Source: Cristatella mucedo
Lineage: Eukaryota > Bryozoa > Phylactolaemata > Cristatellidae
Assembly (NCBI GenBank): GCA_009760855.2
Contig: WPIO01000019.1
Coordinates: 2,911,501 to 2,975,500 of the forward strand
Direction of reading: 5' to 3'
Length of the DNA stretch: 64,000 nucleotides
Below, one piece after another: positions 1 through 64,000 of this stretch; positions within the stretch are counted from its first letter, which is position 1, and every line of letters starts with the position of its first letter. Below the pieces are notes generated by a model, which saw nothing but the letters and a program-made list of their open reading frames with translations, was not told where the DNA came from and did not search any database. The translations under genes and the position numbers were made by a program.

Positions 1-610
1 GGGAGAACCAGATTTGTATCCAGGCGCTGTACAAAGCTCTGCAAGAGAGTCAATATTCAAGGGTTAGTGACGTGCACGGTATCGAGCATGCAAAATGTAA
101 AAAAAGTGTCACACTGAAGCCAGCATGCAAGAGCATGCTTGAAGACTCTCACGGCCATCAGTTAGTGGACCTCTGGCTAGGAATGCGAAACGCATTGAAT
201 CATGCCCAGATAATCCCGCAAAGCACCAAAGAACGAAAAAGACAAGTTCACTGTAACGAAGGGAAAGCCGTCTCGGACTAGATGCGTATTAGCTGAGAAT
301 TAAATGACGCATGGTCATTGTAGTTAGTCACCGTATCAGGAAGCAAGTTCAAGACTTATGGTGCAAACGAGCTTAACGCTCAGTCCCCGAAAAAATTCAA
401 ATCAGGGCAAGGAGGATAGGTGGAGGCTGGTACGAGCGAATGGTGAAATGATCTGTAATCCAGAAAGGGGATCTTAAATAAATAAGTACTAGCTGATTGA
501 ACAGCATTTTCTGTTCTTAATCTCTATCTTATTTACCATATATATTCGCCCACCAGGCTAAGCATCGTACCAATCGCTTTTCGGAATCTAAGCGTTTAAC
601 TATACCTTGC
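1..610. other. Unassigned sequence
   Basis: No gene, repeat family or microsatellite recognised. Confidence 0.5.
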
Positions 611-712
611 ACGAACCTGAAATCGTTTGGAGACCATGAATCTGAAATCGTTTGGAGACCACGAACCTAAAATCGTGTGGAAACCATGCCTTTAGTTCGT
701 TTAGCTCCCCAA
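611..712 (+). repeat. Three 25-base tandem units derived from L2 coding sequence
   Basis: Units at 611-635, 636-660 and 661-685 share AATCGTTTGGAGACC with a few substitutions. The third unit runs on to 712 with TTTAGTTCGTTTAGCTCCC. On the + strand this equals the L2 segment that encodes NLKSFGDRAF, so the LINE piece here is in the opposite direction to the adjoining remnant at 717-1362. Confidence 0.7.
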
Positions 713-716
713 GCAC

Positions 717-1362
717 GCTTGACTTCGATTCTGTGCTTGATTAAAAGCCAGCGAAGCTCAGACTGGCGTGGTGTGTTTCGGCAGCTACACTGTATATGAC
801 AGATCAGACGAGCTCCTGAGTAGTGCACCAGTTGAAGACGACTAAGTGCACATGCCAGAAGTCCTGAATAGAGGAAACTTAGACTCGACGTCGAAAAGCG
901 AGAACTAGGTTGGGGGTCGCACTCTTGCCTAAGCAGTCTCTGATGTCTTTTAGCTAAAAGTAGGCCGACTCGACAGTGGAGTAAATCTTTAAATTCAATG
1001 ACAAGTCCTCGTGGAATAATATGCCTAGATTGTGGGGCAGATGTCAAGGGGCTATGTGAGATACATTAATCTGAAGGGATATGTCTTCCATTACCTGGGC
1101 GATACTGGATCAGCTGTAACTATTAGCTTGGTTGAATCTTTGCTAAGCTTCAGGGTGTGTGAGTAGCCATCCAAATGCGAATGTCATCAATGCATCGTTC
1201 TCGTAGGAATTAAGAGAGTCTGCTGAGGAGTGAGGCTTAGAATGCATTCGAAGGAGAGCCTAGAGCTGAAGGTAATCAGGATGGAAATGAACGGTAAGAT
1301 TGCGTTTGGCGATATTATCTGCCGGAGGGAGACCATAGATAGTGAAAAGAAGGAGGCCTAAA
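717..1362 (-). mobile_element. L2-clade LINE remnant (lineage 1)
   Basis: The - strand translation around 1047-717 retains LACALSRLQLV and GARLIC, matching the GLPACAIRRLQLV and AARLVC region of the 16.9 kb copy. The nucleotide match continues to the segment equivalent to the YADD motif (about 1150-1362). The 3' tail is missing on this strand and is replaced by a piece in the opposite orientation (611-712). Confidence 0.72.
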
Positions 1363-2632
1363 GTCGAGCTCTTGGAGCTTCATTCGTCCGCATGCGGTAA
1401 CGAGGGCCGCGAGCCGGAGGGTCGAAGTCTTGGCTTCGCTGGCTTTCTGCTCGCCGGTCGCGTGGCTTGTTCGGCGATCGTGAGATAGAAAAGAAATTCG
1501 TCGCGATATATTGCGACCACTACGAGCTCCCCACAGAGCAGGCGGGAGATTGCTGTGCGCTTGTTCTTTCCTGGCTCGAGGGCCGTGAGACGCGCCAAAG
1601 GTCATGGTCGGGAAGCCGGAGCCGCCAGGTCTCGAAGCCGCCACTACGGACGGAAAAGCCGCATCTGCGCCGCTGCTGAAAGCAGTCGCTATAGCCGTAT
1701 TCAGCACGGATTCTCGTGATCCGCTTAAATTCTGATGCTGCTGCAAAATTACGGAAGGACGTACGCCTCACTATCAGCGTGCTCTGACACCAGACCTGCG
1801 AATTAAAGCCATCGATACTGTCAGACGCTGGGAGCGGATGTCTTAACGGATGCGATGAAAGGCGGTAATTTGCTGCATTTTTGCTTGCACACACTGTTTC
1901 ATCGATTGGGACACTTTCGTAATCGTGCTGTCGACGGTTGCACGAAGCAGCTATCCTAAGCAAGTATTGTGGCGAGGCCCTGCACATGCGCTCTTTCGAT
2001 TGAGTTTTATCAATTACCGAGTAAAGCATGAACGTTAACTAGCTACAGCAAAGTAGGACAAAACCGAAATCACAATGTATGGATTTGGTTCTCATTCTAG
2101 GAAGCAGCGGCAAAGGAAAATGCACCGCGGATCTCACGAGTTTAACTCGAGCCTTCTGAGTAAGCGCCCTAGCCGCTCGCCAAGCTCAACTGAATAATGT
2201 AGGATTTTCAGCAACGCATAGCATGCACTCACAGTGCAAGGGATTGAGTAAGCAGTGAGTGCAATTAGTAACTGGCCGATGTCGAGCTGGTCTAATAGCG
2301 TGGCTTGATGTACAAGGAGCCCAGACGCTTGAAAACGAGACGCGTACAGCCGAATGCTGTTAGTGTCTCGGAGAGTAGCAATCGAAAATCGCGTGGGACC
2401 TCAAATTTGCCAGCAGCAAGCAGCCGGACGACCCAACGTTTGCCAACAGCAGGCAGCTAGACGACCTCGAGCGGGAGCTATCGCAATCGGCACTCAGCAA
2501 TAGTTCTGCAGTCGCTTGGAGCTGGTGTGTGCGGCGGGGTAGCCGAGGACGAGCTGCTGCGACAAAGGGCACCGAGCTCAAGCGATACTTAACGGCAAGC
2601 GCGCAGGAGCCACTGCCACCGACGACGCTTCT
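1363..2632. other. Unassigned; possibly continued L2 decay
   Basis: 1380-1690 is GC-rich without a gene. 1740-2030 shows scattered similarity to antisense L2 palm-coding sequence (TCGATACTGTCAGACGCTGG compares with the L2 TCAATACTCTGGAGTCTCCC), too weak to call. Confidence 0.35.
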
Positions 2633-2764
2633 GTGCTGGTTTGTTCTAGCGGTCAAGGTGCTCGCCCCGACCAAGGTCTGTCTGAGGTCGTGGGCTCGAG
2701 CCCCGAGGCATATGTGAAGCGCCTGAATAGAGATTAAGTTCTCTTGGGGCGCTATATAAATGAA
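2633..2764 (+). mobile_element. SINE family 1 (tRNA head, L2-type tail)
   Basis: The head reads GGTCAAGGTGCTCGCC (box A region), then GGTCGTGGGCTCGAGCC (box B-like). The tail is AAGCGCCTGAATAGAG, TTAAGTTCTCT, GGGGCGCTATATAAATG. It ends in a T-rich A/T tract rather than clean (ATT)n. It is a nearly complete copy of about 130 bases. Confidence 0.82.
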
Positions 2765-3235
2765 GTCTTTTTTTATTTATTTTATTTTTTCCGTCCCACC
2801 AAGACTCGATGAGGATATTACAGGAACGAGCTCACTGGCATTTCGTTTGTCATTGGTTTAAGCTGCCTCCATCGCAAAGACGAAATGGAGAAGGCGCTCG
2901 GTGAGGTGTCTGTCTAGCAAATTAAATCCTACAGAGACGAGGAGGTAGCCAACGGAGATCTGGAGGGGAAACAACTCTTTTGAGCGTGAGCAGCAGCCCC
3001 TTCCCACCCCCCTTTTCCTCCTCCGCGCACGCGAGAAAGGCCGCTTCTCGCATGTATCCATTCGCCTTGGCGCTTTGGTGCTTACGCAACAGCTATGGAT
3101 AGGAGAGTTCCTCGTTTTTGCCGATTTCCGGTCGCTATCAGCTTTACGACAAGCGTCCGTGCCTCCATCCGTCGCACATTATCCTAGAAAAAAGCGCAGC
3201 CGCGAACGGCATTAAACCGAACCGCGAACGTGCAT

Positions 3236-3375
3236 TAAATAAATATACATAAATATAGTTCATTTGTATAGCGACCCAAGAGAATTTAATCTATTCATGC
3301 GCTTCACGTACGCCACGGGGCTCGAGCTCATGACCTCGGCCAGACCTTGGTTGGGGCGAGCACCTTAACCGCTGG
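3236..3375 (-). mobile_element. SINE family 1
   Basis: Antisense copy: tail segment CATTTGTATAGCG, then GGGGCTCGAGCTCATGACC and GGGGCGAGCACCTTAACCGC, which is the reverse complement of the tRNA-like head. Confidence 0.82.
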
Positions 3376-4913
3376 CATTAAATTAGTGAGCAAATCATCA
3401 CTCGCTTCAAGATACGCACCGACCGGTGGCGATTTTGAATTGGATTTTGAATCGGTTCTGCTCGCTGGTGCGTTCGTAATCGTCAACGGCCGGACGACGT
3501 GTCGTCATTGCCGGTTTCCTGACGCGAACGATGCAAGGGAGGGTTTGCCCGTAAGCGAGCGAAAGCGGTCTGCACGCTCACCGCGCTCTCTTCCATTGAA
3601 ATTACCGAGCCCTTTGAGCGCTCCGTTCGCCGGCTAAGTTGTTTGCTTGAGAAAGCTTTTTGCGAGGCCACGAACCTCAGTTCGGCGTGACCATCGGCCG
3701 TTAGGCATCATTCTCGGGGCCGGACGTGGGCGCGTGCGAGAGGCTAAGCCTGCTTCTGTGGCTGTACTCATCACCACCCAGAGCTCCCTGTAGCTCGCCA
3801 ACCGCCTCGAAAAGATGCGCAGGTGCGGCCCTTTAATGCCAGCCAGACGGCACGATCTCAGGTGGAAGAGATCGCGCCCTCGGGGGCGGCGACTCAACGA
3901 CGCAACGCCGTGTTTGCACGCGTCCTGAGGCCGTTGAAAAATAGCCGCTTGGCGTAGCCACTACCGTGCCGCTGCATTGCGTGAGAAAACAAACGTGCGT
4001 TTATATGCGCGTGTTTATGCGCCGCGTCTGCGGACTCTTCTTTCATTAGTCCGCGACTGCATCGGCTTTCGCGAACTACCGGAGTGGCTTTCTAAAAGTT
4101 GCACCGAGTGCTCGCTGAATGTCGGTCGCTCTTCAAGCCGCTGCCGCACCGCCGTCTAGCCGAACGCCAATATATCGCACGCCGAGATGCCGGAATGCCT
4201 TCGTGCGGCGCTCGAGATGTCGGCTGTCGGCTTCCGTCAATCAGTCAATCAGGCCAGATTCAAAGTCGCAGCTGCACTGTCAGATCGCTCTCGCGGCGCC
4301 CTCGTAGGCTCGATAGCTCGACTGTCGTAGCTCGACTGTCGATCGCTTAGAGCCGCTTACGCATCGCTCACCCAACCTTTCAAACGTAACGTCATAATAC
4401 CAGCACTTAGGGAGTGCTTAAAAATGGCGCTCGCTAAGGCGGTCTCGCTCGAGCGGAGTTCGGAAACCCTTCGAGAAGGCTCAAGCTTTATTCTGAGTGA
4501 GAATGCGTATCGAGCGGAAATCATTTTGAAGTGATGCTGTGCGGTCAACTTAGGAAACTTCACAGCTGAACCGCCCTATAGATAGACGCCCTTCGTTTTG
4601 ATTATGCTCAGCTTATTTGAAATACCTGAGCTGCTGACTGCCGTAAATCCTAAGGAAGCAGCTTCCTTGCGTTGGCTACATGACCGGCAGTTCGAGCGGA
4701 GTTGCAATTCCGGCGACTTTTTTTAAAGTATGCAGCCTCAGAGATTTTCGCATCGAGGCTCGATATCCGGCACAGCCCTCATTCGCCACTCGAAAAATTG
4801 CCTGCTGTCGCGGTCGCACGCTTGCTATAAAGGCTTATACGTGCACGTGAAGTCGCCATTCGCACGCAAGTTTTCCCACTCCCAAGCTAGGCGTGCACAG
4901 CGGTAATGTGCTC
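3376..4913. other. Unassigned sequence
   Basis: No coding exon or known repeat. A short local repeat, TAGCTCGACTGTCG, occurs twice near 4313-4342. Confidence 0.45.
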
Positions 4914-5035
4914 TCACTTCAAGAATCAAATCGCGGGTTCTAGTCCTGCTGCAGGCAATCTGTTATTGACCGCTGCAAACGGATGAAAGTCGTTAAAGGC
5001 ATTTTGACTCTCCGCTGTGCTCTCCGCTTGCTCCC
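4914..5035 (+). mobile_element. SINE family 2, decayed
   Basis: CGGGTTCTAGTCCTGCTGCA, TATTGACCGCTGCAAACGG and GTCGTTAAAGGC preserve the order box B, body, tail. Confidence 0.55.
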
Positions 5036-7194
5036 TGTGCTCATTTTCTAGCAGAGCTGCTAACTAATCTTGGCATTAATAATACATTTGTGTATTACGT
5101 AGCTAATAATATATATTACTGCTTCACTAGGAAACTGGTGCGACGTCTGGACATCAGGCTTCATCTCCTCGGACCCACTGATAAAGCCTAAGGCCCTCTT
5201 TTTCCCGCCAATCAAGTGGCCATCACGGTGAGTGGGATTGCTTGTTAGTCCTCTCAATTTTTACTATATCTATTCATCCTGGGTGTAAAAGAGTGCTCTG
5301 ATCACTCTACTGCGTCAGTGTGCATGGACTTTTAGCCGCTCATACTTTATGGCTTTACGGTCATACCGCCTTGACTCTGCGGACACGTCGCGTCACTACT
5401 ATCACCCACCCTGTTTCAGCTACGTCATGCTGTAACATGGTACTCAGGTTTAAGGAGCAACGCCTTTCTCTACCTTCGCACTGCCGTTTGGGCAATTTTT
5501 CGTTGATTCGGCTGATCTGTACATATAATTTGAGATGTTGCAATGCTTTCCCAGCCACCGGAAATAAGAATAATAATTATAAGCGTTTGCATAGCGCCCT
5601 AAGAAAACCGAATTTTCATCCAGGTGCATTGCAACTCGCTGCAAGAAAAGAAATAACCTGAAGTTAATCTCAGACAAGTTATTATGCTTAGAAAAGCAAA
5701 GGCACAGATAGCATAAGCGCATGCATTGGCACACATGCAAAAGCACGCAAGAATGCACTCACGGCCGCTGGTGGCACAGTTCGATACGCGTTACCGACCA
5801 GTAAGAAATGCTCGATGTGACATTGCTCCGCCAATCAGTTAGACCGACACCATCTGACACTGCGTAACCGATCGTTAAAACAGGCACCATGGGACGTAAG
5901 TGATCGACCGGTAAGACGACACGAAATCCAGAACGTGAAAATTGTTAAACCTATGTCACGGGATTCAATTCTGTGCATTCAACAAGACTGCGTCTGTCGA
6001 TATGCATCACCAGCGGGCACAGTTGGCCCCCAAGATAGGTGGGCCAGGGTTAAATGAGCTTGCCTGTCTATGCTGAAACTGGCCAGGTTGTACAGCTAAT
6101 TTTCATTACCATCGTTTCGAGCACCAAGCAGTTGCAAAGATGATTGGAGACGTTAATGCTGAGCGGCAGAGTTGACTCAAATGAAATTACAGTCAGCCTT
6201 AGATTAGCCTTAGATTAGACGTAAACACGCGTCAGAAGCCAATTGGCAGAACTTCTAGAGCCAACCATACCCCACTCTGGTAGAGACACAGCTACATATA
6301 GGTCAAACATCCAGCCCTAAATGACTAAGTTGCCAGTAAATTATGAGCCTCTGTGATTGGCTAATGGCCAACGGAAACGCTCTATTCAGCTAGGGCTCTT
6401 TGCAATCCCTTCTTGATATTGTGACCATTTGAGCACTAGAATTTGATTTAGAATTGGTTTCTTATGCTTTTCTGTCTCTACGAAAACGGACGAATATTGC
6501 TATGCGAAAACATTCGTTTTAAGTCGTAGACATGTAATCGCTGTAATAATAAAAATACATTTTTGGTCTCGTGGGCTTGTGTGAGTTGCATTTGTATAAG
6601 CTACAACCACTAGTTCTTCTATAAAAAAAGTGATGTTAATCATAATTTTACCGCTGCTCATAAATGTTCAAGCATGAAGCTCTTCGGGAGCATTGCCACA
6701 CAAGCGATCCCTCTTGTTTCTTAGTTTTTGTAATGCCGTTGAAGAGCTTCATGCATGCGTATGTTGTTATTTTATCAGCACGACCTTCTGGCGTGGGGGG
6801 AGCTGTATGCCTTTACTCTTTAGTAATTGGGACTTCCTATGCGAAATGCAGTAAATAAAAACGAGCTGTAAGTTAACCCTCACGGAGCAGACATCATGTT
6901 GAGTAGGCATAGTCTAAATGAGCCCCGTATTAGTTTAGTATCTCAGATAGGTGCAGTAGTCCAGCCTTATTAAATTAAGAAATCACGCGAATTATCTTGT
7001 TCTGTCAATTCAGAACACCGCGGAATATTAGTGTAAAGATACGCACAGCCATATCATAACAATTCCCCGACACACTGCTGTAAACGAGCTGTAGCCGCGT
7101 CTGCACTAATATCTTTAGGCCGAAAAAGAGTGTGACAATGCTAGTCCTTGGCGACGCGTGACAAATATGGAATATTAAAATAGGTGAAGATGGA

Positions 7195-7212
7195 GCCTCG
7201 AAGCTTCGAGGC
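7195..7212. repeat. 18-base perfect palindrome
   Basis: GCCTCGAAGCTTCGAGGC, followed by a further GCTTCGAG. Confidence 0.85.
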
Positions 7213-7789
7213 TTCGAGTGAGTGTTTGAGTTTTGCCCCACACACGCAGGCAGTCATTCTAACCTTAAATGATGAGCACTGCAACAAAACAGGGCGGCCA
7301 CACTTTAATACAACAAGTCTGTGTTAAAGTACAGTGTCTGTGTGTCTGTCTGTGCTGTAGTAATACAACTGTCTGTGCTCACGAAGCCGATTGCAGGACG
7401 AGCAGCCGCCTTTCCCACCCCAACCCGCCCCCCCCCGATTAACTCCACCGACAGCTACTAGTGTGCAGTACCAGCGAGTTGAGATTGTATGGTGCCTGAA
7501 CATGGATATTGACATAACCGGTTCCTAATCATTATATCTCAGGAACCGCGAATACTATATAGGCAGTCATAATTTGGCTTATGTGGCAGGCGAACATTCC
7601 AGTGTGCATTTTTGCCCATGCTTCATTTGAGACTATGATAGGAGAAGACGTATTTGTCTTTGCTCAAGTGATGCATACCGAATAAGAAAGCGTGGTAACT
7701 TGATTGGACAATTCTAATCTCTACCATGGCTTTTTCCCCAGAATGGGCACTATTGCACAGCCAACTTTCTTTTTTCGTGGCAGCCGCTC

Positions 7790-7828
7790 AAATAATAATA
7801 ATAATAAAAATATTATTATTATTATTAA
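7790..7828. repeat. (AAT)n facing (ATT)n palindrome
   Basis: AATAATAATAATAATA followed directly by ATATTATTATTATTATTA, a self-complementary pair of tracts. It could be two LINE/SINE tails meeting end to end, but no body is recognised on either side. Confidence 0.85.
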
Positions 7829-10800
7829 TCGATAAGAAAAATTATATAGCCCTTTTCTAGCCACTTTAAGCAGGCTGGAAAGAAAGCATGTCACATTGTG
7901 GTTATTGAGCGCACGCACAGTTTCAGCAGGCACAGGCAAACAAAGGGTAGACGTTATTACTCAACAGCCAAGCAACTTCGCCACCTGGAATTTACGAAGG
8001 GGAGTTGAAAAAGTAAGAGGGGCTGAACCTTCACCTTTGTCAAAGCTAACCAGCCATGGCAGGCGGGACGCACCGTCCGAGGCAAGCTGCCGGAGGGCTG
8101 CAGCCCCTTCCCCCCTCCCCTGCATCCTCCTCGCTGCAGACGACGTGGCACTTAAGCACGGCGGTACAAATGTGAAAGCGCTCATTGGGAGTTTCGTCAA
8201 CTGACACGACCATAGCCATTTAATTGCTTATCGCATGGGCCTTTATGTGTTTACACGCCCTTCTTGATCGTGATTGCGTGTAGCACTGAGCTACTTATAT
8301 CCCATCATCACCATCACCTGATAAAGCAGCAGCCATTAGCCACTCATGTAAACACAGGCTGCCCATTCGCTAAAAGACAACAACGAAACAGCAACGCAGC
8401 AGGGGTTACATAAGCACTGCATTCAGATTCAAGCACCTGCGGAAAATTCAGCATTGGGTGTTGGACTCTTTCGTCAAAGGCGTTGTTGTCAGCAGGTACG
8501 ACAGACGGCGACTTGTGATCTGACGCTTGCTCTCCTCTCACATAGAGCACTTAAAATTAACCAGCCGTCCAAAGCGCCGCGTCTGGTGTGCTGACCCGCA
8601 TTTCCTTGTGTATCCATGACTGCCTGGCAGTCAGAGGCAGCAGTGGACCGTGACCTACGGTCTGACCTACATGAGGCAGTTGGGGCGCCAGCCAACGAGC
8701 AATGAGCCGGTCCGCTCTGCACTCCGCTGGGTGGCAGTACGCCGAGACGGTTCAGCAGCCGGCGTGTACAGGCATGACGTCATGTCCGGCGAAACGGAGC
8801 TGGGGATCTTGCGAGATGCAGCAGGCCCATCACACGCCGTCGGGCCCATTCGAACTGTTCGCAGCTTGACTGATTTACGTGTCCTCTTAGTCTTAGGTGG
8901 GCTGGGATGACCAGGATGAACGGGGCGGTGGCCGCGTGCAGGTCTCACGCGTCTCGACGCTTGTAATATGTAACCGCCGAGTCTCTGCTGCCACCGGCTG
9001 CAGCGTCGCTTTCGAACTCGCTCGCCGGCCGCCGCTCCTGCTCCTGGTGTTCGCTCTGCTTCCACCTTCGGCCTCGTCTTGGCTGCACAGAGGCCTGGCA
9101 GTAGCCGTCCCGGGCAACCGGCGAGGCAGTGCAGAGCTGTGCTTTGCTGACCCGAGTCGAGATGAGGAGCCGTGCAGTAAATCAGACTGAGATTTAGCTC
9201 TCGGAATCTCGGTGATGGCAGCTGATGACCCCGAATTCGAGTTTGAGGTTTCCACTTCTGATGGGAAGTCACGGTGTGGGCCATTCTCTCCATTTCCTTG
9301 TGCCAACATGCCGCCTTTTAAGTAGTCGCCTGCGAGCACTCGAGCATGGCGTGCCAAGTGCGTTCACCCTAATAGCTGCTGCCGAGTTTGGCTCGATGTC
9401 TTCTCGAGCTCTTTCAGGTAGCTGGCGCACACACGCATTGCCCAGGGAGGCTGAACTCTGTCCTTGGCTGGTCCTCGTGGGACTGAATGGGCGTGTCAGC
9501 CGCTTTGCCGTCTGGCGACGTTCTTGTCATGCCTGTGGCATTTCGCTGGAACCGAGCGCACTGGCCGAAACGGCTGCAAGCGGGCGGCACCACCTTGTCA
9601 TCCTGGCTGTGCCCATTCGCTTGCCATCTCAGGCCCGACGAATGCATAACAGCAAGCCTAACACAGAGTATCCAGTATTATGGTCAAGTGAAGCGAAAAA
9701 AATAAGTCGGGCTGAGTCAACAGCCGATCCTTTGTAGGGCTAGCGAAGCCTTGACAGCTTTCGTCGTGCTAGCCGGATGCTCCTCATCGGCGTCTGAGGA
9801 ATTCAAAACAAGTCCGCGGCTCCGAAGCTGAGCCTCTGAAGCAGCAGTCCCATTCCAAAGGAGAGTAGCATCTCTAGCACAGGCACTTGCGTCCTGCAGC
9901 CAATGCAGCAAGCAGCTGTCATTGCGGCCAATGCAGCAGGGAGTGGCGAGGCGCCACTACAATGGCCCAGCAAGCACCTGCGGTAGCTGCTATCCTGCTA
10001 CGCTTGGCTCACAGCCAGCCCCTGGAGGTGTGAACGGGAATCTCGCGGTTTCGAGCCACCTAAAAATCTAGGGAAGCTGCAGCGATAACAAGTAACCCAG
10101 CTGTGGGACTGCTTCCAACCAGTCTACCACTTAGATCTCAGATCCCGCCCCCCCCCGTAGGACATCACCGGAGCAGTTTTGAGCCTCTTCCATCAGTTCC
10201 AAGACTCTCAAAGCAGGCTAAAACTTGAAGGCGCCCGAGAATCAAGCAGAGGTAAGGTAACGGTGCCAAATTGGGGGGGGGGCCGCTCGCTGGTTCTAAT
10301 TTTCCATGCTTAGTAGCGATTCGCAAAAGAAGGGCCGATAGATCATTCAATTTTTAGATATCCTCAAACTTTTGTTCTGACCGATATATTCTTGGATGTG
10401 CCTGTTAGTGTTCGCCCCGTTTCTTTTAAGATGCTAACTAAACTGAAGACCGTACGTTCTTCACCCTTAAATGATCGAGATTTCAGCTGTCTTCCAATTG
10501 CTATAAGTACTTCGCACTAGAGAGCGAACACCTCACGGCTACTGGTTCTAGCATGTCAGATGTCAATACTTGAGTTCCACTGAATGAGTCGCCAGAACGA
10601 ATTAAATCGGGTCCTCTAGGCTCCGCTGGGCGAAACCTTTCGCAGACCAAACAAGGCGTGCAGGTCAAGTGTCAGCATTGCTGAGTTAATATTCAACACC
10701 GGCCTTCACCTCTCTCTCTTCAGTGACCTCTGGCATGGGCTCGAAAGCCTTTCATGTCTTGCTCGATTTTTGCATGCAGTAAGTCACTGACACGCAGCCC

Positions 10801-10981
10801 CGTACACTGCACTCACGGTCCGACACACGGTGCTTCGCCTATTCAATAGCTGAGATCGAGTAGCAGAAGGGGCCGTTCTCTTTCACTTATGTTTTATTTT
10901 CTCTTTTCTTCTTTTCTTATTTTTCTCAAGCTCTGCCTTCTCTCCCCCTGACTGTGTCTCTGCCTCTCTGCCTCTCTGCCT

Positions 10982-10986
<5 letters not shown>

Positions 10987-11051
<65 letters not shown>

Positions 11052-11055
11052 TGCG

Positions 11056-11129
<74 letters not shown>
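10987..11129. repeat. Compound microsatellite (CT)n then (CA)n
   Basis: (TC)n at about 10987-11049, eight bases of unique sequence, then (CA)n at about 11058-11129. Confidence 0.97.
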
Positions 11130-11133
<4 letters not shown>

Positions 11134-11261
11134 CACGCACAATTTCTTACCTTCTCCCTTCTCTTATGCTTTCTTCGACTCTCTATATTTAAATAAATAA
11201 ATATACACACATCCGCGTACATGCAGGTGTATACCAGCACAAATAGAGATACATTAATGTA

Positions 11262-12200
11262 CAGCGGTACCTTGGCTTACGAGTTTAATCCATTCCGTGA
11301 CGGAACCGTTAACTCAAATTAATCGTATTTCAAATCAATTTTACCCATTGAAATGCATTAAAATGCCATTAATCCGTTCCGGACCCATTAAAACAGCGAT
11401 TTTTGTCGCATGTTTTTAAATTAAAAATGTACTCATAATTAACGAATATTATTTAAAACACTGTCAATGGATCGTACAGCAATACATTATTTGATTAGTT
11501 ATAATGTACATCATTAACTTGGAAATCAGACGACTTGAAGATGCTGACGGAGTTAGAGGAGAAAGGCTAGAATGATTACCTGAATCTTATTCGCCAATTT
11601 TTGCCCTTTTCGTCACGCTTTCCTCACTTTCATCTGCAGGGTTTTTCGAGAGAAAAAAACCTGTCTAATGAGACCTGCTTCATCCTCACTTTCAGAACGT
11701 TTTCCAAAATGAAGTGGGCATGTGTCATTGAATATCTCTGTCGCACGCACAGTTGAAACTTATTCTGGATTTCTTTTGAATAAAGCTTGAATGTTTCTCC
11801 TACATCCCCAACATTTTCTTTATTTCACTTGTAGAGCTAACTTCCTCCGTCTCACGTATTCCTATTTCCTGCAAAACTTCAATGTGCTGCTGCGTCTGCG
11901 ACGACTTTGGCTCCTCCGTTGTCAGCTCCTCGGTGTTCGCCGCGATGAGCTCGTTAATGTCGTCCTCACCCATGTCCAGCCAAGCCCACGGACTTGCCAA
12001 GGGAATTAATCTCCATCGCCACTGCCGCTTTGAATTTGAGTTTTTCAAAAAGTCTTTCAAAGTGGCAACTGGCGGTTGGGTATCTGAAGCTAACTCGCAA
12101 CCCGAATTGTACCTCTCAACTCAAAGCAAAAAATTAGCCACGAGAGATTATATCTCGAAAGACTCGTAAGTTAAGACACTCGTAAGTCAAGGTACCACTA
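11262..12200 (-). mobile_element. Tigger (pogo/Tc1-mariner) DNA transposon, deleted
   Basis: The element is bounded by TA dinucleotides and by inverted ends: the left end begins CAGCGGTACCTTGGCTTACG and the right end, read inward, ATAGTGGTACCTTGACTTAC. At about 939 bases it is far below an autonomous Tigger. On the - strand, 12060-11800 keeps WAWLDMGEDDINELIAAN and TEELTTEEP, resembling the C-terminal acidic region of Tigger/CENP-B-like transposases. The DDE catalytic core is missing, so it cannot mobilise itself. Confidence 0.82.
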
Positions 12201-12454
12201 TATACGCATGCACCTTCCGAGTCTAATTCGCTTTTTCTCTACTCGTGCTTTTGTCCGAAGAAAATTTCTTTCACCATATCAGCTTCAATTGAAAAGAAAG
12301 GGCCCTCCACTTGAGCTTCCATCACTTACGTGTAAGGTCTTTTTCAGTTTAATAGTCCACTGCGAGCAGCAAAGATTCAACAGCTTAATGTACAGCTGCT
12401 AGCGAGCCTCGTTGACTTTCACCACTATTAAAGTGAGCAATAACCAATAACTTT

Positions 12455-12545
12455 CTGCAGGATTAGAACTCGTGATCTGGGCCGTGGGCGCACCTCGAAT
12501 GCATTATCTCGCGCTTTCTTAGTACACCATCCTTGCTCAGTCTTT
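12455..12545 (-). mobile_element. SINE family 2 head, decayed
   Basis: CTGCAGGATTAGAACTCGTG (box B complement) followed by a box A-like complement near 12515. It is a fragment. Confidence 0.4.
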
Positions 12546-12691
12546 AGCCACGAGAATGATCAAGTAAGTCGGTCCGTAACATAGCATCGACTATGAACCT
12601 CAGCCACAACAAGCCTCAGCTATAGACGGCCGGATCAACAATACCGGACAAGCAACCAGGAATTTTCCAGTAGCTAGCCGAGCCCATGGTA

Positions 12692-13985
12692 TAATAATAA
12701 TAATTGTAAGACAAATTTGCATGGCACCACCAGAGAACTAAATCTCTTTCTAGGCACTTCACACATGCTGTAGAGCAAGAATGTAAACATTCACATGGAC
12801 CCAACAAATGCAGTAAGGAACGTGCACACGTTTAGCTTCTTTTTAAATGTCGTCTAATCAGGGGGGCTGTCGTGACATCGGCAGGGAGTGAGTTCCAGGT
12901 TCTGTGAGCCCGCGAACTGAAGGCACGGTCTGCGAATGAGTTGAGGTTGCTTAAAAGCACAGCTAACTGACTCGAGTCAGAAGAGTGGGTACCATGCATG
13001 ACTGGTCTGATCTACCAGGATGATTCGTGAGTAGTTGGGATAAGTATTCCGGAGCAAGAGAATGAAGGGACCAAATGCTAGGGACATGACCTTGAAGTCG
13101 ATATGTTCTAAGTGGGGAGTCGGTGCAGGTTGGTGGCCTAATGTGGCAAGCGCAACGTCCATGTTACAAAGCATGGCTGCAGATTTTGCACTAACTTGAA
13201 GTGTCATGTTGTACGGGCAGGAGGACCTACGAGCTGGGAGTCGATATGGAGTGTCACAAATGCATAGACCAACTGGGGATGTGGCATCCTTGCCTAAGCC
13301 TAAGTAGGAATGTTTGCAATGTTGCATTGCAGCTGAAACTGTGAGGGTCTGACTCTGGGCAGCTCTTCATGTGGTCGTCGAGTGAAAGGTCACTTTGGAA
13401 AGTTACTAGTTCGCGCAAATGCTACAGGAGGTATATTGGCCGAACCCCCATTTTGAATTGTAGATGTTCCAATTTCTGAATAAAACTATGTTTGTCCATA
13501 ACCGGTAATTTGGCTTATTCTCGTTCAATTTGAGAAGTTGTGTTGCCATCCAAGTGCGAATTTCGGCAATACGTTCAGCAGAGGAGCTGAGAGTTCTCGA
13601 CTTGCAGAATGTAAAGAAGTTATCAAAGCGAAGATACAGCCGCACATCATCTGCCCAAAAATCAAGAGCCTAGATTGTACCAGGCGATTACATCCATCGG
13701 CGAGAGCATGATTACAAGAGTGGGAGAAAGAGTGGCCCAAGCAGATCTCTGGGGTACTGCATATATACTTATATTTTTTATATACTTTTGGGGCTCCTCG
13801 GATGACTGCTACCCAGTGACATCAACGCTCTGAAGTATCCCTCCAAGATTGAACCTAAGCCATTTCGGTGCAGCCATGCCGAAGATGCGAAGGCGAGATG
13901 AGAGAAGCTCAAGAAAGACTTGGTGATCAGTAGAATCAGACGCTGCCGAAAGGAGTGATGACACAATTGAGTGACTCTAGGCTCT
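12692..13985 (-). mobile_element. L2-clade LINE fragment (lineage 1, diverged)
   Basis: This piece starts with the ATT-type end, continues through the GCGCC-type tail (here decayed) and the after-palm region, and reaches sequence equivalent to the palm near 13.7-13.98 kb. It is clearly related to the 16.9 kb copy but has many more substitutions and frame breaks, so it is an older insertion. Confidence 0.8.
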
Positions 13986-15042
13986 ACAGCCGACTGAAAA
14001 ACTTATTTGCTAGCTTTGAAGTGTTGATATGAGAGTTTAGCTGGCATGTCACTATTCACTCCAGTGTCTTTTATAGGAACGGCAGCAGGAGCGGAGACCT
14101 GCTAGCACACGACCTCTGGTCCAATTGGGAATTTTCATTTTGATCATTCAAAGTGGATTAAAATTGTGTAATGGCCACATTTCTATATTCAAAGGATGTA
14201 GATTTAAAGAGCACCAGCCGTCTCTACTCTTCCACTGCTTTGATGGAACACGTTATCATAGCCTACCTGCTGCTGTCACCACTGATTTGGCTTTGGCTAG
14301 CTCCTTCCTGCTTATGCAACGTCTGACTTCACCTCACTTCCTCTGAGCTTCCTCTTTACATTTATGAACAATTTTCTTCGACGTTTGGCCGCAGTAGAAG
14401 GTATTTTTACAGTGCAAATATCATCTGTTCGTGCAAGCAGATATACAGTACCTAATACTCGTAATTGAAGAGCACAAAGACGGCAAAGTTTTCGATAGGC
14501 ATAAAAAGCTATGGTGCCATCAACTGCATACTGCTAAAGTAAGCTGGAATCTGGTCGTCTGTGGGAGATGAGGGGCGATTTTTTCTTTTTATCTTTAGTC
14601 GATTTCGCAGTTTCCGGAGCCAAGCTGTATTCGAGCTGCTTTACGTGTCTGTTCGCAGTTCGATGCTGCGGCCTTGCCGTTGCACAACTCTAAAGCCAAA
14701 GCTTCTTACAATGACTCGCAGGCCTGGTGGCATCTAAAATGGCAGTGATCCAATAGCATCTAAGATATCGGTAGCACAGTGGCTATAGGTGGCTTTAAAA
14801 TTTGCATCTGTAACATTACGGCGTACATGCTCTTTACTTTCGCACAAGGCCATGTCGATCTACGTTATTCCCCTGATCATACTAGGCATCGCCTTCATTA
14901 TTTAACTTGATTTTTTAGGAGGCCAATTAAGAAAAGGTTTATAGAGAACCGGCATTTTCTTAAGCAGGCATTATCATTAAAAGATGGCATAATTGTAACT
15001 ATACTTTTATTTTCCATCGCAATACGGTCCGAATGGGATGTT

Positions 15043-15150
15043 TTATTCGAATCCTGCAGTAGACAATCCATTATTGCCCACTGCAAGTGGTGTTGATAGC
15101 CGTAAAGGCTCTTCAGCCACGATACAAATGAAGCTGTTAAATTAGCTAAG
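15043..15150 (+). mobile_element. SINE family 2, head missing
   Basis: ATTCGAATCCTGCAGTAGAC, TTGCCCACTGCAAGTGG and AGCCGTAAAGGCTC match the family. The box A half is not recognisable. Confidence 0.6.
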
Positions 15151-16232
15151 CTTATATACTTATATATATTTATTTATTTATTTAATTGATGGGATCATAA
15201 TTTAGGAAATAATTCATCCGCGAAGTATATAGTTCTCAACGTTCAGCGATTGCGAGCCCTGGTCCCAGAATCTGAACATGCTATTGAGAGAATATAAACA
15301 TGCTACCTATTATTTATGCTTATTTATATTTATTTATTACCCCGGTAGGCTCAAGGTTATAGGTTGAATGTATTTACTTGAATCCATAGTCGCTGACAAC
15401 ATTCCAATCCACTGGAATACATTATTCGGCAGTGAGGTTCGCGGCCAGGAAGAAACTGTGCCGATAGCTTCCGTCTCTCTGCGAGCCTGCTCTTTAGACG
15501 TGCAGGAAAATGCAAATAGCTAGTAGCCTGCTTTTCCTTCTGCCAGCGTCTAACAAACAGTGGGCGGCTGCTGAGGAGGAGCCGCTTATGTTTTCGTTCC
15601 GGCCCCTGCACACACACACACTCCGATCAATTGATTGTCACCGAGTCTCCGTCACTGTCCGTCTGCTGCCGGCCTGGCTCCTCACGGCTGCTCGTCGAGC
15701 GTAAGAACACAATGAGCAATCAGGGATGACCGCATTCACAGCTGACCCCGGATCGATATATTGACCGCTTAACTTGCCTGCACGGAGATGCCCATCTAGC
15801 GTGTCTGTTCGGTCACGGCCACCTATTTGTCGTCGTGGTGATGAAGCTCTTCAAGGGCTAATGCTTCTACCACAGTTACTCTTTTCCAAGGGATGTATGG
15901 CGGCAAAGTGTAAGTACTGGTGTGTGGGCCTTGGCCGCTGCTTCTGCTGTATCATGGTATCCAGCCACGGCCGATCCTGCATCCGAGCCTCTTTGGGCAG
16001 GGCTCTGCTGGCATGCACGAAACGGGTACAGGCTGCGTATGCGATGCAGGGTGAAAGTAAGTCTCTCCAACACGCTAGCAGCTTGGATGGCATCTCCAAT
16101 AGCAGCTTCAGTCGCAGTGTGAATATCAGCAGCTGCTTGGCAGTAACACAGCCGCGGTAAAGCAAAACTGAGAGCCTGAAGGGAAGCTGCTTAGCGATGC
16201 ACGTGGAGCAGAGCCATCGATACATACAGAGG

Positions 16233-16293
<61 letters not shown>
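16233..16293. repeat. (TA)n then (GA)n
   Basis: TA repeat to 16259, then AG repeat to 16293. Confidence 0.96.
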
Positions 16294-16295
<2 letters not shown>

Positions 16296-16931
16296 CGCAG
16301 AATTGATAAAGACATTGGATGCTGGATAAAGATACTGGAGGATGGATAAAGAGTTGGCACGTAAAAACGAAAAGCTCAGGAGTCGAACGCCGCCGCATTG
16401 ACGCACTGCTGTCAATGTGGGTTCCTGTAGCTAATGGCTCACAGAATCTTTTTTCTAGACGAAGTTACACATCTGAATGCCGGTGGTCATACCATGCCCA
16501 AACACACACACACACACGCACACACAGAATTTTAGTGACTACTTGGCACAATTTGTGAACAAAACCAAGCTATTTCGTGTTCGGTTGGCAGCCAAGTTGC
16601 GCTTGCCATAATTTGGGCTTTCGTTGTATTTTCCTTTCGACATGCACCAAAAGCATTGCAACTACCTTTCCTATATGAAAATAGGTTAGCTGGCGAGCTC
16701 TTGCAGATCAACCGAGATTTAGCCACATTTACACAAGTGTTCTGATGAACATGGCTATCTAGACTCAGGAATTACTGCACATCTGGCCTTACGTATAGTT
16801 CTGCAGTAACGCCGAGTTACTACACATCTGGTCTTACGATGTATGGATCTATGCCGAGACATTATACTAGCGATCCAAATGGAATATAGAGGATATATGC
16901 ATCAGTGAATTGGTGAATGTAGCACATGTAA

Positions 16932-18430
16932 TAATAATAATAATAATGTACTTGACAAAGCGCCCTCAGAGAACCTAATCTCTTTCTAGGCGCTTTACAT
17001 TTGCTGCAAAGGGAAATGCAATTAAATGGTAAGTAAAATCATGCTTGAAAAACACACAAAATGAATAACATGTTTAGGGTTGACATGCACAGGGTCAGCA
17101 TGCTAATGTGGTTAGTGGCAGCATGCACAGTGTCAGCACGCATAAGCACGTGATGGACGAATCATAGGGACCCACTAAATGCTGTCCTAAATAGGTGTGC
17201 TTTTAAGTTCCTTTTAAATGTGGTCAAGTCAGGGGATGTTCTGACGTAGATCGGGAGGGAGTTCCAGGCTTTGGGAGCAAACGAACTAAATGCACGGTCT
17301 CCAAAGGATTTGAGGTTTGTACGAGGTATTTCTAGACTGTTGGATTCCAAAAAGCGGGTGGTACGATACTTGGCCTGATAGGGGAGTATGTCGGAGACAT
17401 AGGCTGGAGCCATAGAATGAAGGGACCTAAAAGTGAGCGACAAGACCTTGAAGTCAATCCGTTGCTTGACTGGTAGCCAGTGCAGGACGGCGAGAAGTGA
17501 AGTAATGTGGCAACTGCGACGCTCACGACAGACAAGCCTAGCTGCAAAGTTTTGAACCAGCTGCAATCGCCTGATCGCACATGCTGGTAGGCCAGTAAGC
17601 AGTGAGTTGCAGAAGTCGAGACGAGATGTCACGAATGCATGGACCAACTTAGACGTGGTATCCTTATCTAAACAAGCCCGAATTTTAGCAATATTATGAA
17701 GCTAAAAATAGGCAGATTTGACCGTGGAGCTGATATGGTCGTCTAACGAGAGGTCTGACACCTAGATTTCGAGCTGATTCGATAGGAGATATGCTGGCAG
17801 AGCCAATTTTGAGCGTCAGCCTTTCCAATCTCTGAATCACATTGGGTTTGCCCATAACTACTAAGTTATTTTTGTCATCGTTAATTTAAGAAAGTTTGCT
17901 GCCATCCATATGCGGATGTTATCAATGCATGTAGCAAGTGAGTTTAGAGAATTTGAGGTGCTAGAAGGCTGTGAGGGATCAAAGCAAAGGTACAACTGAG
18001 TGTCATCCGCATAGAAGTGAAAGCCTAGATTGTGCTTGGCAATCACATCAGCAAGAGGGAGAGTATAAACTGTGAAAAGAACCGGATCTAGCACGGAGCC
18101 GTGAGGTACTCCATATTTCAGAGGTACTTCAGATGATGTTTGTCCATTTACGTCAATACTCTGGAGTCTCCCACTGAGATAGGACCTGAACCACTGCAGA
18201 GCAGTGCCAGTGATGCCCAGGCGAGATAAGAGGCACTCTAGAAGAACTTTTTGATCGATGGTGTCAAAAGCTGCCGAAAGATCGAGCAAAACAAGCAGAG
18301 ACACTCTACCCATGTCTGCATTCCTAAGTAGGTCGTTGTATACCCTAAGCAATGCATGTGAGTTGGTGACAACAACTGCAGACAATCCTTGAAGATCACA
18401 GAATCTGCCACCAGTCCTCGGCCATCCACT
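16932..18430 (-). mobile_element. L2-clade LINE, 5'-truncated (longest copy of lineage 1)
   Basis: Read on the - strand, 18385-17861 encodes the reverse transcriptase palm: LDLSAAFDTID (motif A), a degenerate GVPHGSVLDPVLF, and FHFYADDTQLYL with the catalytic YADD. Positions 17647-17162 encode the region after the palm, including FVTSRLDFCNSLLTGLP, WLPVKQRIDFKVLSLTF and FGDRAFSSFAPKAWNSLP. A frame break separates the two. The 3' UTR ends in a hairpin-shaped tail and an (ATT)n run at 16932-16948. YADD motif, palm-distal region and ATT-type tail place it in the L2/CR1 group. It has no intact endonuclease and appears inactive. Confidence 0.9.
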
Positions 18431-19004
18431 AGAGCTTCTGATAAAACCCTTTAGAAAGCCAAAAAGCTAAAAAGTTTGACAGTTCTGGTAGTTGGTGGCC
18501 TACCACTTAATATTTTGCTGTCCATGTTCAAAGAAGAGAACTCCACAGCCTTAGGGATGATGGAACAAAGCCATCTATTTCTCCGTGTGGTTAGCCGGAC
18601 TCCGAAATTAGTTTCTTGGGTACTATATTTGCGCAAGAACATTGCATGTGCCTGGGTAAAAGTGGCTGCCTCGATACTCATCACATCGAGTCAACAGCTA
18701 ATCCCGTGTGCTAATTCAATGTTGCTAATCCTGGGTCAGTAGGGCACGATAAAAAAACATTGCTTCAAGGAATTCGGTGCTCGCTAAGATAACATTGTAG
18801 CATCTTGGCCACCGTGGTCCTATCCGATAGCTCCTTGAGTATTAGCGGTAAGAAGGAGTTAGTTATTTTACGGTATCTCAGCTGGTGCATTTAAACAGAT
18901 TAGCCAAAGTAATTGCTCTGCCCGTCCGTATGGTATATGACTTGAAAATTTCAGCCCAACTAGTGCACTTCAACTATTGCACTTCTTTGTTGACAGGATT
19001 GTAG

Positions 19005-19142
19005 TAATAATAATAATAATAATAATAATTCATTTGTATAGTGCCCCAAGAGAATTTAATCTCTATTCAGGCGCTTCACATCTGCCTCGGGGCTCGAGCC
19101 CACGACCTCAGCTAAGCCTCAGTAGGGGCGAGCACCTGAACA
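19005..19142 (-). mobile_element. SINE family 1
   Basis: A nearly full-length antisense copy with a clean (AAT)n end on the + strand, CATTTGTATAGTGCCCC, and the head GGGGCGAGCACCTGAAC. It is among the best-preserved copies. Confidence 0.85.
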
Positions 19143-19467
19143 GGTTCATGATTGCAATGCATCAAATGCAGCAATGAACCATGCTGTCTCCAGCTAGCAT
19201 ACAAAATGCGAGAAGCTGGCAAAATTGTCGTGAGCTCACCTTTGCCTATATCTACCATGAAAATTCCTGGGATGTTAAATGCCTTTTAAAGAGTCATAAC
19301 TAGCAGCAATTGCACAAAATACCAAAAGCTGCCTGTCTGTCTGCATGCCAGCACGTTCGAGCCATCAGTAACGAGATACGAATAGTATACGTGTTCATAA
19401 TGTACTCGAAAACAGGAGAGAGCTGAGGTGGCTCTACAGAGTGCAAGCGAAGAGAACTGCATGCGAT

Positions 19468-19625
19468 GTAACGCTGGTTTGACACAGCGATTAAGGTGCT
19501 TGCCCAGACCAAGGTCAAGGTGAATGTATTCGATGGCCGAGGTCACGCACGAGCTCGAGCCTCTTTGCTTCCGTGAAGCACCTGAATAGAGTTTAAACTC
19601 TCTCGGGATGCCGTAAAAATGAATT
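19468..19625 (+). mobile_element. SINE family 1, with internal insertion
   Basis: The head (GCGATTAAGGTGCTTGCCC) and tail (GAAGCACCTGAATAGAG) are present, but about 20 extra bases (GTGAATGTATTCGATGG) separate box A and box B regions. It lies 330 bases from the copy at 19005, in opposite orientation. Confidence 0.7.
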
Positions 19626-19724
19626 ACATGGCAATCGAATTAAGCAAGCGCGTGCGGGGGTACAGGCATTACCCCCCCCCCCGGACGTTTCCCCCCTGGG
19701 GTGGGACATTCCGCCGGGGATATT

Positions 19725-19893
19725 GTTTAGGGTTCAGGTTTTAGGGTTTAGTGTTAGGTTTAGGGTTTTTAGGGTTTAGTGTTTAGGGTTTAGGGTTTTA
19801 GGGTTTAATGTTTAGGGTTTAGAGTTTAGGCTTTGGCGATTAGGGTTTAGAGTTTAGGGTTTAAGGTTTAGGTTTTAGGGTTTAGCGTGGGCT
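19725..19893 (+). repeat. Degenerate TTTAGGG-like telomeric repeat array
   Basis: About 170 bases built from GGGTTTAG and GGGTTTTAG-like units with variants (GGGTTTAGTGTTTAG, GGGTTTAGAG). The basic unit, TTTAGGG, is the plant-type telomere motif, not the TTAGGG of most animals. It is flanked on the left by poly-C/poly-G-rich sequence (19669-19720) and on the right by a GC-rich segment. Confidence 0.8.
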
Positions 19894-20213
19894 GCGCCTC
19901 CGCCGCCTAAATCCACCCTTGCTCGTACTTCGCGCTTTAATTAGTTCGTATTAGGGCATAACTAGATCTCTTGAGGTTGAGCTATACTCAGTAGACCTCT
20001 GAGGCTTAGCGCTCATATGCAGGAACGCGCGGCACGTCGTAGCACGCGTCCGCTTTGACGTGTACGAACACGTGCCTGGCGGCGTCGAGCGGGACCAAAC
20101 TGTTTAGCTCGCCGCAGCCGCAGCCGCTCCATTAGAAACCATCCTTCCAATACATCTGTTTCTCTAATTATACTGAGTTGATTTTATTTTTTTAGAGCAT
20201 GAACTTCATTTTA

Positions 20214-20223
20214 TCATATATAC

Positions 20224-20255
<32 letters not shown>

Positions 20256-20256
20256 A
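20214..20256. repeat. (TA)n tract
   Basis: TA repeat with CATATA borders, self-complementary. Confidence 0.92.
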
Positions 20257-20776
20257 AGAGTGTGCGTCTATATTTTTAGTTATACATTCATCAACATAAG
20301 GGTAAATGTCGTATCCCGGGGGAAATGTCTGGGGAGAAACGTCCATGGGGGGGGGTATCCTACAACATGCATGCGAATGCAAGCGGAGTGAGAGCGAGCA
20401 AGAATTGGAAGATGGCGCTTGGCCAAAATGCACTGAAGTGGGTTTCACTTGCCAGCAGTGCACTCGCAGGCCGATTGGGCTGCAGCAGAGGTGCCTGCAG
20501 ACCGTCTGAGCAGCCTGCGCTTAAAAAATGAGTGATATTTATTTACCGCACTCGATTTCTTTTAGGAAACGGGGGATTCAAATGGGCTGGCATAAAAGGA
20601 GACATTTGTATGTGTTTTCTCTCTTAGATGCGATTGCAGATCTTGAAGCTTTTCAGCAGCTTTAGGAAATATGGTAATCGCGTGTGGTTTGGGCTCTAAA
20701 ATAAGTTGGGGTAACGAGTTTAAGTAGCCAACAAATACAGATTGATGCAGTGCCTACTCATAGCATGAGGTGGACG

Positions 20777-20985
20777 TAATAATAATAATAATAATATTGC
20801 ACTTGATAAAGCGCCTTCAGAGAACTTAATCTCTTTCTAGGCGCTTTACATTTGCTGCAAAGTGATATGCAATAGAATAGTAAGTAAAATCATGCTTGAA
20901 AAACAAACAAAATGAATAATATGGTTAGGGGTGACATGCACAGGGTCAGCATGCAAATGTGGTTAGTGGCAGCATGCACAGTCCC
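20777..20985 (-). mobile_element. L2-clade LINE 3' end (lineage 1)
   Basis: About 200 bases matching the 3' UTR of the 16.9 and 24.4 kb copies, beginning with (AAT)n on the + strand and including GCGCCTTCAGAGAACTTAAT and GGGTGACATGCACAGGGTCA. It is a severely 5'-truncated insertion. Confidence 0.88.
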
Positions 20986-22082
20986 TCCATAACCCCGAAA
21001 CTGGTTATAAACAATCACCCCTTTCTCCAATTTCACGCATGAACACATTAGTTGAACAGATACGGGAAAATATATGGAAATGCGAAATTCGGTGCCACTG
21101 CGTTTCTCTGGGCGCAAGAACAAAATAACTGAAAAAGTCGGAAGAACTAGAATCTGCCGGCACCTGGGAGCTCGCAGTACTGAGGGGGCACTTTGTAGTC
21201 TATTTGGCTCGTTTTCCTACGAAGTTACTGCACGGAGTCAACCGGCACGGTTTAGAGCGGCTTCATTCCGACGAGGCAGGGCAGGTATTTCAGTGCCCTG
21301 CCTCGTTGGAATTTCAGCTACTGTCACCTCGTCGCACACGTTCCAGCTCGGTCGAGCCATCGCTCGGCGCTGTCCAACGCCCGCTAGTTATGCCGCGCAC
21401 TGCCCCGCGCACTGTCCGGCCTGAGGACACACTTCGGCCGGGCTCCAGGCAGCCGTCGCCAGCCGCTGCCGCCTGCCGCTGCCTTACTGCGTCGGACTAT
21501 GCGCCGACCATTGCCTGCCTTGCCTGCCAAGGGCGGTCTTTCTTCCTAGGACGTTTCCTAGCTTAATAGAGCTCTGCGAGAAGATAGCTCAGAAGCACAG
21601 GCAGCATGCGCTGGTCGTATGCCACATGCAGTCTGCGAAGAGGTACATTTTGCCGCTAGCGCCACCGCTGCAGCGGCACACTGCAGCGGCGGCGGCTGCT
21701 GAGCCTCGGTCGCTCTCAGCGCCACGACAGCGGACGCGTCCGCTGCCCGGCTGCAGCTTCCTGCACTGCTGCGCAGCCGCCGCCGCCGCCGCCGGTCGCC
21801 CGCTCTCTCAGCACCCGCTCATGCGCAGCCACTGCTAGCGGCTCTCTCTTTGTGCCACGCTTGCTACGCTCGTCTGGCCGCATAGCCGGGCTCAGTGCTG
21901 CGGTCGCAGCCTCAGCTATCGGCTGCCCTGCTAAGCCAACTACGCCGCCCCAATAATGGTGCTGCTGCTGCAAGGCTCTCGTTGGACGTGTTTGAAACTT
22001 GGCTGCATCCCAGTTCTCAACTGTTCTGCACGAGTGAGCATGAAATTCTGGGATTTTTCTTGCTTCCGCTGGCTTCACATGT
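20986..22082. other. CpG-rich block without an identifiable gene
   Basis: 21230-21960 is rich in CG, GCC and GCCGCC units. It could be a promoter or CpG island of a gene whose exons lie elsewhere, but I see no exon with convincing splice sites. Confidence 0.35.
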
Positions 22083-22342
22083 GAGAGAGAGAGAGAAAGA
22101 GAGAACGAGAAAGAGAGAACGAGAAAGAGAGCGATAAAGAGAGGGAGAACGAGGGGGAGAAAGAAAGGGAGAAAGAAGGGAGTGGCGGAGAGGGAGGGAG
22201 GCCAACGCGCCGCTGGGTGAGTCGCGGTGTATTGGATTGGAGTACCTACTTTTTTTCGTTTCTCATTTGCCTTGTGTGTGTGGGGGGTGTGTGTGTGCGT
22301 ATGTGTGTGTGTGTGTGTGTGCGTGCGTGCGTGCGTCCGTGC

Positions 22343-22374
<32 letters not shown>
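22083..22374. repeat. GA-rich zone followed by (GT)n/(GTGC)n zone
   Basis: GAGAGA and GAAAGAGA units at 22083-22200, unique sequence, then GT and GTGC units at 22276-22374. Confidence 0.93.
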
Positions 22375-22378
<4 letters not shown>

Positions 22379-24402
22379 CAGCGCAGTGCTCACCCTGGCA
22401 GTTCTTGCTTGAGACATCGCGTGCGGGCATCCATTTATGCCCATGCCTGAACGGCCGACACTTTCTGTCGTGACCGTGGCCTAGCTAGCTGATCTGGTTT
22501 CATACGTTAGTCATAAAACACGCCGTCAAGCGTATAATCATTGATTTTCGAAGAACAGCTTTGCCGTCAGCTTCTCTCGCTGGGCCCTGTAGGCCCTTCG
22601 CGAGGCCCGAACGCGTCTGCACCCGATCGAACTGAAGGCGTGCAGACGTGCTGCGTACGAGCCTGCCTTCCGTACCTTCACTGAATGAGAGCGGCCGAGC
22701 TGGGCTAAGCGCGAAGCGTTGCTTTGAGCACTGCACGAAGGAGCTCACATCGAGGCTCGAATAGGCAGCGCCAATTATTGTAGCCGAATATTGCAGCTCT
22801 CGCCCATTAGCGTTCGGCAAAAGTAGTTCCTTGTGCTTGAGCGGTGCAGATGTACACTCGAATTAGTGAGCCGTAGGTTGCAAGTGCGTTAGAGTATTTG
22901 GCTTTGGAGCGAGCGAGCGAGCTACTGGATGAATAGAGAACTTGGTGAGCAAATTGAAAATCCGACGGGCAGCCATTGACACTGCCACTCCGTGCCGCAG
23001 CCATGAAAAGGAGGCGGCCCTCACATCCACGGAAAGTAGGGCGAATACTTCGCAATGACTAGAGGGCGACCTTGAACGTCGTTGAAGAGACTCACTTGCT
23101 CGAGTCCTGCAATCGGGTGGGTGGCCAGCCTATTCTCCTTAGAAAATCGCATCTTTCTGTCGAGAAGCGAGAACAGGAACAGCAGGTGCTTCACTACTGG
23201 CCGTGACCCGACACCAACAACCTTCGTTGGCCCGTGAAGCGAAGCCTTTTTTGAGCCTATAATTGCCTCGCCACTGCATCTTTCTGACATGAACCTAGAA
23301 CCTAGAAGAAGATCGGGTACATGCGAACGGTCTTGTTGGCACCCGGTTTAGCCCAGTGGCAAGGTGCTCATCTTGAGCTCCCAAGGCTTCGGGTCAAGCC
23401 TTGCGGCATTTGATAAATTAAATAAATCATTTGCATTGCGCCTAAGAGAACGTAATCTCTATTCAGTCGTTTCACATATGCCACGGGGCTCGCCCCACGG
23501 CCTCAGCCAGACCTCGGTTGGGTCCTTGGATAGCGAAGAAGCTCTCGTTGGGCGAGATGCAAATGAATTATAATTATTTTTTCTCGCATAAGTGATTAAC
23601 CTGTTAAAAAAGTGCAGCTGCTGGAGTGAAATAGGCGATCTGCCGAAGTAAAAAGTTCCTTGCATCGGAAACTTGGTACCCAATCAGATGAACTAAGGCT
23701 TCTGAAGCTTCGTCGCGTCGAAAGCGGTGGATGGATGGACGAATGAATGAATGATAGAGCGATGAATCAACGAACGACAGAGAGGTCGTTACGACGACGG
23801 GCGCAAGGGCCTGCCTCCCCTTTCCGTACACTCGCGCGGGCGTGCAGACAAGGAAAACTCGCCCTCTTGCACCTCGGCCAGCCTGTTGTCCAAGCAGTCC
23901 GCAGCCGTAACATCGCCCCTTTTGGAGGAGCAGACGACGGCTAGCGAGTTGCGATCGTTCGCTAGCCTATAAAATAAAGGCCCAACGGCCACTGCAGCAG
24001 CGACAGGCTCGCTCGCCGGCGGCTTCTCGGACTGTCTACCAGGCTGTCCGCCGGAAGCTGGGTGGGCGGGCTGGGGGCACAGCACGTCAGCGGCGGATGA
24101 CCCAAAGGTCAGCAACGAGTGGGAGGAGCAGACGGAGCGCGGCAGCCCTTAACAGCCACCGAAGCCGCCACTGGTAAGACTCGTTGGCGGCAATCGCTCG
24201 CTGCGAATGGTCTTAGCCACGTGTTTTAAGGGAGAAGCACATCTCGAAGAGTGTTAGGTTCAAATAAAAACGTTGGGCCGGAAATGGCACGTTACGAGAT
24301 CGATAGGCCGCAGGCTCCGTTTCGAACACTCCCTCCTTGGGAATCTTTAACGCCACGGTAACGTCAACAAATTGCGTATCTGTTGGTTGATGCAAAACTC
24401 TG
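22375..24402. other. Mostly unassigned, GC-rich at 23780-24190
   Basis: Apart from the SINE composite at 23341-23525, no feature is recognised. Confidence 0.4.
23341..23525 (-). mobile_element. SINE family 1 copy joined to an inverted head fragment
   Basis: 23401-23525 is an antisense copy (GCGCCTAAGAGAACGTAATC, GGGGCTCGCCCCACGGCC). Immediately left, 23341-23400 resembles the head in + orientation (GTTTAGCCCAGTGGCAAGGT, CTTCGGGTCAAGCC). The two form a head/inverted-copy composite. Confidence 0.65.
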
Positions 24403-25222
24403 TAATAATAATAATAATGCACTTGATAAAGTGCCCTCAGAGAACTTAATCTCTTTCTAGGCGCTTTACATTTGCTGCAAATGGAAATGCAATTGAATGG
24501 TAAGTAAAATCATGCTTGAAAAAAACAAATAAAATGAATAATATGGTTAGGGGTGACATGCACAGGGTCAGCATGCAAATGTGGTTAGTGGCAGCATGCA
24601 CAATGTCAGCACGCATAAGCACGTGAAGGACGAATCACAGGGATCCACTAAATGCTGTCCTAAATGGGTGCGTGTTTAAGTTCTTTTTTAATGTGGTCAG
24701 GTCAGGGGATGTTCTGACGCAGGTCGGGAGGGAGTTCCAGGCTTTGGGAGCAAACGAACTAAATGCACGGTCTCCAAAGGATTTGAGGTTTGTACGAGGT
24801 ATTTCTAGACTGTTGGATTCCGAAAAGCGGGTGGTACGATGCTTGGCCTGATAGGGGAGTATGTCGGAGAGATAGGCTGGAGCCATAGAATGAAGGGACC
24901 TAAAAGTGAGCGACAAAACCTTGAAACCTTGAAGTCAATCCTTTGCTTGACTGGTAGCCAGTGCAGGTCGGCGAGAAGTGGAGTCATGTGGCAACTGCGA
25001 CGCTCACGACAGACAAACCTAGCAGCAGAGTTTCGCACCAGCTGCAATCACCTGATCGCACCTGCTGGTAGGCCAGTAAGCAGTGAGTTGCAGAAGTCGA
25101 GACGGGATGTCACGAATGCATGGACCAACTTGGACGTGGTATCCTTATCTAAACAGGCCCGAATTTTAGCAATACTATGAAGCTGAAAATAGGCAGATTT
25201 GACTGTGGAGCTGATATGGTCT
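24403..25222 (-). mobile_element. L2-clade LINE fragment (lineage 1)
   Basis: About 820 bases nearly matching the 3' half of the copy at 16.9 kb, including the (ATT)n end, the hairpin tail, FGDRAFSSFAPKAWNSLP and FVTSRLDFCNSLLTGLP. A short duplication (ACCTTGAA repeated near 24921) shifts the frame. The match stops abruptly at 25222, a 5' truncation. Confidence 0.88.
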
Positions 25223-27142
25223 GAGAAAATTACGCACGATAGGAAGAATGAATAATACATGGATAGTGCAGCTGGCAGACCGCATTCAGTGCGGAGGGCA
25301 ACCTGTCCTGAATCAGTACCGCCACGAATGCCACGTGGGCTAATCGTGCGGGCACCTAAGCGATGGCGCGTCAGCCTTTTTTCACAGCAAAGGACTTCGT
25401 CCGTAAGTTGCATTGAACCTTTTTGCCCTGACTAGATTTTAACCACAGTTACAGCAGAATATTCCACTAAGTGGAAAAGTCTCTCGGAGTGCACTGCTGC
25501 CAGCACGGCGGAGACTTCTTTCTCAAAAACCATCGTATGAGTCTTCACGACGCCTTGATTGCTTACGTTGGCTCTTCATTTTTCAAAATCTTTATTAGGA
25601 AACACTTGGCCCGCTATAGAGCAGTAGGTGGGCGAGCCCCACAGCCAAATAGGCGCCTGGAGATAAATCTTGTTAGTTTGGGAAATTAAAATCTGCCAGG
25701 TGCGCTCACTCTTTACAGGCTGCTTGCTGTTACTGCTGCCCCTCGCTTTAATTTTCAACTTACAAATCCAGCGGCGGCACTTATCTGATCTCCCATTTCC
25801 CTTTGATGGCTTAGTCCTTAGGGCTTGCACATCGCTGCTATGCATTAATGCAGAATGTTCACCAAGAAAATCGGGAGAGGATGCGGAGTTGAAGAGTCCT
25901 TTTCATGGCTTTAAGGCCGTGGTGGCGGCGACCAAAGCTGCAATTTCTTTAGCCTCCCGCCGGAAGTTTATTAATTCTGTTAATAATTCGTATAAATCAT
26001 TCAAATAATAAATATATTTATTTAATATACTTATTATTTAATATTTAATAAATTGTCTATAAATTTTGCCGTGATGCCGGGAATTTCCTTATTTAGCAAT
26101 CCTCTCCCTTGGAAACCCGTTAGCCTCGCTTTCGTGGCTACCGGGCTGGGCTCTTACGCTTACGCCGAGTTGGTTTGGCCCAGCGGTTAGGGTGCTCGCC
26201 CCGATCAAGGTCTGGCCGAGGTCGTGGGCTCGAGCCCCATGGCATATGTGAAGCGCCTGAATAGAGATTAAGTAGGGCTTATAGGATTAATATATTATCT
26301 TAGGGCGCTATACAAATGAAATAATTATATATAAGGTAGGCCTTCCAGACTTTAGAGGGTGGCTTTAGTGGTTTGCTGGGGTGGGGCTTTGGCTGGCGGT
26401 CTCATGCCGCTTCCCTCAAAGAGAGCTACTACTCACCGAGTAGGGATGCAAGGACTGCTAGAGCGTTGAGCCTTCGCTGTGTTGGTCCATGTTCAGGTTT
26501 ATTCCCTTTCTGTCTCCAAAAAAGGTTTGTCATTGTATATAGGGGCAATCATTCTTGTATTACGTCAGTAAAGGGGAATTTCTCGTCATTTTAAAGACAA
26601 GGTAAAGAGGCCTGCCGATCGGTGTGCCGAAAGCGAGAAGCTTGTGGCAGACAAATTGATGCGAAAATTGCCTTTTGCTTCTAGACGGGTAAGTCTAAAG
26701 AGACTTATGGGCGACGTGCCTTCAGTTGCCGAAAAAAAATTGGGAATAGCAGCCATCTAGATTGGCTGCCGCATGGCCTTTCCGGGCGGCGCGCCTGCGA
26801 CGAGCAGCTTCGAGATATTTCTCCCTGGAGAGAGCGCCCACCTACAGTTTCTAAAGGGGCGGAGCACTCGCCTGCCAAGCAGGGAAGCAGCAGTGCATCG
26901 CTTCAGGCTCTCCAAATATGGCTGTTGGGCTTTTTTAAAGATGGAGTCTTAGACGACCGCCCGGCACAGCGTCCTCCGGCGCTCAGATCCCGACTCGCCG
27001 AGCGTTGGGCATAACGGTTTGCAAACAGGCGCCGATGAGCCCGTCACTTTCGGCGCGTTGAAGATAGAGCCCCCTTTTAGAAGAGGGTGCCATTTATTTT
27101 CAGAAGAGCCTGTCGGGTTTGTGCGGATGAGGTAGCCAATAC
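25223..27142. other. Unassigned apart from one SINE
   Basis: An AT-rich patch at 25970-26060 consists of TAAT/ATTTA units. No exon is supported. Confidence 0.4.
26169..26322 (+). mobile_element. SINE family 1, tail interrupted
   Basis: A clear tRNA-like head (CCCAGCGGTTAGGGTGCTC, GGTCGTGGGCTCGAGCCCC) and a tail in which about 20 AT-rich bases (26274-26301) interrupt the hairpin loop between GAGATTAAGT and AGGGCGCTATAC. Confidence 0.82.
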
Positions 27143-27156
27143 ATAAATAAATAAAT

Positions 27157-27182
27157 AAATATATATATATATATATATATAT
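27157..27182. repeat. (AT)n tract
   Basis: AT repeat preceded by (AAAT)n at 27143-27158. Confidence 0.92.
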
Positions 27183-27676
27183 AATTGCAAGATATGCGAA
27201 TAATTTTAGACAGGTCTAACGAGGCCTTTTTAGTCGTATCTTCGGCTCGATGCTTTGGGCTCATAGAACCTTTCTGTTTTTCGAGACGGGTGAGCCGAGC
27301 ACAGGATTCCGGGTGGCACAATCGACGCAGAGTTTCGGAGACTCCCGAACGGGGAATCCCAATTTTTAGATGGGCTGAGCTGCCTTTCAGAGTGGACTTC
27401 AAAGAAGGACCTTGAGCTTGTGTCACACTCCTCAAGGTCGAGGCTTAGTGCCGTGTCAAAACTCCGGATACTCCTTTGAAGCCAGCCAGCAATGCCAAAT
27501 AGGTATCGTAATGCAAGACCTGCATTTGACTTCGCTTTGATGGTTATACCATCTGGCAGTGACAGAGCTGTACTGATCTTTTGACTACGGTATGCTTTGA
27601 TTTATTTTATCACCGAATATCGACACCTCTCTATCTCTCTTTCTCTCTCGCCCTCTCCAATTCACACTTTCTTTTC

Positions 27677-27780
<104 letters not shown>

Positions 27781-28358
27781 CTGCTTGTCTAAAAATGCCT
27801 GCGTCATTGACTAGTCGCACCAAAAGCCGCTAAGGCTTTGAGTTTACCACTGAAAGCTCTCCTGCGTAACTTCAACAGCGTCCTCATGGCTTTGTGGAGT
27901 TACAGAGGGGATACATTCCATCAATCCATATCATACAATCCATGTGAATGCAGCTTTTCAGAAAAATCTCGCTTGATCGTTAGTTTCCTTTTTGTACGAA
28001 CCGTCCCCCACCCGGTTCACTGTTCGGAGCTGGCTTTCAAAACCTTCGAAAGTGCATTTTCAAACAGGCTACCTGCGTTCTTTTCTGCTGCACGTGTATA
28101 CTCGCTGCGGACTGCCACCACTTCAGGCAAGCCCCAGAAAGTTCGCCTACCGCCAAAGTCGCACCCAGCCGACTGCCGTCGCTGCTAATTCGAGTCTCAT
28201 TAGCGCAGACCCTGTCCACTAGCCACGGCACGGCTCGCTGTGAACAATGGCGGCGACAACGGCGGAGTATCGTTGCGCTGGAAAAAGCTTCGTCCGTAAC
28301 TGATCGGCCGTGAATTCTCATTTGTCCGCCCCCTGTTTTCTTTTCCATTAGCTTCATT

Positions 28359-28659
28359 GTGGCAGATTTAACTCGGACAGGCTGCTGCTGCATGCTACCG
28401 CCCTGCCCGCCTGCTCGGGCGGGAGAGGAGACTCGCCGCCGCAACGAGAGCGCTGGGGGTAGAGGAGTAGGGGGCACCTCTGTCAGCCAGTCCTCCTCGA
28501 TAGGCCCGCACAGGCTGCCGCGGCGGAGGCAGCTACGAGCGGTGGCTGCCACTGCCGAGCCGCGCCGCGCCGCGCCGCCGTCGCCGCCACCGCTGGAGCC
28601 GGTGCAAGACCAGCAGCAGCAGCAGCAGCAGCAGCTGAAGCGGCAGCAGCAGCAGCAGC
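28359..28659 (+). promoter_or_regulatory. CpG-rich probable promoter/5' UTR with CAG repeat
   Basis: This stretch is rich in CG dinucleotides and contains an interrupted CAG repeat (28612-28658) reaching the candidate ATG at 28660. A frame through it would read as polyglutamine, but that frame is different from the ATG frame and ends in a stop at 28682, so I read the repeat as untranslated. A promoter is inferred from composition and position only; no TATA box is evident. Confidence 0.35.
28612..28658. repeat. Interrupted CAG repeat
   Basis: CAG units interrupted by CTGAAGCGG, immediately before the candidate ATG at 28660. Confidence 0.9.
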
Positions 28660-28733
28660 ATGAGCCGTCCGAGTCGAGCTAGCTACCCGCGGTTCTCCTA
28701 CAACATCTGGCTGCTTAAAAGAATCAAAGAGAT
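28660..28733 (+). CDS. Candidate first coding exon of the uncharacterised gene ending at 47745
   Basis: The ATG at 28660 follows an interrupted CAG repeat. An in-frame TGA at 28636 precedes it, so this is the first possible start in its frame. The exon encodes 24 residues beginning MSRPSRA and including SYPRFSYNIWLLKRIKE. It ends in phase 2 at a perfect GTGAGTA donor. Mixed aromatic, hydrophobic and basic residues look unlike a chance frame, but I do not recognise the peptide. The 300 bases upstream are CpG- and CAG-rich, as expected for a promoter and 5' UTR. The link to exons further right rests only on phase compatibility and orientation; it could be the first exon of a separate gene. Confidence 0.45.
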
Positions 28734-28977
28734 GTGAGTACTGGACCGTTTGGTGTCTAGCTGCTTGCCTTGATTTCTGATACAGCAAAAAAGAACCAAT
28801 GTGCTAATTCAGAGCCTGGACATGTGCGTGTGTGTGTTCGCACGCGCGCGTGTGTGTGTGTGTACCTGTGCGTACAGACCGCCTGTGTGTGCACGCTCGC
28901 AGGCGAATGCAGGCCAGGGCATGCGACAGTGGGCGTTTGTGTAAGCAGGTTTGTACCCTAGTGACGAGGTATTAGTA

Positions 28978-29060
28978 AGACGTCTTATCAAGCGCCTAGA
29001 AAGAGATTGAGTTCTCTGAGGGCGCTTTATCAAGTGCATTATTTTTATTATTATTATTAG
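28978..29060 (+). mobile_element. L2 3' tail fragment
   Basis: Contains only the terminal hairpin (AAGCGCCTAGAAAGAG ... GGGCGCTTTATC) and the (ATT)n end. It is one of the shortest insertions of lineage 1. Confidence 0.8.
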
Positions 29061-29717
29061 TTTTATTGTTATCCAGATGCGCCGACGAATGCAACAGGTG
29101 CACTATGCGCCGGATAAGCAGCAGCGAGAGGCAGACTACCATGATCAAACAAACCTCGCAAGTTACGGTTTGCGATGGTAGTATTTTGAGTTGCTAATTT
29201 ATCAGTTTGCACAAGGGGCCCGAAATGTGCATCTCCTTTAAACGCCCAGATCAGTGAGCTGTGGGTAGGCATTAGTGGGATGTCTGCTGTTTACCGAGGG
29301 GATTGCTTAAACTGAAAGACTGCATTCGGCTGATCGAACATTTTGACCAAAGTTTTTCGCTTCACCTAATCTGTGATCAACACAAACAGGAGTCACCCGA
29401 ATATGCACGCACAGGAGTTTTTGCTAAGTAGCAAGCTAGAAAACTGAATGGCATACGGTGGCACTCGGTTAAAAGTATGGGCCTACATCTTCATTAGTTG
29501 TGATAATAACTTGCTTACGCAATGAACACATAACGGCTGGGTTGTCAACCAAGTCAACTGCAGATGAGACGGCCGCCTTCGACTACTGAGCACATTTTTT
29601 TATTTTCGTTACTTCAACGTGAGTCCAGTTCTCTTCTACATGGTAAATTTTGGAGCACAATAGATGCTTATGGGCTACAGCCTATGAAAATATTATTTCT
29701 ATAGCACTAATAATATA

Positions 29718-30356
29718 AAAATATGCATAAATAGCACCGTAAGAGAACTAAATTTCTAGCAACTTAAAATTTCATGGAAAAGAATTGAGTCAATTGCTTA
29801 GAGACGACATGTACAATGATCTCGTAAAAGACAATTCACGTGGCTAGATCAAATAGCGAGTGATAGAACCTTGATGTCAATACGCTACTGCTTAATCGAG
29901 AGCCAGTGTAGTCACGACGGGCATGCACTGTTCGGCATCATTTGCTAATATCTTAGTGCATAGGCAGGAAGACTAGTAAGGATGTCAAGGAGGGAGGTCA
30001 CCAACTCATGGAACTCAAGCTTGGCTTTGGTTTTCTTACCTACGCTGGCTCAAATTTTGTCTAACGTTAGGCAGCTGGAAGCGGGCAGACTTTGACTGTA
30101 AAACTGCTTAGCGGCCAACTAAGAGAGGATGTTCATTTCGGAACAGGAAACCCATATTTCGCACAGCGGCTTTGGAAGATATGCTGGTCGAGCACATTTT
30201 GAGGGTTAGACTTTCCTGTTTCTGAGTGACATCAGGTTTGCCCGTAAGTTTCAAGTCGGTTTTATCGTTATTCAACGTGAGAGTTTTTGCTTCATCCACG
30301 TGCAAATATCAACAAAACATTCTCAATAGAGCCGAGAGGGTTTGAGATGCTGGGAG

Positions 30357-30357
<1 letters not shown>
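29718..30357 (-). mobile_element. L2-clade LINE remnant, highly diverged
   Basis: Recognisable blocks include the decayed tail (AGAGAACTAAAT near 29742), the segment equivalent to GCCAGTGCAGG, the segment before AGGCAGATTTGACTGT (near 30090), and the portion up to a CA microsatellite at 30358. No long frame survives. Confidence 0.7.

Positions 30358-30421
<64 letters not shown>
30358..30421. repeat. (CA)n then (GA)n
   Basis: The tract lies exactly at the 5' edge of the diverged L2 remnant at 29718-30357. Confidence 0.97.
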
Positions 30422-31664
30422 AAGTCGGGATCGAGAGGCCGACATAAAGCGAGACCAGAATAGAAACAGGCCATGTGAAATCTGCTACAGCACGTTAGCA
30501 ATATTTTCCATGTCGTTAATTTAGGTCACTCTATTCAATAGCCACAGACAAGCATTTGTATACAGCACCAGCCATAATATACAACTCTCGGGCTCGCAGC
30601 CCCAAAGAACAAATGATTAGTGGAAGCCCAAAGTTCAGCTGACCAACTGTCACCACAGATGTCTAGTTCATTTGGTCTAAACTATAAATATCATGGAATG
30701 TCTAGTTCCGATAATTCAGGACCCGTTAGTAACCTCAAGAACTATCATAATCTGACCGATGTTGCATGCACACGCTTAACTTGTTTACAATGCTATAGCT
30801 CAGAGATTTGTTTTCGAGGTTTATTGAATGTCCCACAGCTTCGCTTTAGTCTTTACAGGCAGATGCAGTAGCCTAATTAGCCGAACATTTTTTCATACGA
30901 CGTTTCGCATGATCACGTTGCTTCACGATTTGCCATCTTATACAGCTTTCTGTCGTTTATGACATTTGATTACTCGTGATTACTCACATAGAGAGTTTTA
31001 GCTGCACGCTTGCGAAATAAAGCACAAGTTTCCTTTCGGGTCTTTGAAGCGATAGGCAGCAGGTCATTGCAGTTCGATGGGGGATGCTGTTAAGGGAGTG
31101 ACTTTCTGTACTGAGAGAAATCCTCTTACATAAACCAGGCCATCCTGCAATTATTTACTGATGCTGTGTCCGGTTTCACATTGTTCACCTAATGAAGGCA
31201 ACCGCCAACGATCAATTGGTTCTTATTGTTAGCTCGTGGCTGCCAAGCTGCATCCGAGGTAGCTGAATCTTGAAGCACGTCTGCAAGTGTTAGCTGGCAT
31301 TGCTTGGACAAGACTGGAGGCCTCAAAGCAGTGCCGCGCGAGTCCAGAAGTGTCTTAATCGATGGCTCCTCGCTGTTAGCAGTTCGATGACTGACTGATT
31401 GATGACAGTACGATGAACCAGTGAGAAGGTGCACCGAGCACTCAGCTAGCTCCACCTGCAAAGGGCAAAGGGTAGCAGAGCTGCTGTACCCATGCTAGGC
31501 TGCTTACTGGAGCACAATGGCTTGCCGAGTCGACCTCGCTCACACTACACCTCTGAAGAAATGTTTGCCAAGGTGCATTGCTTGGCCGAAATTCCTCCTC
31601 TGATGGTGTCTGCAATAATGGGAAGAAATGTTGAGTTTTCTCCACTTGTTGTTTAGTTGTTGCC

Positions 31665-31697
31665 AATTTCTCTCGGCCCCACGAGCCGAGAGAAATT
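31665..31697. repeat. Perfect 13-base inverted repeat (hairpin)
   Basis: AATTTCTCTCGGC and its exact complement are separated by 7 bases. Confidence 0.9.
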
Positions 31698-31789
31698 CTT
31701 TCAACTTTATAACGGCTGAGCAGCATAACCTGGATTGCTCTTACGGCTAGATACGGTGCAATATAAATCAAATTTCTCGATTTCTTGAG

Positions 31790-31824
31790 CTGATGCGTGA
31801 GCTCAGTAAGAGCTCACGCATCAG
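31790..31824. repeat. Perfect 15-base inverted repeat (hairpin)
   Basis: CTGATGCGTGAGCTC and its exact complement are separated by AGTAA. It lies 93 bases after the hairpin at 31665. Confidence 0.92.
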
Positions 31825-31975
31825 TCTCCACGTCTCAAGCCGTCACATCGCAGTCATCAGCGGCAAGCCGGAAGTAGCATGCATGCCATATAATTCATTT
31901 TTAAAACACTTTATCCTGGCGATGGCACGTACAAGCAAGCTCCCCTGTTCAAGCAGCTGCAACTACATTTGAGGA

Positions 31976-31977
<2 letters not shown>

Positions 31978-32039
<62 letters not shown>
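31978..32039. repeat. (GT)n microsatellite
   Basis: A 60-base pure GT tract. Confidence 0.97.
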
Positions 32040-32566
32040 ACGTTCGTGACATGTCCTTGGCACTGGTGGCAGCTCGTGATTACATGTGTGCAAGGCTCAC
32101 ATAGATTCTTGGACAAGAACAGTTTGACGGTTCTGTCAGTCGAGTATGTATATTATATATTGTATACATTATGTTATATATATACACTGTATACACGGCT
32201 AGCGCTAAGCTGACCAGCCCCAAAGGACTACGGTGGCTCCAGATAGAACGATGTGGTGCCATCTTGTCGACAACACAGGACGAAGACTAGGGCCACTGAC
32301 CCACGGTCGTTTCTCTAGCCGGGCCATTCAGATGTGACTCCATTTGAGAGCAGCAGCCCATGATAGAGAAAGTCGACACCAGGACAATGGCAAATTGATT
32401 ACGGGGAAGTGCTGCCCGCCGGCAGGCTGATCCTCACTAGTCGTTCGATGAAGCTGCCTAGATGCAGCGTCGGAGGGGGCAAGCGATTGCCAACGCTCTG
32501 AATGAACCCGAGAGGCCCGGCCAATGAAGACGTTCGACGGAGGGCCGCGAGCGGCTCTGGCTCCAG

Positions 32567-32657
32567 CAACTCCGCTCGACTTCGGCACACAGGCAGGGCA
32601 GGAAAGCAGTGTCGGTCTGCACTCACCGCCGCCACAAGCTGGGAGCCGAATGATAAG
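32567..32657 (+). CDS. Possible short exon (uncharacterised gene)
   Basis: Bounded by a CTCTGGCTCCAG acceptor and a GTCAGT donor, this 91-base segment is phase 2 in and phase 0 out, so it would fit directly after 28733. It encodes about 30 basic residues including ARLRHTGRAGKQCRS. The frame is also open further left to 32502. No family is recognised. A chance GT-AG pair in a GC-rich patch is a real alternative. Confidence 0.25.
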
Positions 32658-33029
32658 GTCAGTCGTCTCCACCTGCTCGAACTCTATTCACAGGGGATGT
32701 CCGTGCCAGCAAATAAGCCAGCACTCGAGGACTGAGGAGGAGCAAAGATTCTGGCACGGAAAAAACTCCCAGATGAGCAGTGCAGGGCAGCGGAGACAGC
32801 ACTCGGGTGCATGTCGTGTGCTGCCACTGCCCTCTCACTCTCAGCGGACCTTACCTCCCCCACCCATCACCTGTGTGAGAACGTCAGTTGGGGTGGATGC
32901 TGGTGGTCGGTGTTCGGTCTGCTCATGCACTCGCCCACCAAGCAGCCCTCGAATGGCGCAGCCACCAAGCCGACCAGTGGTTAATATGCGACTGCAGCTG
33001 CCTTCCCTGAAGCTATAGCTGCTCCTGGG

Positions 33030-33200
33030 TGCTAGCTCAGGTGTAAGGTGCTAGTTCTTCATGATTCAGGTCGTGAGTTCGAGTCCTGCAGAGGACGATC
33101 CTTTAATGGCCACTGCAAGTGGTAGGGTGATAGTCGTTAAGCCGTTCTTCTGCTGCTACAAGAGCTGGACTCGCATCGTTGAGTCGTAGCAGAAGTAGTC
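33030..33200 (+). mobile_element. SINE family 2
   Basis: Shares CAGGTCGTGAGTTCGAGTCC, TGGCCACTGCAAGTGG and AGTCGTTAAGCC with the copy at 61.1 kb. Confidence 0.7.
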
Positions 33201-34264
33201 GTATTATGGTCACGGAAGGCAACACTCAACCATCTTGCCGCATTATGGCAAGGTGCCGTCTTGCCATGGAATGGACTTTCTGGCTTTAACTAGTATAGAT
33301 ATGAATGAGGCTGGTATATCGGCTAACTGGAAGCCGGCTCCTTACAAGGACCGGCCTGTTTGCTCTGTCCAGCCGTTATTTACTCGGCTGTTCCCCGGTG
33401 GCAGCAAAGGTGGCATCGGGTCAGCTTGCTGCCATTTGTCGTGCCACTGAGCTAGGCTCGTGCAGATGCTGCCTGCATGCTTGGCCGACACACGGGTCGC
33501 CGGGTCACTGCCATGCAAACTGGTGCGATTTGCTCCCATCACGCCCCCTCCAGTGTACCAGAGACCCCCCTCAGCGGTCAACTTCGTTAACCAGCTAAGA
33601 ACGAACGCTAAGTGCTCGATTGTGATGAAGTTAGGGCTAATGAGTGGACGTTGAGTTGACCTAGCGGACGGAACAAACAGGTGGCACAAAGCATCTTCCA
33701 TCTAGCCATCTGTCCGCCCATTCAGGAGTTTCGAATAGACTTCCTGTAGGATGTTCCTGTTTGGGTGGCTGTCCATAGCAGCAGCCCAGCTAAACGCAAG
33801 ATCCGCACGTCAGCCGGCCGAGGGCGCTTTCATGGATGCTTGCACTCACAACAGGTCTTGTTTCCACTTCAAGCAGCTGGCTCTGCTGCGCTCAGTGGTG
33901 GAGCCGACTCCGTCGGTTAGCTCAGCGGTTGCCCTAGCTAGTGAGCTCGGTGAAAGGCCTGCCTGCCAGGCTGCTGTTCGGCAGCTGCGGCCGAGGAACT
34001 CGCATGGTGGGATCGTCGGCAACCGGTCGCCGGCAGCAGATGCTGCCTCCGACTGAGCTGCATCCTGACGCTCAAGCGTGCAGTTGCCTAGGCTGGGCTC
34101 GGCTGCCGGTGTGCCGCCTAGCAGCCGAATCGAGATAGGCAGGAATCCAGAATCTTGCTGGGAACAGAGTCTAGTGGAATGTCATCCGTGACCATACAAA
34201 GCCTGGTGATAACGAATGGCGTGCCCAGGGCTACTGTTGTCACAGTGTCGCCGTCTTGCCCCAG

Positions 34265-34339
34265 CTACGCGGCCGAGTGCGGCAGCAGAAGATCGAAGCG
34301 GCTGCTGGTGCAACTGCCTGTCAGCATATGCAGCTCCTA
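34265..34339 (+). CDS. Possible short exon (uncharacterised gene)
   Basis: A 75-base segment between CGTCTTGCCCCAG and GTGAGTGAC, phase 0 at both ends, encoding LRGRVRQQKIEAAAG and ending QHMQLL. It would connect the phase-0 end at 32657 with the phase-0 acceptor at 41193. The donor is strong. The peptide is helix-prone but not recognised. Two other frames are also open here, so the reading frame is uncertain. Confidence 0.28.
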
Positions 34340-34421
34340 GTGAGTGACTTACTTATTTGCCATGCCTTGTCCATTGCCCACCATTTTGTCACTACCGGTC
34401 TCGTTTTCTTTTGTCATCTTG

Positions 34422-34489
34422 TCTCTCTCTCTCTCTCCCTCCCTCTCTCTCTCTCACTTTCTCTCTCTCTCTATATATATACATGCATA

Positions 34490-34527
<38 letters not shown>

Positions 34528-34609
34528 CATATATATATGTATATAGTAAAGCTCTGTGTATGTGTATATTTGTGTATGTGTATCATATATACACGTGATT
34601 TTGTGGGTG

Positions 34610-34650
<41 letters not shown>

Positions 34651-34755
34651 ACATGCAAATTTATGTTTGCTTGAATGTATGTATTGTATATATATACATA
34701 TATATATATATGTATATATATATGCATATACGGTTTATATATATGTATATATATT
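34422..34755. repeat. Cluster of (CT)n, (TA)n and (GT)n tracts
   Basis: CT-rich 34422-34472, TA-rich 34473-34545, GT 34610-34648 and TA-rich 34686-34755. Frames through this block are artefacts. Confidence 0.94.
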
Positions 34756-35111
34756 TAAACTAGCCTATACCCATGAAATATCATGGGAGAACCAACTTCA
34801 CTTTGGACGGTAGGCCTAGGTGGCAGGCTGGCCTAACTGGTGAGCCAGCCCTATTTACTGGCAATGTTGCAGTTCTTTCTTAATGAAGAAAAAATTCTAT
34901 TGACGCAGAAAAGGTGAAAAGCAATTCAAAATAGTTATTTAAGCATTTTTTTAATTATCACGACAATCTATGATTTTTTCCCTCAGTCTCTTACTGCTGT
35001 TGAGCTTGATGGAAAGTATGCTTTCATGAAGTTCAACAGAGCAAGGCTCAATGGTATTTTCTGTTGTTTGTTTTTATCGTTGTCGTCTGCTATATCTATG
35101 CATATATTTTC

Positions 35112-35348
35112 TTAGTGCTTTGTTTCCTTTGGTTCTGGATCCATTGCTATCAAAAATTTTACCTCATCATTTTTTGGTAATTTTTCACTTTTGGTCTTTT
35201 CCGGTGAAATTGCATTTTTATTATGTGTGCAAATTTCAATGCCTTCTTCCCATTGGTCATTGCTGGCTAGCAAATCAGCATTGACCTCCATTTCGGGATC
35301 AGGGATTCCTTCTTGGGTACATACAAAATTATCTAGTTTGAACAACAT
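35112..35348 (-). CDS. Orphan short open frame, unknown
   Basis: A 78-codon frame starting with ATG. The product is acidic and balanced in composition (GIPDPEMEVNADLLASNDQW, SEKLPKNDEVKFL), unlike the microsatellite or GC-rich chance frames nearby. No family is recognised. It could be a remnant of a transposon protein or a single exon. It is antisense to the candidate long intron between 34339 and 41193. Confidence 0.25.
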   Translation of the reverse strand: MLFKLDNFVCTQEGIPDPEMEVNADLLASNDQWEEGIEICTHNKNAISPEKTKSEKLPKNDEVKFLIAMDPEPKETKH

Positions 35349-35945
35349 CTACTGGTTTTTTCCTGTTGTTTAAGTGACCGTGACCTGGAAGATCATAGTG
35401 CTGCTGCTGCCTACCAGATCAGTGGCTGAAAAGCCGTGATTTGCAGGCATGCATGTGGTGAGCAGGCTTGGGCAAGGGAAGCTGCAGGGCTGCAGTGGCC
35501 TCTTGCTACTGTGCCGGGTCGCTGCCTCACGAGGGGCACGCCTGTCACCAGGTACCAGTCCAGACAGCTCACGGATGCCATCGGCACGTGTGACGAGTGT
35601 GTGAGATGAGAGACGACTGAGAGACTCGGAACGAGCGAGCCAGCAGGTGATCTGGTCTGATCTTCTCAGCCCGAAGCCTATATGGAGTGACAAGTGCGCC
35701 TGCACAGGGCAGCTGCTTAGTGGCTGCAAGCGAATCAATGCAGATCTATCGATTAGCCTGTGAGGATTGTCGATCGACGGTCGGGCGGCCATAGACATTG
35801 CGCATGCTCACAGAGGCTGCTTGACACGACCGAAGCTGAGCTGCTTTGCAATTTACCGGGCAGGAAATCAGAATTTCATGGTGGTTCGGCCGCATCATCG
35901 AGAATCATCAAAGTATTCTCCTCCCTGGCTTCAGCTTGACTGTCT

Positions 35946-36055
<110 letters not shown>

Positions 36056-36121
36056 AAGCTGAGCTCAATGTGTGGAGAACCGAGGGGCCACTAGAGCAAT
36101 CTTCGGGTGACTGCTCTGCCC

Positions 36122-36202
36122 TCCCCCTGGTGGTATTCAAACCCACTCGTCTTCTGGAGCAGTTCGGGCTGACGCCTTACCAGCTAGGCTAGTGGCAGAC
36201 AG
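36122..36202 (-). mobile_element. tRNA-like SINE head fragment
   Basis: On the - strand it contains AGCTGGTAAGG-like box A and GGGTTTGAATACC-like box B, separated by about 45 bases. No recognised body follows; it could be a third SINE family or an isolated tRNA-derived piece. Confidence 0.35.
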
Positions 36203-36629
36203 ATCTCTTGCATTTAACTGAGTGAGAAACATGATGGCAACCGGCCGAGGATCTGGCTTTGCTGTGATACTGGTGCTCACGACTGCCACATTTCGGTTGC
36301 ATAGGTTTTGCTATATATGTCATCAACGTTCTCGAACTTTATTTTCCACAATCATAAATGTGTATAGCAAAACTTATTGAACTGAAATCAGAAAAGAAGT
36401 GCTGCTGGATTGATGTGCAAGTAGAGCTGAACTTCAATTTGGTTTCGCTCTGATCGATGCAGTATTGGCCACGTTTTGGAATTTAAAAGGCACAAAGCTA
36501 TACTGTAAATGAAGCTGTTTAAAAGACACAAGCATGTACCTCAATAGCGGCAGACATCTACCTCAATGTATCAAGGTGCAGCAAGTTGGAACACACGTTG
36601 CATATGATGAATGGATCGGTAAAAAAATG

Positions 36630-37120
36630 TTTGTCTTATGAAAGGTACACTAAACAAATTTTGAATTGTTAGACCAATCTTCCCAGTGTTTTTCAACATT
36701 TGCCTTTAACAATAGTCAAGCTAAAGAAACTATTAGTGTTTATAAGCTTTTGAATGGAGTGCCAACTGATCAGTCTTCATGCGTTGCAAATATCAGGTCT
36801 CCTGAAGAATCGGTTATAGTCTTCGTATGCTGCTATTTTCTTTATCAGGTTCCTCAAGGACTAATGGCAACATACACACATTCTTAATTGATTGGTATTT
36901 TTTTTATTTGTAGCTATGTTGCTTCCTGTTTACTTCCGGGTTAAAAATCGTTTGCTAAATTATTTTTGTAATGCTTGGAAATCGTTAAAATTGAGATTCA
37001 TGTCTCATTTTTAACGTTTTCTTTTGAAAGGTACTCTATTCAAAGTTCGATAGTTAGACCAATGTCCTCGGTATTATCTAAACAATTACCCTTGAACATT
37101 GCTCAAATTTGTTCTCATAC
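36630..37120. repeat. Diverged local duplication
   Basis: TGAAAGGTACACTAAAC ... TTGTTAGACCAATCTTCC (from 36638) recurs as TGAAAGGTACTCTATTC ... TAGTTAGACCAATGTCCT (from 37025). Both are followed by a related AAC-rich segment. It may be a pair of element copies or ends of one element. Confidence 0.5.
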
Positions 37121-37344
37121 ACATATTGAATTTAGGGTAATCATTGGTAATGATGCACATCATGACCACTTATCGTCACTGCATGTGTTCTCAGCCATGC
37201 ATGCTAGCATTTGGTCCATACCTCAGCCATGCTCACATGCAATGTGGTTTCTCAGGCCATCTGTCCAAGAGAAGAGCAGGGCTAAAGCACAGCCGGACAG
37301 TTAGGTGTTACTTTAAAAAAAAATGCTAACTGATTTAGTAGCCT

Positions 37345-37495
37345 CTTTTGTATGGTGACAGGGGAGCCATTACGGCTATCACCACCGCTTGCAGTGGCAA
37401 TTAAGGATCACCCACCGCAGGATTCGAACCCATGACCGAGGTCTTGAAAAGCAACCGCCTTACCTAGTATGCCATCACGGCTCACCAGCTTTAAG
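37345..37495 (-). mobile_element. SINE family 2
   Basis: An antisense copy: GCTTGCAGTGGCAATTAAGG, GCAGGATTCGAACCCATGAC (box B complement) and ATGCCATCACGGCTCAC (head complement). Confidence 0.75.
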
Positions 37496-38049
37496 CCAAT
37501 GTAGTCTTAATACCTAAGTCATGCTAAAGAACGCCAGTTCTAAATAAATCCCTATAATGTCAACTCGAAAATTCAATTTTGAAACTTGCTTAACATGTGT
37601 TCGCCTACATTGTTGCCACTGCAATTTACATACGTGGTAGTGGTGTGGTTTAAAAGTTAACCTTGAACTATAATCATACATATGGAAGGTTGAGCCTTTC
37701 CTTACGTTCATCAACTAGTCTGAAAGCAACTCTTGAGACGGCACAAATCAGCTCCTTCTGATCTGGGCTCTGGTGCATGCGTCCTATGTGTCCGAGCCAC
37801 CTTGAGTAATGCTGTTCTGGCAATAAGCAGCCGTAATTAGTGAAGCTGAATTGGCCGTCGAGCATGTGGCCTCAGCTAATGGTACATGTCTCCTGTTCGT
37901 CAAATTTGGGGAGGTGGCATTAATCTTGCCTGCGAGTTCTTAAGGTTCTAGGTGCAAATCCAGAGGGCGACACGATGATAATGTATCTCCGTCTGCGACT
38001 CCACAAAGCCATAAAGACTATGTGGGTGTTACGCAGGAGAGTTTTGTAT

Positions 38050-39730
38050 AGCCCACTCGCAGCCTAAGCGGCTTTCGGTACGCATTCGGTAGCCAACAGA
38101 CTTCGTCTCATGCAACAAAGAGAAAGTGGGAACCATAGCAGAGTCAGCAGAGCAGTTGAGGTAGTGAGTAACATGGAAGTAGGAGCTCAGGACTGCTGAA
38201 AAGGATGAGCCATAGTCGGCAGCAGGAGAGTAGTTGCCGTTGCATAAGAACTGTGGAAGCGAGTTCCATGGTCTAGGACCTGCAGAGCTAAAGCTTCTGT
38301 CGCCAACGGTCTTTAAGCGAAGGAATAGAACAGATAATTTATTGCCCACATGGGACCTGAGGGCACGAAGAGGCTGAAACTGGTGAAACTGGTGCAGCAG
38401 TTCAGCTAGGTACGAAGGAGCCAAGCCGTGGCAAGCCTTGTGGGTCAGCATAAGAACTTTCCTCTGTATCCGTTGCTCAACCGGCAGCCATCATTGCTCT
38501 TTTAGCAAAGGAGACACATGCTCAAACCTCTGGGACTTGAAGTCTAGCCTTGCAGCCATATTCATAGTCAGCTGCAGTGGCCTAATTGCTTTCTTTGGTC
38601 GCCTAGCCAAAAGGTAATTACAAGAATCAAGCTGAGACAGAACTAAGGAGCTAGTTAAATATTTTGCAAGCCACTGTGGAAGACAGCTCCTAATCTTGGA
38701 TAGGGATCTGACGTGATGGCAAGCTGTAGAAGCAGTCTTTTGAATGAAGCTTTTAAAATTGAGGCAGCTGTCGAAAACGACACCTAAATTTCGAGCACGT
38801 GGTGATGGTTGCACGACAGCATCACCTATTAGAAGCGCAAAGCCTTTTAATCCAGCCACATGCTTAGGGTATCCTATGAGCAGTAGTTCGGTTTTATCGT
38901 CATTTAGTTTCTATGAGTTTTCCGACATCCAGGATCGAATGTCGGCAAGGCAAGCATTCAGTTTCTCAGCTGCGGCAGCAGATTCCGACGGTTTGAAGGA
39001 CAAATACAGCTGAGTATCGTCAGCATAAAAGTGATATCCTACTCCATGGGCCTTAATCACTTTTTCCAGAGGTTGAGTATAAATGGAGAACAGCAAGGGA
39101 CCGAGTACAGACATTTGAGGGGCTTCACAGGTGACCCGTCTCGTGTGTGAGACCTGAACCCCACACGACTCGGATTGAACACGATAAGATAAGTACGATT
39201 TAAATCACGCCAGCGCTTTGCTGCCAGACCGATCGTTGTTCTCAAGCGTTCAAGTAGAACAGCATGATCAATGGTGTCGAAGGCAGCTGACAGATCTAGC
39301 AGTGCTAGGGCAGTGACATTACCGTCATCGTTGCCAAGTAGAATGTCACAGTTAACACGGATGAGAGAAGTATAAGTGGAGTGCTGCCTCTTGAACCCTG
39401 ATTGAAATGTTTCTGACATTTCATTCTTTTCCATATGTTCAACTAGCTGCTTAGCAACAATTTTTTCAAGAATTTTTTACTAGAAAGGAAGAAGGGAAAC
39501 TGGGCGATAGTTTGCAACAACTTCTGTATCTAATCCAGGTTTTTAAGTATGGGTCTAACGGTTGCCGATTTGAAGGACTTGGGGACGACCCAGTTTACCA
39601 AAGAAGCATAAAAAATCTCGGTTATGGCAGGGCAAAGGTGGCCTGCCAGTGAAGACCACAGAGATGAGGTCTTCTCAGGAGACGAGCAGCTCAGGAGGCA
39701 AGACACGACTTCCATTCCTTCTCCATCATT
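38050..39730 (-). mobile_element. L2-clade LINE, second lineage, broken reverse transcriptase
   Basis: On the - strand, five frames in order cover the reverse transcriptase and the region after it: 39715-39530 (WVVPKSFKSATVRPILK), 39434-39057 (LALLDLSAAFDTIDHAVLLE), 39114-38911 (SVLGPLLFSIYTQPL and YADDTQLYLSF), 38859-38491 (ARNLGVVFDSCLNFKSFI and SSLVLSQLDSCNYLLA) and 38451-38029 (FLRLKTVGDRSFSSAGPRPW). The frames overlap or are offset, so several frameshifts have occurred. Its 3' UTR differs completely from lineage 1. No intact endonuclease is seen upstream. Confidence 0.88.
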
Positions 39731-41192
39731 CTACTGTGACACTTGCAAGCTGGGGCGAAATTTCAGCTCAGAGTTCCGACATAGTTCTTTCTCCAAAGAG
39801 ATACAAAGAGCATTAGAGAAAGGGTGCACACCTGCGATGCAAGCAGCATATTTGCTATTAGCTCCTAGCGACAATCGACTCGATCAACCTGTAAAAGGAA
39901 GGTACAAGAAAAGGACAGCATCGGCTGTTGGAAAAGTATGATGCCCTTCAACGTCTGCATCATGCCACACTGTCAAGCTCTGCTAGCTCACACAATGTTC
40001 CATCGGCAGGTCTGCGCATTGGCTCCGTGAGTGGGCACATTGCCTAACTGTGACAGCCAGACAGCTTCCAGCAATTTCTATGAGGCACAGACGGCCACGG
40101 CCCCTTATTCAACGACTGCACGGCCCGATACAGTGCCGACACGACTTTTATCCTTGACAAATGCATTCGTGAAATACTTTGACCTTTGGCCTCTTTGTAA
40201 CTGCTCTGTAGGCTTCCAACAGCTTCCATCTTGGGAAAGTTGCTTGGCATGAAGCAACATGAAGGACGCCACTCGAAATTACCTTCCACTAGCTTCCACT
40301 CTCACCTGATTGACTTTTTGGGTGGAAAAATTGTTTCGGACGATCAGATGACGATAAAGCAATAAAAACTGCCGTTCGATCGTGCTCCCTTTTCAGCAGA
40401 TATAACGTGTCTAGAGAGACTATATTAAATTTATTATTATTACTATTAAAACCTGTGAGCTATACCAGAATGGTCTGCACTGGCCTTAGTCTTAGTCTAG
40501 CGAGTTGGGGAGCAGGAGAGCGCCAAAAAATTATTCGTTGCCAGCAGCTACGAGTCAGGGGGTGTTGAAGTAAGCCCTAGGCTCCACCTTCCCTCTGGCA
40601 TGCAGGCGGCCCTTTAAGTCAGGCAGCACTCCATCGTTTGTGCATCCACGGTTGGTCGAGCTGCTAAAAGCAGCAGCCTCGATTGACAGCTTTCAAGCAA
40701 TGAGAAGGCAGGTGTGTTTTTTTCTCCACCTATGAAAGATTGCTGACCATTGATTGAGACCTGGGTTGTTGTTTCGTCCATTGGCACTAGTGCCGGGCAG
40801 CGGGACGCCTGTTGACATTGCCAGCACACTCGTTTGCTGTTCGAACCGCTCAGCAGCAGATGCAGTCGATCGGGTCCTCCGGCCACGCTCAGTCGCCATG
40901 TCCACGGCACACAGGCAGCGACGGCATCACAGGACGTCGGTCCCTAGTGGAAGCATCAGCAGCAGCGAGCCGACTCCGAGCAGCTTCTGCGGCAGCTCAG
41001 GCCTCGGGGAGCCTCGGAGTGGGCAGAGGAGGAGCCGGCCAGGGCAGGGAGCAGAATTGCTAGGAAGAAAGGAGGCATCGGCTGCTCCTGCTGCTGCTAG
41101 TGCCTCGGCAAGCCCCGAGCAGGAAGCCTGAGAGGGAAAAGGCAGCGCCGATGAATCAACGATCAAATCCGAGGCAGCGCTTGGTCCTGCAG
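39731..41192. other. Unassigned region before a coding exon
   Basis: 40780-41192 is GC-rich with two overlapping open frames (40754-41131 and 40812-41063). Part may be coding sequence upstream of the exon at 41193, but no frame joins it without a splice site choice I cannot justify. Confidence 0.35.
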
Positions 41193-41542
41193 AACATCCT
41201 AATGGCCAGCCTCATGCATGACGGCGAGAGCACAGACTGCCAGTACGACATCCGTCGGCCGTCGGTGTCCGAGGAGCCATTGCCGTGGCGGCAGAGACCA
41301 CAAGTGGCAGCAGTCGGCAAAACTAGTTCTGCCGGTTCCAGCACCGGCGGCAGTGGTGGCAGCGGTCTAGAGTGTGCAACCTTGGCCAGGCAGGCGTACA
41401 GAGCAAAGGGCTATAGAGTACTCAGCCAGACCTCTAAGATTGAGTTCATCGGGCCATACCTTGCCGGTCAAGCTCGACCTGTTGTAAGAGGCACGACTCG
41501 TGCCGCAGCATCGGTATCCACAGTGGCCGAAGCCGCGGCAGC
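41193..41542 (+). CDS. Uncharacterised protein, internal exon
   Basis: The frame is open from 41064 to 41547 and the exon ends at a GTGAGTAT donor in phase 2. The preferred start is the acceptor CTTGGTCCTGCAG at 41192, which gives phase 0. An ATG at 41151 is the alternative if this were a first exon. The product begins NILMASLMHDGESTDCQYD, has a Gly/Ser linker, then RQAYRAKGYRVLSQTSKIEF, and ends in an Ala-rich stretch. I recognise no domain. A GC-rich open stretch immediately upstream (40754-41131, in another frame) might hold further coding sequence. The join to 42340 is exact in phase. Confidence 0.55.
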
Positions 41543-42147
41543 GTGAGTATCTATCTCGTTCGTGTAAATGCATGCGACAACTCGTCTGCATGACGTCTAG
41601 ACACGTGCATTTATAGGATCGATGTGCATGCGATCAAATTTCCACGTTTCGCATTTGTGTGGCTTCCTCGTGATAAAGAACAATGATCCGCGACAGGCCA
41701 TGCCTGGAAGTTAGCAGCTGCCAATCATCGATTGAAGCTGCTGCATTGGATCTGACTCTGCTACGATCCAGCTGGCTCACCGAGTTTGGCTTTGTACCTA
41801 TTACAAGAGAGGGTTGCTAATCCTTATTTTGATGCTCTGCATAGAGTGCTGCAACAGAGACAGAGACAGAGTAGTGCCTGTGCAGCTATACGAGATAGTG
41901 CAGTGCAAATGAATTTGTGCGGGCATGCACAGCTTGTGATTGTACAGCTAGCCATCTTGGCTGAATTGCATTCTGGCAACTGAGTCTGTTCTTGCTGTGG
42001 CAGAAATCGCTAATGATCCCCATACGTTATAATGGCAACCGGATCGAGCTTCGAGATGGGTGGGGAAGTTGCCCGTAATCACAAAACGACTCTCCCTTTG
42101 CATTCCCACTTCCTCCCTCCCACTCCTCACACTTCCCATTTCTCTCT

Positions 42148-42149
<2 letters not shown>

Positions 42150-42213
<64 letters not shown>
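42150..42213. repeat. (CT)n microsatellite before a coding exon
   Basis: A CT tract ending about 125 bases before the acceptor at 42339, within a longer pyrimidine-rich zone. Confidence 0.97.
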
Positions 42214-42216
<3 letters not shown>

Positions 42217-42339
42217 TCTCCCTTCCGCCCCAGCACTGCCGAACCCTCCCCTGCTCTGCTTCGCCTCTGCAGCCCAAGCACAAACCCAAGTTTGAGCGTG
42301 CCAAGCGAAGCATGAAGCAACTCTCTATTCGTTCTGCAG

Positions 42340-42542
42340 CTCGTCGAAGTCCCCGATCAGCACCTTTCCGGCAAGCGACATCTTAGCGACATACAATGAC
42401 AGCCGCGACCGGCTCATGGCTGAGAGTAAGCTGCCTGCGTTCGGATCGGAGGCAGCAGCTTCCAGTCTCGAAAGACTGTCAAAGCAGAGTGACGCTAACG
42501 GGCAAGCACCTGTGGGCCTTCACTATCGCCACCGAGAAAAGG
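42340..42542 (+). CDS. Uncharacterised protein, internal exon
   Basis: The acceptor is CTATTCGTTCTGCAG and the donor GGTAAGG. Phase 2 in matches the end at 41542, and phase 1 out matches the next exon. The exon encodes about 68 residues including SPISTFPASDILATYNDSRD and RLMAESKLPAF, a balanced, non-repetitive composition that argues for real coding sequence. It lies 125 bases after a 60-base CT microsatellite, which may serve as an extended pyrimidine tract. No family is recognised. Confidence 0.55.
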
Positions 42543-43997
42543 GTAAGGCAGTGTTGTGTTGTTTTGCTGCACAGAACTCCTTCTGGCGATACCCACCCCC
42601 ACGTTAGTTGCCATAAATTAAAAATGTGCTTTCAATGTTCTCACAGAGCGGAGAAGAAAGTGGAACTGATTCTGCTTTGTTGTATCTGGAGCTATTTCCG
42701 TATACTTGACTAGCGAAATAGTCAACATTTTCGAAGGATAGTATTTTGTAATACCCTCGGAGCGCTACGAAGTAACATTCATTCGGCCGTATTCGTATTT
42801 CATCAATTATCTCTTCCCTAAAAATTTATCACAGAAACTGCACTTGGCATTTTCTCAGCAATCGCCAAGGTTTTGAAACGTGCTAGTCTGGGAACGCTCA
42901 ACCATAGTCCTGACTTTGCTCGAAGCGATCCTAGAAATAGATCATTAGAATGGATAGCTTTAGAAACAAAAATCATGTTACATCTTTTCAAACAAGGAAG
43001 GAACAAGAGCATAATTTTAAACTATTTCTTAGATCTTGACTCATTCTTCTTGCCAAATGAGTACAGTAAATTAAACTTGCTTCTTCTAGTCGAAATGGAA
43101 ACTTTAATAAATGCATATCGGCGGGCTTTTAGCCTCTTGGGTGTTTACCAATTCGTTCCTGTGGCACTTGTATACTATTCCAATACTCTTCTTTCATCAG
43201 GAAACGAGCATGGCGGTTTATAGCTCAAACTTCGCTATTGATTTCTAGCACAGTCTCGAATCAGGTCATGCCTACACTACGTCAGCACTCCTCAATCCTC
43301 GGCTATTTCTGACAATGAGATTGGCACAGCCGGCAAGATGCATTTTCGAGAGAATGAAAAATTCTCACTTCGCCATGCTTTGTTGGTACAACCATAAACT
43401 ATCCTTCAAAGGCTACAACTTTTTTCAAACTAACTTGAAGCCACACATATTTCAACGGCGGACATAAATTACGCATGTCATTCAAGCGTAGTAGGCTAAC
43501 CGAAGTTGAAACGTGCGAAATTTACGACACATATTGCAGCATCATAGTAATCCTACCGTGGTAGTATTTTTGCCGTGATTTAAAAAATATGCAATTTCTG
43601 AGATTTGCGTCGATTCCCTGAGTGACCAAATTTGTTGTGCCAGCGCTGCATGCACATACTGTGCCTGCATGTACAGGTAGCTACATATACAGGACAAATC
43701 TAAATATGACGTATGTATACTTATCCCTGCATGCCTGAATCTGGGTAAGTGGGGGATACGATCTCTCGTCGCCGACCACATCATATGTAATGGTCCAGCT
43801 CGGCTAGAAATTGCAAATAAAAACATCCACCTGCTCTTTCTGGAAGTTCATCACGATTCGGCCTGAGTAGGCGTCGAGAGAAATAACGAGTCTAAATTTC
43901 GATAGATCGGTTTGGCCAGGGCAGTGACGAAACCTGGAGGCTTTGGGGTCATTCCTGCCTTCGGCGAGCATTGTCTGCCCTCTGTCCTACTCTATTA
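42543..43997. other. Intronic or unassigned sequence
   Basis: It lies between two exons of the uncharacterised gene. A 116-codon frame at 42873-43223 is AT-rich and lacks splice or domain support. Confidence 0.45.
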
Positions 43998-44050
43998 CAG
44001 TCGTACCTTCGGTCGTCTGACATAGGTCGGCTTACGTAAGTCTGCAAGTC
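43998..44050 (+). mobile_element. Possible decayed Tigger-type terminus
   Basis: TTACAGTCGTACCTTCGGTC followed by GGCTTACGTAAGTC resembles the CAG..GTACCTT..GGCTTACG end at 11262. No opposite end was found. Confidence 0.35.
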
Positions 44051-44447
44051 CCGTAGAATTTTTTCTGCTACTGTTCATGTACAGTATACAGTACATGCGT
44101 GCTGAAATTGTGCGTGTTCATACTTAAACGCATATATGCTTCCTTCCCAGTGTTGTGTGCGCCTGCTGTGCGTCTTCTGCTGTTGACATTGGCGAAGCGC
44201 CCTGACACAAATGTACATGCCTCACCTGTGGCCAATAGTTAAGCCATAGACGCAGGCCAGCGTCATGCCACTAATGCACGTTATATTTCATGTCATCTGC
44301 TGCGATTGATCGAGCTCTCGTATATGCATGCGTTGAGAGCACTAAAGAGAGAGTCTCGTTTACTGCTCACATTCTCGCGCCGTGTCTCTGTGGGACTCCC
44401 ACAAGACCTGCCGCCGCCGGAGCCGCTGTTATACAATGCCAGCACGT

Positions 44448-44528
44448 GTTAAGTACCTAGAAAGAGATTTAGTTATCTGAGGGCCCTACCCAAATGTTTT
44501 ATCAGAATTAATTTTGCTGCTATTATTA
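44448..44528 (+). mobile_element. L2 3' tail fragment, decayed
   Basis: Reads as GTACCTAGAAAGAGATTTAG followed by CTGAGGGC and an ATT-rich end. The outer stem of the hairpin has been lost by substitution. Confidence 0.6.
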
Positions 44529-44914
44529 TATGGAGAGAAAATAAACCCAGTGGTAGTAACCTTGCATACATGAATTGTGCCTGCCCGAATGTGTATATAG
44601 ATGCTATATAAATATACCGTCTTTATAGAGCGAGGTATACGGTGTGCCGAAGCATACCAGATGTTACCCCACGATCGGCAGTTGAGCAAGATAACTCTTC
44701 TACGCGGAAGGAATGGGCGTCTACGTTTACTAGAGCAGGCCTTTCAGCTGCCAGCAGTTTGTCCGGGCAGCAATATATGGGCTTTGTCAATTAAAAAAAA
44801 AGCGAAGTAGCCAAGAAAGTGCAGCCGGGATACCGAAACCGAAACAGTTTACTGCACACCCTGGACGCTTGGGGGAGGGAAGGAGGGAGGGAGGGAGGAA
44901 GTGGCGACTTGCAG

Positions 44915-45364
44915 CTCCTAGGATGCAAACTCCTGGTGCTGCTGCCTGGCTCGCTCTCGCCTCACTGCCTGCGCCGGCCGGCGCACCGGCTCCAATGCTC
45001 CCGCCCGTCCAGCGCGCCACCGCAGCTGCCGCCACTGCAGCTGCCGCTGCTGCTGCCGCGGCATTGCCGTTTCAAGCCGCCGAGCCACATCGCGTGCGAG
45101 CGAGTGGTGCTCCTCTCTCTCCAGCAGCAGACAGAGCCGAGAGGCCGAGCGCCTACGGAAACGGTGCAACGACCGCCGGCTTCGACGACGACGAGGACTC
45201 GGCGATGCCGGCGAGCGTCAGAGCGAGGAACCAGTTCAGGCCGAACGGCTTACGCAGTAGCGCTCTGTCCAGCAACTCGCAGCAGGACGGCAGCGGCGGC
45301 GGCGGTGGCCTCATCGCAGCGCCGCCGAAGCAGCCACAGCACCCTAGTCTGTTGATGGTTTCCG
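44915..45364 (+). CDS. Uncharacterised protein, Ala-rich internal exon
   Basis: The frame is open from 44869 to 45432 and the exon ends at a GTAAGC donor in phase 1. Two acceptors give the required phase: GGCGACTTGCAG at 44914 (long form) and the better pyrimidine-rich GCTCCTCTCTCTCCAG at 45124 (short form). The long form adds a Pro/Ala-rich region with an alanine run. Both forms share an acidic patch (FDDDEDS), RARNQFRPNGLR and a Gly run before PKQPQHPSLL. The exon is strongly GC-rich. The 5' boundary is unresolved; the 3' boundary is better supported because it joins 47038 in phase. Confidence 0.5.
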
Positions 45365-45544
45365 GTAAGCTTGCTCTAGCTAGCGGCGGCCGCCAACGCT
45401 CGTCCGTACTATCTGTGCTGCGATCGCGATAGCAACGATTCAAGCCCGGTGCAGCGGCCTGCCATCTTCGCTAGCCGTATTATGCATGTCGACACAACGT
45501 GTACGTTACTTTTTAACCATGCGGACGGTCACCCTTCTTTTACG

Positions 45545-45642
45545 GCGTATGTAAATTGCTTAGAAAAATATTAGGTTCTCTTCGGAGGGGGGGCTATGCA
45601 AGTTATTTTATTTTTGTCATTATTATTATTATTCGCTGCGTG
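45545..45642 (+). mobile_element. Decayed L2/SINE-type 3' tail
   Basis: Contains TTGCTTAGAAAAATATTAGG, TTCTCTTCGGAGG and an (ATT)n end, the same order as the LINE tail but diverged. Too little remains to decide between LINE and SINE origin. Confidence 0.45.
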
Positions 45643-45944
45643 GAGGGAATGCGTTGTCGCCGTTCGCCTCCAACCTAATCCCTACGAAACCTTAGCAGTC
45701 AGCTGCCTCGGGGGATCGCGAAACGGTAACTTACAAATCTGAAAGAAGTCTGAAAACGATTCCGAAAGAATTGCTTAATAATTAAACGTTGACGATTCCT
45801 AAAGAAATGCTTATTAATTAAACATTGACCCAACTTGAGTGATAACCATGATAAGATTGGATTGTTTGACAACAGTCTCTGCAACTTGATAAAAACCTCT
45901 CTCATTATCATTCACTGTCTGTCCAAAAGTTTGAGTAAATCAGC

Positions 45945-46085
45945 AGCCTAAGTGGTTATCGGTACGCATTCGGTAGCCTATAGAATCATTTGACGCAACG
46001 AAGAGAAATTGAGAACCATAGCTGAGTCAGGAGAGCAGTTGAGGTAGCGAGTAGCATGTTCTAAGTAGCAGCTCAGTACGTAGCG
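45945..46085 (-). mobile_element. L2 second-lineage 3' fragment
   Basis: It matches the 3' end of the 38 kb element (GGTACGCATTCGGTAGCC, GAGAACCATAGC, CAGTTGAGGTAG). Because two independent copies share the block, this is the genuine 3' region of lineage 2. Confidence 0.75.
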
Positions 46086-46215
46086 TACTGTCATTGTATA
46101 TGCTCAATATAAACCTGTTTAGAATGCACATGTAGAGATTATTATACTATGTATTGTAATAGGATATACAACAAAATAGATTGTTGGTACATGCCTTGCT
46201 TGCGTGTACGAGTAC

Positions 46216-46297
46216 GATGCGATTACGATTTAATGTCGAGCTGGAAATAATTTATTCTTGTAGTCTCTCCAGCTCGACATTAAATCGTAATTGCATC
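46216..46297. repeat. 29-base inverted repeat, 28/29 matching
   Basis: The left arm 46216-46244 begins GATGCGATTACG and ends GTCGAGCTGG. The right arm 46269-46297 is its complement with one mismatch. The 24-base loop is AT-rich. Confidence 0.93.
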
Positions 46298-46822
46298 ACA
46301 AGCATGCACGCGGCTAGGCGCCACGAGTAGGCCCGAGCGCGAATGTAGTCGTTTAAAGCCGTCGTGGCTAGAGATCCTGCGTTGAGAGCAGACGAACGAC
46401 GCTTCAATAGAAGTCGAACGGTAACGGACTGGAGGCCGGGAGCCAGAGCTTTCGGGATCGATTCCCGCTCTGAGAGCAAAATCCGGTGCCGAAGAAGAGG
46501 CGCTGGTCGTGCCGCCCGCAGAGAACTCGCTCGTTCTTCCGAGAGGAGGGCACAGGCAAGGATGGGTAGGATGAGAAGCTCTTCCCGACTTCTTACGCCC
46601 GTCATTCTTGACGGACGCGATGTTTACATACAAACAATCAGTGCGCGCTCGCATTATTGTTGTCGTATAACAGCTGGCAAATGAAACGATTCACTCAAGC
46701 TTCCGTTGGGGCTGACTTGTAGGCGCAGTCAAATTACTCCGCTCCTCGCCTCCGAGAAAACCACCGCGAATTCGATACCAAGATATCGCGAGATATCGAA
46801 GGAAGAGAGAGCGGGCACCGAG

Positions 46823-47015
46823 AGTTAATAATAATAATAATAATAATGCACTTGATAAAGCGCCCTCAGAGAACTTAATCTCTCTCTAGGCGCTTTACAT
46901 TTGCTGCAAAGGGAAATGCAATTGAATGGTGAGTAAAATCCTGCTTGATAAACAAACAAAATGAATAACATGGTTAGGGGTGACATGCACAGGGTCAGCA
47001 TGCAAATGTGGTTAG
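46823..47015 (-). mobile_element. L2-clade LINE 3' end next to a coding exon
   Basis: The same 3' UTR segment as at 20.8 kb, with (AAT)n, GCGCCCTCAGAGAACTTAAT and the CACAGGGTCAGCATGC block. It stops at about 47015, 23 bases before the exon acceptor at 47037. It is antisense to the host gene. Confidence 0.88.
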
Positions 47016-47037
47016 AGTTCGTACGTTTCCCTCTCAG

Positions 47038-47340
47038 GAATTAGTCAGCATCACGCTGGACGAGAGCGCGACGAAGACTTGACGGAGGAGCGCGAGTCGG
47101 CTGCCGGCGGTGACGGCTCGCAGGCGCTGTGGCAGCCGGCGACAGCGGCGTCCGGGGGCGCCGCTGCCGCCGCGTCGACGCGAGTCTCGGCGGTGCAGGC
47201 CGGCGGGCCACCGCCGCCGGGCAGCGGCCCGCGGCGGTCGTTGAACAAGACCGGCAGCACGACTTGGCGCAGCCAGAGTCACAGCAGCGGCGGCAGCAGC
47301 AGCTTCAGCGGCTCGTCCGGCCGGGCGAGCAAGAAAGAAG
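47038..47340 (+). CDS. Uncharacterised protein, Ser/Gly-rich internal exon
   Basis: The acceptor TTTCCCTCTCAG is strong and the donor is GTACAG. Phase 1 at both ends agrees with the neighbours. It encodes about 100 residues: a His/Arg/Asp/Glu-rich start (SQHHAGRERDEDLTEERE), Ala- and Pro-rich stretches, and a Ser/Gly-rich end (SQSHSSGGSSSFSGSSGRAS), all typical of a disordered regulatory segment. The 3' end of an antisense L2 LINE stops about 23 bases before the acceptor, so the branch point probably lies within or beside LINE sequence. Confidence 0.6.
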
Positions 47341-47599
47341 GTACAGAGCTATAGCCTCGCATCGCGCTCGCGACGAGGCGACCGCGCGTCCGGTCGAATC
47401 CGTGAATCTGCAACAGAAGCTTCCGGCGCTCGAGCACCTGTCGAGCGGGTGCCTCTCGCGGGGGGGGGCGCGCTCTAAAGACTCGCCGCAAAGACGCTTC
47501 GCTTTCGCACATTCGCACACGCTTCGCTTCTGCGCCGCTCGTCTCGGCGGGTCAGCAGCAGCTCGAGCGCTCCTCGCCGCGCGTACTTTCCGTTCGCAG

Positions 47600-47745
47600 T
47601 CGAGCCGACTTACGCCGACCCGCTCTTGGGCGCGCCCAGCTCGCTGCAGTCGCGGCTGGCCGAGCTGTCCGCTCTCGAGTCGGAGACGGTGCGCTGGGAG
47701 AAGGCGCGGAAGCTGAAGAAAAAGGGCAGGGACAGGGACGACTGA
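47600..47745 (+). CDS. Uncharacterised protein, terminal exon with stop
   Basis: The acceptor TTTCCGTTCGCAG restores the phase-1 codon of the previous exon, and the frame ends at TGA (47743-47745). The last 48 residues read VEPTYADPLLG, then RLAELSALESETVRWEKA, then a Lys/Arg-rich end RKLKKKGRDRDD. The Leu/Glu heptad-like helix followed by a basic tail resembles a C-terminal coiled or protein-binding helix. Its composition differs from the low-complexity exons before it, which suggests it is the constrained part of the protein. I cannot name the family with confidence. An AATAAA signal lies 350 bases downstream. Confidence 0.62.
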
Positions 47746-48094
47746 GAGGAGCGAGCGGGGACAGGCGGCGCGCTGCCGTCGTCAACCGGTGCCGCCGCGC
47801 ACCGAAGGGCGGCGGGGCGTACGCCGCCGAGAGCCCTTGCCGGGTTTAATTGGCGACTGTCAACGCGCGACCTTCTACGGCCCTGACGATCCGCGCGCAT
47901 CGGGCCGCTCGGCGGGTCGCGTCCACGAACGCCGAGTCAAGCCCGTCGCAGTCGTTCCGACGCGCCGACTAGCCGGCGGTGGTGGTCGGCCGAGGTCTCG
48001 GCTGACCACAATCCAGTACCATGTACTTGACGCTGGCGGTTTTATTTTTGTAATATTTTTATGAGCGCATCACTTCTGATAAAAAGAAGATTCG

Positions 48095-48100
48095 AATAAA
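48095..48100 (+). terminator. Polyadenylation signal AATAAA
   Basis: AATAAA lies about 350 bases after the stop codon at 47745 and is followed by a T-rich segment. It is the natural 3' end of the uncharacterised + strand gene. The intervening 3' UTR (47746-48094) is GC-rich for the first 270 bases and then becomes AT-rich. Confidence 0.55.
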
Positions 48101-49020
48101 TGACTTTAGTTAGTATCTGATCGCAGCTTGCTTGAAATTAGTCGTTGCGTTTCGCCCTCGCCAACTTCGAAATACGCATCCCAGTAGAGCTAGAGCAGAA
48201 GCTTTCGCGATACACTGCTTCACCGCTTCACTGCAGAGCAGGTAGGGTGAGGGAGAATCGCTCACGCTCTTGTTAGCGTTTGCTAGAAAGATCAAGGGGT
48301 GGCAGGCAGGCCGCAAAAAACATCGCAGTTTAGTCGGCGACGCCAGTCGTGAGACGCATTCTCTTCTACATCTTGACTGGCACTTAATATTTTAACCGAT
48401 TCGTCGACGGATGTCACCCGAGAATCGTCGCATTGTCACAGCAGCGGTAACAGGCTACTCTAACAGAGTTCCGATCGGAATCTGGTCCGACCAAACTTGC
48501 GATTATTGCGGTGCCTGAATGAGTCAAGGCTGGCCTTTTATTAGCAGCGATTATATCTGGGATGGATGCAGCATTGAACAAGCTAGCCAGAAAACGTGGC
48601 CGTAACAGATGTACTCAACCAAGGCCGTAGTCGCGGCTCAAATCCCTTCTTCCGCTGTCAGAGCAACCCTAGTCACGGGCAACTGCCTTGAGGCCATCGG
48701 AACTTACCTTAATCCCGTAATTTCTGGACTTTCGATAAACCGGAACTTGCAACTGAGAAATCTCAAGAAATACCGCTAAACCTGCAGTATGCCTGCTAAA
48801 AACTGAGGGATGGCTACGCCAGTCACGAACGTGTCGGCAAGGTCTAACTAAAATCAAGCAGAATCTTTCAAAGCACTCCCTAGTAGGCGAAACGCATCAA
48901 ACATCAAGTCCTGCTTAGTGACCTCTTAAGTCAAGTCGTCATTTGTCCGCTCAAGCCAACTTGAACGTACACTGTAAAGGCATATCTCTAACAAACGCTA
49001 ACTCCAGCGATTAAAATTAC

Positions 49021-49044
49021 GGGCCTTAAATGCCTTTAAGGCCC
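49021..49044. repeat. 10-base inverted repeat
   Basis: GGGCCTTAAA and its complement with a 4-base loop. Confidence 0.8.
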
Positions 49045-49734
49045 ATAAGCTGCGACAGATAACAAGTACGTTGAAAGAAATCATGTGTCGGGTCTCGCCC
49101 TAAAATTCAAGTAAGAACGATGAACATGGCAGCGTATTCAATGCCGTTCAGATATGGCCGGCGCAGCACTTTACCACGACCGATCTCGCACGCTTCGATT
49201 GCTCCCGCTACTAAGCCCGCCCACCCGCCCGACGTCGTGACCCGTAAAAAAAGCGAACTGCCCATTTTCTTGGACAGGGTCCCATTACCATGCGCGGGAT
49301 TATTTACTAGCCATTAACCTAACCGCTGAATCATTCTTAGTTCGGCGATAATATAGTTGCATTTCACGATCCGGGTATTGAGTTTTTTATTGAGTCCTGG
49401 ACCCCAAGTTTTTATTACACGTAATGCAAAAGCTGCTAAAGCTGTTCAGCCGCTACATAAATAAGATTGCTGAGTCAGCATATATTTAAACTTTCTTTCA
49501 CTAAATTAGGCAGTAACCGTCGGACTCGATAAAACCGCACGCCACAGTCAACTGGGATATTATGTCTTCTTTCGGCAGCGCTTCTGCGTTAGCTCTCTTG
49601 CAATGATGCAATCCCACATCGTGGGTTAAACATGGATTCTTCAAAGCGAATAATTGTTGCTTCACTGCCTCCCATTCAGTCATCCTTTTAGCTTCAACTT
49701 CAAAATTTGATCGTACTTCCTTTAATCGTATGTA

Positions 49735-49796
49735 AAGTGAATAGAAAGAGATTAAGTTTTCTGAGGGCGAAACGTTAATGCATTATTATTCCTATT
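49735..49796 (+). mobile_element. L2/SINE-type 3' tail fragment
   Basis: GAATAGAAAGAGATTAAG, TTTTCTGAGGGC and a TGCATTATTATT end give the L2 tail with a damaged right stem. Confidence 0.6.
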
Positions 49797-52700
49797 AAAA
49801 TGCATAGAATAAGTGCCTCCGTGGTTCTTGTCCCCCTTTACGCATTAGCCAGCGTTGAGCTTCCTTCCTCCCGTCGCCCTGCCATGATCGATCAAAGGCG
49901 ACCTGGTATCGTATGAGCTACGAAGTAAGACCAGCGCCCCTAGTATTAGCGAGCGCTTCGCTCTCCAACAGCACAACAGAGTTCATATGCTTGCGCATCA
50001 TATCGACGACCATTTGAACTAAGATGCTGGCAAAGCTCGACGCGAAATTACGTTGCGCTTAAAGCTGCAAGGATGAATGAAAGCCAGCGTTGTCCAGCTC
50101 TCATGCAGCAGTACCGGCCTCCCGCATCCAAGATGCGCAAATGGTTCGTTCCGATCACGAGGCAGATCAGCGCACAAGTTCTTAAACTGCGCTAGAATCA
50201 GCATGCAAAAAGGCGCTCATTTTTCATAATAGCACATCTGCTGGAACGTCCGCTTAGTGGATGGCACGTGCGGGTGCTTAACCGGATGTCGCGATGGGAC
50301 GTAGATCGTATTTCGAAACTTCTGCCATCAAAGAGCTCCACTGGCCCTGACCTGGCGCGGGTTGTTCACACGTGTAGAGCTAAGAGTCACTACCGCTCGC
50401 TGGTAAGTGTGCCACTAGTGCATAATATTGTTACCTCCGTACCCGTGCTTGCATTATTTTCTCTCTTCTCCCCCTCTTGGCCTTTGGGCGTTCCAGCATG
50501 CTGGAAGTGACGCCTTTATGTTCACGAAGCACGACTTCCGAAGGTGGCTGCCATTTCTAGCACGTCGTTGGATCTGCACGGTCGATTTGAGTTGCTGGAC
50601 GTCGACGATACCTCTAGCGTGACTTTTAGAGCACGCGGTGTAGGGCTGTTCGCGTTTCAGAGTCTCTTGCGGGCGCACGACGCTACCGCTGCAAGCGTCG
50701 TCGCTAGGTCGTCAGACCGTCGCTCTGCCGGGCGTGCCGGTGCGACGGTTTCTTCTGCGCGTCCTTCCTTTCGTCGCATCGCACGGCGCGTCCGTGTGTC
50801 GTACGCAGCTTGCATACGCAGGCTCTCTTGGGTCCGAGCTGCTGATATTCCGCCACTGCGCATAGCCCCATGTGCAGCAGCTCTTTAACTGTCACACGAT
50901 GCACCCCTACCCAGCAAAGCGTTCGTCCCAGGCAGGTTATACTTGTGCGCTGCCGCGTTCGAGTGCGCCGTTGCTGGCGCCTCGCTAAGCTCTCCTTGCG
51001 TGTAATCAGTCACCCGTTCGACAACGTTGCCTCGTCGTCTAGCATTGTGTCGTGGTCGCCCTATTTCTGAGATTGTATGCTACTGGTATAGTGGCACGTT
51101 ACTCTTATGTCTGCTACTTTTTCAATGCCCCGATCAATGGAATCAGGCTTGACTTGAGTTAGTTGCAGCTGAGCATTCTTATGGGACCCTTTTGTGTGAC
51201 CGGTATTTGGATGTGGTAAACCAGTTGTTCGTTGTGCTTGAACGAGACCTTGATGTAGGGGCCCATCTATATTTTAAAGGTCAGGGATGTTTCTCTTAGT
51301 ACCCTGCGGCTGCGTCGCACTGTGTGCATATGTCACGTTTGAGCTTCGGCAGTCGGGGAGGCCCTAGCCGTCACTCAGCTGCTTCACCAGGAAATGCTTT
51401 CCAGCTGTGTGTGCACTAGCTGGTTTAGTGTGGAAAGAATTAGCTTTCTGCTGTAAGCAAGGGTCACCTGAACCGGAACGATCGAGCGCAGCTAGCACCA
51501 GAATTTCTGCTTGCCTATTTTTCTTCCTCATTTCCGCCACTCGTCCCAGCACTTGGCAGCAGCTTTGACTGCTGGACATGCTGCCAAGCACCGATGTCCA
51601 TATTTCTTGTTGGTGTCAGCCAAGTTCGCCGGCCAATCAACGCTCATCATTTTCGTATTGAGAATAGCGTGATTGTGCTGGTGTGTCCATTGCTGTAGGA
51701 TCTGGCCATTTAGATTTCATACTTTGAATGGGCGTGGTTTCACCCGACATATGACAGGTGAATGCACGTCGACTTAGATGGCACTATATGGCCTAGTAGG
51801 CCAGCGGCTGAGCAATTTACAAGCATTCGGGTGTGGTGCCTTAACAATGAATGAGTCAGCAGCCCGTGCGTGTCTAAATGTACAGTAAACAAGTCCTCCC
51901 TTAAACTGCCGGGCATGCAAATTTTTGATGATGAAAGATTGATTTGGATTGCTTTTTTAGGATGGAAGTTGATCAGTACCAGCTGACAATTCCGAAACCG
52001 GGACACGGGAAACTGCATGCATTTTTAGTTGCAGATAGTAGATTGTATAAAAAAAATTATAATGCTGACTCCATAGTTGAATGTGCATCAACACATGAAC
52101 TGGCCTGATGACACATGAACTGGCCGGATGAGCATGGGGCTGCGAATGCTGCTGGATGACAGGGTGCATCGCAAGTGCATGATCATCAGCACGACCAGTG
52201 CCGAGCCAGACAGGCAGAACGACCAGCGCCAATGTGTTGGTTCTGTCTTTGCGCTCTTGGGTGCCGGCGTTGGGGTCTTAAGGATATCCGGCATCGTGCG
52301 GGGCAGTCGGTAGTCAGGGGCACAGCGTAGCCCACTTCTAATTCTTTGCCTTGTGTGATTGAGACCAGAGGACACGAGGCCCAGCTGTGTGTGAGACTCA
52401 CAGCAGAGGCCTGTGAGGATAGCAAACTCCAGAAGTAGGGTCGAACTGAAGAGTCCACTGAGAGGTGAGCGGAGGCAGCCGTCCAGCATGCGAGATGGCT
52501 GCTCCCTCGCGCTGCCATCGAGTCAGTGCCTTGTCTGGGCGGCATTTCGTAAATGCCCAACCTGCTGACTGTGCAAAAGACCAAAGGTTTAGCTCTTGCT
52601 ATTAGTGATGACACCGAGATCACAAGCGTCTATCCAAAGGCTGTGTCACAGTTGAATCATAATTTGTTATTAAAACCACAAACCCGTATTCATGGCAAGA

Positions 52701-53289
52701 GCTCTTATTTGCCAAGACTATTGTTTGGCATGTTGAACATTCAGTCGTGCAGCTAGGTATTGGCTCACACCTGCCTGCTCCTTGCAAGTACTAGCCGGTC
52801 TCTAGTCTGGAGTTTGTTCGGAGAAATCAAAACCTAAACTTGAGTGAGTTTGAGTAGAAGTCATCTTAAGCGTTGCTGCAGATTTGTAATCCATGCCGAG
52901 AGCAGACCTACACTTCTCTCCCAAGTGCACCCAAGTTGTGCTTGAGATATCGGAATGGCTGGGTGCCAGAAGTTCAGTAGCTACAGCTTCCTTACTGTAG
53001 TGATGCTGGAGATAAGGGCTGCTGTTGACTGGCAGTGCACCAGCTTTTGTTTATAAGTAGGAAGCCTTTGTTGAGAGCACTTAACGAGGGACATCTGAAG
53101 CTTCCTGAAAAGATATTGCTCTTCTGGCCGCACAGCCGGGGTGGCGAGAGCGGCACACCACCTTGTTAGGACCTGTAGGCCAGCCATTACCCAAAGCACT
53201 GGTTGGTTGCACTTATTTACTAGGAATCGCAGTTTTGCAGCCTGGAAGAGTTTGGAAAGGCTCTAGTTGCTATGGCTTTGCCTACCATC

Positions 53290-53524
53290 TCATGGCTGTG
53301 GGTTCTCACCAACACCACTGTTCGTAGCAAGTTGAGTGCTTTGTGAGATTTCGCTGTTATTTTTGGGCATCTTTATTTGAGCGCGCTTGAAATATGGAGG
53401 CGAATTTCTCTGCATCGTTGTCACCATTGTTTGCTGATTTGCTCGGTCAGTGGTTGCTCTATTAACCGGGACTGTTGCAGAGGAACAGCAAGGAAAGTAA
53501 TAAGACAGCTTACAGGCGGCCATC
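53290..53524 (+). promoter_or_regulatory. Presumed HEATR1 promoter/5' UTR
   Basis: The 235 bases before the HEATR1 start codon show no repeat and no TATA box that I can identify. The sequence is moderate in GC. The region is assigned by position only; an additional upstream non-coding exon is possible. Confidence 0.25.
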
Positions 53525-53666
53525 ATGACGTCGCTAGCTCGACAGCTGGAGAGGCTCGCCGTGCCACACACACAAGCCATTCTTGCTGATGACCGTAAAC
53601 GGGTCTCGCTGCTCTTTGATCCTAAAGAAGCTGCAAATCTCGACCGCTCTGAAGTCTTGCAGATTG
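53525..53666 (+). CDS. HEATR1: HEATR1/UTP10 exon 1 (start codon)
   Basis: This exon encodes the N-terminus of HEATR1 (yeast Utp10), a very large HEAT-repeat protein of the nucleolar U3 snoRNP/SSU processome that supports rDNA transcription and early 18S pre-rRNA cleavage. Residues 1-47 begin MTSLARQLERLAVP and contain the family signature SLLFDPKEAANLDR, which matches the known animal N-terminus closely. The ATG is preceded by GCCATC, a fair initiation context. The exon ends at a GTATGT donor after one base of a codon (phase 1). A 21-base tandem duplication lies just beyond the donor (about 53684-53724). The assignment is firm because seven further exons follow in the order and phase expected for the family. 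Confidence 0.93.
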
Positions 53667-53924
53667 GTATGTGCATGTATGATCGCCTGGCGCTGCTTGC
53701 GGGATCGCCTGGCACTGCTTGCTCGTGCTCTGCAGCTGCACGCCTTCACGCTTTGCAGCGTGGTGGCTTGGTGACAAGCAAACTTCTGCCCTCATTTTGG
53801 GGTGCATTGGCCAAAATTTTGCTCTGCTTGACGTCCGTAGAACGGTAGCCACTCTGACATACGCACGGCTAATGATCGCCAGCCCTAGATCTTCCCTGCG
53901 TCTCGTCCTGACCTAACACTAGAT

Positions 53925-54062
53925 GACTACTTAGGCTCCACAGTCAAAGTCTGCCTGCTTTCAGCTACATACCATTGTAAACATTCCGGCATGTTTAGAT
54001 AAGGATACCCTTGCCTAGTTGGTCCATGCATTTATTGTTATTATTACTATTATTATTACACT
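53925..54062 (+). mobile_element. L2-clade LINE fragment in HEATR1 intron 1
   Basis: On the + strand it matches the L2 segment CTCCACAGTCAAA...TTAGATAAGGATACC...TTGGTCCATGCAT and then passes directly to an (ATT)n-like run (54028-54060). The coding and 3' UTR parts between them are missing, which points to an internal deletion or a rearranged insertion. Confidence 0.7.
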
Positions 54063-55736
54063 TGAATGACGGGCACTTGATACACACAACCGTGTCAACT
54101 TTGGAAATTTTAGCAACCAACGTGTCATCCAGCACTGCCTATTGCCCGGTTATATGTGCTCGTGCATATTCAAAATGACGATCGGTTCTTCTTACCCCAG
54201 GAGCCTTCAACTTGTTGGCCGTAGCTTTTTATCCTGTCGTTCCTACACACTGCTCATTCCCACCGGTCGATCTGTTTTAAGCAGCAGTGCAACTGTGCTG
54301 CACCGGTGTGGATTGTTTTAATTCCCCCTTGTTTTAAAGATTTGGCTAATGTACCAGAAGCAGTGCATTCGGAATTATATCGTGGGCTCACAAATTTTAC
54401 GAAGGTTACAAAGCAGTTCCAGATGGTTGTAATATTCGTGTCGTTGAGCAGGAGTCCAACTCGTTTAGCAATCTAATAAGGTCCTTAAGTACCAACTAAC
54501 AGTGCATGTGGAATATTCGTAGAATTCGGTGCGTGCATAAGGCTGGCAGCACTTTTTGGTGGTGTCTTTTTTTGTAGCACTTTACTGATAGGTCTGACAG
54601 GGAGAAGCTCGCGCCACCTTCACAATTGGTAACTAGTGGGCATCTTTAGCCGTACAGGCATCCTGGAGCAGGGCAGGGCTCTTTTCTTTACCAGCAGACC
54701 CGATGGGTTCTGCTTGGCTTGGTCGTGCAGGTTTTGCCTACCTTCAGGCTGATGCTGCTGACCACTGCCGGTTACTAGTCACCCAGCTGCTGGCTCGAAT
54801 AATTAATTTCTTGTGTGCTGTTACTGGATATTCGAAAGACCCGGCACCTGCCTGCCACAGTGGGAAAAGGGGAAATGTACTGCTATATGCTATCTGTTGC
54901 TGGAGTTGTAAGCATATCCTGGGATGATAATAATGATAATGGCTTCGTGCTTTGCCCTTCCAAATGTCCATGTTCTTCCTCCAGCTAGTCGTGTTTGCTC
55001 AGGGGGACAAGCTTTTTGTTGTGCTCACCTTAAACCCCCGTGTTTTCATGTGTATAGGATTTATTAATGGAGAGCCGTGGCTGCCTCGATGTGGGCCGTG
55101 TATTATTAGCAGTGATGGCACGCTGTAAACTAAGAGAAAAATTCCTAATGGTAATTTCGCGTGGCTTGCAATTGGTCAGAACTAATGATGCCGTTTAAAT
55201 TCGTAAATGCACCGTCCTGTGCTACACTATAGGTTTTTGCTTATTCCAAATCAGAGCAGACAAATACCTTCAGCTTTTCATTTTGCACATGTTTTCGTTA
55301 GAGTAGCTGAGCTTTGTTGGATTGTTCAGCAGCTGGCTTTTAAGTAGATCTGACGTTGTCTGTGGTACAGCACCAATTCATTGTTTTGAAATGCAAAATG
55401 TGATACCCTGGGCAGGGCAGTGTGTACAGTTAATAGCTCATAAAACTCTCGGATGCAAGCCTGATCATTCGGGTTAGACGATTCCTAGTGAAAGGCAATC
55501 GGCTGCTGCCTCGTGGTTCTTAGTTGCATTGCCTTGCCGTGAAGTGAACTGACTCCAATGGTTCTTCCATTGCACTTCTCGGAACGTAGGCTGAAATGCA
55601 TGCAGCACGCAAACTGTCACTCGATGTTTCACAGGACAGTCTGTCACGGTTGACCGATGCTGTACGAGCAGTTACTTATGAGAAGATGCCTGAGCTCTTA
55701 GATCTCATCTGTATGGCCTTTGTTATCTCATTGCAG

Positions 55737-55953
55737 GCATCAATGGATTGCTGGAGCTCTGCACCAGGGATGAGACATTTGCCAAGTTCAAAAGCACGCT
55801 GTATGAGAGAAACGCCGAGGGCTTCGAAAGGAGCTTGCAGACCAAGGAGGTCAATCAGCGTCTTGACCAAGTGATCCGCGAGTTCCTCGTTCGCCTGTCG
55901 CCATATTTTCTGTTGAGTGCTGCTCACAAGGCGCTCGAGTGGCTAATCTGCAG
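55737..55953 (+). CDS. HEATR1: HEATR1/UTP10 exon 2
   Basis: Residues 48-119 of the predicted protein. The exon follows a TTATCTCATTGCAG acceptor, restores the phase-1 codon of exon 1, and ends at a GTAAGC donor in phase 2. It carries the conserved block LSPYFLLSAAHKALEWLICR, which corresponds to the family's LSPYFLL...ALEWLI segment, one of the best conserved N-terminal helices. The preceding intron is about 2.1 kb and contains an L2 LINE fragment. Confidence 0.93.
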
Positions 55954-58057
55954 GTAAGCTTATGTCTCTGGTAAGCTCTGTTGATCGGCAAAAGGCAGCA
56001 GTTGCCATAGAGAGGGCCTAGCTCCATTTTGGTGTGAGCAGGGCAGCTGATAGATAGCATATTGCCTAGCACCTTGCCCAGTACCTAGCAGCAGCTAGTT
56101 GGCCCGAGATCTGTAGCCGACGTACATTGGGAAGTTGCAACGGCATGGCATCATGAAGTTTCTAACGTCGGTATGTAAGAAACGGATGCTGCATTCTTAC
56201 CACCTTGTTCTAGTGAGCTGTGTGCAAAGAAATTTGCCTCGTGCCGCAGCCTAGCTCCCATGCCTCCCCTGCTTGGTGGTAGGTTGAAGCGCAACCAAAG
56301 CACACTGAAGCAGAGTCGATCGCTGATAGTTTTTACGAGTATGGCCGAAGGCATGCATCTTGTATGTCGCATTCCAGTGCTGACCTATAGTGCACACGAG
56401 TGAGCTTAAGCGTTCCTCACTTGTCGTCAGATGCCGAACGTCTGCTGGCACATCGATGCCGATGCCACCAAAGCCACCAAGACAACCAGAGCTGCTTGAA
56501 CTGCCTATCCCGTAGACGATTCAAGTGCTAGATGCATTATTATCTATACCTCGGCGTTGTCTGTGCGGTAGCAGTTAGTGATTATCAGCTGCCTGTTCAG
56601 ACTGGTGTGCATTGTAACAACAGGCTGACCTTGCCTTTTACATATATGATGCTGTATTTAATGTCAGTTCCGCCCCCACTTGGTCCAGCAGGAGTAAGGG
56701 GAACGTGAACGTTTCTACGTGGTGTCCTCAGAGTCTGCCATTGCAGCCGTGTGCGCAGGCTCGAGCCTCCCACCTAGAAAAAGTTATCCAACGTAAAGGA
56801 TGCCTGCTTGCATGCTATACGTTTCCTTGTTGACTTACTTTCAGCATTTTTGTATTTCTCTATCTGCGATCGTTGTCTTTAGCATGGTCAGGCGCATTAG
56901 CCTTTATTTGTCTTGGGGACAAATTAAAATCGTTTGAGATTTAAGATGTGCTGTAGCCTCTGGCTGTGCCAGCTGCATGCTTGTCCTGAGCTTGTCTCTC
57001 GATCCTGGGTCCACTATATGGGCTGCCAAACCTCTGCATTTACTGCCATGGCTCGTGTTTGGAGGTTATTTTACTGTACATGGCAAAGTTTGGCATGTGA
57101 TTGATGATATCTGTAGCATTTGCATACTTCACGCGAATAATTTAAAAAGGGGGTGCACGTTGCCTTGAATTGCGCAGCTATAAGATACGCTGCTTCGTAC
57201 AAGCAAAGCTGTTAGGTTGAGACTTAGCTATATTTTGCATTGCAATGGTGCAGTAGTGAAGAGAAGGATCTCGAAGTAAGTTGTGCACGTAGGTATGATA
57301 ATTAGGTTGCCTTAGCTTCATTCTTGAATATGCAAAGCCCAGATGGGATAAACAGACTAGGTGTTAAAACAGTAAGCTTGGAAACTTTTTCTATGCTTCT
57401 GGATTCGTAGCCGAGGTGCAGGTTGACATTTAAAGTACCGCATGCTGCTGAGCTGCCTCTGGTGCTGAGTCCTCTGGTCTGTGGTCTCGAACGGTTTTTC
57501 TGGCCGTGTATTCAACCAACCATCACTTCAAGTGACTCGAGCATCTTTGGTGTCGTTACTGCGATCTCGGCAATTGACTTGATGCAGGGGGAGGAAGTTA
57601 GGTATTTGTATTATTTTCATAAAGAAAAATTAACTTTTGCGATACTTGCTTCCAAGTGGCAGGAAGACTTCCAGCCGCCTAAAGCCAAGCATTCTCTGAG
57701 AGAATTTGTTTAATTGTTGTGCTATGCACTTTTGGCTCGGAATCTGTAATGTTGTGGGAAAGAAAGTAACTTGGGGGATGTGATCTTGCTTCTACATCCA
57801 TGGCTTGCTGATTTGCTAGTGATGCTCTGCCCTCCTAATGCTGGCCGTCTACGGCGTCTCCACTGTGTCCCACTGCGATTCAGCTGGCCTCTTGGTTGTG
57901 CTTTGCAACAGCAGGCTTGCTGCCTTGGTCTGCTGTTTTTGGGTGGACCTGCAGCTTCCAAAGATTCCCGAGTTTCTTGTTAAATGCATATGACTTAAGC
58001 TAGTGCATTGTAGGTTGTTGCTGCATTCTGTGCTCATCGTTCCTCCTTATGATTCAG

Positions 58058-58199
58058 GTACCATATTCACCTATACAATGTGGACGACATACTCCTCTGC
58101 ATCTTGCCGTATCATGATACAATGATATTCGTACGCATAGTACAGCTACTGAAGATCTCCAATCCTACGTCCAAGTGGAACTGGCTAGAGCCCATCCAG
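58058..58199 (+). CDS. HEATR1: HEATR1/UTP10 exon 3
   Basis: Residues 120-167. The acceptor is CTTATGATTCAG and the donor GTGGGTG, with phase 2 in and phase 0 out. The exon encodes YHIHLYNVDD followed by ILPYHDTMIFVRIVQLLKI, the most recognisable HEATR1 motif (HIHLYN...LPYHET.IFVR..QLLKI in animals). The segment finishes in a Trp-rich stretch, WNWLEPIQ, as in relatives. Identification from this exon alone would be secure. Confidence 0.95.
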
Positions 58200-58554
58200 G
58201 TGGGTGACCGTTGGTTGATCTAGTGCCGGTGATAGTGTCTTGTTTGTCTGCATTGAATGCATGGCCCGGCCTGGTCATGGTCTGCAGGCCTGTTGACAGC
58301 TGACAGTTTGGGGGGAGGGTCAGACTGCGGAGCTGCCAAGCAGAGTAGCACTCTCTGATCGACTGATCTTACCTTGAGCTTGGTGATCTGCACCATTGAC
58401 ACACCTTTACCTTGCTGTGTCGTTCGAATCAGCCTTCATTATCCATATCCAGATGTATATGCAACTGTGCACTCGTATTGTAGACAAACGCATAATATTA
58501 GAATGGGGCCATCTCTCTGTGTCTGTCTTCTGACTTTTAGTTGTTGTCTTTGTA

Positions 58555-58557
<3 letters not shown>

Positions 58558-58621
<64 letters not shown>
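58558..58621. repeat. (CT)n microsatellite in HEATR1 intron 3
   Basis: A 64-base CT tract followed by a shorter one at 58631-58654. Confidence 0.97.
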
Positions 58622-58624
<3 letters not shown>

Positions 58625-59435
58625 ACTCGGTCTCTCTCTCTCTCCCCCCTCTCTCTGGCAATGCGATCGCATCTTTTGCTTGCACCAGCCAAACCAGCCC
58701 ACCTCATTGGTCCTGCGGTCGTGTGCTCACGCATCACCCGCTCACAGCTTCCTGTCCTCTCAGTTGTTTCTTGCTCTAAATTGAGCTCTGGTAATCAGGC
58801 CTTCAGTTTGTGTGCGCTGAAAGTCTGCACCTTGCTGCTTACGGCTTCTGTTATCACCTTCATTGACTTAGCATCCTTTAAATTTCAGCTCATGACTCAT
58901 CTGTTCCACTCATCCTTTGCTGCGACCCAGTGAACGTCATTTTTCATCCCGTTTGCTTTGCCTTCATTCGTGGTCTTGAATCAGAGCATGTTACTAACCA
59001 GAGACAGGGATCCTGCTAACCCATAGCCTGGTGTGTCATCGTGTGTGCTGTGCATGCTTATCCCAGCTTATACGCATCTTGTCTAAGCATGATAGCTTGC
59101 TTGTAATTAACTCTTGGTTATTGCTTGCTGAAAGTTGTAGCACTCTCTTTCATCTTCCCACTCTCTATCTGTCTGTCAACGTCAGGCTCACATGCTATGC
59201 TACTACGCACTTACATAAACAAGTATGTGCTATTTTCCATTCACTCGATATTCTTAAATATCGTACACTCGTCAGTCATGTGTGTTAAAAATGGTACAAC
59301 TGCATGATTGGCACATGTGGCAGCATACAGAAGCATCATGTGTTCATGCAGCAGCGTGCTTTCTGCTGGCCGACATGATCTCACTGAAAGCCTGCGCGAA
59401 TGTAGAGTGTCTTGGATTTTTGCATCGTTTTGCAG

Positions 59436-59537
59436 AAACCCGGCGTGCCATTGCCGGCCGCAACCTTGGTCACTCATTGCTACAAAGACGTCGATTTCTT
59501 CAACTTCGTCTGCTCCATGGTACCCGAGTTTATCAAG
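59436..59537 (+). CDS. HEATR1: HEATR1/UTP10 exon 4
   Basis: Residues 168-201, phase 0 at both ends, flanked by TCGTTTTGCAG and GTAGGC. It encodes GVPLPAATLVTHCYKDVDFF, matching the family's GVPL...TLITHCYKD segment, which directly follows the exon 3 motif. At 102 bases it is the shortest exon of the gene seen here. Confidence 0.93.
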
Positions 59538-59778
59538 GTAGGCACGGTCTAGGCCTTTCAGCTCAATTCCCAGAAGTGACCTCCGCCGCTGTCGTCTATG
59601 CAGCGCAGTGTATTTGCAGATGCATGCCACTGTGCTTGCTTTGCCTTGAGTGAGGCCGCCGCCATTCTGCTTTCTCATGTGGGCACATGGCTTCCTTTAT
59701 AAAATGCCCTCCCAGGCTGTCACTCGCGCGCTCGCTCTCACCGGCTACTAAGCGGTCGAACGTTGTTGCTCGTTCCAG

Positions 59779-60125
59779 GTGCTGGGTGCCGACAGCCCCG
59801 GCTCGCCGCTTAACGTCGTGCTCGCCTTCTACACGACCGCCCTCGTCGGAGCGCTCGGCGGCGCTCCCACCGTGACCGACTTGCTCGTGGCGCCGCTGAT
59901 GCCGTTCCTTGTTCGCGGCCTCAAGTCGCGCTGCATCGACTACCGCGCTGCCACGTACATGATTGTCTGCCAGCTGCTGAGCCGCGCCACGCTGCAGAGC
60001 AGCGCGCTGGACGCCCTGCTGCCCGCGCTGCTCCGGCACGTGCCCGCCGAGCTTGCGTTCGAGGGCGTCGCCGTCGTTGCTCTCGCGTTCGACACGCAGC
60101 AGAAGATGAGCTGCCTGCCTAGCAA
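59779..60125 (+). CDS. HEATR1: HEATR1/UTP10 exon 5
   Basis: Residues 202-316. The acceptor is TGCTCGTTCCAG and the donor GTAAGTG (phase 2). The exon encodes a helical repeat region including VVLAFYTTALVGAL and GLKSRCIDYRAATYMIVCQL. The latter corresponds to the family's GLKS...DYRAATYMI motif. The exon is much richer in GC at third codon positions than exons 2-4, with many GCG, CTG and CGC codons, so GC content changes sharply within one gene. Confidence 0.93.
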
Positions 60126-60307
60126 GTAAGTGCGACGGCCAGTCCATAGCCGATCGGCCGATCCGAACCACGCTCTCGTTGATCTCCTGACTCCCCTTGC
60201 GGGCGGAGACCAGGCGCCGCTTCTGCCGTTTGCCGTCCGCTTCCTGTGAGGCGTCGTCCTCTGCCACCACCGAAAGGTCACCTCATGGAGCTGCTCACTT
60301 GTTGCAG

Positions 60308-60595
60308 AGCGTTTGGGCACCTGTGTCGAGTGCCGGGCGTCGTCCAGTCGCTCGTCCGGCTGCACACCGCCGGCGCTTTAGCCGCCCTGCTGCCGCACCT
60401 GCTGCGGCGCCTCGTGCCAGCCGCAGTCGGCGATCGCTGCGGAGGTGGTGCAGGATCGGCGGCGGCGGCCAGCAGCGACGCCGACCACAACGACGATCGG
60501 CAGCCACATGCCGGACCCACACAGTTTGCCTCACTTCTCGGCGGCTTCCTTGACGATGCGAAGCTGCAGCATGACGACGCTGCCCTCCTCCTCAG
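60308..60595 (+). CDS. HEATR1: HEATR1/UTP10 exon 6
   Basis: Residues 317-412. The acceptor is CACTTGTTGCAG. The first part, AFGHLCRVPGVVQSLVRL, aligns with the family's HLCNVPDLI segment. It is followed by LLPHLLRRLV and a Gly/Ala/Ser/Asp/His-rich insert (about residues 366-389) that is probably a disordered loop between helices. The chosen 3' end is at a GTCGGC donor, which is weak. It was selected because the phase (2) fits exon 7 and because homology to HEATR1 stops there. The open frame runs on to 60704, into the flank of a SINE, but that read-through tail shows no similarity to the family. Confidence 0.87.
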
Positions 60596-60675
60596 GTCGG
60601 CGGACAGCAGCAGCGGCGTCTACAGTGATATTCGTGACCTGTTGCCGGCTTCAAAATATTTGAAGCCTTTTGCAG

Positions 60676-60872
60676 ATAGATATAGATATAATTCATTTGT
60701 ATAGTGCCCCAAGAGAACTTAATCTCTATTCGTGCGTTTCATGAGAACTTAATCTCCATTCGGGCGGTTAATCTCTATTAGGGCGCCTTGGGGCTCGAGC
60801 CCATGACCTCAGCCAGACCTTGGTCGGGGCGAGCACCTTAACCGCTGGACCAAACCAGCTCGCAGGTGTGTT
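60676..60872 (-). mobile_element. SINE family 1 in HEATR1 intron 6, tail triplicated
   Basis: An antisense copy with head GGTCGGGGCGAGCACCTTAA. Within the tail, the segment containing TTAATCTC is present three times (60718, 60750, 60768), which lengthens the element to nearly 200 bases. Confidence 0.8.
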
Positions 60873-61104
60873 TGTGAGTTCCCTCTATCGTAAAGGGTCA
60901 AGTCTCGAACACGATGCTCTTCTGCTGATTAGCACAGGCAGTACTTGCAGATTAAGTAAAGTGTCGATGTATCTTATTTGTAATGCCATCCTGGTGTAGC
61001 AGATGCATGTGTAATACATTTCTTTGTCAAAAGGGAATATACAGCCATGGCTGATTAAGATGTGTGCGTGTGTGTATACTTACGGGTGTGTGTATGTATG
61101 CTTG

Positions 61105-61262
61105 GTGAGCCGTGATGGCACACTAGGTAAGGTGGTTGCTTTTCCCGAGGTCGTGGGTTCGAATCATGGATGGGCGATTCCTTATTGCCACTGCAAGTAG
61201 TGGGATAGCTGTAAAGGCTCTTTTTTCGCTATACACAAAAGGCTGTTGAATCAGCTATTGTT
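61105..61262 (+). mobile_element. SINE family 2 (tRNA head, different tail) in HEATR1 intron 6
   Basis: The head has TGATGGCACACTAGGTAAGG (box A-like) and GGTCGTGGGTTCGAATCA (box B: GGTTCGAATC). The body contains TTATTGCCACTGCAAGTAG and GCTGTAAAGGCTC. The tail is unrelated to the L2 hairpin, so this is a separate family. Confidence 0.75.
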
Positions 61263-61612
61263 ATCATGTTGCAACTAAATATCGATTGGCCATCAATGCA
61301 TTTTTCAGTTTAGAAATTATCCCATGCTCTTTTAAGGTGGTTTGTAGTTAGTGCAAAAGTGCTTCTCAGCAGTCCTGTTAGTTGATGTAAATGTGGTCTA
61401 GTTTTTACTCGAGGGCAAGCTGAGCTGCTTTGTCGCTATCTTTCTCATACCAGGGCTCATTTGTTTAAATTAGCAGCAGAGTTAGCACACTCCTTGTGGT
61501 TGTCAGACGATTCTAGCAGTTTTTTTATGTTGCCGTTAGAAGTACAGACTCTAGTCTTCAGTAGGGGCTTCGTGCTCTATCGTAGTTAAATGTGCGTGGC
61601 TCGTTTTTCTAG

Positions 61613-61723
61613 GCTTTTGCTGGAATCATTTGTTCGGGCTAAGAACAGTGCCGCCCCTGAAGCTGACAGTGACGAGTCTATTACAGCCAGGATTAGAAGC
61701 ATTTTCAGAAAGCTGGAGAAAAG
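61613..61723 (+). CDS. HEATR1: HEATR1/UTP10 exon 7
   Basis: Residues 413-449, preceded by the strong acceptor TCGTTTTTCTAG and ended by GTAATA. It encodes LLLESFVRAKN, an acidic stretch EADSDESI, and ARIRSIFRKLEK. This fits the helix-acidic linker-helix layout of the family before the conserved YP..V motif that opens exon 8. The intron before it (about 1 kb) contains copies of two different SINE families. Confidence 0.86.
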
Positions 61724-61867
61724 GTAATAACAACAAATCTCATCAGCGATGCTCTGTTCTTTAGTTTTGCTGTCAAGATTAGTGTCGTTTGTCCACGTTC
61801 ATTCACCGGAGTGACACCTTGTGTTGCGCAAATATAATTTCCCTTGCTTGCATAATTTTTCTCATAG

Positions 61868-62093
61868 GTATCCAGTTGCTGTCGACACGGTCGTTCAGCA
61901 GTCTCTGGCATCGAAGGAAATCGATGACAGTCTGCTTCGTGAATTTTTGGGCCTGTCTCTCTCCTCTAGCCTTCGCCATGCGCCCGTGCCCGGCGCTCAG
62001 GAAAACCTTAGCCTCCTTCTGGCTCTCAATCATGCAGATGAATCTCATCGAGTTCTCGGTGTGCAACAGCTTCTGGCAGTCATCAAGTCGAAG
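61868..62093 (+). CDS. HEATR1: HEATR1/UTP10 exon 8 (gene continues past window)
   Basis: Residues 450-525, following TTTTTCTCATAG. It encodes YPVAVDTVVQQSL, then LREFLGLSLSSS and ENLSLLLALNHADESHRVLG. The last matches the family's LSLNHP...VRILA HEAT repeat. The exon ends in phase 0 at GTGTGTG. I see no further HEATR1 exon before 64000. The remaining roughly 1500 residues of a normal-length protein, including the BP28CT domain, must lie beyond the window, so the gene is cut by the window edge and not by mutation. Confidence 0.9.
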
Positions 62094-63189
62094 GTGTGTG
62101 TATGGTGCCTCTGTGTAGCTGCTGTTGCTGTGCACTAACTTCCTCATTTGGAACTAAGTGTGTTCATTGCTGCGTTGCTGTGTCCCGACTCTCCAACTGC
62201 ACTGGCTTATCTGTCTGGGGTACTAGAGAACTCTACACCCGTGAGGTGATCCGAACAGTAGGCTAGAAATATTTCGCGAGCACTTTCATTCTACTGAACT
62301 CACTTTGGCTGCATCAGGCTGACATATACATTCTTTCCCGGTTGCCTGTTATAGATGGAAAATGAGTTGCAGAGGAATCTGTAGGCTTGCTAAGAAATAA
62401 TCGGCCAGATGCAGTTGGTATTGATTTTAATAAGTTGCAGCAAGCTGAGCACCTGCTGCGATCTTGCCTGTTCTTCACTCGGGAGGCCTGTGCTCTCTTA
62501 TCTTCTGTATTCTGCCTGATCAAATGATTTGTGGTGTTGAGATCGTAATAGAGATGCATACGCCGGCCTACGGCAGTGCTGTGCCCAGATAATGTCTGCC
62601 GGTACTAGGCTGGGGGCCCTCCCGACCTTGACTGACCAATCGAGGCGCAGCGTTCCTGCTGCTGGCGCTAGCAACAGAGCTGGCCGATCGGAGCTCAGCG
62701 TTCCTGGGCGCAGACGACAGGAAGCTCCGTTAGCATTAACGTCTGTAGATAGAGTCGTTGATAAAACCAGTTCGGTTATGTTCCGAGTGCTCAAGTCGTT
62801 TGCTGTATAGCAATATGTGGCTCTCGCTCACAACATTTGCTTGTTGCAGCCACTTGTGAACATGCCGTTACTGGTAGAGCTGGCATGAAGCACAATATGA
62901 GCCAGTCAGGCCGTGTCACACGGTGCTTAGTTAGTGATAAGGAAGATGTTTAGCTTTAAATATGCCTTTCATAAAGCTGATGGTTATTATGATGTTGGCG
63001 ATCTTCGACGTTCTGCACTTGTATTGTCAAGTCAAGCTGCGGGAAGCTAGCTTCACTTCTTCAGCTCCTCACCAGTGACTAGCTGCTACGTCGATGTGTG
63101 GCAGTTGAGCGCTGCCGACTTGGGGATCCTAGCTTCTCTAGATGCCACTCTTGATCTAGCTGCTTGCCTCAGCAGCTGTCATTAATATA

Positions 63190-63545
63190 ATACTAATGAT
63201 GATATACTTGATAAAGCACCCCCAAATAACTCAATCTCTTTCTAGGCATTTTACATCTGCTTCGAAGGAAACACGATCGAATGGTTAGTGGTGGCATGCT
63301 CAATAAACAGCAAGAATTACATGGTTAGGGGTGACATGCACAGGGTCAGCATGCAAGTGTGGTTACTGGCAGCATGCACAGTGTCAGCACACATTAGCAC
63401 ATAAAGGACAAATCACGGGGACCCACTAAATGCTGTCCTAAATAGGTGCGTTTTTAGTTGTTTTTTTTTAATGTGGCCAAGTCAGATGTCGTGACATTAG
63501 TCGGAGTGAGTTCCAGGCTTTGGGAGCATACGAACTAAAGGCACT
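63190..63545 (-). mobile_element. L2-clade LINE 3' fragment (lineage 1) in HEATR1 intron 8
   Basis: It starts with a decayed ATT-type end and hairpin tail, then the GGGTGACATGCACAGGGTCA block and the beginning of the coding segment (GAGTTCCAGGCTTTGGGAGC). It is antisense to HEATR1. Confidence 0.85.
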
Positions 63546-63617
63546 GTCAATCAGACTAGGCACTTTCAATCAATCTAGCACTCTGTATCATTTCCACTAT
63601 CTCGATCAACTCTTTAA

Positions 63618-63694
63618 TGAATATGCTTGTATTTGAAAAACCGCGATAGAGTGAAGCCACGAAAGTCGAAGCCCGAAGTGGCGAGGGACGACTG
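63618..63694 (-). mobile_element. Tigger-type terminal inverted repeat, solo end
   Basis: Read on the - strand the end begins CAGTCGTCCCTCGCCACTTC and runs into GCTTCACTCTATCGCGG, typical of pogo/Tigger termini, and it abuts a TA dinucleotide at 63695. No partner end or transposase is visible before the GT microsatellite. Confidence 0.6.
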
Positions 63695-63739
63695 TATATA
63701 TTTACATACAGTATATAATCATGTTTGTGCATGTTCGTT

Positions 63740-63851
<112 letters not shown>

Positions 63852-64000
63852 CATGTGGTCTCTGAGATCTCTCTCCCCCTCTATCTTAGCTCTCCGGCTC
63901 TCTATCTTTCTCTTTCATGCTGTCAATGAGCCACAGAGCTCTCTGACTCTGAGCTCACTCGTGTTTGCTTTTGCCAGCTTCTCTTTTCCCTCTACCACGC

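Follow-up and report, generated by a model that had tools for sequence, protein, structure and literature searches.

One 3' hairpin in an ancient LINE lineage, a young LINE lineage and a SINE of Cristatella mucedo

Taken together, our comparisons of a 64,000-nucleotide stretch of Cristatella mucedo DNA (the window; Table 1) show that one 3' hairpin links an ancient LINE lineage, a young LINE lineage and a SINE, and suggest from the better match of its tail that the SINE's tail donor was the old, decayed lineage 3 rather than the young lineage 1. The name L2 for the LINE group is that of the first-pass annotation, given on likeness, and is putative. Sharing of tails between LINEs and SINEs is already known, and is usually described for near-identical pairs. 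Because here an ancient LINE, a young LINE and a SINE all sit on one hairpin, it becomes possible to ask which part of it is recognised and whether a SINE can change its partner.

Table 1. LINE and SINE features with the shared tail (window coordinates)
Feature	Position	Strand	Basis
5'-truncated lineage-1 LINE: RT, ORF2 C-terminus, 3'UTR, hairpin 16951-17001, (ATT)n	16932..18466	-	C-terminal frame, tail
RT fragment within lineage-1 copy 16932..18466	17861-18466	-	RVT_1 E 3.4e-14
Lineage-1 LINE 3' end, hairpin 20802-20852, (ATT)n	20780..20982	-	
Lineage-1 LINE 3' end and ORF2 C-terminus, hairpin 24422-24472, (ATT)n	24400..25221	-	
Lineage-1 LINE 3' end, hairpin 46851-46901	46829..47031	-	
Lineage-1 tail only: hairpin and (ATT)n	28987..29043	+	
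Older LINE 3' end, decayed hairpin 63207-63257	63189..63467	-	
SINE copy, verbatim consensus hairpin 2710-2763	2639..2769	+	nhmmer 114 bits
SINE copy, damaged hairpin	3254..3375	-	
SINE copy, substitutions, hairpin 19030-19082, then (ATT)n	19022..19143	-	
Old SINE copy	19476..19626	+	
5'-truncated SINE copy, substitutions in tail	23421..23524	-	
SINE copy, insertion within hairpin loop	26172..26324	+	
SINE copy, tail hairpin segments duplicated	60688..60856	-	
Ancient lineage-3 LINE 3' end, hairpin 5584-5634	5566..5681	-	
Lineage-3-like LINE 3' end, incomplete at the window boundary	2..81	-	
Old LINE tail, another sublineage	12715..12776	-	

The first-pass annotation had proposed that LINE and SINE tails carry a common 3' hairpin, and in the orientation it gave we find the same: the 16-base core AGAGATTAAGTTCTCT has 15 matches in the window at up to two mismatches against 0.11 expected, its exact form occurs 27,242 times in the 572-Mb genome while the reversed control pattern has 0 matches, and a strong fold is predicted for both consensus tails, lineage-1 LINE and SINE (z -4.6 and -5.5). 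Both tails consist of an outer stem of about 11 bp, a 4x2 internal loop, a 5-bp inner stem and a 6-nt loop, so that the inner stem and TTAAGT loop are as first described, but the outer stem is longer than the GCGCC/GGCGC then given (GUAAAGCGCCU / GGGCGCUUUAU in lineage 1, with one A.A mismatch in the SINE). The sequence between the stems was said to differ, which is true of lineage 1 (internal loop AGAA/GA) against the SINE (GAAU/UG); lineage 3 matches the SINE better there. Both quoted strings are consensus strings. That of the SINE is present verbatim in the window, at 2710-2763; that of the LINE is found letter for letter in four copies on contig C1, while the five window copies that fit it best (at 16951, 20802, 24422, 46851 and 28987) all depart from it at one place. 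A sequence-only model gave 121 matches in the window and 200 kb of contig C1, and after 18 were dropped as antisense readings of the same near-palindrome, 103 tails were kept, 21 downstream of a SINE head and 82 without one. Stem cells are paired at 83.3% in register and at 38.9-61.1% when slid. The hairpin tail had no match in the viral contigs scanned with one tail pattern, and two core words taken from it were both absent from the PMC literature searched.

Covariation across copies was weak, hardly above shuffles: both-side stem changes numbered 30 against 23.4 when shuffled, with 33 of 500 shuffles reaching the observed value. The compensatory-change check suggested by the first-pass annotation thus says little either way, because inserted copies are expected to decay neutrally. 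The compensatory changes seen, which are not enough to prove the fold, were an outer-stem exchange of A-U for U-A (3 cells) and changes from C-G/G-C to U-A/A-U (6 and 8 cells). The latter lie at a CpG and may be CpG decay, although CpG loss is mild (observed/expected 0.84-0.87).

That the element is a LINE, as first annotated, is borne out by Exo_endo_phos (4e-12) and RVT_1 (5.2e-29) domains in lineage-1 ORF2, which lie in two overlapping frames in the copy at contig C1 80738-83777; Pfam gave no match for eight window ORFs. ZfL2-1 and ZfL2-2 of zebrafish are reported to have a tail-binding region between EN and RT, with residues W325, E341 and W344 in ZfL2-2 (PMC4176376). A strict search of lineage-1 ORF2 for the PW..E..W motif of this region gave no match, and a looser match by eye found W-x15-E-x2-Y in a basic stretch between the two domains, with the same spacing as in ZfL2-2 but with L for P and Y for the second W. 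Lineage 1 includes young copies, and an (ATT)-type run of at least 9 follows 27 of its 28 tails.

Lineage 3, which was absent from the first-pass annotation, is by comparison ancient, 12 of its copies being 34-56% apart pairwise. Its consensus was built on 18 sequences, 15 of them retrieved by a pattern extending no further than the two first tail letters. It has an A.C mismatch in the stem (GCACC/GGCGC), perhaps through decay, and the loop TTTAGT in place of the TTAAGT seen in the SINE and in young lineage 1. By eye, the end of the consensus frame resembles the lineage-1 ORF2 C-terminus and is followed by a stop and then by the tail; with the lineage-1 C-terminus as query, however, tblastn failed to pick up that of the lineage-3 consensus (best E 2.8). 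A single copy (L029) matches the lineage-1 C-terminus at 4e-11, with a lineage-1 tail between that match and its lineage-3 tail, and a lineage-3 copy in L045 carries TTGGGGCGCTATACAAATGA, the 3' arm of the SINE.

Stretches resembling A and B boxes can be made out by eye in the SINE (TGGCCCAGCGG and GGGCTCGAGCCCC); one young copy searched against Rfam had no tRNA match at E 10 or below, and ARAGORN found no tRNA in the window. A 35-base stretch of the SINE, with one position left free, has 2,720 matches. SINE copies are 2.2-34.1% diverged from their consensus (22 copies), their 3' ends are AT-rich but irregular, with an (ATT)-type run of at least 9 after only 4 of 21 tails, and clear target-site duplications were not seen in the 16 copies inspected, where the longest shared words were 2-7 nt.

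We found that, by consensus alignment scores with lineages 1 and 3 as the only choices, 23 of 24 SINE tails are nearer to lineage 3, none to lineage 1, and one is tied (20 of 21 and the tie in the first set, and 3/3 further tails). The consensus tails agree, as does the sequence between the stems: the SINE shares 47 of 53 columns with lineage 3 and 45 of 55 with lineage 1. The first-pass annotation had taken lineage 1 as the partner and had named a better match of SINE tails to another LINE as grounds for refutation; such a match is what we observe, and it speaks against the partner but not against the shared hairpin. Lineage 1 was accordingly rejected as tail origin, its internal loop and 3' flank also being different. 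A further sublineage ending in GGGCGCTATACAAATGTATTATT or close to it (contig C1 52371, 54490 and 183960) is intermediate, with fewer mismatches to the SINE than lineage 1 and more than lineage 3 (45 of 54 columns identical, at the level of a by-eye consensus alone). A second L2-like lineage (LAPSYLAELL, window 38032-38529) was considered as a partner and rejected, since in the copies read its 3' end differs.

We consider it probable that several L2-like LINE lineages share a homologous hairpin which their ORF2 protein grips, and that the SINE captured the lineage-3 tail. Several lineages of one such group would end in this hairpin and then a short AT-rich repeat, the ORF2 protein probably binding the hairpin to start target-primed reverse transcription, as stringent-type LINEs do. 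By capturing the lineage-3 tail, a SINE equipped with putative tRNA-type promoter boxes would then have become copyable by, and presumably dependent on, the LINE protein. The pairing first put forward, with lineage 1 as both the source of the SINE's tail and its mobiliser, accounts for the inner stem and TTAAGT loop being identical in many SINE and lineage-1 copies and for the young copies of lineage 1, but the unlike internal loop and 3' flank and the tail assignments above make it very improbable. Only slightly less improbable is that the LINE tails are alike by common descent alone, the hairpin now being functionless and another LINE moving the SINE through its AT-rich end. The weak covariation and the irregular SINE ends are consistent with this; the retention of the hairpin core across lineages with diverged bodies, the strong fold and the thousands of SINE copies argue against it.

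A special case of our preferred explanation is a switch of partner, in which a SINE of lineage-3 origin was later mobilised by lineage 1 through the inner stem and loop, without exchanging its tail; this we regard as possible, at perhaps one chance among three. Since the lineage-3 copies seen are much older than those of the SINE, the LINE that supplied the tail may have died out before the SINE did, which would make lineage 1 the likeliest recent mobiliser of the young SINE copies. Similarly, there were only 2 exact matches to a lineage-3 body with a SINE-like 5' arm, against the 2,720 for the SINE arm, the two patterns being unequal in length and fixed letters; however, exact patterns could miss a small young lineage-3 group. 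In lineage 1, 13 copies with A at loop base 3 have a median divergence of 5.5% and 11 copies with G one of 19% (p 0.004 by a Mann-Whitney test, biased because young copies dominate the lineage-1 consensus); the same base is A in 88, T in 10 and G in 2 of the 100 SINE matches listed among the 2,720, counted by hand. In zebrafish L2 elements, specificity is set by the loop (PMC4176376). A shared A in young copies of both families is only suggestive of a common mobiliser: the SINE trend with age depends on two old copies, the copy at contig C1 54002, among the youngest (2.5%), has T, and the 3' ends of the two families are unlike. More tentatively still, the inner stem and 6-nt loop might serve as a common password by which L2-like reverse transcriptases in this genome, from lineages of widely unequal age, recognise their templates, with the SINE having outlived its donor and moved to another LINE without a tail swap, its loop shifting to the young LINE's base.

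The first-pass comparison with vertebrate L2/SINE pairs holds in that a strongly folding 3' hairpin is shared by LINE and SINE here as it is there (PMC4176376, PMC2653535). Similar to UnaL2/UnaSINE1, ZfL2-1 and ZfL2-2, the Cristatella LINE combines an EN and RT ORF2 with a 3' hairpin, and as in eel, where UnaSINE1 shares the UnaL2 tail (PMC2653535), a SINE carries the tail as well. The loop is UUAAGU here, against GGAUA as reported in UnaL2 and HAmo (PMC2653535). The HAmo SINE of silver and bighead carp is tRNA-related, and its LINE2-derived 3' tail forms the hairpin of its LINE, as the SINE tail does here; the box-like stretches seen here by eye may be comparable to its tRNA-related part. Its tail is described as almost identical to that of HAmoL2, with obvious target-site duplications and the tail repeat TAAATG (PMC2653535), whereas the Cristatella tails differ, duplications are unclear in the copies inspected, and the ends are (ATT)n or AT-rich. 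In contrast to the UnaL2 and ZfL2 systems, several lineages of very different age here share one hairpin, and the SINE fits the ancient one.

The hairpin-shaped 3' tail that the first-pass annotation had described as common to an L2-like LINE and a SINE is present: the window holds 15 matches to its core AGAGATTAAGTTCTCT at up to two mismatches, with 0.11 expected from shuffling, and the exact core occurs 27,242 times across the window's own genome (572,011,866 bases, 688 contigs), its reversed control 0 times. Our main working sequence was the window plus C1:1-200,000, from a contig of the same genome (264 kb, including 7,500 N); 14 loci from other contigs were added later, and a fifteenth, L029, overlaps C1. 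A tail search model built without any structure information gave 121 matches in the window and C1:1-200,000, from which we discarded 18 antisense matches (the same near-palindrome read on the opposite strand) and kept 103, 21 with a SINE head upstream and 82 with none. In the predicted architecture a 4x2 internal loop separates the outer stem (about 11 bp) from a 5-bp inner stem, which is closed by a loop of 6 nt. Consensus tails of the SINE and of lineage 1, the young LINE lineage paired with it in the annotation, fold at -24.3 kcal/mol (z -5.48) and -22.4 kcal/mol (z -4.64), respectively, 0 of 200 shuffles being as good in either case.

While the hairpin observation holds, the compensatory stem changes proposed as a check on it proved weak across copies. 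Pairing holds in 83.3% of stem cells across 108 distinct tails, in 38.9-61.1% when the partner is slid by 1-3 columns and in 82.7% when partners are shuffled (10/500 shuffles reach 83.3%); changes on both sides of the stem number 30 versus 23.4 shuffled (33/500 reach 30), and the covariation score is 0.135 versus 0.128 (29/500 as high). Since neutral decay of copies once inserted is expected to mask covariation, individual copies are the wrong unit; the proper unit is the lineage consensus, and there are too few lineages here. The mechanism would likely be the known one, that of a stringent-type LINE system.

Judged by tail sequence, the best-matching LINE for the SINE is not the named partner but lineage 3, an ancient, decayed lineage with the same type of hairpin. 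Its degraded copies in the window and C1 are alike just upstream of the tail and unlike lineage 1 there. The lineage-3 pattern, which extends into only the first two tail letters, has 47 genome-wide matches (control 0), 15 of which were fetched; with 3 further copies these 18 sequences give the consensus tail TGTAAAGCACCTGAATAGAGATTTAGTTCTCTTAGGGCGCTATACAAACGACTTATTATT, and a lineage-3 tail string made by eye, with the SINE's loop letters, folds at -18.0 kcal/mol (z -3.47). In the consensus tails the SINE agrees with lineage 3 in 47/53 columns and with lineage 1 in 45/55, and copy by copy 20 of 21 SINE tails score nearer lineage 3, none nearer lineage 1, with one tie (C1 168798); three SINEs from other contigs (L035, L036 and L042) are likewise nearer lineage 3. 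Control tails fell nearer their own lineage in 28/28 cases for lineage 1 and 15/16 for lineage 3 (one tie), although these controls are partly circular, both sets overlapping the consensus-building copies and the lineage-1 set being chosen by its tail letters. The other 54 tails, which include some SINE fragments without a head, divide into 31 nearer lineage 1, 19 nearer lineage 3 and 4 ties. One lineage-3 copy, L045, carries the SINE's 3' arm TTGGGGCGCTATACAAATGA. The frame before the lineage-3 tail ends ...LKMHRFRSAFPSPL-stop and resembles by eye, in 12 copies, the lineage-1 C-terminus ...LKTHLFRTAFSGSL-stop; tblastn did not find this frame end through likeness to the lineage-1 C-terminus (best E 2.8), and a single copy, L029, matches that C-terminus at 4e-11, ambiguously because a lineage-1 tail lies in between.

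Twelve lineage-3 copies are 34-56% apart pairwise in a rough alignment, so none of them is young, and the genome has just two exact junctions of lineage-3 body with the SINE-like 5' arm; some SINE copies are therefore far younger than the observed copies of lineage 3. SINE copies diverge from their consensus by 2.2-34.1% (22 copies passing the length and start filter), and lineage-1 matches lie 5.4-37.4% from one window copy (31 matches of at least 120 nt, including the query itself at 0). There is a modest chance that the SINE changed partner and moved over to lineage 1, a reading that the third loop base fits but does not prove. In lineage 1, 13 copies have A at this base and 11 have G, at median divergences of 5.5% and 19%, respectively (Mann-Whitney p 0.004); 4/28 copies were omitted for coverage or base, and the comparison is biased because young copies dominate the consensus. 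The same base is A in 18/21 SINE copies, G and C in the two with the most diverged heads and T, the base of the lineage-3 consensus, in one of the youngest; a hand count gave A 88, T 10 and G 2 among 100 listed of the 2,720 genome-wide places where a 35-base SINE stretch recurs exactly with one base free (control 0). Against such a move, however, an (ATT)-type repeat of at least 9 bases follows 27/28 lineage-1 tails and only 4/21 SINE tails.

The putative label L2 for the LINE rests on likeness. In one lineage-1 copy the endonuclease and reverse transcriptase domains sit in two overlapping frames, and a strict search of it for PW..E..W, the motif marking the tail-binding region in zebrafish, was negative. 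Between the domains, the stretch GLWFTTDIKLAKSTKRKLEKTY shows by eye a W followed 16 positions on by an E and 19 positions on by an aromatic residue, the same spacing as W325, E341 and W344 in the tail-binding region of zebrafish ZfL2-2, as given in PMC4176376; of the four conserved non-basic residues there W and E are kept, Y for W is conservative and L for P is not. According to that paper the zebrafish hairpin loop decides specificity, and the stem is needed as well (PMC4176376). A second L2-like LINE lineage in the window (LAPSYLAELL) was set aside, its 3' end being different, about ..GGAGATACATTACATT in C1 copies.

Coordinates of the features discussed
Feature	Location	Strand	Detail
LINE copy with both domains	C1 80,738-83,777	minus	Exo_endo_phos 4e-12, RVT_1 5.2e-29
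Pyrimidine tract/YAG, examples	window 17002-17030 and 5635-5660	minus	immediately 5' of LINE tails; lineages 1 and 3
Lineage-3 copy	window 5,566-5,681		
Second L2-like LINE lineage	window 38032-38529	minus	
Repeated lineage-3 upstream word	G000:C687:7491535-7491751		three times, 96-base spacing
SINE copy, hairpin segments duplicated	window 60688-60856		
Dense ORF run (loci L019-L020)	C1 ~100.2-119.6 kb		
TTTAGGG-type repeats	window 19721-19890		degenerate, contig-internal

The SINE is about 135 bp long, begins GAGCTGGTTTGGCCCAGCGG and ends in the hairpin, segments of which are duplicated in one copy. By eye it has A-box- and B-box-like stretches; we regard a tRNA origin as likely only, because neither an Rfam search of one young copy, up to E 10, nor an ARAGORN scan of the window returned a tRNA. 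In 40/64 LINE tails the hairpin is preceded, at a distance of a few bases, by a pyrimidine tract and YAG resembling a splice acceptor (TTTCCCTTTGCAG, TTTTCTTGCAG); of the SINE tails whose 5' arm start is complete, 0/18 have it. Elsewhere the lineage-3 upstream word recurs in a pattern that would suit a LINE 3' end turned into a small tandem array. A run of densely packed ORFs in C1, one resembling by eye a protein-primed DNA polymerase B, is perhaps a polinton-like element, and the window also carries repeats of a TTTAGGG type, a plant- or alga-like telomere motif.
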